Source: Acidobacteriota bacterium
GTDB lineage: Bacteria; Acidobacteriota; Vicinamibacteria; Vicinamibacterales; CAVVIG01
DNA length: 38,032 nt
Assembly (NCBI GenBank): GCA_017883165.1
Contig: JADGOC010000019.1
Span: 1 to 38,032, forward strand
Reading direction: 5' to 3'
Positions 1 through 38,032 of this stretch are shown piece after piece; positions within the stretch are counted from its first letter, which is position 1, and every line of letters begins with the position of its first letter. Under the pieces are notes generated by a model. That model searched no databases. It had not been told where the DNA came from and was given only the letters and a program-made list of their open reading frames with translations. The position numbers were made by a program, and so were the translations under genes.

Positions 1-74
1 GCGCGCGTGTCGAGCGCGATTTGCCGCTCGATGTACTTTCGCCGCCGCTCGACCAGGTCGGGTGTGTCGGCCAC
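1..74 (-). CDS. 5' end of an unidentified protein (partial)
   Basis: Reading the minus strand from a GTG at 72-74 gives 24 open codons, beginning MADTPDLVERRRKYIERQIA, before the window ends. The peptide is charged and helix-like with strongly G+C-biased third positions, which looks like a genuine N-terminus, but it is too short to assign a family. The start is supported by a TAAAAT box (81-86) exactly 6 nt before the GTG, with a CTGACC -35-like hexamer at 103-108 (16-nt spacer) and no Shine-Dalgarno site, so the mRNA may be leaderless. A 7-bp inverted repeat (CACGAGA 72-78, TCTCGTG 87-93) spans the -10 box and start codon. The gene lies downstream of the HD-GYP gene on the same strand but probably has its own promoter. 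Confidence 0.5.
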   Translation of the reverse strand, partial: MADTPDLVERRRKYIERQIALDTR

Positions 75-104
75 GAGACTATTTTATCTCGTGTCGACGC
101 GCGG

Positions 105-2651
105 TCAGGCGAGACGGCCTTGAATCGGCGGGTCTGGCACTCCTGCGACGTCCGGCAGAGGCGGCGCCGCGATCATGTCGGGCGCGAGGACGTCGGCCGG
201 TCCGGGCCGCGACAACGGGATGCGCCCGCGCCGTGTGGCCTTGTCGCGATACATCCCGTGATCCGCGCCGGCGAGCAGCGTTTCGTACGTGGGGCCATCG
301 TGCGGGAACACGGACACGCCGGCGCTCGCGCCGATCTTGACGAACTTCCCGGGACGCACCTCGATCTCGATCCGGCTGACCAGGAGCTGCAGCTCCATGC
401 GCTTGGCCTCGGCCGCTTCGCGTGGGCAGTCCGAGAGCACGACGATGAACTCGTCGCCGGCGTAGCGGACGCAGAGATCGTACGGACGCAGGGCCTGGCG
501 CAGCGCCTGCGCCATTTCCCGGAGCGCGCGGTCGCCGACATGGTGCCCGTGCGTGTCATTAATCGCCTTGAACTCGTCGATGTCCATCACGATCAGCGCC
601 ACCTCGCGGTTGAGCCGCTCGGCGCGCGACAACTCGCGCGTCAGGTGGACGAACATCGAACGGCGGTTCGGCAGCCCGGTGAGCGGGTCGGTCAGCGAGT
701 CTTCCTGCGTCTGCTCGAACACGATCGAATTGTGAATCACGGCGCCCGCCTGTTCGGCGATGCGCTCGAGGAGGCGCTGGTGATCCTCGGTGTAGCGGCT
801 CTCGTTGACGTGATAAAGCGCCAGCGAGCCGATGAACGTGTCGTTGAAGATGAGCGGGCAGACGATCGCCGCCTTCAGATCGATCGGCGAGAAGACTCCC
901 GCGGCGTCGAAGGTCACGCGCGGCTGGCCGTTGACGATCGATCGCTTGTTGCGCGCCACCCAGCCGGCGAGGCCATCGCCGACTTTGAGCGACAGCCCCA
1001 GCAGCTTCGGCGCGTCGACGCCGGCGGCGAAACGGCACTTCAGGGTGTCGGTCTCGGGCTCGTGCAGGAAGAGGGTGCACGCCGACCACGGCACGATGTT
1101 GATCAGCTTGGACGAGATGAGCGCCATCGTGTCCGCCACACCCAGGCTCGTGCCCATCGTCTGCGCGATTTCGTAGAGCGCGTAGATCTCGCGATGGGCG
1201 AGCGCGATGTTCTCGAAGGCGCTCTGCGCCGGCTGCTCGGGCACCAGGCCGAAGGCGGTCGAGCCGCCGCCGACCGGTTCGACCATCTCGGCCGGCCGCG
1301 CCTTGCGATCCGCCGCGGCTTCGGCGAGCAGACTGGGCAGGATCTCGATGAACTTGGCGACGAGCGCCGGATCGAGCGCTTTACCCGACTCGTGCTTCAT
1401 CAGCCCAAGCGCGCCCTCGTGGCTGAGCGCCTTGTGGTACGGCCGCTCGGTCGTGACGGCGTCGAAATAGTCGACGATCGTCAGAATGCGCGCGCCGCGC
1501 GGGATCTCGCTGCCCTTGAGCCCCTGCGGATAGCCTTTGCCGTCCCAGCGTTCGTGATGGCTGAGAATCAGCGGCGCGACGGGATACGGAAACGGCACCG
1601 CCGCGATGATCTCGGCGCCGACCTGCGGATGAATCCGGATCTTCTGGAATTCTTCCTGCGTGAGCGGGCCCGGCTTGGACAGAATGTGCTCGGGCACGGC
1701 AAGCTTGCCGATGTCGTGCAGCAGCGCGGCGGTCTCGATGCCCTGAATCTCCGCATCCTCGAGGCCGAACGCGCGGGCGAGACCGGCGGCGTATATCTGG
1801 ACGCGCCGGATGTGGGTGTGCGCGGTTTGATCCTTCGCGTCGATCGCGCGCGCCAGCGCTTCAATCGTCGCGAGATGCAGGTCCGAGGTCTGCTCGACGT
1901 GACGCTGCTCGTCCTCGATCCGGCCCATGTACACCTTGTAGGTCCGGTACGTGAGGTACAGCGGCGCGAACGTGAGCGGCACCAGCCAGTAGCCGGATCG
2001 TTCGACCACGCCGGCGGCGAGCCCGGCCGCCAGGGCGCCGACGAAGTAGCTCGGCGCGCTCCAGAGGAAGTTGGCGTTCCATACCGTGGCGACGTTCTTG
2101 CGCGAGCTCAGCGCGATCGCCGTCGCGATGAAGCCGGTGTTCAGCACGAAATACGCCGTAGCCGCGCCGACGAGCGGCCGCGCAATCGCCACGACCGACG
2201 TCGACTGCCCGACGTGTCCACCGAGCCACGCGAACGCCAGACCGGTCCCCTGCACGGTGACGACGAGCGACGCCATGCTGAAGAGCGTGCGGTAGACGGG
2301 GTTGCGATCCTTGCTGTTCAGATTGCACTGGCTGAACGCGCTCATGCCGGCCACGAGCATCGTCTCGTGCGGCCCGAGCAGCAGCAGCGACGCGAAGTCG
2401 ACGGCGTACGACACCGACATCGTCGACCCGCCGGTGGTCAGCGGCAGATGCACCTTGAGCGCCGCCGTGGCGGTGGAGAGCAGCATCAGGGCGATGAACA
2501 GCAACGACTGATTGAAGCGCGCGTGCGGCAGGCACACCACGAGCAGGACCGCGCCGGCGGCGATCACGGAGCCGACGAACAGGCGCGCGGCGAGCGGCAG
2601 CCGATTCATCGCATCTGCTCGTGAGAAGCGGGTCGCGTTTTCAATGGACAC
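105..2651 (-). CDS. Membrane HD-GYP / GAF / GGDEF cyclic-di-GMP turnover protein
   Basis: A multi-domain second-messenger protein of 848 aa. About 230 N-terminal residues form several hydrophobic segments (a membrane sensor module of unknown ligand). An HD-GYP phosphodiesterase domain follows, with HDIGK (residues 312-316) and HHERWDGKGYP (from about 365). A GAF domain occupies roughly 490-640 and a C-terminal GGDEF domain carries AGDEF (731-735). The inhibitory I-site RxxD is present as RPYD (722-725), five residues before the signature. Both catalytic signatures look intact, so the protein may both hydrolyse and make c-di-GMP; which activity dominates cannot be read from sequence. The GTG start at 2651 overlaps the end of the upstream GNAT gene by 11 nt, implying translational coupling; an alternative ATG lies at 2609, just before the first membrane segment. 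Confidence 0.93.
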   Translation of the reverse strand: MSIENATRFSRADAMNRLPLAARLFVGSVIAAGAVLLVVCLPHARFNQSLLFIALMLLSTATAALKVHLPLTTGGSTMSVSYAVDFASLLLLGPHETMLVAGMSAFSQCNLNSKDRNPVYRTLFSMASLVVTVQGTGLAFAWLGGHVGQSTSVVAIARPLVGAATAYFVLNTGFIATAIALSSRKNVATVWNANFLWSAPSYFVGALAAGLAAGVVERSGYWLVPLTFAPLYLTYRTYKVYMGRIEDEQRHVEQTSDLHLATIEALARAIDAKDQTAHTHIRRVQIYAAGLARAFGLEDAEIQGIETAALLHDIGKLAVPEHILSKPGPLTQEEFQKIRIHPQVGAEIIAAVPFPYPVAPLILSHHERWDGKGYPQGLKGSEIPRGARILTIVDYFDAVTTERPYHKALSHEGALGLMKHESGKALDPALVAKFIEILPSLLAEAAADRKARPAEMVEPVGGGSTAFGLVPEQPAQSAFENIALAHREIYALYEIAQTMGTSLGVADTMALISSKLINIVPWSACTLFLHEPETDTLKCRFAAGVDAPKLLGLSLKVGDGLAGWVARNKRSIVNGQPRVTFDAAGVFSPIDLKAAIVCPLIFNDTFIGSLALYHVNESRYTEDHQRLLERIAEQAGAVIHNSIVFEQTQEDSLTDPLTGLPNRRSMFVHLTRELSRAERLNREVALIVMDIDEFKAINDTHGHHVGDRALREMAQALRQALRPYDLCVRYAGDEFIVVLSDCPREAAEAKRMELQLLVSRIEIEVRPGKFVKIGASAGVSVFPHDGPTYETLLAGADHGMYRDKATRRGRIPLSRPGPADVLAPDMIAAPPLPDVAGVPDPPIQGRLA

Positions 2652-3267
2652 GAGGCGCCGTCGACACCCAGTGGTCGGTCCAGTCGTCTTTCAGCACCGA
2701 CCACAACACCTGATCGAGGTACTCGCCACCGCGGCGCATCGAGCGGCGGAGCACCCCTTCTTGAACCGCGCCGATCTTTCGGAGCGCGCCGCTGGCGCGG
2801 CCGTTCTGCAGCAGCACGCGCGCCTCGAGCCGATGGGCGCCGACCGAGCCGAACGCAAACGAGCCGACGAGGCGCGCCGCCTCGAGAAAGACCCCCGTGC
2901 CGCGCGACGAGGGCGTCAGCGTGCCGTCCCATTCGCCGGCTTCGAACGCCGGATCGAGCTGCCGCACCTGCACGAGGCCGACAAGCGAACGGCCCGCGCC
3001 GACCGTCACCACATAGGTGAACGCTTGGCCCACCGCGCGCGCTCGACTCGCACGCTCGATGAAATCCTGCACGGCCAGCGCGGTGACCGGATACTCGAGA
3101 TCGAAGCGGCTCGCATCGCCGATCGACAACAGATCGACCAGTGCGCAGAGGTCCTGAGCGATCGGTTCACGCAGCGTCACGGCGCGCGACGTCAACGTCG
3201 GCAGTTCCACGCGCCAGTCGGGCGCCGGGGCGGGAGGAGCAGTGACGGCGGACGGATCGATGGCCAT
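2641..3267 (-). CDS. GNAT-family N-acetyltransferase (RimJ/RimL-like)
   Basis: This 208-aa protein has the layout of a RimJ/RimL-type acetyltransferase. The N-terminal strand begins TLTSRAVTLREP, a central beta strand reads LVGLVQVRQLD, an acetyl-CoA-binding region is followed by the helix in FLEAARLVGSFAFGSVGAHR, and the segment NGRASGALRKIGAVQEGVLR is typical of the C-terminal half of the family. It probably transfers acetyl from acetyl-CoA to an amine; the substrate (a ribosomal protein, antibiotic or small molecule) cannot be inferred. About 20 Ala/Pro-rich residues precede the domain. It is the first gene of a two-gene unit whose second gene, the HD-GYP/GGDEF protein, starts inside its last codons. 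I see no clear Shine-Dalgarno site before the ATG at 3267. Confidence 0.85.
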   Translation of the reverse strand: MAIDPSAVTAPPAPAPDWRVELPTLTSRAVTLREPIAQDLCALVDLLSIGDASRFDLEYPVTALAVQDFIERASRARAVGQAFTYVVTVGAGRSLVGLVQVRQLDPAFEAGEWDGTLTPSSRGTGVFLEAARLVGSFAFGSVGAHRLEARVLLQNGRASGALRKIGAVQEGVLRRSMRRGGEYLDQVLWSVLKDDWTDHWVSTAPRVH

Positions 3268-3614
3268 GTCAGTAAGTCATTCACGTGACCTGCGGCTACA
3301 CCCCGGCCGTACAGATCTCGTCAAGGGGCCGAGCAACTTCGACGCCAAGCTCGGCCATGTCTCATTCTTCGCGTCAACACATTGCAATAGAAAGACTTAA
3401 TAGACTGTGAATGTGCTGCTTGTAGATGTACAATATGTGCGTTTATATGACACTAACGAAGATTATGTACGAACTGGTCTAGTCTAGCTCCTTGCAACAC
3501 AATGAGTTGTACGATCAATGGTCCGATTCGGCACAGTATGTCCCGTTCTTGACCATTGGGGGCATCGGCCAAGTCGCGCGAGCCGGGCATTTGCAGGTAT
3601 AAATGTGAGTACCA
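3268..3614. other. Non-coding divergent region with an AT-rich island
   Basis: This 347-bp gap separates the minus-strand GNAT gene from the plus-strand ExeA-like gene. From about 3361 to 3520 the base composition falls to near 40% G+C, far below the surroundings. The island contains several TGTAC words (around 3429, 3465 and 3510), a TCTAGTCTAG direct repeat near 3478 and a short inverted repeat CAAC/GTTG near 3497-3511. TATAAA at 3598-3603 sits 11 nt before the GTG of the downstream gene and could be its -10, but no good -35 is visible. I find no convincing ORF, tRNA or terminator here. Confidence 0.5.
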
Positions 3615-5132
3615 GTGGACGATCAAATAAAGCCGCCGCTCGCTGACGATCCGGTGTTTCTCGCCAGCCTCAGTGAACTCGATCACAGGATGGACGACAG
3701 CGTTCCGAGGCGCGCACCCGCACCGCCTCCCGTTCGCCCGCTGGTGCCGAAACAGGTCGCGCCACCGCCGCCGCGACAGTCCACTCCGCCTGCGCCGCGA
3801 CAGCCCGCTCCGCCTCCGGTATCGACGCCGCTGGCATCGCACGGCGGCGCGCCAACGGTACCGCGCCAGGGCGGCGGCCGGCGCGCGCTGCTCGATTTGT
3901 TTCCGCCGACGCCGCCCGCCCCGCCGGCTTCGAAGGCGCCGCCCGCGTTTCGCGCGCCCGCGGCTCCGTCATCGAAGCCGTCCGCGCCGCCGCGTCCGTC
4001 GGCCGCTCGTCTTCCAACATTGACCGACGTGTTCGCCGCACGCGTCGACGCCGCGCTCACCTACGAGACCTTCTACGGCCTGACCGAACCGCCGTTCAGC
4101 TCCTCGTCCGATCCGAAATTCCTCTATCACAGCACGCCGCACGATCGCGTCGCGCAGGAGCTCCTGAGCGCCATCCGCCGCCGCGACGGTATCGTCATCG
4201 TCACCGGCGAGGTCGGCATGGGCAAGACGATGCTGTGCCGCGCCGTTCTCGATCAGCTCGATCGCCGCACGCTGACCTCGTTCGTGCTCGATCCGTCTGC
4301 GTCGGTCGAAGAAATTCTCCAGACCATCCTGGTCGACTTCGGCGTGATCTCGCGCGCCGATCTCGCGGGCGGCCGCCTGGCGCAGGCGTCGCGGCACGAT
4401 CTGATGCATGCGCTCCGCGAATTTCTTGCCTCGCTCGCGCCGCTGCAGGCGTTTGCCGTGGTGATCGTCGACGACGCGCACACGCTGGCGGCCGACGTGC
4501 TCGATCAGATTCGCGTGCTGTCGGATGCGGACGCCGAAACGCGTCTGCTGCAGGTCGTGCTCGTGGGCCAGCCCAAGTTGCTGGCGATCCTGCGCCGGCC
4601 CGAGCTGCGGCAACTCGCGCAGCGCGCTTCCGTGCGGTGCGTGCTCGAACCGCTCGACGACGATGAGATTGTCGACTATGTGCTGCACCGGCTGACGGTC
4701 GCCGGCAGCAACGCACGCGTGGAGTTCGACGACGATGCCGTCGGGCGGCTGTTCGTGTTGTCGGCGGGCGTGCCGCGGATTATCAACCAGCTGTGTGATC
4801 GCGCGTTGACGCTCGGGTACGAGGCGTCGGCGAGCGTCATCGATTTGCCGCTCGTGGATCGCGCCGCCGAGGATCTCGACTTCACCCCGCCGGAGTCGGA
4901 AGCCGCGCGGCTCGTGCGGGCGGTGCTGACCATGGCCGCGCTCGTGGTGTTGATGCTCGTCGGCGCCGGCGCCGCGGCGTTCGTCTTTCACGATCGTCTG
5001 GCGCAGACGATCGTGCGGTGGGAAGCCGTGCCGCCCGCGCCTCGCCAGCCCACGCTCCGCCAGCCGGCGCCGTTCACGCCGCCGCCTCCGCCAGCCGCGA
5101 CGCCCGCCCAGCCGCCGACACCGCGGAAGTAA
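3615..5132 (+). CDS. ExeA/GspA-like AAA ATPase with proline-rich termini
   Basis: A 505-aa protein in the ExeA/GspA ATPase family (AAA_22), whose members often assist assembly of secretion or polysaccharide-export machinery. The first ~140 residues are low-complexity and Pro-rich with repeated APRQ/PPRQ motifs. The ATPase domain starts at FYGLTEPPFS (about 155), with Walker A GEVGMGKT (198-205) and Walker B VVIVDDAH (about 281-288). A hydrophobic helix (about 436-460) is a single transmembrane segment, followed by a ~45-residue Pro-rich tail. Classical ExeA has a periplasmic peptidoglycan-binding domain after the membrane segment; this protein does not. No secretion genes adjoin it, so the partner is unknown. 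The GTG start at 3615 has only a weak GAG upstream; an in-frame ATG at 3690 is an alternative. Confidence 0.87.
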   Translation: MDDQIKPPLADDPVFLASLSELDHRMDDSVPRRAPAPPPVRPLVPKQVAPPPPRQSTPPAPRQPAPPPVSTPLASHGGAPTVPRQGGGRRALLDLFPPTPPAPPASKAPPAFRAPAAPSSKPSAPPRPSAARLPTLTDVFAARVDAALTYETFYGLTEPPFSSSSDPKFLYHSTPHDRVAQELLSAIRRRDGIVIVTGEVGMGKTMLCRAVLDQLDRRTLTSFVLDPSASVEEILQTILVDFGVISRADLAGGRLAQASRHDLMHALREFLASLAPLQAFAVVIVDDAHTLAADVLDQIRVLSDADAETRLLQVVLVGQPKLLAILRRPELRQLAQRASVRCVLEPLDDDEIVDYVLHRLTVAGSNARVEFDDDAVGRLFVLSAGVPRIINQLCDRALTLGYEASASVIDLPLVDRAAEDLDFTPPESEAARLVRAVLTMAALVVLMLVGAGAAAFVFHDRLAQTIVRWEAVPPAPRQPTLRQPAPFTPPPPPAATPAQPPTPRK

Positions 5133-5176
5133 ACGTCCGCCGGCTCACGCGGCGCGTTACGTTGTTGAGCGTGGTG

Positions 5177-5218
5177 AATCCGCAACCCGCAATCCGCGGT
5201 CCACAATCTGCAATCGCG
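5177..5218. repeat. Degenerate heptanucleotide tandem repeat (6 x AATCCGC)
   Basis: Six consecutive 7-bp units follow the consensus AATCCGC: AATCCGC, AACCCGC, AATCCGC, GGTCCAC, AATCTGC, AATCGCG. They lie between the end of the ExeA-like gene and the tRNA-His gene, outside any coding region. Phased heptamers suggest a mobile short-repeat or slippage-generated array. Confidence 0.6.
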
Positions 5219-5227
5219 ATGTGTTGT

Positions 5228-5305
5228 TGGGGTGGGCGACGGGAGTTGAACCCGCGACCTCCGGTGCCACAGACCGGCGTTCTAACCAACTGAACTACGC
5301 CCACC
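5228..5305 (-). tRNA. tRNA-His (GUG anticodon)
   Basis: Read on the minus strand, the gene has a 7-bp acceptor stem (GTGGGCG at 5298-5304 pairing with CGCCCAC at 5232-5238). A G at 5305 sits at the -1 position opposite the C discriminator at 5231, which is diagnostic of tRNA-His. The anticodon stem CCGGT/ACCGG encloses the loop CTGTGGC with anticodon GTG at 5268-5270. The T-arm contains GGGTTCAACTCCC, and the 3' CCA is encoded (5228-5230). It stands alone between protein genes. Confidence 0.97.
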
Positions 5306-5421
5306 ATACCGACGCGGAGAGCATCAGTTTAGCATGCGGCGAGAACTGAGAAGCGGAGCATCGCGCTCACCGCCCGGCACACGTCCGGCTGGACCGGACG
5401 GTGGAGGTGTTAGGATGCCGC

Positions 5422-6663
5422 GTGGCTTCGTTTTTCAAGAAACTGGGCCCCGGACTCGTCACTGGCGCGTCCGACGACGACCCGAGCGGGATCGCGACCT
5501 ATGCCGTAGCGGGCGCGTCGTTCGGATACGGCACGCTATGGACGGCGGTACTCACGCTGCCGCTGATGATCGCGGTGCAGCTCGTGTGCGCGCGCATTGG
5601 CATGGTGTGCGGCGTCGGGCTGACGGGCGCGTTGCGCCGGCATTACCCGCGCTGGCTGCTGTATGCCATCTGCGTGCTGTTGCTCGTCGCCAACATCTTC
5701 AACATCGGCGCCGACCTCGGCGGCATGGCCGACGCCGTCTCGATGCTCACGGGCATTCCCAAATTCGTCTCGGTGCCGGCGCTCGGCGCGGCGGTCGTCG
5801 TCTTCACGGTCTACACGAGTTACGTCACCTTCGCGAAGTACGTGAAGTGGAGCACCCTCGTGTTGTTCAGCTACATCATCTCGGCGGTCCTGTCGCACCC
5901 CGACTGGCGTGTCGGACTGTACCGCGCGCTCGTGCCCGAGCTGCGCTGGTCGTCCGCCTATCTGACGACGGTCGTCGCGATTCTCGGCACCACGATTTCG
6001 CCGTATCTGTTCTTCTGGCAGGCGTCGTACGAAGTCGAGGCCGAGAAGGCGATGGGCCGGCGCAGCCGTCATGCGCGCCGCGGCGCCACCATCGACGAGC
6101 TGAGCGACGCGCGCACCGACGTGGTTGTGGGGATGTCGTTTTCGAATCTCGTTCAGTTCTTCATCATTCTCGCCACGGCATCGACCCTGTACCGCGGCGG
6201 GCACCGTGACATCGAAACGACGCGTCAGGCGGCCGAGGCGCTGCGGCCGCTGGCGGGGAACGCGGCCTACATCCTGTTCTCGATCGGCTTGATCGGCAGC
6301 GGGCTGCTGGCGGTGCCGGTCCTGGCGGGATCGGCGTCGTTTGCGATCGCGGAGCTGCGCGGGTGGCGCGCGGGGCTGAACGAGCCGTTCCGCCGGGCGC
6401 GCCGTTTTTATGTGGTGTTCGGGGCCGCGATCACCGTCGGCATCGCGCTCGAGGTGTTCAGTGCGAGCCCGATCAAGATGCTGTTCTATTCCGCGATCTT
6501 GAACGGCGTGGCCGCGCCGCCGCTCATGGTCATCATCATGCTCGTCGCCAACAATACAAAGGTGATGGGCGAATGGACCAACACGCGCCCGCTGAATGTC
6601 TTGGGCTGGATCGCGACGGCGCTCATGGCCGCCGCGAGCGTCGGCATGTTCGTCGCGGGATGA
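5422..6663 (+). CDS. Nramp-family metal transporter, non-canonical binding motif
   Basis: A polytopic membrane protein of 413 aa with about eleven hydrophobic segments, of the Nramp/SLC11 fold (proton-coupled divalent-metal uptake at the inner membrane). The TM1 signature is DPSG (residues 20-23) instead of the canonical DPGN. The TM6 region reads ISPYLFFWQASYE and lacks the MPH-type motif whose methionine contributes to Mn/Fe selectivity. The ion therefore cannot be assumed to be Mn2+ or Fe2+. I prefer the GTG at 5422, because AGGA lies 6 nt upstream (5412-5415) and the mature fold starts with FFKKLGPGLVTGASDDDPSG; an in-frame GTG at 5401 would add seven residues. The gene ends 6 bp from the convergent peptidase gene. 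Confidence 0.9.
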   Translation: MASFFKKLGPGLVTGASDDDPSGIATYAVAGASFGYGTLWTAVLTLPLMIAVQLVCARIGMVCGVGLTGALRRHYPRWLLYAICVLLLVANIFNIGADLGGMADAVSMLTGIPKFVSVPALGAAVVVFTVYTSYVTFAKYVKWSTLVLFSYIISAVLSHPDWRVGLYRALVPELRWSSAYLTTVVAILGTTISPYLFFWQASYEVEAEKAMGRRSRHARRGATIDELSDARTDVVVGMSFSNLVQFFIILATASTLYRGGHRDIETTRQAAEALRPLAGNAAYILFSIGLIGSGLLAVPVLAGSASFAIAELRGWRAGLNEPFRRARRFYVVFGAAITVGIALEVFSASPIKMLFYSAILNGVAAPPLMVIIMLVANNTKVMGEWTNTRPLNVLGWIATALMAAASVGMFVAG

Positions 6664-6669
6664 CCTCCG

Positions 6670-7449
6670 CTACTGCACGAGACGGATGGTCCAGAAATCG
6701 TCGCTGAGATTTTCGTCGAGCAGGTATTCGTACGGCAGCGTGAAGTAGCCAGTGAGCCCCCACTTCGGCCCCCACGAATTCCGCGCGATGAACCACTGCT
6801 GCCCATCGTCGTAGCCGACGGCGCCGACCGCGTGGCCGCCGAGCAGCGCTTCCTTCGGTTTCGGCATCGGCGCGTGTCCCGTGGCCGCGACCGCCGGGCT
6901 CTCGAAGCTGGCGTAGACCGAAAAGCCGAAGACGAACGGAAAGCCGCTGGCGAGACAGCCTTTCATCTGATCGATCTCGCGCGAGACGCGCTGATAGAGC
7001 ACCGCGGGGTGCTTGGCGGCATCCTTGAACGCGGATGCCGGCGGTTTCGCGCGGAATTTCGCGATGGCGTACGGCCAGAACCGTTCGTGCGGCGCGCCCT
7101 GCCTGGCGACGCTCTTGATGCCGTCGCGGATCATCGCACCGGCGTCCTCGTCCACCGTGCCCTCGATCACGCGCTCGTTGTAGTAGATGAACAGGCGCGA
7201 GGGCACGAAGACGTCGGTGAGCGCCTGCTTGATCTGATCGAACTGCAGGGCGCCGCCGATCGCGTTGGCCGTGCAGCTCCCGAGCTGCCCCTGATCGTAG
7301 ACGGCCGGGCAGGCGGCGCGCAGGTCGACGCTCGGCGGCAACGGTCCGACGGCGAACGGCGCCGCGTACTGACGGTCGCGGGAGTCGGGAAGATCCGGAA
7401 TCCAGCCGTACCCCTTCGGGTTGCGGCGGACCAGTTTTCGGCGAGCCAT
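6670..7449 (-). CDS. Papain-like (C1A) cysteine peptidase
   Basis: This 259-aa protein carries the full catalytic set of peptidase family C1: oxyanion Gln53 in YDQGQLGSC, nucleophile Cys59, His206 in GGHAVGAVGY and Asn224 in ARNSWGPKWG. The N-terminus (NPKGYGWIPDLPDSRDRQYA) is the short lead-in typical of bacterial cytosolic C1 homologues. I see neither an inhibitory pro-domain nor a signal peptide, so it probably acts inside the cell or is exported by another route. The ATG at 7449 precedes MARRKLVRRNPKGYGW; an in-frame start at 7485 would add twelve Arg-rich residues of lower plausibility. Substrate unknown. Confidence 0.9.
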   Translation of the reverse strand: MARRKLVRRNPKGYGWIPDLPDSRDRQYAAPFAVGPLPPSVDLRAACPAVYDQGQLGSCTANAIGGALQFDQIKQALTDVFVPSRLFIYYNERVIEGTVDEDAGAMIRDGIKSVARQGAPHERFWPYAIAKFRAKPPASAFKDAAKHPAVLYQRVSREIDQMKGCLASGFPFVFGFSVYASFESPAVAATGHAPMPKPKEALLGGHAVGAVGYDDGQQWFIARNSWGPKWGLTGYFTLPYEYLLDENLSDDFWTIRLVQ

Positions 7450-7554
7450 GCCGTGTATCGTGCGAGCCGGCCGCCGGGCGGTCAAGCGCTATTCGGTGAG
7501 GCGACGCACGAAGTGTGCAAGGCAGCCGGCACCATCATCAGCCGCGGCCGTGCC

Positions 7555-10500
7555 CTACGTGGCGAGCGGCTCGCGTGCGATGTAATGGCGCAGCGTGGCG
7601 ACGAGCTCGTCGGTTTCGGCGGTCAGTGTCTGCCACAGGCCTTCGTGCTCGGCAAATTCGTTCAGCCGTCCGACCTCTTCGAGCTGCCGCGCGGCGCGGA
7701 CGACGGCGGCCGCCTCGAAGTTGGCCGCGGCGCCTTTGTACGCGTGGGCCGCGCGGCGCAGCCCCTCCGCGTCGCGGGCGTCGAGTGCGGCGCGAATCTT
7801 CTCCAGGTGCCCGGGCACGTCGTCGATGAAGAGGCGGCTGATCTCGGCGAGCAGCTGCGCGTCGCCGCCGACGCGCGCCAGAATCGCCGCATGCAGATCC
7901 GATGACGCGTTGTCGGTGGCGGCGTGCGCCGGAGACGACGTCCCGCCGGTCACGAGGTTCTCGACGACCGCGCACAGCCGCTTGGGGTCGAGCGGCTTGG
8001 TGATGTATTCATCCATGCCGGCCGCGAGACAGCGTTCGCGATCGCCTTTCATGGCGTGCGCCGTCATCGCGATGATCGGCACGTGGACGCCGGTCCCCTG
8101 TTCGCGCGCCCGAACGCCCGCGGTCGCCTCGAAGCCGCTCATCTCCGGCATCTGCACGTCCATCAGCACCGCGTCGAAGGCTTCCCGGTCGATCGCGGCG
8201 AGCGCTTCCTTGCCGTTGTGCGCGATCGTGACGCGGTGGCCGCGCCGCTCGAGGAGGCTCGTGGCCAGGCGTTGGTTGACGACGTTGTCGTCGGCCAGCA
8301 GCACGTGCAGCCGCCGGGTGGGGAGATCGGCCGCCAGCATCGAGGCCGGGAGAGCGAGGCGCGGCAACTGTTCGCGTGCGAGCGCCCGGCCGATCGCGCT
8401 CAGCAGCTCGCGCTGATCGATCGGCTTGGTGAGGTGATCCGCAATCCCGAGTTCGCGGCAGCGCGCGAGTTCGTCGTACTGGCCCGAGGAGCTGAGCATC
8501 ATGATCGTCGCGCCCGCGAGCCGCGGGTTCGCGCGGATCCGTCGCACGACCCCGAAGCCGTCCATCTCTGGCATGTGCGCGTCGACCAGCACCAGCGAGA
8601 ACGGCCGTCCCTCGCTGCCGGCGCGTTCGATCGCCTCGAGCGCGGCGGCGCCGCTGTCGACGAGCGTCGGACGCATCTTCCAGCGCTCGAGCAGATCCTG
8701 AAGGATGCGCCGGTTCACGTGGTTGTCGTCGATGACGAGCACCGGCAGGTCGGTGACGTTCCACGTCGTCAGCTCCGGCCGGGCGTCCGACACGCCGAGC
8801 TGGGCCGTGAAGTGGAACGTGCTGCCTTCGTGCGGCGTGCTTTCGACCCAGATGCGTCCACCCATCAGCTCCACGAGCGTCGACGAGATCGCCAGGCCCA
8901 GCCCCGTTCCGCCGAACCGCCGCGTCGTCGATCCGTCGGCCTGCCGGAAGGGCTGGAAAATCTCCTGCTGCTTCTCCTTCGAGATCCCGATGCCGCTGTC
9001 GCTCACGAAATAGTGCAGCACGGCGGCGCCGGCGTCCTGCGACGCGACCTCGACCTGCACGAGGATCTGTCCGCGCTCGGTGAATTTGATCGCGTTGCCG
9101 ACCAGATTGACGATGACCTGGCGGAGGCGTCCCGGATCGCCCAGCGCCACGCTCGGGACATCCGGCAGGACGTGGCAAATCAGCTCGAGCCCTTTCTGCT
9201 CGGCCCGCAACGCGAGCGGCTTCACGAGATCGGCCAGATGATCGCGGACGGAAAACGGAATGACCTCGAGCTCGAGCTTGCGGAGCTCGATTTTCGAGAA
9301 ATCGAGGATGTCGTTGAGGATGCCGAGCAGACTATCCGCCGAGCTCTTGACCATCGAGAGGTATTCGCGCTGCTCGTCGGAAAGCGTCGTGTCGAGCGCG
9401 AGCTCGGTCATCCCGATGATCCCGTTCATCGGTGTACGGATCTCGTGGCTCATGTTCGCGAGGAACTCGCTCTTCGCCTGGTTCGCCTCTTCGGCGGTCC
9501 GCGTGGCGGCCACCAGTTCCGCCGTGCGCTCGCGGACTTTCCGATCGAGGTCGTCGGTCAGCACGCGGAGGTCGGTGTTCAGCAGTTCGCGCTGCGCGAG
9601 CGCCTGCTCGAGCTGCTGGTACGAATCGGCGAGCCGCGCCTGCATGCGGTTCACATCCTCGAGGAGCTCGGCGATCTCGGCCGGGGGATCGTCGGTCGTC
9701 ACCGCCGCCTGCGCCGGCGTCGCCTCGGCCGAGATGTTCCGGACGATGGCGACGAGCTCTTCCAGGGGGCGCGTCACGGCGCCGGCAAACGCGCGCGCGC
9801 CCAGCACCGCGCCGCCGAGCGCCATCACGATCAAGGTCAGCGTCAGCGCGTAGTAGCCGGTGCTCTGCAGGCGCATGTTGAGCAGGGGCTGTTCGACGAA
9901 GATCTTCCAGCCCGAGGGTTCGATGACCGCCTCGGCCACCAGCTGCTGCGCGCGCGCGCCGTCGGCTGAGCGCCGGTCGTAGCGGAACGCCCCGCCGGCG
10001 GCGGTCGCGCTCGCCCTGCTGGCCCTGATGATGTCGTCCTGCTCGAGACTCTGCTGGACGGCATAGCCCGAGCTCGCCGTGGCGTAGATGACGCGGTTCT
10101 GCTGATCGACGATGGTAATCATCGCGTCGTCCAGCGTGCGGTACTCTTCGACGAAGCGCTGGAATCTGGAGAGATCGAGCGAACCGCCGGCGACGCCCGT
10201 CAGACGGCCGGTCGGGGTGTACATCGGCACCGCAATCGTCACGATGGGCACGTGCGATCGGCGGCCCACGAAGATTTCCGAAATGGCCAGCCGCCTGGTG
10301 CGGACCGCGTCCGCGAAATACTGCCGGTCCGCCACGGTTTGCGGCAGCGGCTGCGGCGGTACGCTCTCCAGGAGATTGCCCGCTGAATCCGCCACGAGGA
10401 GCGTCATGAACCCCTCGTAGATGCCGTGGTACTGCTCGAGCAGCTGATGGCGCCGCGGCGGGTCGGCGCTGATCTCGCCGGCGGTGCCCGCCATCGCCTC

Positions 10501-11190
10501 GACGGCGCGCGTGTGCGTTGTCAGGTACTCGCCGATGTGCGTGCTCAGCGCCGTGACCGCGTCGTGCAGGCGCGCGGCGCCCTCGTTCTCCTGCTTGGTC
10601 GCGAACAACTGGCCGTTGACCGCGCTGAGGAGCAGCACGGGCAGCACAGCGACCAGCACGAAGGCGTGAAAGGCGTGGGCGCGCAGGCGGCGCCGCCTGG
10701 TCGATTCAGCGACGGCGATGACGCGGCCGGCCGACGCCGCCACCGCGACTAGCTCGGCGACGACCACCGCGACCATGCCGTTCAGCATCTGCTGCAGCGC
10801 CAGCGGCCACACGGCGTGGCGCAGATAGCCGAGGCCGAATTCGGCGGGGAAGAGCGCGAAGGTCAGGGCCGCGCCCACCCACAGCAGCGCGCCCGCCACG
10901 AGCGTCGGCTTGCCGCGACGGGCAAATGCGCCTACCATCAGGGCTTCAACCGCAAAGGCGATCGGCAGGATCGGCGTGACGCGCATTTGGGGCAGCGCGC
11001 CGATGAGCGCGGCCAGCAGCCCGTACCACGGACCGTAGAAGATCGCGACCGGCAGCGTGGCGATGCGGCCGGGCCAGAGCCGGGCGACCGCCGGCAGCGG
11101 CGCAAGATTCAAGGCGACGCCCGCGATTCCAGCGAGGACGGCGATGCCCACACGCCGCACATCGAGGCGCTTGAATTGAAGACGGGTCAC
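7555..11190 (-). CDS. Hybrid sensor histidine kinase (membrane-Cache-HAMP-HisKA-HATPase-REC-REC-HPt)
   Basis: A 1211-aa phosphorelay protein. A multi-helix N-terminal membrane region (residues ~1-160) is followed by a further TM helix and a periplasmic Cache-type sensor with the motif DRQYFADAV and two PAS-like strands sets. A second TM leads to a HAMP-like linker and a coiled coil. The kinase core has His582 in [11 protein letters not shown] and an HATPase with GTGLGLAIS. Two receiver domains follow, with phospho-acceptors Asp870 ([10 protein letters not shown]) and Asp1011 ([10 protein letters not shown]), and a C-terminal HPt domain with His1149 in [10 protein letters not shown]. The GTG start at 11190 is chosen because GGAGG lies 5 nt upstream; a further in-frame extension to 11319 is rich in Arg/Pro and unlikely. 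The gene is divergent from a response regulator. Confidence 0.93.
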
Positions 11191-11408
11191 TGTGGCCTCC
11201 GCGCTGCAGCTTCCGTTCCATGGGAAGCGCGGCGCGCGCCGGGCGATTGGGCGCGATCGCCGATCCGGATCCGCCCAGCGGATCTCGAGAGTGTGTCGAG
11301 ATCGCACGGTCGCGCACACCGCCGCACACCTCGATCCGGCGTGCGGGCCCGCCCACGGCCGGCCGTGGCCGCCGCCGTCTGGCAGCGCCTTTGCGAGATG
11401 GAGGACTC
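11191..11408. promoter_or_regulatory. Divergent control region between kinase and response regulator
   Basis: This 218-bp non-coding gap separates the two divergent start codons and must carry both promoters. It contains a perfect 16-bp palindrome, CCACGGCCGGCCGTGG, at 11353-11368. In sequence this G+C-rich such a palindrome could be chance. I cannot identify convincing -10/-35 pairs for either gene. Confidence 0.3.
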
Positions 11409-12017
11409 GTGCATGCTCTGGTAGCCGACGACGACCGGGTGACGGCGGAAATCCTGTCGCGGACGCTCAAGCGTTGGGAGTTCGACGTGGCCGTCGTCTC
11501 GAACGGCGCCGAGGCGTGGGATCACCTGCGCGCGGCCACCGTCCCGACGCTCGCCATTCTCGATTGGATGATGCCGGAGATGGACGGCCCCGAGGTGTGC
11601 CGCCGCGTCCGCGCCGAGCTGCCGCTGGCCAACATGTACCTGATGCTGCTGACCGCGCGCGAGGCTCGCGGCGATCTGGTCACCGGCCTCAACGCCGGCG
11701 CCGACGACTACGTCACCAAGCCGTTCGATCCCGAGGAGCTGCGCGCGCGCGTCCAGGTCGGCGTCCGCATCCTCACGCTGCAGAAGAACCTCGCCGAGCG
11801 CGTCGAGGAGCTGCAGGCGGCTCTCTCCAACGTCAAGCAGCTGCGCGGCCTCCTCCCGATCTGTTCCTACTGCAAGCGCATTCGCGGCGACGATCAGTAC
11901 TGGCAGCAGTTGGAGGGGTATATCGCCGAGCACTCCGACGCGCAGTTCAGCCATGGCATTTGCCCGGCCTGTTACGCCGCCATCAGCGCGGAGCTGGACC
12001 GCGGAAGCGAGCCCTGA
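11409..12017 (+). CDS. Response regulator: REC domain plus C-terminal four-cysteine motif
   Basis: A 202-aa single-receiver response regulator. The receiver has the acidic pocket DDD near the N-terminus (LVADDDRVT), phospho-acceptor Asp52 in [10 protein letters not shown] and the conserved Lys in [10 protein letters not shown] coiled coil ([14 protein letters not shown]) leads to a C-terminal module with C152-x2-C155 (PICSYCKRI) and C185-x2-C188 (GICPACYA). This module is common at the ends of bacterial signalling proteins and probably binds metal. No DNA-binding domain is present, so output is by protein contact. The GTG at 11409 is preceded by GGAGGA; earlier in-frame codons encode unlikely Arg/Pro-rich sequence. 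The divergent hybrid kinase is the natural partner. Confidence 0.88.
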
Positions 12018-12045
12018 CACGTTGACACGCGCGCCCCGGGCGCCA

Positions 12046-12975
12046 TCACTTGATGCTCCGACCGTTCGGCGGCTCCGCCACATAGCCGTTCCTCGCCCGC
12101 ACCTTGTACCCCGACCCGCGGACTCTCACGCGGATGCTGTGATATTTCCCATCCGCGCCGCGCGGCGACGTGTAGCCGAGCACGTACTGGTGGTTGAGCT
12201 CGTCGGCGATGCGCGCGGTGGCCTCGACGAGCTCCGCCGCGTTGTGCACGACCTCGGTGCGTCCGCCGCTGTCATCGGTGATCTCGCGCAGCGTCGTCGC
12301 GTTCACCCGCGTGTTGATCGGCTGCGGCTCCGGGGAGTCGATGGCGATCGCGTAGACGAACGTGTCGCTTCGCATGAGCGCCGACCGGACCTCGCGCAGG
12401 GTCGCGTTGCTCGCCGTGTCGGCGCCGTCGGACACGAGCAGCAGCGCCGCGCGCTCGCGCGAGCGCCGCGCGATCGTCGGCAGCGCCGCCAGCACCGCGT
12501 CGTACTCCGCCGTTCCGCCAGACGGCCGCAGGCCGTCGAGCGCGCGGCGGACCTGATCCGGCGCGCTGGTCCAGCCCGTCAGGAGATGCGGCTGATGGTT
12601 GAAGGCCAGCACGAAGAACTCGTCGCCGGGATCGAGCAGCTCGAACAGGAAGCGGTCGATCGCCGCCCGGGCGTCCTGGATGCGCCTGCCGAACATGCTG
12701 TCGCTGATGTCGAGCAGGACGCCGAGCCCGATGGGCACGCGATCATGCGTGAACTGCGTGATCGTTTGCGGCTCGCCGTCCTCGAACACCTCGAACGCGT
12801 CGCGCTCCAGTCCTGTGACCAGCCGTCCGTCCGCGTCGCGCACGGTCGCGGTGATGCTCGTCAGCTCGATGCCGGATCGGAACGGACGCCGGTCCTGCGC
12901 TCCGCTGCCGTACGCGACCAGAATGATGCCGGCGGCCCAGGCCGCGACATGCCACCGACGCAGGGGGGCGCGCAC
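12046..12975 (-). CDS. Secreted VWA-domain protein, acidobacterial type
   Basis: A 309-aa exported protein of the VWFA-related acidobacterial family. A short cationic start and hydrophobic helix (AAWAAGIILVAYGSGA) form a signal peptide or anchor. A beta-sandwich-like lead-in (VRDADGRLVTGLERDAFEVFEDG) is typical of the family. The VWA fold has a complete MIDAS DxSxS at 89-93 (DISDS), and its metal site presumably mediates protein-protein adhesion; the ligand is unknown. The GTG start at 12975 lies 6 nt after a TAGTAT box (12982-12987) with no Shine-Dalgarno site, so the transcript may be leaderless. The gene is convergent with the response regulator. Confidence 0.9.
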   Translation of the reverse strand: MRAPLRRWHVAAWAAGIILVAYGSGAQDRRPFRSGIELTSITATVRDADGRLVTGLERDAFEVFEDGEPQTITQFTHDRVPIGLGVLLDISDSMFGRRIQDARAAIDRFLFELLDPGDEFFVLAFNHQPHLLTGWTSAPDQVRRALDGLRPSGGTAEYDAVLAALPTIARRSRERAALLLVSDGADTASNATLREVRSALMRSDTFVYAIAIDSPEPQPINTRVNATTLREITDDSGGRTEVVHNAAELVEATARIADELNHQYVLGYTSPRGADGKYHSIRVRVRGSGYKVRARNGYVAEPPNGRSIK

Positions 12976-13181
12976 GCGTCTATACTACCGGGCTTCCACC
13001 GGCACGGCGCCATAAGCGTTCTCCGCCGATCAATCTCGTCACCCGCCCGCACTTGCAGAATTCGGACAGCGGGCACGCTTCTGTAAGCCGTCGCTTTCAC
13101 CTTTCGTACGCCGGACGATTGGCGGATCGCACGAAGCCGCCGTTGTAGAGGCACTTGGAGGCGATCGAGCGACGGCGTCGC
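12976..13181. promoter_or_regulatory. Divergent intergenic region, VWA gene / PEGA gene
   Basis: About 206 bp between two divergent genes. On the minus strand the TAGTAT box at 12982-12987 is a good candidate -10 for the VWA gene. On the plus strand I see no confident promoter; TTGCAG at 13053 is the best -35-like word. TTG at 13155 with upstream AGAGGC could extend the PEGA gene into this region. Confidence 0.35.
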
Positions 13182-15311
13182 ATGCACCCGCCGACCGGCA
13201 CAGTTCGCGCAAGTGTCACGGGCATGGAACCCGCAGTCGCCGCCACCGCCGCCACCGCCGCCGCGTCCGACGGCATCACGTTTCAGGACGGTCTCGGCGA
13301 GCGGCGCCAGACCCTCGATCCCACCGGTACCGGCGCGATCGACGTGTTGTGCCTGCGCGGCGAGCTGACGGAGGTCCCCGCGTTCGAGTTCGCGCTGCGC
13401 GAACGCGTCGGCCGCCTCGCCGGCTTCCACCACGCGTATTTCGCGCGCGTCCGCAGCGTCGATCGGTTGAGCGATCAGACGGCGACGCTGGCGGTCATCT
13501 CTGACGTGACGCCCGGCGTCAGGCTCTCCGAGATCCTCGCGGTCGCCGAACAGCAGCGGCTGACGCTCGACATCAACGCCGCGCTGTGCCTCGTCCGGCA
13601 GCTCGTGCCGGCCGTTGCGCTGCTGCACGAGCACGCACCGGACGTCGCGCACGGCGCGATTGGCCCCGAGCGCATCGTGATTGCGCCGAACGGGCGGCTC
13701 GTCGTCGTCGAGCACGTGATGGGGGCGGCGCTCGAGCAGCTCCGGTTCTCGCACGAACGGTACTGGAAAGAGCTGCGCATCGCGCTGCCGCGGTCGGCCA
13801 GCCTGCCGCATTTCGATCATCGCGCCGATGTCATGCAAATGGGCGTCGTCGCGCTGTCGCTGATTCTGGGACGGCTGCTGCGCGAGGACGAGTACCCGGC
13901 GCGCATCAACGAGGCGGTCGCGTCGGCGTGGGCGATCTCCGCGCGCGGCGGGCTCGAGCCGCTGCCGGCGGGGCTGCGCGCGTGGCTGGCGCGGGCGCTG
14001 CAGCTCGATTTGCGCAGTTCCTTTACATCGGCGATCGAGGCGCGCGTCGAGCTCGACAGAGTGCTCGGCGACAGCGACTACATGGCCGCGCCGGCCGCCG
14101 TCGAGTCGTTTCTGGCGCAGTATCACGCCGCGGTCGATCCGCCGCCGCTGCCCGAGCCTGTCCAGCCGGTACGGAAAGCCCCCGAGGAACCCGTCGCGAC
14201 CGCGAGCAGGCCGGCGCTGATCGCGCCGGTCAAGAGCGGGCCGATCGAGCGGTTCGAGCGGTTCGAGCCTGGTGAGCCTGACGAGGGAATTGACCTCAAA
14301 CACGGCGTCGATGAGGACCACCCAATGGCACAGCACCGACGACCGGCGCATCGTTCGGGTTTGGCGGCCGCCGCCGCGATCGTGTTGATCGCGCTGGCAG
14401 GGGGCGGTGTCTTCGCGGCCCGCCGGTACGGCCTCGCGACGGCGTTTGCCGCGACCGCCGCGACAGGTACGTTGAGCGTCACGACGAATCCGCCCGGCGC
14501 GCAGGTCGTTGTGGACGGCGAAGCGCGAGGGACGACGCCGATCCTGCTGACGCTCAAGACGGGCGCGCACGTGCTGGATCTGCACGGCGCCGGCGAGCCG
14601 CGCACCATTCCGGTCACCATCACGGCGGGCGCGCAAGTCTCGCAATACATCGAGCTGCCGAAGACCGCGTCGGCCACCGGCCAGCTGCAGATTCGCACCG
14701 ACCCGGCCGGCGCCGTCGTCACAGTTGACGGCGTACCGCGCGGGCCGTCGCCGGCGATGGTCAGCGATCTGGCGCCGGGGACGCACACGGTGAGCGTCGA
14801 GAGCGCGCTCGGGTTGGTCAAACAGAGCGTCACGGTGGAAGCGGGCACGACCGCATCAGTCGTGGTGCCGCTGACGCCGCCGGAAAATGCGCCGGTGTCC
14901 GGCTGGATTTCCGTGTCGGCGCCGGTGGACGTGCAGTTGTACGAGAACAAGCGGCTGCTCGGCACGAGCCAGAGCGATCGCATCATGGTGTCGGCCGGCC
15001 ATCACGAGATCGAGATCGTCAACGAGCCGCTCGGCTATCGCATCACGCGCACCGTGCAGGTGCCCGCCGGCAAGGTGGCGCCGATCAAGATCGAGTTTCC
15101 GAAAGGCACGATCGCGCTGAACGCGATTCCGTGGGCGGAAGTGTGGATCGACGGCGAGAAGGTCGGCGAGACGCCGATCGGCAATCTCGCGGTGGCGATC
15201 GGCCCGCACGAAGTCGTGTTCCGCAATCCCGAGTTCGGTGAACAGCGAAGCGCGGTGACCGTCACGCTGACCGCTCCCGCGCGGCTCAGCGTGGACTTGA
15301 GGAAGAAATAA
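13182..15311 (+). CDS. Pseudokinase-like protein with membrane anchor and four PEGA repeats
   Basis: A protein of ~709 aa. Residues ~30-300 resemble a Ser/Thr kinase with a recognisable C-lobe: LLHEHAPDVAHGAIGPERIVI aligns with the catalytic-loop region, and DVMQMGVVALSLILGR with the helix-F region. The HRD catalytic Asp is replaced (HGA, 157-159), the DFG position reads VEH, and no glycine loop or VAIK lysine is evident, so it is probably catalytically dead. A single TM helix (about 394-416) leads to four tandem PEGA-type units starting near GTLSVTTNPPG, GQLQIRTDPAG, GWISVSAPVD and GTIALNAIPW, which should lie outside the membrane. The start is uncertain: ATG 13182 is used here, ATG 13224 or TTG 13155 are possible. 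A TonB-domain gene follows 3 bp downstream. Confidence 0.85.
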   Translation: MHPPTGTVRASVTGMEPAVAATAATAAASDGITFQDGLGERRQTLDPTGTGAIDVLCLRGELTEVPAFEFALRERVGRLAGFHHAYFARVRSVDRLSDQTATLAVISDVTPGVRLSEILAVAEQQRLTLDINAALCLVRQLVPAVALLHEHAPDVAHGAIGPERIVIAPNGRLVVVEHVMGAALEQLRFSHERYWKELRIALPRSASLPHFDHRADVMQMGVVALSLILGRLLREDEYPARINEAVASAWAISARGGLEPLPAGLRAWLARALQLDLRSSFTSAIEARVELDRVLGDSDYMAAPAAVESFLAQYHAAVDPPPLPEPVQPVRKAPEEPVATASRPALIAPVKSGPIERFERFEPGEPDEGIDLKHGVDEDHPMAQHRRPAHRSGLAAAAAIVLIALAGGGVFAARRYGLATAFAATAATGTLSVTTNPPGAQVVVDGEARGTTPILLTLKTGAHVLDLHGAGEPRTIPVTITAGAQVSQYIELPKTASATGQLQIRTDPAGAVVTVDGVPRGPSPAMVSDLAPGTHTVSVESALGLVKQSVTVEAGTTASVVVPLTPPENAPVSGWISVSAPVDVQLYENKRLLGTSQSDRIMVSAGHHEIEIVNEPLGYRITRTVQVPAGKVAPIKIEFPKGTIALNAIPWAEVWIDGEKVGETPIGNLAVAIGPHEVVFRNPEFGEQRSAVTVTLTAPARLSVDLRKK

Positions 15312-15314
15312 CAC

Positions 15315-16241
15315 ATGACTCCCTGGCGTGCCCACGTCCGCCACCTCGCCGCCGCCGCCGTCGTAGTCGTCCTGATGACGGCGGCGTCTGCGTCCGCGCA
15401 GGATTCCCTGGCCAGCGCGCGCGACCTCTACGCCTCGGCGGCGTACGAGGACGCGCTCGCGGTCCTGAACCGGCTGCACGCGACCGACCAGCGCGCCCTT
15501 GGCGCCACTGACGGCCGCGTCATCGAACAGTACCGCGCTTTCTGCCTCCTCGCGCTCGGCCGTTCGGCTGAAGCCGAGCACGCGATCGAAGCGGTCGTCG
15601 CCGCCGAGCCGACGTATCACCCGTCGAACACCGACGTGTCGCCGCGCGTGCGCTCGGCGTTCAGCGACGTGCGGCGGCGCATGTTGCCGGCCATCATTCA
15701 GCAGAACTACGCGGACGCGAAAGCGGCATTCGATCGACGGGAGTTTGCCGCCGCCGCCGACGGGTTCGCGAAGGTGCTCGACGCGCTGGCGGATCCGGAC
15801 GTCGGAGCGGCCGTTGCGCAGCCGCCGCTTTCCGACATCCACACGCTGGCCCTCGGCTTTCACGATCTGAGCGTCCGCGCCGCCGCGCCGCCTCCGGCGC
15901 CCACACCGGCACCGCCGCCGCCGCCGCCGTCAGCGCCGGTGCCCGTCGCGCCTCGCATTTATGGGATGGACGATCCGGACGTGCAGCCGCCGGTCATCGT
16001 CCATCAGACGCTGCCGCAATATCCGACGCGGCCCGTCCCGCGCGGCAAGGGCACGCTCGAATTGGTGATCAATGAGTCGGGCGCTGTGGAGTCCGCGTTG
16101 ATGCGAGGGTCGGTCAACTCGCTGTACGACACGATGGCGCTCTCGGCGACGCGCTTGTGGCGCTACAAGCCGGCGACGCTCAATGGCGTGCCGGTCAAGT
16201 TCCGCAAAGCCATCACCATCACGCTGAAGGCTGAGGAGTAG
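15315..16241 (+). CDS. Exported protein with TonB C-terminal domain
   Basis: A 308-aa protein. A classical signal peptide (hydrophobic run AAAAVVVVLMTAASASA, then AQD) leads to two helical, TPR-like segments that include SARDLYASAAYEDALAVLNR and AKAAFDRREFAAAADGF. A Pro-rich hinge (~196-215) follows, then a TonB C-terminal domain (PPVIVHQTLPQYPTRPVPRG onward, ending in KAITITLKAEE). Classical TonB has an uncleaved N-terminal TM helix; this one seems to have a cleavable signal and a periplasmic repeat region, so it may bridge proteins rather than transmit proton-motive force. It begins 3 bp after the PEGA gene stop and is almost certainly co-transcribed. Its end is 3 bp from the convergent PQQ dehydrogenase gene. 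Confidence 0.88.
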   Translation: MTPWRAHVRHLAAAAVVVVLMTAASASAQDSLASARDLYASAAYEDALAVLNRLHATDQRALGATDGRVIEQYRAFCLLALGRSAEAEHAIEAVVAAEPTYHPSNTDVSPRVRSAFSDVRRRMLPAIIQQNYADAKAAFDRREFAAAADGFAKVLDALADPDVGAAVAQPPLSDIHTLALGFHDLSVRAAAPPPAPTPAPPPPPPSAPVPVAPRIYGMDDPDVQPPVIVHQTLPQYPTRPVPRGKGTLELVINESGAVESALMRGSVNSLYDTMALSATRLWRYKPATLNGVPVKFRKAITITLKAEE

Positions 16242-16244
16242 TCG

Positions 16245-18305
16245 TCAGCGCGGCGGCAGCGCGAAGGCGACGATGCTGCTGCCGGAAGGCGCACCGTTCT
16301 TGCCGCCGCCGCAGACAATGACGACGTACTCGCGGCCGTTGATCTGGTACACCGCCGGCGTCGCGTTGCCGGCCGCGGGCAGCGTCGTCTCCCACAGCAG
16401 CGCGCCGGTGCGTTTGTCGTAGGCGTGAAATTTCCTGTCGAAGTTGGTCGCGCCGATGAAGACCAGCCCGCCGGCGGTGACGACCGGACCGCCGTAGTTG
16501 TCGCTCCCGGTGTTGGTGATCCCTTTGGCGGCCAGGGCGGGGAACTCGCCGAACGGAACCTTCCAGCGGATGACGCCGGCGTTGAGATCGATCGCGTTCA
16601 GCGTCCCCCAGGGCGGCGTGAGCGGGGGATAGCCGTCCGGATCGCGGAAGAGCGTCTCGCCGTCGCTGCGGTAGGGGAGCCAACTCGGGTCGTTCCGGAC
16701 GGCCGGATCCGCGCCCTTGTCCTTGCCGGTAGCAAGAAAATCGACGAGGTCGCCGGTGTTCTTGGCGCCCAGATCTGAGAATCCCGGCATCCGCCCCGTG
16801 CCCTCGCGGATGATCGCGGCGAGCTGGTCGCGCGAGCGGCGTTCACCGATGCCCTCGAGCGACGGCGCGCTCGTCGTCCCCGTGCGGTCTTCACGGTGGC
16901 ACGTCGCGCACTTGTTGTTGTAGAGCGACGTGTCGTTGTTTGGAATGAGGCGTACGATCCACGGCATTTCGTTCGCGTTGACGTAGAGCAGCGCCGAGTC
17001 GGGATCGAAGGCGGCGCCGCCCCACTCGCCGCCGCCGTCAACGCCGGGAAACTCGATCGTCCCCTCAAAGGAGGGCGGCGTGAACATCCCGGTCTTGAGC
17101 TTCCTGAATTGCGCGAGCACGGCGGCGTGCGCGTCCGGCGTGCGCCGCGTCAGCATGTCTTCGGTGAGGCTCTGCCGGGTAAACGGCGGCGGCTTGAACG
17201 GATATGGCTGCGTGTCGGCCAGCTGCTCGCCGTCGATCGGCGACGCGGGCACCTGGCGGTATTCGATCGGGAACAGCGGCTGGCCCGTGCGCCGGTCGAG
17301 GACGAAGACGAAGCCGGTCTTCGTGATCTGCGCGACCGCATCCACTTTCCGGGCGTTGCGCGTCACGGTGACCAGACTTGGCGCCGCCGGGAAATCCAGA
17401 TCCCACACGTCGTGGCGCACGCCCTGGAAATGCCAGACGCGCCGGCCGGTGCGGGCGTCGAGCGCCAGCACGCAGTCGGCGAAGAGATTGTCGCCGTGCC
17501 GATTGGAGCCGTAGAAATCGAACGAGGCCGATCCGGTCGCCGCGAAGAGGAGCCCGAGCTTGGGATCGATCGTCACGCCGGCCCACGCATTCGCGCCGCC
17601 CGAGATCTTGTAGGCGTCAGGCGGCCAGGTGTCGTAGCCGAATTCGCCCGGCTGCGGAATCGTGTGAAAGATCCAGCGTCGCGCGCCGGTGTTCACGTCG
17701 AACGCGCGGATGTGCCCTGGCGATCCTGGCAGCGTTTCGGGAACGGTGCTGCCCATGATGAACAGGTCCTCGAAGACGACGCCCGGTGTGCTCGCGCTGA
17801 TGCTGATGCGCTCAGCCGGCTGGTCGAGCCCTTCTCGCAGATCGACGCGCCCGTCCTTGCCGAATGACGGGATCGGCGCCCCGGTCCGCTTGTCGAGTGC
17901 GTACAGATAATTTCTGTACGTGAACAACACGCGGTCGTTGTGAACGGTGACGCCGCGATGGCGGAATCTCGTCCGCGCGGCCCCGCCGCCGGATGGATCG
18001 AACGTCCACAACTCGCGCCCCGTCTCGGCGTCCAGCGCGACGACGCGCAGCGTCGGCGTCGTGGCATAGAGCACGCGTCCGACGACGATCGGGTTGCTCT
18101 GCATTTCAGAACCCGTGAAGGCGTCGTGCGAGTCGTAAGACCAAGCGACGCGAAGGCTTCTGACGTTGCCGCGATTGATCTGCGTCAGCGGTGAGTAGCG
18201 GATGTTGTCGATGCCGCCGTTCACGGGCCAGTCGACGTCGGCGGTGATCGCGTACGTCAGCGGAACCGCCGCGCAAAGGAGTAAGCTGAATCGATTGAAG
18301 TTCAC
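16245..18305 (-). CDS. PQQ-dependent dehydrogenase with internal cytochrome c domain
   Basis: A 686-aa periplasmic quinoprotein oxidoreductase. A signal peptide (FSLLLCAAVPLTYAITA) is followed by beta-propeller blades with repeated A-x-D-x-x-T-G-x-x-x-W motifs (ALDAETGRELWTF, AFDVNTGARRWIF, ALDARTGRRVWHF, AYDKRTGALLWET). A heme c site C466ATCH470 sits inside the propeller at a cytochrome c insertion. This arrangement fits membrane-independent glucose/alcohol dehydrogenase relatives that pass electrons from PQQ to a bound heme. The substrate is unknown, and no PQQ-synthesis genes are in the window. The GTG start at 18305 follows a TAGAAT box (18315-18320) by 9 nt with no Shine-Dalgarno site. 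Confidence 0.92.
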   Translation of the reverse strand: MNFNRFSLLLCAAVPLTYAITADVDWPVNGGIDNIRYSPLTQINRGNVRSLRVAWSYDSHDAFTGSEMQSNPIVVGRVLYATTPTLRVVALDAETGRELWTFDPSGGGAARTRFRHRGVTVHNDRVLFTYRNYLYALDKRTGAPIPSFGKDGRVDLREGLDQPAERISISASTPGVVFEDLFIMGSTVPETLPGSPGHIRAFDVNTGARRWIFHTIPQPGEFGYDTWPPDAYKISGGANAWAGVTIDPKLGLLFAATGSASFDFYGSNRHGDNLFADCVLALDARTGRRVWHFQGVRHDVWDLDFPAAPSLVTVTRNARKVDAVAQITKTGFVFVLDRRTGQPLFPIEYRQVPASPIDGEQLADTQPYPFKPPPFTRQSLTEDMLTRRTPDAHAAVLAQFRKLKTGMFTPPSFEGTIEFPGVDGGGEWGGAAFDPDSALLYVNANEMPWIVRLIPNNDTSLYNNKCATCHREDRTGTTSAPSLEGIGERRSRDQLAAIIREGTGRMPGFSDLGAKNTGDLVDFLATGKDKGADPAVRNDPSWLPYRSDGETLFRDPDGYPPLTPPWGTLNAIDLNAGVIRWKVPFGEFPALAAKGITNTGSDNYGGPVVTAGGLVFIGATNFDRKFHAYDKRTGALLWETTLPAAGNATPAVYQINGREYVVIVCGGGKNGAPSGSSIVAFALPPR

Positions 18306-18399
18306 GATGCGCGGATTCTACCGCAGCCGTGGGGCGGCATGAGTCCTGCGTTCATCTCGCGCGGAAGCGCGATCACAGCCCGAATCGATGGAGAGCGCG

Positions 18400-18747
18400 A
18401 TGGCCAAGCGGACAACGGATCAGGTGGAGCACAAAGTGGTGGCAGTCGCCGAGCAGCTCGGCCGCATCATCGGCACGGTGCAGGCCAAGGTGGAAGGGTT
18501 GAAGCGCGGCAAGCGCAGCCCGAAAAAGCCCGCGCCGTCAGCGAAGGCGCCAACGAAGGTCCTAACGAAGGCAGTATCGCGGACCGCCGCCCTTCCCAGC
18601 CGCCCCAACGTGGACGCGCCCGGGAAGCGCCACAGAAAGCCGGTGCCGAGCGACCCCGGCGTCAAGCATTCCGATGAGCGAATCGCGAAGTTGAAGTCCG
18701 CGAACGAATCACGGCATGGCCGGCACCGGCGCGGAAGGCGCGGGTGA
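18400..18747 (+). CDS. Small basic hypothetical protein with Lys/Arg-rich tail
   Basis: A 115-aa protein I cannot assign to a family. Residues ~5-35 (DQVEHKVVAVAEQLGRIIGT and on) form an amphipathic helix; the rest is Lys/Arg/Pro/Ala-rich like a histone H1-type tail and ends RHGRHRRGRRG. Third codon positions in the first half are strongly G+C biased, supporting real coding. The ATG at 18400 has GGAGAG 4 nt upstream (18390-18395); an in-frame ATG at 18388 is the alternative. Nucleic-acid binding is a guess from composition only. The gene converges on arfB, 19 bp away. Confidence 0.6.
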   Translation: MAKRTTDQVEHKVVAVAEQLGRIIGTVQAKVEGLKRGKRSPKKPAPSAKAPTKVLTKAVSRTAALPSRPNVDAPGKRHRKPVPSDPGVKHSDERIAKLKSANESRHGRHRRGRRG

Positions 18748-18766
18748 TCCCCGCCTGGCTGGGCCG

Positions 18767-19195
18767 CTAGTCGTCACCCCCGGGACGCCCGCCGCGGCCT
18801 CGTGACGCTTTGACGGCGCTCCGTAGCTTTTTCGAGGCGAGACGTTTTTCGCGCGCGCCGGCCCGCGGTCTGGTCGGCCGGCGTTTCTTGGGCCGCACGG
18901 CGGCGTGCCGCACGAGTGCAACGAGCCGCGCGCGCGCCGCTTCGCGATTCTGCGCCTGCGTGCGATGCTCGCGGCTGTCGATGAGCAGCACGTCCTCGGC
19001 CGTCACGCGGTGGCCCGCCAGCGCGATCAAACGCGCCTTCACGTCCGCCGGCAGCAGCGACGCGCCGATGTTGAAGCGCAGCTCGACGGCGGTCGAGACC
19101 TTGTTGACATTCTGCCCGCCCGGACCCGACGCGCGGACGAACCGCTCCTCGATGTCGCGGTCGTCGAGCACGATCGTGTCGGTGATGGGGATCAT
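18767..19195 (-). CDS. arfB: ArfB-type peptidyl-tRNA hydrolase (ribosome rescue)
   Basis: A 142-aa release-factor-like hydrolase. The catalytic GGQ is at residues 26-28 in RASGPGGQNVNK, the region AVELRFNI follows it, and the C-terminal tail is strongly basic (many Arg/Lys), as needed to enter the mRNA channel of stalled ribosomes. It releases the nascent chain from ribosomes that have run off a broken mRNA. The ATG at 19195 (MIPITDTIVLDD) matches the family N-terminus; longer in-frame reading upstream would run into the divergent HAD gene. A TATAGT box (19206-19211) lies 10 nt before the start. Confidence 0.93.
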   Translation of the reverse strand: MIPITDTIVLDDRDIEERFVRASGPGGQNVNKVSTAVELRFNIGASLLPADVKARLIALAGHRVTAEDVLLIDSREHRTQAQNREAARARLVALVRHAAVRPKKRRPTRPRAGAREKRLASKKLRSAVKASRGRGGRPGGDD

Positions 19196-19222
19196 CGATG
19201 CGGCCACTATAGAATACTCAGG
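19196..19222. promoter_or_regulatory. 27-bp divergent promoter, overlapping -10 boxes
   Basis: The gap between the arfB and HAD starts carries TATAGT on the minus strand (19206-19211) and TATAGA/TAGAAT on the plus strand (19208-19215). The two -10-like boxes physically overlap, so polymerase could not occupy both together. Any -35 elements would lie inside the opposite gene. Confidence 0.4.
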
Positions 19223-19900
19223 ATGAAGCTCCGCGCGGTCGTCTTCGATTTCGACGGCGTGATCGCCAACAGCGAACCGCTGCACTTCCGCGCGCTGCAC
19301 GACGTCCTGGCCTCCACGGGCGTCAACCTGTCGGAGCGCGACTACTACGCGCGGTACCTCGGCTTCGACGATGCCGGCGCGCTCCACGCGATCGGCGCCG
19401 ACTTCGACGCGTTCGGTCCGGAGCAGGTGGCGTCGCTCGTCTCCCGCAAGGCCGTTCGGTTCGAGGAGCTGGAGGCAGACGCCGGCATGCTCTTTCCCGG
19501 CGCCGCCGCCGCCATCCGCCGCGTCGCCGCGTCGGTGCCGATTGGCATCGCGTCGGGCGCGCGGCGCGACGAGATCCTGCGCGTCCTCGAGGCGGCGGGC
19601 CTCACGGACCTTTTCGCCGCGATCGTCGCGGCCGAAGACGTCTCCCGCAGCAAGCCCGATCCGGCGCCGTACCTGCTCGCCGTGCGTCTGCTTGCCGCCG
19701 TCGCCGGCGATTCACTCCAGCCCGGCGACTGCGTGGCCATCGAGGATTCGCGCTGGGGACTCGAGTCGGCGCGCCAGGCGGGCCTGCGCACCATCGCGGT
19801 GACGCACACCTACACGCTGGCGGAGCTCGGCGCGGCCGATCTCGTGCTCGACTCGCTGGAGGCCCTCGACGTCGCGAGCCTGTCACGCCGGCTCGCGTGA
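19223..19900 (+). CDS. HAD-superfamily phosphatase/phosphomutase (beta-PGM-like)
   Basis: A 225-aa HAD hydrolase. Motif I is DFDGV with nucleophile Asp9 and acid/base Asp11. An alpha-helical cap follows (residues ~18-85), motif II is the Ser of GIASGARRDE, motif III is the Lys of SRSKPDPAPY and motif IV reads AIEDSRWGLESAR. This is the pattern of the beta-phosphoglucomutase/phosphoglycolate phosphatase group, acting on a small phosphorylated metabolite; the exact substrate cannot be assigned. The ATG at 19223 is fixed by the family N-terminus (MKLRAVVFDFDG) and lies 7 nt after TAGAAT, with only AGG touching the start. The gene ends 10 bp from hisA. Confidence 0.9.
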   Translation: MKLRAVVFDFDGVIANSEPLHFRALHDVLASTGVNLSERDYYARYLGFDDAGALHAIGADFDAFGPEQVASLVSRKAVRFEELEADAGMLFPGAAAAIRRVAASVPIGIASGARRDEILRVLEAAGLTDLFAAIVAAEDVSRSKPDPAPYLLAVRLLAAVAGDSLQPGDCVAIEDSRWGLESARQAGLRTIAVTHTYTLAELGAADLVLDSLEALDVASLSRRLA

Positions 19901-19910
19901 CGCGAACACG

Positions 19911-20585
19911 TCACACGTCCAGCTTCCCCGTGTAGATCGCCATCCCGACGACGGCGTCGACGCCCAGCGCGTCGAGCCGGTCGATCTCGTCCCGCGTCGT
20001 GATCCCGCCCGCGGCGGTCACCCGGCGCGTCGTCGCGCCCCGGACGGCGAGAATCGCGTCGAAGTCGGTGCCCCGCATCAGGCCTTCGGCGTCCACGTGC
20101 GTGTAGAGGAACTCGCCGCAGTACGGCTCGAGCGCGCGCACCGCGTCCACCGGCGTGATCGCCAACCGCGTCTTCCACCCGTGAATGACGACGTGGCCGC
20201 CGCGGCTGTCGACGGCGGCGATGACGCGCGCCGCATCGACGGCGGCGGCCAGCTGTCTCGCGAATGCCAGATCGGGCGCGCCGTCCTTGAAGAAAGAAGA
20301 CCCGGCAATGACGTGTGTCGCGCCGGCCTCCAGCAGCTCCTCGGCGCGGGCCAGCGTGCGGACGCCGCCGCCAACGCGGCACGACAGCCGGCCCGCGAGC
20401 TGCCGCACGAGCGCCAGATTGTCGCCGGTGCCCATCGCGGCATCCAGATCGATGACCTGCACCTTCGGAAAATGCTCGAACCGCCGGACCCATCGGAAGA
20501 CGTCGTCGTCTCGTATCGCCAGGCGGTCGCCCTGCACGAGCTGCACGACGGCGCCGTTCTGGAGATCGATGGAGGGAATCAGCAC
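19911..20585 (-). CDS. hisA: ProFAR isomerase HisA
   Basis: A 224-aa (beta/alpha)8 barrel that converts ProFAR to PRFAR, the fourth step of histidine synthesis. The N-terminal strand LIPSIDLQNG carries the first catalytic Asp. The phosphate-binding segments CRVGGGVRT, AGSSFF and TAAGGITTRDEI are present, and HVDAEGLMRGTD corresponds to the second catalytic Asp region. It is slightly shorter than the usual ~240 aa. The start is GTG at 20585, 4 nt beyond the hisF stop, with GGAG upstream inside hisF. It is the last gene of the his operon, which gives the order H-F-A instead of the common H-A-F. Confidence 0.93.
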   Translation of the reverse strand: MLIPSIDLQNGAVVQLVQGDRLAIRDDDVFRWVRRFEHFPKVQVIDLDAAMGTGDNLALVRQLAGRLSCRVGGGVRTLARAEELLEAGATHVIAGSSFFKDGAPDLAFARQLAAAVDAARVIAAVDSRGGHVVIHGWKTRLAITPVDAVRALEPYCGEFLYTHVDAEGLMRGTDFDAILAVRGATTRRVTAAGGITTRDEIDRLDALGVDAVVGMAIYTGKLDV

Positions 20586-20589
20586 TGCA

Positions 20590-21351
20590 TCAACTCCAGG
20601 GCCTGACCGGAATGCCGTGCGCGGCGAGGTGACGCTTCAACGCGCGCACGTTGGTGTCGGCGTTGTGAAAGATAGACGCGGCGAGGGCGGCGTCGGCGCG
20701 CCCCGTCGTGAAGACGTCGACGAAGTCGTCCAGCCCGCCGGCGCCTCCGGAGGCCACGACCGGAATCGACACGGCCGACGACACGGCGGCGGTGAGCACG
20801 CAGTCGAACCCGGCCTTCGTGCCGTCGCGATCGATCGACGTCAGCAGGATCTCGCCGGCGCCGCGGCGTTCGGCTTCGCGCGCCCATTCGACCGCTTCCC
20901 GATCCGCGGCGACGCGTCCACTCCGGGCGTAGACCGCGAAGCGATCGCCTTCGCGCTTCGCGTCGATGGCGACGACAACTGCCTGGCTGCCGTATCGAGC
21001 CGCGAGCGTGGTGATCAACCCGGGGTCGGCGAGCGCCGCCGTGTTGAGGCTGACTTTGTCGGCGCCCGCGTCGATGGCCGCCGCGGCGTCATCTTCACTG
21101 TGTATGCCGCCTCCCACCGCGAGCGGAATGAACAGCTCGGCGGCGACGCGTCTGACGGTGTCGGCGCGCGCGCGGCGCGTCTCGATCGTCGCCGTGATGT
21201 CGAGGATGACGAGCTCGTCGATCCCCTCCGCGTTGTAGCGTCCCGCGAGCGCGGCGGGATCGCCGGCGGCGCGCAGCTCCTCGAAGTGGACGCCTTTTAC
21301 CACTTGGCCGTCGCGGACGTCGAGGCACGCGATGATCCGTTTGGACAGCAC
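20590..21351 (-). CDS. hisF: Imidazole glycerol phosphate synthase cyclase subunit HisF
   Basis: A 253-aa (beta/alpha)8 barrel, the cyclase half of IGP synthase. It joins PRFAR with ammonia channelled from HisH to give IGP and AICAR. Catalytic Asp is seen in [10 protein letters not shown] (strand 1) and the second in [13 protein letters not shown]. Phosphate-binding loops include AVGGGIHS and VASGGAGG. The GTG start at 21351 immediately follows the TAA of hisH with no intervening base, implying coupled synthesis with its partner. Confidence 0.96.
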
Positions 21352-21948
21352 TTACCGCGCCAGCTCCGCGAAGTTCCTGAGAACCGTCAGGCCGGCCTCG
21401 CCGGACTTCTCGGGATGGAACTGCACCCCGGCGACCTGTCCGCGCTCGACGACCGACGCGAAGAGTTCGCCGTGTTCGGTGGACGCGACGGTATCACCCG
21501 AGACGGGTGCGACGAAGCTGTGCGTGAAATAGAACTGCGTCCCCGGCGCCACGCCAGCGACGATCGAACCTTGGCGCCTGATGTCGATCGTGTTCCATCC
21601 GATGTGCGGCACTTTCACGTCGTTCCCCCGGAGCCGGTAGCAACGGCCCGCGAGCAGCCCCAGGCCCGCGCAATCGGGTGCCTCGTCGCTGCCTTCGAAC
21701 AGCCACTGCATGCCGAGGCAGATGCCGAGCAGCGGACGCCCCTCGCCGATCACGGCGAGAATCGCATCGGTCCATTCGCCGTGGAGGGCGCGGGTCGCGC
21801 CGAAGTGGCCGACGCCGGGCACGATGATGCCGCGCACGTCGGCGAGATCCGCGGGGGCCGACGGCACCATCACGTCCGCGCCGATGGCGCCGAGCGCTTT
21901 GCGCACCGACGCGAGATTGCCGGCGCCGTAGTCAATCAACGCGATCAC
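21352..21948 (-). CDS. hisH: Imidazole glycerol phosphate synthase glutaminase subunit HisH
   Basis: A 198-aa class I glutamine amidotransferase that supplies ammonia to HisF. The catalytic triad is visible: Cys77 in GICLGMQ, and His178 with Glu180 in QFHPEKSG. The N-terminus [14 protein letters not shown] is typical. The GTG at 21948 is chosen because it overlaps the hisB stop in a GTGA tetranucleotide and matches the family N-terminus; a longer in-frame reading would extend into hisB. Confidence 0.96.
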
Positions 21949-22520
21949 AGCAGGCCCTTCGTGCTCGGCAGCCTGCGCGCGAGCCGCCGGTCCTTCTCGC
22001 ATGCGAACCGGAGCGCCCGGGCGAAGGCCTTGAACACCGCCTCGATCTGATGATGGCTCGATCGGCCGTAGAGGACTTTCAGATGTACGTTCGCGCGCGC
22101 GCCGATCGCGAAGCCGTCGAAGAAATCGTGCACGAGCTCGGTCTGGAGGTCGCCGACGCGGGCCGCGCGCACTTTGAGATCGACGGCCGCGTGGGGTCGC
22201 CCCCCGAAATCGACTGCAGCCACGGCCAGCGTGTCGTCCATCGGCATGACGAAGTATCCCGCGCGATGGATCCCGCGCCGCCCTCCGAGCGCTTTCGAGA
22301 CCGCCTCGCCGAGCGCGATGCCGAGATCCTCGACGGTGTGATGTTGATCGACGTCAAGATCGCCCGCCGCGTCGATGCGCAGATCGAACGCGCCGTGGCG
22401 GGCGACGAGCTCCAGCATGTGATCGAGAAAGCGGATGCCGGTCCGTATCTGATACCGGCCCTTGCCTTCGAGCACGAGCGTCAGGGCAATCGCAGTTTCC
22501 GTCGTACGCCGTTTGATCAC
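21945..22520 (-). CDS. hisB: Imidazoleglycerol-phosphate dehydratase HisB
   Basis: A 191-aa dehydratase converting IGP to imidazole-acetol phosphate. The metal-binding motifs [27 protein letters not shown] and [18 protein letters not shown] are intact. It lacks the histidinol-phosphate phosphatase domain fused to HisB in enterobacteria, so that activity must come from elsewhere. The GTG at 22520 overlaps the hisC stop (GTGA). A longer in-frame upstream reading lies inside hisC and is rejected. Confidence 0.96.
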
Positions 22521-23560
22521 GCCGCGCCGCACAAGACCTCCTCGAGCACCTGAATGCATTGTTGTGTGTGGCGGACGAGCCCCGTCGTGATCCGCAGGCA
22601 GCCCTCGCAGCCCGGCTCGCAGGACCTGTCGCGAAGGTAGATGCCGCGCGCTTCGGCGCCGGCGATGAACGACTTCACCCGATCGCCCACCGCCACAAGG
22701 ACAAAATTCGCGTCGCTCCTCCAGTACTTCAAGTCGAGCCGGTCGCATGCCGCGTAGAGCAGCCGCTTGGATTCGGCGACCTCACGGAGATACGCAGTCA
22801 CGTGGTCGGGATCCTGGAGCGCCGCCTCGACCGCCACCACGGCGGCGATGTTCACGCTGTACACCGGCACGGCGGGGCGGATGCGGTCGAGCGCGTCCGG
22901 CGATCCGATGAGGCAGCCGATGCGCAGCCCCGCAAGGCCGTACGCCTTGGAGAACGTCCGGCCGACCACGACATTCGGAAAGGCGGGCAGATCCGGGATG
23001 AACGTCGTGACAGCAAATTCCGCGTACGCCTCGTCGACCAGCACGACGGCGCCGGCCGGCACGCGGCGCGCGATCGTGCGGACGGCGTCGAGCGACATCG
23101 ACACACCGGTCGGGTTGTTCGGATTCGTGAGAAACACCACTCGCGTCGCCGGCGTCACTGCCGCCAGCACGTCGTCCAACGGAAACTGAAAGTCGCGCGC
23201 CGGCATGACTCGCACGCATCGGCCGCCCGCCACGTTCGTGTCGTAGCCGAAGATCTCGAACGCGGGCTCCGGGACGATGGCTTCCGGCGCCGGTGCGCCC
23301 GGCGTCTGACGCAGCAGCATCATCGAGATCGCCATGATGCCTTCGTCGAGGCCGTTGATCAGCATGAGCCGATCCGGATCGACGCCGAAGTGGCGCGCGC
23401 ACGCCTCGGACGCCGCCGCGTACGGCGGATAGTACCCGACCTGGTCGGCGCGCATCGCCGCCAGCGCGGCCAGCACGCGAGGCGAACAGCCGCCGGTGTT
23501 CTCGTTCTGATGCAGCCGCAGGCCGGCGTACAGCTCCGCCGGTTTCTCGTAGTGGCTCAT
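22517..23560 (-). CDS. hisC: Histidinol-phosphate aminotransferase HisC
   Basis: A 347-aa fold-type I PLP aminotransferase that converts imidazole-acetol phosphate to histidinol phosphate. Features seen: substrate/PLP contacts in [17 protein letters not shown], the Schiff-base Lys in [14 protein letters not shown], and the C-terminal Arg in CLRITTG. The ATG at 23560 overlaps the hisD stop in an ATGA. The N-terminus [11 protein letters not shown] matches the conserved LNxNENP-type segment, with TGG in place of the usual proline. Confidence 0.95.
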
Positions 23561-24810
23561 CGCGGCCGCGCCTCGAGCCGTTCCTCAATTGAGGCGGCGT
23601 GCGCGTCCAGCCCCTCGGCGCGCGCGAGCGGAACGATGATCGGCGCGAGCCTGGCGAGGCCGTCGCGCGTCACGCGCTGCACCGACATGACGCGGACGAA
23701 GTCGGCGGCGCTCAGGCCGCCGCGGAATCGCGCGGCGCCGGAGGTCGGCAAGACGTGGTTCGAGCCGGTCGCGTAATCGCCAGCGGCCTGCGCCGCGTAC
23801 GGGCCGACGAATACCGCGCCGGCGGTGAGCGGCCCACGCGTCAGCGTCTCGTCGCCGACCACGAGGTGCTCGGGCGCGATGCGGTTGGCGAGCGCGGACG
23901 CGTCAGCGGCGTTGCGCGTGACGATCGCCGCTCCGTGCGCGGCGAGCGATCGGCTGGCGATGGCGCGCCCGCGCGCCTGCGTCTTCACCGCGGCGGCCAC
24001 GCGCTCGGCCAGCGCGCGGCTCCAGGTAATGAAGAGCGACCGAGCGTCGGGATCATGCTCGGCTTGCGCGACCAGATCCGCCGCGATCCAGTCCGCGCGG
24101 CCCGTGCCGGCGACGATGACGACCTCGGTCGGCCCGGCGAAGAAATCAATCGCGCAGTCGCGCGAGACCAGCGATTTGGCCGTGGCGACGTAGCGGTTGC
24201 CCGGCCCGACGATCTTGTCGACGCGCGGGATCGTGCGGGTGCCGTACGCGAGCGCCGCGATGGCGTGCGCGCCGCCGACGCGGAAGAGCCGCGTCACGCC
24301 TGCTTCGAGCGCCGCCGCCATCACCGCCGGCTCGGGACGCGGACACACCACGATGATCTCGCGGACGCCCGCGACACGCGCCGGGACGGCGGTCATCAGC
24401 AGGGACGACGGCAGCGGAAAGCGTCCGCCCGGCACGTAGCAGCCGACGCGGGCGATCGGTTCGACGCGCTGCTCGACGACCACGCCTGGTACGACCTCGA
24501 GATCCCAGTGTTTCGGGATTTGCCTGAACGCGACCCGCGCGATGTGACGCGCGGCCCGCTGGATGGCGCGCCGCACATCGGCCGGCACGCGCGCGGCCTG
24601 CTCGCGCATTTCGTCGAGGCCGACTTCGATCGGCGGCCGCACATCGTCGAACCGGCGTGCGAAGTGGAGCAGCGCACGGTCGCCGTCCTTTCGCACGCTG
24701 TCCACGATCGCGCGGACGCGGCGGTCGAGCGCGCGGCCGCCGCGAGCGTCGTCTCCCCCCATCAGCCGCTCAAGAGCCGTGCGATTGGCCGCGTTGATGA
24801 TCCGGAACAT
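23557..24810 (-). CDS. hisD: Histidinol dehydrogenase HisD
   Basis: A 417-aa Zn-dependent dehydrogenase catalysing the last two oxidations from histidinol to histidine with NAD+. Conserved segments seen: GCYVPGGRFPLPSSLLMTAVP, GGAHAIAALAYGT, KIVGPGNRYVATAK, DFFAGPTEVV, AQAEHDPDA with zinc ligands, IAPEHL and GSNHVLPT. It is slightly shorter than the ~430-aa norm. The ATG at 24810 shares one base with the hisG stop (TGATG), so the two are coupled. Confidence 0.96.
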   Translation of the reverse strand: MFRIINAANRTALERLMGGDDARGGRALDRRVRAIVDSVRKDGDRALLHFARRFDDVRPPIEVGLDEMREQAARVPADVRRAIQRAARHIARVAFRQIPKHWDLEVVPGVVVEQRVEPIARVGCYVPGGRFPLPSSLLMTAVPARVAGVREIIVVCPRPEPAVMAAALEAGVTRLFRVGGAHAIAALAYGTRTIPRVDKIVGPGNRYVATAKSLVSRDCAIDFFAGPTEVVIVAGTGRADWIAADLVAQAEHDPDARSLFITWSRALAERVAAAVKTQARGRAIASRSLAAHGAAIVTRNAADASALANRIAPEHLVVGDETLTRGPLTAGAVFVGPYAAQAAGDYATGSNHVLPTSGAARFRGGLSAADFVRVMSVQRVTRDGLARLAPIIVPLARAEGLDAHAASIEERLEARPR

Positions 24811-25697
24811 CACAGCACGATCTTGTTGAGCGGGTATTCGACGATGCCGTGGGCGCGTGCGTGCTTGAGGCGCGGAATCAGATCGCGGGCCGTGCGCTCC
24901 TCGATGATCGTGTTGACGGCGACCCAATCCGCGTCACTGAGCGGCGAGATCGTCGGCCGCTGCAGCGCCGGCAGGAGCGCGAGCACGCTGTCGAGGTCCG
25001 CGCGCTGGACGTTGAGCATCAAGCCGACGCGCCCCTGCGCCTCGATGGCCGCCTTCAAGAGCAACGCGAGGTTGGCGAGCTTGGTCTGTTTCTGAGGATC
25101 CGCGAGCGCCGCGCGGTTCGCCACCAGCTGCGTGGACGACTCCATCACCGTATCGATGACGCGCAGCCGGTTCGCCCGCAGCGTCGATCCGGTCTCGGTC
25201 GCTTCGACGATCGCATCGGCGAGGACGGGCGGCTTCACTTCGGTGGCGCCCCACGAGAACTCGACTTTCACCTCGATCTGGTGCCGCGCGAAATACGCGC
25301 GCGTCACACGCACCAGCTCGGTCGCGATCGTGGCGCCGGCGAGATCCTGCGGCGTCCTGATGGCCGAGTCGTCCGGCACGGCGAGCACCCAGCGCACGGT
25401 ACCGTAGCTCTGCTTCGCGTACACGAGATCTGCGATGCTGGTGAGGACGCCCGTCGTGCCGTCGCCGAGCTCGTGCTCGGCGATCCAATCGCGGCCGGTC
25501 AGCCCCGCGTCGAGCACGCCGTCCGAGACATAGCGCGCCATCTCCTGCGCGCGAATCAGCATGCACTCGATCTCGGGATCGTCGATCGACGGATAATACG
25601 ATCGCGCGCCGACGTAGATGTTGAAGCCCGCCTTAGCGAAGAGCTGGATCGTCGCGTCCTGCAGGGAGCCTTTGGGGATCCCAAGTTTCAATTTCAT
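24810..25697 (-). CDS. hisG: ATP phosphoribosyltransferase HisG, long form
   Basis: A 295-aa long-form HisG, the committed and normally feedback-inhibited step joining ATP and PRPP. The catalytic half starts [19 protein letters not shown] and includes [10 protein letters not shown] and the PRPP-binding loop region around [13 protein letters not shown]. The C-terminal ~80 residues ([20 protein letters not shown] and on) form the ACT-like histidine-sensing domain, so HisZ should not be needed. The ATG at 25697 lies 58 bp after hisI across a gap holding a 9-bp tandem repeat, the only real gap in the operon. Confidence 0.96.
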
Positions 25698-25703
25698 CGC
25701 TTA

Positions 25704-25739
25704 TTCACCACAAAGGACACTAAGGACACAAAGGAACAG
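25704..25739. repeat. 9-bp tandem repeat in the hisI-hisG gap
   Basis: After TTCACCAC come three 9-bp units: AAAGGACAC, TAAGGACAC and AAAGGAACA. They sit in the 58-bp untranslated gap inside the his operon. Similar CACCAC-plus-9-mer strings occur between genes in various genomes, from my general recollection. A related 9-mer series (GAAGACAGT, GAAGACAGA on the plus strand) lies at 26209-26227, inside the his leader. Confidence 0.6.
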
Positions 25740-25755
25740 ACAATGGCAGACTGGT

Positions 25756-26076
25756 TCATTGTTCTTCGCCTAACGTTCGAAAGAAACATGTCCGTTGGCC
25801 CGTATGGCAGACGTTGCCGTCGCCCAGGCGTTTCACCTTGATCAGCACCGTGTCGTCGTCGCAGTCGACGAGGATCTCGGCGACCGCCAGGCGGTTGCCG
25901 GAGGTTTCGCCCTTCATCCACAACCTCGCGCGCGTGCGGCTGAAGAACGTCGCGTAGCCGGTACGCCGCGTTTCGGCGAGCGCGTCCTCGTTCATGAAGC
26001 CGACCATCAGGACTTCCGAGCTGTCGGCATCCTGGATGACGGCGGGAATCAAGCCGTTCAGTTTCGTGTAGTCCAT
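25756..26076 (-). CDS. hisI: Phosphoribosyl-AMP cyclohydrolase HisI
   Basis: A 106-aa monofunctional cyclohydrolase that opens the adenine ring of PR-AMP. Conserved features: LIPAVIQDADSSEVLMVGFMN at the N-terminus, SRTRARLWMKGETSGN, the metal-binding acidic cluster DCDDDTVLIKV, and zinc cysteines in VCHTGQRTCFF. It lacks the HisE pyrophosphohydrolase domain that is fused in many bacteria. It is the first structural gene of the operon. Its ATG directly abuts the TTTTTGTTTTT tract of the upstream terminator hairpin, and no Shine-Dalgarno site is visible other than GGGG in the hairpin arm. Confidence 0.95.
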   Translation of the reverse strand: MDYTKLNGLIPAVIQDADSSEVLMVGFMNEDALAETRRTGYATFFSRTRARLWMKGETSGNRLAVAEILVDCDDDTVLIKVKRLGDGNVCHTGQRTCFFRTLGEEQ

Positions 26077-26108
26077 AAAAACAAAAACCCCGCCGGCTTC
26101 CGGCGGGG
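26077..26108 (-). terminator. Attenuator terminator of the his operon
   Basis: On the minus strand CCCCGCCGG (26100-26108), loop AAG and CCGGCGGGG (26088-26096) form a 9-bp G+C-only stem, followed at once by TTTTTGTTTTT (26077-26087) and then the hisI ATG. This is a textbook intrinsic terminator. The receptor gene upstream has its own hairpin, so this one is placed to stop transcripts before they enter hisI. Confidence 0.85.
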
Positions 26109-26147
26109 CGTTGCGAGATTCGTCAGCGTTTGAGGAATCCGGTTAGA

Positions 26148-26234
26148 TCACGCGCAACTCCGCCGGCGGCCGCCCGGGCAATGGCGATGGTGCGCACGAT
26201 GGCGGAGCGAAGACAGTGAAGACAGAGAAAACAT
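26148..26234 (-). CDS. hisL: Putative his leader peptide (four His codons in seven)
   Basis: A 28-codon ORF reading MFSLSSLSSLRHRAHHRHCP and then GGRRRSCA, stop TGA at 26148-26150. His codons are 12, 15, 16 and 18. Pairing segments: CTCCGCC (26201-26207, at the start of the His run) with GGCGGAG (26158-26164); and CCGGCGG (26160-26166) with CCGCCGG (26100-26106), the 5' arm of the terminator. A ribosome stalled at the His codons would cover the first segment and free the second to block the terminator. No Shine-Dalgarno site is visible; a -10-like TAGGCT ends 9 nt upstream. The Ser/Leu-rich half overlaps a 9-bp repeat, so its exact sequence may not matter. The symbol marks function by analogy, not homology. 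Confidence 0.68.
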   Translation of the reverse strand: MFSLSSLSSLRHRAHHRHCPGGRRRSCA

Positions 26235-26243
26235 CAGGGGGAC

Positions 26244-26273
26244 AGCCTAATCGATCGACAATCGTGGTGTCAA
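26244..26273 (-). promoter_or_regulatory. Predicted sigma70-type promoter of the his operon
   Basis: On the minus strand, TTGACA (26268-26273) and TAGGCT (26244-26249) are separated by 18 nt. The -35 is a perfect consensus match; the -10 has T, A and the final T. Transcription would begin within a few bases of the leader ATG at 26234. Confidence 0.5.
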
Positions 26274-26306
26274 AGGCCGGCGGGTCTCCCCGCCGGCCTC
26301 TGACAC
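26267..26306 (-). terminator. Long hairpin after the TonB-dependent receptor gene
   Basis: A near-perfect inverted repeat: GTGTCA, one mismatch, AGGCCGGCGGG, loop TCTC, CCCGCCGGCCT, one mismatch, TGACAC. That is 17 paired bases plus one mismatch with a 4-nt loop. It lies 14 bp beyond the receptor stop codon. Only a short T run follows on the minus strand, so it may work as a strong stem or bidirectional barrier. Its distal base contains the -35 of the his promoter. Confidence 0.6.
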
Positions 26307-26319
26307 TCCCGACTCACCA

Positions 26320-29300
26320 CTAGAAGAGGAATTTCATCGCGAACTGCACCTGCCGCGACGACCCGGAGTCGCCCGTCGAGAAACGCGTGTTCGTGATCAC
26401 ACCGAACGACGTACTGCCGACCGTGGCGACGCGTCCGGGCTGTCCGAAGTTCGCCTGGTTGAACACGTTGAACGCCTCGAGCCGAATCTGCACGCGCGAC
26501 GAACCGCGGAGCGCCACGTTCTTCACGAGCGAGATGTCCGTGTTGCCGAAGCCAGGCCCGACGATGGCGTTGCGCGGCAGATTGCCGAAGTGGAAAACGC
26601 CGCTCGCCGACACCGGCAGCGCGAACACCGAGCTCGACGTGCACGACCCGGCGATGCGCGGGTCGCACACCGTGTTGTTGAACCACTGGTTCGGCAAGCC
26701 GAGGACCGACGGATCGCCGATCAGATCCGGCCGCAGCGTGGCGACGCCGGTGAACGTGTTGATGTTGGTCACCACGCTGAGCGGGTTGCCGCTCTGCGCC
26801 TGCGTGACCAAGCCGACCTGCCATCCCTCGACGATGCGGTTGCCCGTGAACGGCAGATCGTAAATCGCGCTGATCACGAAGCGGTGCCGTGCGTCGAAGT
26901 CGGACGGCCCCAGGTCGCCGGCGGGGTTGGTGCTGTCCTGTATCACGATGCCCTGCGAGTTCAACGAGTTGTAGTCGGTCGACTTCGATAACGTGTACGA
27001 CGCGTTGAGTTGCAGCCCCCTCATCGGCCGCTCGTTCGCCGTGATCCACAGCGCGTTGTAATGCGAGATGCCCTGGTCCGTGATCTCGGTGATGTTGCCC
27101 AGCGCGCCTCCCGGCAGAATCGGGCTCGTCGCCGACAGCGTCGGGAACGCCTTGACGCCGTTGACCAGCTGATTGAGATTGCGCGAGAGGCGCATCCGAT
27201 CGCCCTTCGAGCCGAAATAGCCGACCATCACGCCGAGCGACGATCCGATCTGGCGCTCGACGTTGACGTTGTAGGTCTGCAGCCGCGCGCTGTTGAAGTT
27301 GGGATCGACCGACTGCGGTGCGAGGCCGCCGGCGAGCGCGGTGGCGAGCGCCGAGTCGAGCCGCACGTTGCCCGACACCGCCAGCGGCGTCGCCAGCGGC
27401 GGGTTCGCCGTCGTCGGCGTCACGACGTTGGTGACCGGCTGGTCGACCATAATCGCGTACGCGCCGCGCACGACGGTGCGTCCGTCGGCGGCCGGCGAAT
27501 AGATCACGCCGACGCGCGGCTCGAGGTTGTTGCTGTTGTTGTAGATCTTGTCGCCCGACCCGAGCTGCCGCAGCGTGTCGTTCGCCGCGTTGAAGACGAC
27601 GAAGCGGTTGCCCGTGTCGTACGGCGCCATGTTCAGGTCGTAGCGGAGCCCGGCTTCAATCGTCACCTTCGACGACGCACGGAAGCTGTCGCGGACGAAG
27701 GCGCCGACCGATCCCTCGATGACGTCGCTCGGCCGGTTGCCCAGCGTGACGGAGAACCCGTTGCCGAGGCCGGTCTGAAACGCGGCGATGCTCGGGAACG
27801 TGAACGTGCCGGGATCGGACGTGAAGTTGGTGTTGCTGAAGCGGCGCCATTCACCGCCGAACTTGATCGAATGGCCTCCACGCAGATAGCTCGCCGTGTC
27901 CGAGACCACGAAGCTCGTGTCGGTGCGCCCCTGCGGGAAGCCGGCCGGGCCGCCGAAGTTGAGGCCGAGGCCCTGGACCGTGATCTGCGGCAGCGCGAGC
28001 GCCGACGTGATGCCGTTGCTGATGCCGAAGTCCGCGGGGTTCTGCACATTCACCGGAGCGAACGTGATGTCGATGCGGTTGAACCCGAAGCGCGCCTCGT
28101 TGACGAGCGACGGGCTGAACACGTGCGACTGGTTGAGCGTCATGATCTGGCGGTGCGAGTGGCGCGTGTCGCCGAAGCCAGGGATCGTGTTCCCCTGCAG
28201 CACCGGCTCGCCGCGCTGGTCGCGCTGCCATGCGTAGTACCCGTGCACGATGCCGTTCTGGCCCGAGGAGTAGCTCACGTCGGCGGTGCCCTGGTCGATG
28301 TTCACCGGCGCGGTCGCCGAGCCGACGAAGCGCGACTCGCCGTTCGGGCCGATGGTGTTCCCTTGCGGAATGAACTGGAGCAGCTTCTGCGACACCGGGT
28401 CGGTGACGGCCGCGCGCTGCGCGTCGCTGAGCACGCCGCCGTTGATGTCGAGCCCCTGCCGCTGCCGCAGCCCCTCGTAGCTGCCGAAGAAGAACAGCTT
28501 GTTCTTGGCGATCGGGCCGCCGAGGTTCCCGCCGAACTGGTTCCGGTTGAACGGCGACTGCCGCGCCGGCGGCTGGTTGAAGAAGTTGCGTGAATCGAAC
28601 TTGTCGTTGCGGTAGAACTCGAACACCTCGCCGTGCAGATCGTTGCTGCCGGACCGGGTGGCGATGTTGACGATCGCGCCGGAGTTGCGGCCGTACTCCG
28701 CGCTGAACGTCGAGTTGTCGACTTTGAACTCCGACACCGTGTTGATCGACGGTTGGAACGTGATCTGGTTCTGAACCATGTCGTTGAGGTTCACGCCGTT
28801 GATCATGAAGTTGACGGTGTCTTCGCGGTTGCCCGCCGTATTGAAGGCGAACGACCCCTGACCGCGCAGCGGGGCCGTGAGAAAGCCGCTCTGCGGCGGC
28901 GTGACAGACCCGGGAATCAGCAGCCCGAGATCGACGAAGTGCCGTCCGTTCAGCGGGATTTCCTGCACCGTCCGCGCCGAGATCACCTGCCCGACCGACG
29001 TCGTCGTCGTCTCGATGACCGGCGTCGAGGCGGTCACTTCGACCTGCTCGGAGATGCCGCCGACGGCGAGCTTGATGTTGACGGCGACCGTCTGCGCAAC
29101 TTGGAGATCCACCAGCTGCACTTGGTCCCGGAATCCCTCGAGGTGCGCGGTGATCTTGTAGCGGCCGGGCGGCAGCGCCGCGGCCAGATACGAGCCGGAG
29201 GCGTCGCTGACGACGATGCGCGCGGCGCCGGTCTGTTCGTTGTGGATGGTGATGGTGACGCCCGGCATCACGGCGCCTTGGGCGTCGCTGACGGTGCCCT

Positions 29301-29406
29301 GAAGCGTTGCAGTCGATTGCGCGCGGGCCGACGCCGGCAGCGCGAGGAGCACAGCGAGCGCGAGAAATATCACAGATCGGATTCTGGCTGGCATCGAAAC
29401 GCTCAT
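26320..29406 (-). CDS. Oar-like TonB-dependent outer-membrane receptor
   Basis: A 1028-aa outer-membrane protein. A signal peptide (SVIFLALAVLLALPASARA) is followed by a carboxypeptidase-regulatory-like beta-sandwich (GTVSDAQGAVMPGVTITIHN). The plug follows (VEVTASTPVIETTTTSVG, IPLNGRHFVDL), then a long beta-barrel ending in the aromatic FAMKFLF typical of outer-membrane assembly signals. It imports or tethers a large ligand with energy from TonB; the ligand is unknown. The ATG at 29406 has AAGGAGG nine nt upstream. A candidate promoter (ATGACG 29467-29472, 17-nt spacer, TAATAT 29444-29449) overlaps the end of the FkbM gene, so it can be expressed separately. Confidence 0.93.
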   Translation of the reverse strand: MSVSMPARIRSVIFLALAVLLALPASARAQSTATLQGTVSDAQGAVMPGVTITIHNEQTGAARIVVSDASGSYLAAALPPGRYKITAHLEGFRDQVQLVDLQVAQTVAVNIKLAVGGISEQVEVTASTPVIETTTTSVGQVISARTVQEIPLNGRHFVDLGLLIPGSVTPPQSGFLTAPLRGQGSFAFNTAGNREDTVNFMINGVNLNDMVQNQITFQPSINTVSEFKVDNSTFSAEYGRNSGAIVNIATRSGSNDLHGEVFEFYRNDKFDSRNFFNQPPARQSPFNRNQFGGNLGGPIAKNKLFFFGSYEGLRQRQGLDINGGVLSDAQRAAVTDPVSQKLLQFIPQGNTIGPNGESRFVGSATAPVNIDQGTADVSYSSGQNGIVHGYYAWQRDQRGEPVLQGNTIPGFGDTRHSHRQIMTLNQSHVFSPSLVNEARFGFNRIDITFAPVNVQNPADFGISNGITSALALPQITVQGLGLNFGGPAGFPQGRTDTSFVVSDTASYLRGGHSIKFGGEWRRFSNTNFTSDPGTFTFPSIAAFQTGLGNGFSVTLGNRPSDVIEGSVGAFVRDSFRASSKVTIEAGLRYDLNMAPYDTGNRFVVFNAANDTLRQLGSGDKIYNNSNNLEPRVGVIYSPAADGRTVVRGAYAIMVDQPVTNVVTPTTANPPLATPLAVSGNVRLDSALATALAGGLAPQSVDPNFNSARLQTYNVNVERQIGSSLGVMVGYFGSKGDRMRLSRNLNQLVNGVKAFPTLSATSPILPGGALGNITEITDQGISHYNALWITANERPMRGLQLNASYTLSKSTDYNSLNSQGIVIQDSTNPAGDLGPSDFDARHRFVISAIYDLPFTGNRIVEGWQVGLVTQAQSGNPLSVVTNINTFTGVATLRPDLIGDPSVLGLPNQWFNNTVCDPRIAGSCTSSSVFALPVSASGVFHFGNLPRNAIVGPGFGNTDISLVKNVALRGSSRVQIRLEAFNVFNQANFGQPGRVATVGSTSFGVITNTRFSTGDSGSSRQVQFAMKFLF

Positions 29407-29443
29407 GTCTGAAGCCCTCCTTTCGAGCAAACGTCCGTCGAGA

Positions 29444-29472
29444 ATATTAGTCGATCCGACGACGAGCGTCAT
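29444..29472 (-). promoter_or_regulatory. Predicted promoter of the TonB-dependent receptor gene
   Basis: Minus-strand ATGACG (29467-29472) and TAATAT (29444-29449) are separated by 17 nt, a 4/6 and 5/6 match to sigma70 consensus. The 5' UTR of about 30 nt then carries AAGGAGG before the ATG. The -35 overlaps the stop codon of the FkbM gene. Confidence 0.45.
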
Positions 29473-30167
29473 TTCGTCTGCGGGACGAAGAAGTAATTGC
29501 GGTGCTGAGGCGCGCGAGCCTGGACCGGCTCGAGCCGTCCGTTGCCGACATGCACACAGGCCGCGTACCCGAGCGAGATCATGAGCGGCACCACGTGATC
29601 CTCGAAGGTTTCGAGCAGCCAGATCGGATGCCGGCGGGCGATGAGCGATCGCGCGCCGTCGAGCACGCGCGTTTCCGCGCCTTCGACGTCGCACTTGATG
29701 AAGTCGGGCTCGGGCATGCCTCGCGCGATCAGCCCGTCGATCGATGCCGTCGACACGGGCACCTCGCCGCCGTCGTCGAGGGCGGCCAGGTAGAAGCCAC
29801 CGTAGAAGCCCTCGGTCGGAATCGTCATGCGTCCCGGACCCTCGACGTCGGCGATCGCCTCGCGCCTGATCGTGACGTTGTGCAACCGAGCGCGCGTTAG
29901 GACCTGTTCGAGGATCCCGAAGCTGTGCGGGACAGGCTCGAAGGCGAAGACCTGCGCGGCGAGACGCGACAACGGCACGGTATACGTTCCCGAGTTCGCT
30001 CCGATGTCCCAGCACACATCGGTCGGCCGAACGAACTTCGGGAGCAGCTGGATTTCTCCTTCGAGGGGACCGCGTTCATTCGCGACGCGGCGCACGAGCC
30101 ACTCTCGCCGAATCGCGAGCGCCAGCGGCGGTGGCAGAAGCCTTCGAAGAAGACGGCGGCCAATCAT
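29469..30167 (-). CDS. FkbM-family SAM-dependent methyltransferase
   Basis: A 232-aa class I methyltransferase of the FkbM family. The SAM-binding motif I is DIGANSGTYTV (54-64), motif II is VFAFEPVP (~72-79), and the FkbM-specific region FIKCDVEGAETRVLDGA lies near 155-171. Family members usually methylate sugar hydroxyls on surface polysaccharides or secondary metabolites; the acceptor here is not known. The gene lies 18 bp downstream of an ADOP permease and 62 bp upstream of the receptor on the same strand, an unusual place with no glycosyltransferases nearby. Confidence 0.9.
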   Translation of the reverse strand: MIGRRLLRRLLPPPLALAIRREWLVRRVANERGPLEGEIQLLPKFVRPTDVCWDIGANSGTYTVPLSRLAAQVFAFEPVPHSFGILEQVLTRARLHNVTIRREAIADVEGPGRMTIPTEGFYGGFYLAALDDGGEVPVSTASIDGLIARGMPEPDFIKCDVEGAETRVLDGARSLIARRHPIWLLETFEDHVVPLMISLGYAACVHVGNGRLEPVQARAPQHRNYFFVPQTK

Positions 30168-30185
30168 GGTGCCAGAGCATACACG

Positions 30186-32651
30186 TCATTCGTATCGGAG
30201 CGCGATGATCGGATCCACGCGGCTCGCGCGGCCGGCGGGTAGCCAGACGGCCAACAGCGCCACCGCGCTCAAGAGCAGCGGGATCGCGACGAACACCGTC
30301 GGATCCCACGCCTTCACGCCATAGAGGAAGCTCGCGAGGAACCGCGACAACCCGAACGCAAACGCGACGCCGATCGCGACGCCGACGAGCGTCAGGCGCA
30401 TCCCCTGGAACATCACCATCTTCCTGACGTCCCCCGACTCGGCGCCGAGCGCCAGCCGGATCCCGATCTCGTGCGTCCGCTGCTCGACTGAGTACGCCAT
30501 CAATCCGTAGATCCCGATCGCCGCGAGCGCGAGCGCGGCGCAGCCGAACACCGTCATCAGCAGCATGTTGAATCGCTCGCGCGACGTCGAGATCGACACG
30601 ATCTCGTTCATGGTTCTGATGTCGGAAACCGGGAGGCCGGTCGCCTGGCGGAGCTGCTCCTGAATCGCGCCGATGAGCGAATGCGGCTCGACGCGCGTGC
30701 GGATTACCCACGACATCGGCGAGAGGCGCACGTTCAGCGCGTTGGCCAAATCGGGCACCTGCGCCTGCGCGATGAACATCTTCGGGTCGGGGTTGCTGTC
30801 GAGACCGTTGTCGCGGCTGTCGCCGACGATGCCGATGATTTGCCGAGGCTGCTCGGCGGCGTACTCGCGCATGATGCCCTTGCCGATCACCAGGCGATCG
30901 TTGAGCGGATCGGCGCCGTTCTTCCAGAACTCCTTGGCCATTGCCTCATTGATGACGACGACCGGCGGCCCCGCGCTGGTGTCGCGATCGGTGAACACCC
31001 GGCCGCGCTTGATCGGGATCTTGAACACGTCGAAGTAGCCGGGCGAAAGCGTGACCCATCCGGCGCCGCCGTGGAACGGCCCCTTGTCGAGCGGCCGGCC
31101 GACGATCAGGAACGGCAGCCCGTAGCCGCCCTGCAGCGGCACGCAGCACGTCGCGCTGGCGGTCTCGACGCCGGGGAGCGCGCGCAGACGCTCGACGCCG
31201 TCGCGGATGATTGCATCGACGGCGGCCGCTTGCTCGAACCTCGGGCCGGTCAGCGACATGCTCATCGTCAACACGTTGTTCGCATCGAAGCCGGGATCGA
31301 CGGCGCCGATCGCGATCGTCGTGCGAATCAGCAGCGCCGATCCGATCAGCAGGACGAGCGCGAGCGCGACCTCGACGACGACCAGAACCGAGCGCGCTTT
31401 GTTCTGCTTGAACCCGCTGCCGGACGGTCCGCCGCTCTCTTTGAGGGTACCGGCCAAGTCGGCGCGAGAACCCTGGAGCGCGGGAATCAAACCAAAGAGG
31501 ATGCCGGTGCCGAGCGCCACCACCAGTGTAAACAGCAGCACGCGCCAATCGGCGCCGACGAGGGAGCCGTCTTCGCCGAGACGCGGCAGGTCGGCGGTGT
31601 TGATTGCCAGAAGCGCGCGAATGCCGGCGATGCCGAGCATCAGGCCGAGCGCGCCTCCCGCGAGCGAGAGGACGACGCTTTCGGTCAGGAGTTGCCGCAT
31701 GATGCGGCCGCGGTCGGCCCCGATTGCCGCGCGAATCGCGATCTCGCGCTTGCGCCCCGTGGCGCGCACGAGCAGCAGGTTCGCCACGTTCGCGCACGCG
31801 ATGAGGAGCACCAGGCTGACAGCGCCGATCAGCACGAGCAGCGTCGACCGGACGTCCTTGACGAACGCTTCCTGAAACAGGATGACGCCGAAGCTCTGGT
31901 TCGGCTGGAGCGCGGTGGGAAACTTGACTCGGTAGCCGTTGGCCGAGACTTGCAGCCGCGCCGTCGCCTGCGCGACCGTCACGCCGGGCTTGAGCCGCGC
32001 CGCCGACCGGAAGTAATGCCCCTGGTCCTTGCTCTCGGGATCCAACTGAAAGGGCACCCACACTTCCGGCGCCGGCCCGAATTCCTTGACGTTGAACGTC
32101 GGACCGACGACGCCGACGACGACGTGCGGGTCGCCGCTGATCGAGATCGTCTTCCCGAGGATGTGCTGATCGCTGCCGAAGCGCCGCGACCAGAGGCCGT
32201 AGCTGAGGACCACCACCTTGTCGCCGTTCGGGCGATCTTCGTCGGCTGAAAATCCGCGCCCCATGACGATCGGCGCGCCGAACAGATGAAAGTAGTTGGC
32301 GCTCACCTGGCCGGAGCGGAGCTGCTCCGGCCGATCGCCGCCTGTCAGGTTGACGATGCCCGTCCGAAACGCGGCGGCGTCTTCGATGACGCTCGTCTGC
32401 TGACTCCAGTGCGCGAATTTCGCCGGCGACGCCGCGGGCCCTGATCCGTCCGGCGACGTGTTCATGAACATCACCAGGCGATCCGGCTCGGGGAACGGCA
32501 CCGGCTTCAACAGCACGGCGTTCACGACGGAAAAGATCGCCGTGTTGGTGCCGATGCCGAGCGTCAGCGCCGCGACGGCCGCGATCGTGAACCCCGGGCT
32601 CCGCCGGAACATCCGCAGCGAATGCGTCAGATCTTTGAAGAACGCGTCCAC
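30186..32651 (-). CDS. ADOP-type MacB/FtsX permease (second copy)
   Basis: An 821-aa membrane protein with the duplicated MacB/FtsX permease layout. An N-terminal TM helix (FTIAAVAALTLGIGTNTAIFSVV), a large periplasmic MacB_PCD domain, and FtsX helices around VLIGAVSLVLLIACANVANLLLVRA are followed by a second TM-periplasm-FtsX half ending in GRASRVDPIIALRYE. Such proteins lack their own ATPase; whether they work with a separate ATPase or are sensors is unsettled. The GTG at 32651 is chosen because AAGGAG lies 5 nt upstream. It follows the first ADOP gene by 53 bp. Confidence 0.92.
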   Translation of the reverse strand: MDAFFKDLTHSLRMFRRSPGFTIAAVAALTLGIGTNTAIFSVVNAVLLKPVPFPEPDRLVMFMNTSPDGSGPAASPAKFAHWSQQTSVIEDAAAFRTGIVNLTGGDRPEQLRSGQVSANYFHLFGAPIVMGRGFSADEDRPNGDKVVVLSYGLWSRRFGSDQHILGKTISISGDPHVVVGVVGPTFNVKEFGPAPEVWVPFQLDPESKDQGHYFRSAARLKPGVTVAQATARLQVSANGYRVKFPTALQPNQSFGVILFQEAFVKDVRSTLLVLIGAVSLVLLIACANVANLLLVRATGRKREIAIRAAIGADRGRIMRQLLTESVVLSLAGGALGLMLGIAGIRALLAINTADLPRLGEDGSLVGADWRVLLFTLVVALGTGILFGLIPALQGSRADLAGTLKESGGPSGSGFKQNKARSVLVVVEVALALVLLIGSALLIRTTIAIGAVDPGFDANNVLTMSMSLTGPRFEQAAAVDAIIRDGVERLRALPGVETASATCCVPLQGGYGLPFLIVGRPLDKGPFHGGAGWVTLSPGYFDVFKIPIKRGRVFTDRDTSAGPPVVVINEAMAKEFWKNGADPLNDRLVIGKGIMREYAAEQPRQIIGIVGDSRDNGLDSNPDPKMFIAQAQVPDLANALNVRLSPMSWVIRTRVEPHSLIGAIQEQLRQATGLPVSDIRTMNEIVSISTSRERFNMLLMTVFGCAALALAAIGIYGLMAYSVEQRTHEIGIRLALGAESGDVRKMVMFQGMRLTLVGVAIGVAFAFGLSRFLASFLYGVKAWDPTVFVAIPLLLSAVALLAVWLPAGRASRVDPIIALRYE

Positions 32652-32670
32652 GGCGGCTCCTTGGTGACCA

Positions 32671-32690
32671 GGGCGGAGCAAGCTCCGCCC
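32671..32690. repeat. G+C hairpin between the two ADOP genes
   Basis: GGGCGGAGC and GCTCCGCCC flank AA, a perfect 9-bp stem. It lies in the 53-bp gap between two same-strand permease genes, without a T tract, so it looks more like a dispersed REP-type element or mRNA-processing hairpin than a terminator. Confidence 0.5.
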
Positions 32691-32704
32691 CTACGCGAGG
32701 GTCT

Positions 32705-35215
32705 CTACTCTGCGCGAAGCGCGATCATCGGGTCAACCCGCGTGGCGCGCCGAGCGGGCACGAGCGTCGCAATCAGAGAAACGACCGTGACGAGCGCCAT
32801 CACGACGCCGTAGGTGAACGGATCGCGCGCGGTGACGCCGAACAGCGTCGTCTGAATCGCGCTCCCGGCGACGGCGACGATCGCGAGCGACAGGCCCAGG
32901 CCGACGAACAGACCGAGGCCGATCTGCACCGCGCCTTGTTTGAGGACCATGCTGAGAATGCGCGGCGTGTCGGCGCCGAGCGCCATCCGCACGCCGAACT
33001 CCTGCGTGCGCTGGCTCACCGCGAACGACATCACGCCATAGATACCGACCGACGCCAGCAGAATCGCAATCCCGCCGAAGATCGAGAACATCGCCGCGAT
33101 GATGCGGTTCGCGGCGACGAAGGCGTCGATGTTGACCTTCGGCGTGGCGACGAAATAGAGCGGCAGGTTGGGATCCGCCTTCGCCACCTCGCGGCGCAGC
33201 GTGTTCACCAGCGAATCGGCGCGCTGGCCGCTGCGCGGCTTGACGACGACCGTCGCGAACTGCGACGCCGCCGGCACCGGCGACACGATGCCCGTCGGCG
33301 ACGCGTAGAACGGCACGTAGAAGCCGGTCTCGTCCTGGCCGGGGACGTTGAACGGCACGAGCATCCGGATGGTCGTGACGACGCCGACGATCGTGCGCCA
33401 GGAACCGGGCTGGTGCGTGTTGAACTCGATCGAGTGGAACCGCCGGCCGAGCGGACTCTCGTTGCCGAAATACTTGCGCGCGAACGCGGCGTTGACGACG
33501 GCCACCGGCAGCTTGCTGTCGAGGTCGTCGTCGTTGAACGTGCGCCCCTCGAGCACTTTCTGGCCCATCACATTGAAAAAGGTGCCCGTGACCTGCTCGA
33601 AATTGACGTTCGGCCGATCGCGATCCTCTTTGTACTGCTTGCCTTCGATTTCGATCGGCCCGTTGCCCGCGAAGACCATGCGGAAGCGGTTGGTGAGCGC
33701 GGCCGACTCGAAGTCGGGGTTGTCGCCGAGCTGGCGCATCAGTCGGTCGTAGAACAGCTTCTTCGCCTCCGGCGTCGGATAGTCGCCCTCCATCAGCCCC
33801 ATGCGGGCCGACATGACGCCGCCGGTGTCGTAGCCGTAGTCGATCGCCTGCTGATTGAGGATCGATCGCACCTGCAGCAGCGACCCGATCAGCAGAATAC
33901 AGGTGACGACGATCTGGAAGACGACCAGCCCGCGCGAGACGACGTTGATGACGCTGCTCGTGTTGCCGCGCCCGCCGTCGCGCAGCACCTCCACGACGTT
34001 GTTGCGCGACGCCATCCACGCCGGCAGCAGACCCGAGGCGAGCGCGGCGCCGATCGTGGCCACGACCGTCACCGCGAGGACGCGCGCGTCCACGTCGAAC
34101 GTGATCCACGACGGCGGCGGCGTGTCGAGATTGCGCACCGTCGCCGTGAACCAGTCGATCGACAGGTACGCGAGGCCGATACCGAGCGCGGCACCGATGC
34201 TGGCGACGAGCAGGCTTTCCGTGAGCATCTGGCGGATCAACCGGACGCGCGTGGCGCCGAGTGACGAGCGGATCGCCAGCTCCTTGGCGCGCAGCGTGGC
34301 GCGCGCAAACTGCATGTTCATCACGTTCACGCACGCGATCAGCAGCACGCCGAGACAGAAGCCCAGCATCGTCCACAGCGTGGCGCGCAGCGGCTTCGGC
34401 GTGTATGTCTTGATCAACGGCTCGACGAGCCCGGCGGTGAACCGTTTGTCGGTATCGGGATAGGCGTCCGCAAATCGTCTGGCGAGGCCGGTGAATTCGG
34501 CGTTCACCTGGTCGAGCGACACGCCGGGCTTGAGCAGGCCGAGCACCGACGGAGCCAGCGCTTGCGGATCGTTCCGCGGCTTCGGCGGGAATTCGCTGTA
34601 CAGCGGAATCCACAGCTCCTCGTTGGTCGGGAAGGCGAAGCCCTTGGCCATGACCCCGATGATGGTGGCCGACTTTCCATTCAACCGGACGCCTTTGCCG
34701 ACGATGTCCGACGCGCCGCCGAAATCGCGCTGCCAGACGGCATAGCCGATGAGCGCGACCTTCTCGGCGCCGGCCTTGTTGTCGGCGGCGGTGATGTCGC
34801 GGCCGAGCATCGGCGACACCCCGAGAATGCGGAGAAAATTCTCTGTAACGTAAGCACCGGTGTAGCGCTGCGGGTGGCCGTTGACGGCCATGTTCACCGT
34901 CGAGCCGTTCAGATATGACGCCAGCATCTCGAACGAGTGCTGCTGGGGCACGAGCTCGTCGAAATCCATCGACGTGATGCGGCCGTTGGCGCCGAACACG
35001 CTGGCAGTCGACGGATCGATGAAGTTCGCGCTGGCCAGCCGGGCGGCATTCGGGAAGGAAAAGCCGCGCAGCATCACCCCGTTGACGACGCCGAACATCG
35101 TCGTCACGCCGCAGATGCCGAGCGCCAGCACGAGGACGGCCAGCGCACAGAACGACTTTTCCTTCACCAGGACGCGGAGTCCGATTCGAAGATCGCGCAG
35201 GAAGGTTTCGGCCAT
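32705..35215 (-). CDS. ADOP-type MacB/FtsX permease (first copy)
   Basis: An 836-aa paralogue of the downstream permease. The N-terminal TM (FCALAVLVLALGICGVTTMFGVVNGVML), MacB_PCD-like periplasmic domain, first FtsX block (MLGFCLGVLLIACVNVMNMQFARATLRAKELAIRSSLG) and second half ending ARRATRVDPMIALRAE are all present. Both halves look complete, so there is no sign of decay. The ATG at 35215 begins MAETFLRDLRIGLRVL, the usual ADOP start; Shine-Dalgarno is weak. It heads the minus-strand cluster ADOP-ADOP-FkbM-receptor and is divergent from the Zn-ribbon gene. Confidence 0.92.
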   Translation of the reverse strand: MAETFLRDLRIGLRVLVKEKSFCALAVLVLALGICGVTTMFGVVNGVMLRGFSFPNAARLASANFIDPSTASVFGANGRITSMDFDELVPQQHSFEMLASYLNGSTVNMAVNGHPQRYTGAYVTENFLRILGVSPMLGRDITAADNKAGAEKVALIGYAVWQRDFGGASDIVGKGVRLNGKSATIIGVMAKGFAFPTNEELWIPLYSEFPPKPRNDPQALAPSVLGLLKPGVSLDQVNAEFTGLARRFADAYPDTDKRFTAGLVEPLIKTYTPKPLRATLWTMLGFCLGVLLIACVNVMNMQFARATLRAKELAIRSSLGATRVRLIRQMLTESLLVASIGAALGIGLAYLSIDWFTATVRNLDTPPPSWITFDVDARVLAVTVVATIGAALASGLLPAWMASRNNVVEVLRDGGRGNTSSVINVVSRGLVVFQIVVTCILLIGSLLQVRSILNQQAIDYGYDTGGVMSARMGLMEGDYPTPEAKKLFYDRLMRQLGDNPDFESAALTNRFRMVFAGNGPIEIEGKQYKEDRDRPNVNFEQVTGTFFNVMGQKVLEGRTFNDDDLDSKLPVAVVNAAFARKYFGNESPLGRRFHSIEFNTHQPGSWRTIVGVVTTIRMLVPFNVPGQDETGFYVPFYASPTGIVSPVPAASQFATVVVKPRSGQRADSLVNTLRREVAKADPNLPLYFVATPKVNIDAFVAANRIIAAMFSIFGGIAILLASVGIYGVMSFAVSQRTQEFGVRMALGADTPRILSMVLKQGAVQIGLGLFVGLGLSLAIVAVAGSAIQTTLFGVTARDPFTYGVVMALVTVVSLIATLVPARRATRVDPMIALRAE

Positions 35216-35351
35216 CAGATTGACACTTGAGACAGTTAGACGCGCCGGATGGCGCCAAGGTTCGCCGAAGCGGGCCACCACGCCGGTCAACCAGGAACCG
35301 GTTTGCCTCGTCTAACGTATGGATAGTTGTGAGAACCAGCCTGGAGGCGGC

Positions 35352-35522
35352 ATGTCACTACTGAAGCGTCTGTTGGGCAAGAGCGAGCCACCGAAGCAGC
35401 GCATCCGGGTCTGCGTGGAATGCGGCATGCCGATCGCCGATCACAAGGACTGGTGCTCGATTCTTCGCGGCCAGATCGAGATGAACCTCAAAGCCGCCGG
35501 AACGCCCACACCGACGCCCTGA
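35352..35522 (+). CDS. Small zinc-ribbon-like protein
   Basis: A 56-aa protein with C21-x2-C24-x6-H31-x3-C35 (CVECGMPIADHKDWC), a plausible single Zn site, preceded by a basic helix (MSLLKRLLGK). I do not recognise a named family. The ATG at 35352 has GGAGG at 35343-35347, a clear Shine-Dalgarno site, which supports expression; an in-frame start at 35319 would add eleven residues. It lies between divergent ADOP and PadR genes. Confidence 0.65.
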   Translation: MSLLKRLLGKSEPPKQRIRVCVECGMPIADHKDWCSILRGQIEMNLKAAGTPTPTP

Positions 35523-35591
35523 TTACGGCTTCGCGGGCCTTCCGGCGTCGCCCAGGTGTTGGTCGGCAAACGCCAGCAGCTACTCTAACCA

Positions 35592-35619
35592 TTGACAATA
35601 TAACCACAGTGGCTATAGT
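35592..35619 (+). promoter_or_regulatory. padR promoter with embedded palindromic operator
   Basis: TTGACA (35592-35597), a 16-nt spacer and TATAGT (35614-35619) form a strong sigma70-like promoter. The palindrome TATAACCACAGTGGCTATA (35599-35617), arms TATA-N-CCAC and GTGG-N-TATA about one central base, fills the spacer and -10. Predicted +1 is at 35626, the A of the padR ATG, so the mRNA would be leaderless. A dimeric repressor bound here would block polymerase; PadR autoregulation is the simplest reading. Confidence 0.65.
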
Positions 35620-35625
35620 TGACGG

Positions 35626-35952
35626 ATGCTGCCTGCCGCGACCTTCCACATTCTGCTCGCTCTGGCGGTCGAGGATCGACACGGCTACGCCATCATTCAG
35701 GACGTCGCGCTCCGCACCGGCGGCGAGCTGAAGCTGAGCGCCGGCACGCTGTATCGATCCATTCAACGCATGCTCGAGCAGGGGCTCATCGTCGAGACGC
35801 GGGATCGACCGGCGCCGGAAGACGACGACGAGCGCCGCCGGTACTATCGGATCACGGCGCTCGGCACGGCGGCCGCGAAGGCCGAAACGCGGCGTCTCTC
35901 GCAGCTCGTGAAGATGGCGCGAGCCCAGGGGTTCGCGCCGAGCAAAGCCTGA
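35626..35952 (+). CDS. PadR-family transcriptional regulator
   Basis: A 108-aa winged-helix repressor of the PadR family. FHILLALAVEDRHGYAIIQDV, LSAGTLYRSIQRMLEQGLI (recognition helix) and the wing with RRRYYRITALGTAAAKAE match the family; a single C-terminal helix mediates dimerisation. PadR genes often sit just upstream of ADOP permeases in acidobacteria, and here the partner starts 15 bp after the stop. No Shine-Dalgarno site precedes the ATG; a strong promoter with a palindrome ends 6 nt before it. Confidence 0.93.
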   Translation: MLPAATFHILLALAVEDRHGYAIIQDVALRTGGELKLSAGTLYRSIQRMLEQGLIVETRDRPAPEDDDERRRYYRITALGTAAAKAETRRLSQLVKMARAQGFAPSKA

Positions 35953-35967
35953 GGACGTCAGGATCTG

Positions 35968-38032
35968 ATGCGCGCCTACAACCTGCTGCTGCATGCGTAT
36001 CCGGCGTCGTTCCGCCACGAGTACGGCGAAGAGATGCGCGCCCTGTTCGCGCGCCGCCGGCGCGACGCCGCGGGGCCGGTGGCCGCCATCGTCCTCTGGC
36101 TGCAGACGGTCTGGGAAGTGATTGCGAACGCCGCGCTCGTCCACGGCGATCTCCTCAGGCAGGACCTGAGCTACACGATGCGCGTCCTGCGCCGCACGCC
36201 GGGCTTCGCGATCACGGCGGTCCTCATCGTGGCGCTCGGCATCGGTGCGACGACCGCAGCGTTTTCGGTCACCGACTTCGTGCTGATTCGTCCGCTGCCG
36301 TTTCCCGACGCCGATCGCCTCGTCAAACTGTGGGAACGGGAGCCGACCTACACGCGGATGGAGCTGTCGCCGGCCAACTATCGCGACTGGAAGGGGGCGA
36401 GCGCCTCGTTCGAGAGCATCGGCGCGTACCACCCGAGCGCGATGAATCTGCTTGGCAGGTCCGAGCCGCTGCATCTCGAGGGCTCGGCGGTCAGCGCGGA
36501 TCTGCTTTCCACTCTCGGCGTGCAGCCGCTCGTCGGGCGGCTGTTCACCGACGCTGACGATCGTGACGGCGCGCCGGGCACGGTGCTGCTGAGCTATCGC
36601 CTGTGGCAGACCGAATTCGGCGGCGACGCCAACGTCCTCGGCCAGCGCGTGATTCTCGACAGCGCGCCGTACGTCGTCATCGGCGTCATGTCGCGCGAGT
36701 TTCATTTTCCGTCGAGCGACATCGCGCTCTGGACGACGATGCGGTTGGGCGAGAGCAACTATGAGGATCGCAACGACAACTGGCTGGAATCGGTCGGCCG
36801 GCTGAAGCGAGGCGTCTCGCTCGAGCAGTCGCGCGCGGAGATGGACGTGATCGCCGCGCAGTCGGCGCTGCAGTACCCGAAAGAGAACGCCCACACCGGG
36901 GCGTCCGTGTTCCGGCTTCGCGACGAGGTGTCCCAGCAGTCGCGCCTGCTGCTCAAGGCGCTCTTCGGCGCCGCGGCGTGCGTCCTGCTGATCGCGTGCG
37001 CCAACCTGGCGAACCTGCTGCTGGTGCGCGCGCTCGGCCGGCGGCGCGAGCTCGCCGTCCGCGTGGCGATGGGCGCGGGGCCCGAGCGGCTCGTTCGCCA
37101 GCTGATGACCGAGAATCTGCTGCTCGCCTTCGTCGGCGGTGCCCTCGGCGTGTGCGTCGCCGTCGTCACGGTGCCACTGCTGGCGCAGCTGGTGCCGAGC
37201 ACCTTACCGATCGCCGAGTCGCCCGCCGTCGACGTGCGCGTGTTGCTGTTCGCGGCCGGACTCACCGCGCTGACGGGGATCGGCTTCGGTCTGGCGCCGG
37301 TCATGCGCGTCGGCGGCCGCGCCGACCTTCAGGGATTGCGCGAGGGATCGCGATCGGGCGGCGGCCAACGCGAGCGCCTGCGGTCAGCGCTCGTCGTCGC
37401 CGAGATCGTGGCGTCGGTTGTCCTGCTCGTGTCGGCGGGCCTCCTGATGCGCGCGCTCCTGACGATTCAGGCGACCGACCCTGGCTTCAAACCCGAAGGC
37501 GTGCTCACGATGCGCACGGCGATGCCGCTGCCGCAGTACGCGCGCGTGACGACGCGCGACGCGTTCTACACCCGGGTGCTCTCGGAGGTGCGCGCGCTGC
37601 CGGGCGTGTCGAGCGCGGCCTACACCAGCGCGCTGCCGATGGTCCTGCGCGGAGGCATCTGGCCTGTGTCGATCGATGGACGGCTCGCCACGCGCGCCGA
37701 TAACGAGAACGCCAGCCTCCGGTACGTCACGCCGGGCTTTCTTGCCGCCTTGGGGATTCCCCTGAGGCGCGGCCGCGACGTGAGCGAGTCGGACGGTCGC
37801 GATCGGGCGTACGTCGCGGTCGTCAGCGAGTCGTTCGTGCGCCGCTACTGGCCGAACCAGGATCCGCTCGGGCGGCACTTCAACTTCGCGCTCGACGATC
37901 GCATCGTCGTCGGCGTGGCCGGCGACGTTCGCGTGCGCGGGCTGGAGCAGTCGAGCGAGCCGCAGGTGTACCTGCCGTCCAAACAGGTCGCGGATGCGTC
38001 GCTCATCGGCTACATCCCAAAGGACCTGGCCG
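35968..38032 (+). CDS. ADOP-type MacB/FtsX permease (third copy, 3' end missing)
   Basis: Open from ATG 35968 to the window end (688 codons, no stop), so incomplete. Unlike the other two ADOPs it has an extra N-terminal cytoplasmic segment, MRAYNLLLHAYPASFRHEYG and on (about 60 aa), before the first TM helix (TPGFAITAVLIVALGIGATTAAFSV). A MacB_PCD domain, the FtsX block (ALFGAAACVLLIACANLANLLLVRALGRRRELAVR) and the start of the second half follow. AGGA lies 5 nt before the ATG. It is co-transcribed with padR. Confidence 0.92.
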   Translation, partial: MRAYNLLLHAYPASFRHEYGEEMRALFARRRRDAAGPVAAIVLWLQTVWEVIANAALVHGDLLRQDLSYTMRVLRRTPGFAITAVLIVALGIGATTAAFSVTDFVLIRPLPFPDADRLVKLWEREPTYTRMELSPANYRDWKGASASFESIGAYHPSAMNLLGRSEPLHLEGSAVSADLLSTLGVQPLVGRLFTDADDRDGAPGTVLLSYRLWQTEFGGDANVLGQRVILDSAPYVVIGVMSREFHFPSSDIALWTTMRLGESNYEDRNDNWLESVGRLKRGVSLEQSRAEMDVIAAQSALQYPKENAHTGASVFRLRDEVSQQSRLLLKALFGAAACVLLIACANLANLLLVRALGRRRELAVRVAMGAGPERLVRQLMTENLLLAFVGGALGVCVAVVTVPLLAQLVPSTLPIAESPAVDVRVLLFAAGLTALTGIGFGLAPVMRVGGRADLQGLREGSRSGGGQRERLRSALVVAEIVASVVLLVSAGLLMRALLTIQATDPGFKPEGVLTMRTAMPLPQYARVTTRDAFYTRVLSEVRALPGVSSAAYTSALPMVLRGGIWPVSIDGRLATRADNENASLRYVTPGFLAALGIPLRRGRDVSESDGRDRAYVAVVSESFVRRYWPNQDPLGRHFNFALDDRIVVGVAGDVRVRGLEQSSEPQVYLPSKQVADASLIGYIPKDLA

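Follow-up and report, generated by a model that had tools for sequence, protein, structure and literature searches.

Upstream of the his operon of a soil bacterium from the class Vicinamibacteria (Acidobacteriota), we identify what we take, with a probability of about 0.92, to be a ribosome-mediated transcription attenuator, through which the level of charged tRNA-His would govern the operon. The his attenuation familiar from enterics probably also works in Acidobacteriota, since nearly the same arrangement precedes the his genes in most relatives. The mechanism is classical; what sets it apart is the acidobacterial host, a sequence family of its own and a likely leaderless start. A preliminary description of this DNA had proposed a his attenuator, and its overall reading is supported by the His codons, the terminator and covariation of the antiterminator in relatives, with two corrections: the pairing between segments 1 and 2 is not conserved, and the antiterminator had been described too sparingly.

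Organization of the his locus

The window, by which we mean the whole analysed stretch of 38,032 nucleotides, is a contig from a 4.24-Mb draft genome of 334 contigs with a single hisI; among named genomes, its nearest relatives are Vicinamibacteria. On the minus strand, the end of a gene whose ORF we read as a TonB-type receptor is followed by a promoter, a leader ORF, a GC-rich hairpin, a U tract and hisI (Table 1), the ATG of which lies at 26074-26076. Together with the genes downstream, this gives a complete-looking his pathway cluster, hisI-G-D-C-B-H-F-A, as judged from NCBIfam matches: hisG, hisD, hisB, hisH and hisF score above the model cut-offs, and for hisC and hisA the respective models are the best matches, with scores below the cut-offs.

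Table 1. Features of the his operon and its leader region in the window
Feature	Position	Strand	Remark
-35 element TTGACA	26268..26273	-	Overlaps tail of the upstream gene's terminator-like hairpin; TTGAC kept at similar distance in most relatives
-10 element TAGGCT	26244..26249	-	18-nt spacer from -35; 9 nt to leader ATG
his leader ORF, 28 codons, MFSLSSLSSLRHRAHHRHCPGGRRRSCA	26148..26234	-	Probably leaderless; His-rich ORF at equivalent place in relatives
Regulatory His codons 12, 15, 16, 18	26181..26201	-	Window sequence
Segment 1 CTCCGCC	26201..26207	-	Pairs with segment 2 in window; pairing not conserved
Segment 2 CCGGCGG-A-GTTGCG, antiterminator 5' strand	26153..26166	-	Within the end of the leader ORF
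Segment 3 CGCAAC-GCC-CCGCCGG, antiterminator 3' strand	26100..26115	-	Covariation in relatives
Segment 4 CCGGCGGGG	26088..26096	-	Window sequence
Intrinsic terminator hairpin, segments 3:4, 10 bp, about -21 kcal/mol	26087..26109	-	Kept in 66/70 relatives
Terminator U tract TTTTTGTTTTT	26077..26087	-	Directly adjoins hisI ATG
hisI, first structural gene	25756..26076	-	NCBIfam NF000768 above cut-off
hisG, hisD, hisC, hisB, hisH, hisF, hisA, in that order	19911..25697	-	NCBIfam matches

All leader elements named in the preliminary description are present on the minus strand, correct to the base. The sequence and spacing of the TTGACA-N18-TAGGCT promoter agree, as do the 28-codon ORF with histidine at codons 12, 15, 16 and 18 and the segment 3:4 terminator with a U tract abutting the hisI ATG; the terminator is, moreover, conserved in relatives. 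The GC-rich -10 box TAGGCT was not flagged by a generic promoter scan. With four His codons, the window leader stands at the poor end of its kind, below most relatives. When both strands of the window were scanned for short ORFs with at least four His in eight codons followed by a terminator, the his leader was the sole match, as against none in ten shuffled windows.

Two features of the flanks deserve mention. The upstream gene has a terminator-like hairpin of its own (26271-26301, GGCCGGCGGGGAGACCCGCCGGCC), which extends into the -35 box of the his promoter. At the other end, hisI lacks an ordinary Shine-Dalgarno sequence; the sole purine-rich stretch in 26074-26096 is GGCGGGG of segment 4, which transcription read-through may also release for hisI translation.

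Conservation of the leader in Acidobacteriota

How widely is this arrangement shared? A first set of hisI upstream sequences was gathered from relatives found through hisG. Counting the window, 70 of these regions have a candidate leader ORF. In 66 of the 70 it is followed by a strong hairpin ending in a U-rich tail, usually some 30 nt past the leader stop codon, with a median stability of -20 kcal/mol. A typical leader among the relatives has 6 His codons (median; range 3-9) in 24 residues, as exemplified by MFTVHHHPRHHFHHGHKPAGAA in locus L011. A second set, partially overlapping the first, comprised 75 named genomes of Vicinamibacteria and Terriglobia, including Bryobacterales, Solibacteraceae and Acidobacteriaceae: a His-rich leader precedes hisI in 69 of them, and a terminator stands behind the leader in 67. 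A strict test for ORF plus terminator, with a more stringent terminator cut-off, was passed by 63 of the 69 genomes with a His leader; 1,592 control windows taken at these loci and 345 shuffles yielded no pass at all. The window's own family and order likewise have a His-rich ORF and terminator before hisI.

Further families in the phylum sample also feature His leaders, some of them before a quite different hisG. In families f34 and f41 (L104-L111) and in L098, no His-rich leader was found in the stretch examined upstream of hisG, so that the attenuator is either absent there or placed elsewhere; the His leader is therefore widespread but not universal in the phylum. Family f31 (L116; also L114 and L117) contains two tandem His-rich leader ORFs before hisG, for instance MVIATVSRHHHHHHPILGPGTGARAV and, further down, an ORF ending in HAHHHHHVHFPPG, which look like two attenuators in series. 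Another variant is seen in L036, L041 and L049, order-level relatives from family f10: His leader and hairpin are kept upstream of hisI, the U tract is missing, and the region around the start is AAGGA-AATCCGGTT-ATG-like in all three. Control in these loci may be translational.

What is conserved in the leaders is the amino acid and not the RNA letters, since CAT and CAC swap freely in relatives (207 and 218 of 425 leader His codons, respectively). CAT nevertheless makes up about half of the leader His codons (207/425) as opposed to 13% (19/146) in hisG of the same loci, with an odds ratio of 6.3 and a Fisher p of 2e-15 in a comparison among leaders that kinship keeps from being independent of one another. 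The excess could stem from slower decoding, from the demands of RNA structure or from lower GC pressure.

Antiterminator and terminator pairings

The antiterminator of the window is formed by CCGGCGG (26166-26160) pairing with CCGCCGG (26106-26100) and by GTTGCG (26158-26153) pairing with CGCAAC (26115-26110), giving 7 + 6 bp with a small internal loop. The pairing of segments 2 and 3 put forward in the preliminary description is supported by covariation in relatives; its extent had been drawn too short, with the GTTGCG:CGCAAC part left out. Portion 26100-26109 of segment 3 doubles as the 5' arm of the terminator, so that the two structures are mutually exclusive, as is characteristic of attenuators.

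Selection on the antiterminator was assessed by comparing the fit of segment 2 to segment 3 of its own genome with its fit to segment 3 of other genomes. The duplex is more stable within than between genomes (-19.9 vs -17.9 kcal/mol; z -6.6; 0 of 20,000 permutations), and the same comparison gives z -7.8 in the named set and z -6.4 for the Terriglobia-like loci alone. Against its own shuffles, a statistic that sequence kinship inflates, segment 2 reaches a mean z of -1.6, with 29 of 63 relatives at the 5% level or better and 34 not. The signal in a single genome is therefore modest, and it is the comparative signal that carries the argument. In 21 aligned Terriglobia leaders, 15 cells of the 2:3 pairing have both sides changed, with compensatory exchanges such as U-A/C-G at columns 21:97 and A-U/G-C at 23:95. 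Paired cells amount to 89.6% in this alignment, compared with 31-51% in controls slid by one to three columns, which preserve kinship and agree with the shuffle statistics. The 3:4 terminator pairing likewise shows double compensatory changes, with far lower values in the slid controls. When a MAFFT alignment of the family was folded with RNAalifold, the terminator was recovered and the long-range antiterminator missed, because the alternative structures are mutually exclusive and the spacer varies; duplex and pair-count tests were used in its place. The elements, their conservation and spacing, and the covariation of both pairings can be read directly from the sequences.

Segment 1 presents a different picture. 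The preliminary description had it pairing with segment 2, and in the free fold of the window leader CTCCGCC does so. Over 63 relatives, however, the comparable pairing does no better than chance (mean z -0.18, with p <= 0.05 in 6 of the 63), with z -2.1 for the comparison within versus between genomes, and we reject the 1:2 protector as a conserved element. A conserved protector, which favours the terminator in RNA free of ribosomes, is a hallmark of the four-segment attenuators of the enteric trp/his type, and is not essential to a two-state switch. As the 1:2 pairing is unconserved, we treat the conserved device as a switch between two states, 2:3 and 3:4.

A probably leaderless start

A TANNNT motif ends 8-10 nt before the leader start codon in 98 of the 129 distinct upstream sequences compared, with TTGAC further up and a strong preference for an 18-nt spacer. 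The combined promoter pattern occurs in 91 of the 129, against a mean of 0.32 in shuffles, and the same sequences show no enrichment of a Shine-Dalgarno motif before the leader start. A close -10-like signal is a criterion for calling leaderless genes (PMC3160421), and the his leader has both the TANNNT near its start codon and no Shine-Dalgarno sequence. Because TTGAC-N18-TANNNT lies 8-10 nt before the ATG and a Shine-Dalgarno sequence is missing, the leader transcript is probably leaderless, with a predicted 5' untranslated part of about 1-4 nt. This start is an addition to the preliminary description.

Proposed mechanism and alternative explanations

A leader ORF enriched in His codons, the cognate codons of the operon, and an intrinsic terminator between this ORF and hisI are what is expected of an attenuator. 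From these features we infer a start site, stalling, termination and a response to histidine as follows. RNA polymerase would start on the leader ATG or no more than a few nucleotides from it, and translation of the leader by a ribosome would follow. With His-tRNA scarce, the ribosome would stall on the His codons and leave segment 2 free to pair with the emerging segment 3 before segment 4 is made, allowing read-through into hisI-hisA. With His-tRNA plentiful, it would reach the stop codon and cover segment 2; segment 3 would then pair with segment 4, and transcription would end before hisI.

The geometry of the window suits this scheme. Given the usual size of a ribosome footprint, the leading edge of the ribosome remains before segment 2 whichever of the four His codons occupies the A site. 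The preliminary description had argued that segment 2 is left free by a ribosome stalled at codon 18 and hidden by one that has reached the stop codon; this holds for a stall at any His codon, and the spacing in relatives fits, with medians of 34 nt from the first His codon of the cluster to segment 2 and of 10 nt from the end of segment 2 to the stop codon. Computed folds concur: RNA up to segment 3 adopts the antiterminator, and RNA below a ribosome at the stop codon adopts the terminator. After segment 4 has been made, the terminator is favoured energetically, and this is so even for RNA below a stalled ribosome. Antitermination must therefore be kinetic, with the choice made during transcription. 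This is usual for attenuators.

But could the stall act on translation instead? A stalled ribosome would then still switch the RNA structure, with its main effect on ribosome access to hisI. The U tract adjoins the hisI ATG, GGCGGGG of segment 4 is the sole purine-rich stretch before it, and L036, L041 and L049 retain His leader and hairpin without the U tract, all of which would suit translational control. The U-rich tail behind the hairpin in 66 of 70 relatives speaks against it, as does the position of the hairpin, which in many relatives lies 30-200 nt upstream of hisI and hence too far away to mask the hisI start; we regard this explanation as improbable. Transcription attenuation is also preferred over the plainer notion that the hairpin merely terminates the upstream gene, or is a constitutive weak terminator, next to an incidental His-rich ORF. 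Intergenic terminators are common, and the thermodynamic fold of the window leader alone is unremarkable and not unusually stable (z -1.37). Yet the upstream gene already ends in a separate terminator-like hairpin ahead of the promoter, of the 69 relatives with a His leader 63 combine ORF and terminator, versus 0 of 1,592 controls, and the covariation between segments 2 and 3 would be left unaccounted for. The conservation tests contradict a plain terminator, which we consider very improbable.

Sensing of histidine by other means, through a T-box, a metabolite riboswitch or a protein repressor such as HisR, is the least credible of the explanations and would surprise us greatly. There are precedents, as his genes are under T-boxes and HisR in Firmicutes and Actinobacteria (PMC9413887). 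In the window, however, neither a T-box nor any other cis-regulatory family appears at Rfam gathering scores, the T-box covariance models have no match upstream of the his operon, and even at E values up to 10 no relevant Rfam family emerges, the leader giving nothing but chance matches. The gap between promoter and ORF is too small for such an element, and the conserved His codons need none. The preliminary description had staked ribosome-mediated attenuation on the conservation of the His codons and alternative pairings in relatives: His codons and terminator are kept across two classes, and the 2:3 pairing covaries.

Significance and relation to known systems

We offer a broader interpretation tentatively, at somewhat less than even odds: Acidobacteriota may hold an old and widespread class of leaderless his attenuators of their own, in which the ribosome loads at the 5' end of nascent RNA leaving the polymerase and two states suffice without a protector, and histidine may be the sole amino acid so controlled in the sampled genomes. 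A search before trpE, ilvB and leuA in about 20 genomes, where these genes may not be first in their operons, returned no attenuators except for one weak ORF at leuA of L260.

The breadth of the family in a poorly studied phylum and its likely leaderless start make the system worth testing. A predicted attenuator with a clear signal, missed by Rfam, occurs in no fewer than two classes of a phylum that is abundant in soil. If leaderless, it would let one study in a natural setting how a 70S ribosome gets onto a nascent 5' end quickly enough to control the polymerase in front of it. It also provides a histidine-responsive switch to a phylum for which genetic tools are scarce.

His attenuation is known from Gammaproteobacteria, to which three lineages of Firmicutes have been added more recently (PMC9413887). 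A 2010 survey found almost no predicted Acidobacteria attenuator with a function (PMC2965389). The preliminary description knew of no his attenuation in Acidobacteriota, and we likewise found no report in the open-access literature searched; one in a subscription journal or a database is possible.

Finally, we would like to place the acidobacterial leader into the context of the systems it resembles. With the enteric hisL attenuator (RF00514) it shares a leader peptide with His codons, alternative terminator and antiterminator structures and control of the his operon. It differs in having hisI and not hisG as the first gene, fewer consecutive His codons, no conserved 1:2 protector and a predicted leaderless start, and in going unrecognised by the Rfam model: RF00514 has no match in the window and none above cut-off in 99 Acidobacteriota genomes, with sub-threshold matches only. 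The Firmicutes his attenuators, found in the Bacillus cereus group, Peptostreptococcaceae and Erysipelotrichales, similarly combine a His-rich leader with terminator and antiterminator and also lack a match to RF00514; they differ in phylum, in sequence and in their three to five His codons in a row, and a leaderless start is not mentioned in the accessible part of that report (PMC9413887). Small upstream ORFs rich in the cognate residue are likewise known from mycobacteria, a lineage with many leaderless mRNAs (PMC4633059); in contrast to the leader described here, these are rich in cysteine, and attenuation was proposed for them as speculative. The precedent for a leaderless attenuator is trpL of Sinorhizobium meliloti, which responds to tryptophan in an alphaproteobacterium and encodes a peptide that also functions in trans, and whose leader RNA begins directly with the ATG of its ORF (PMC7298713).
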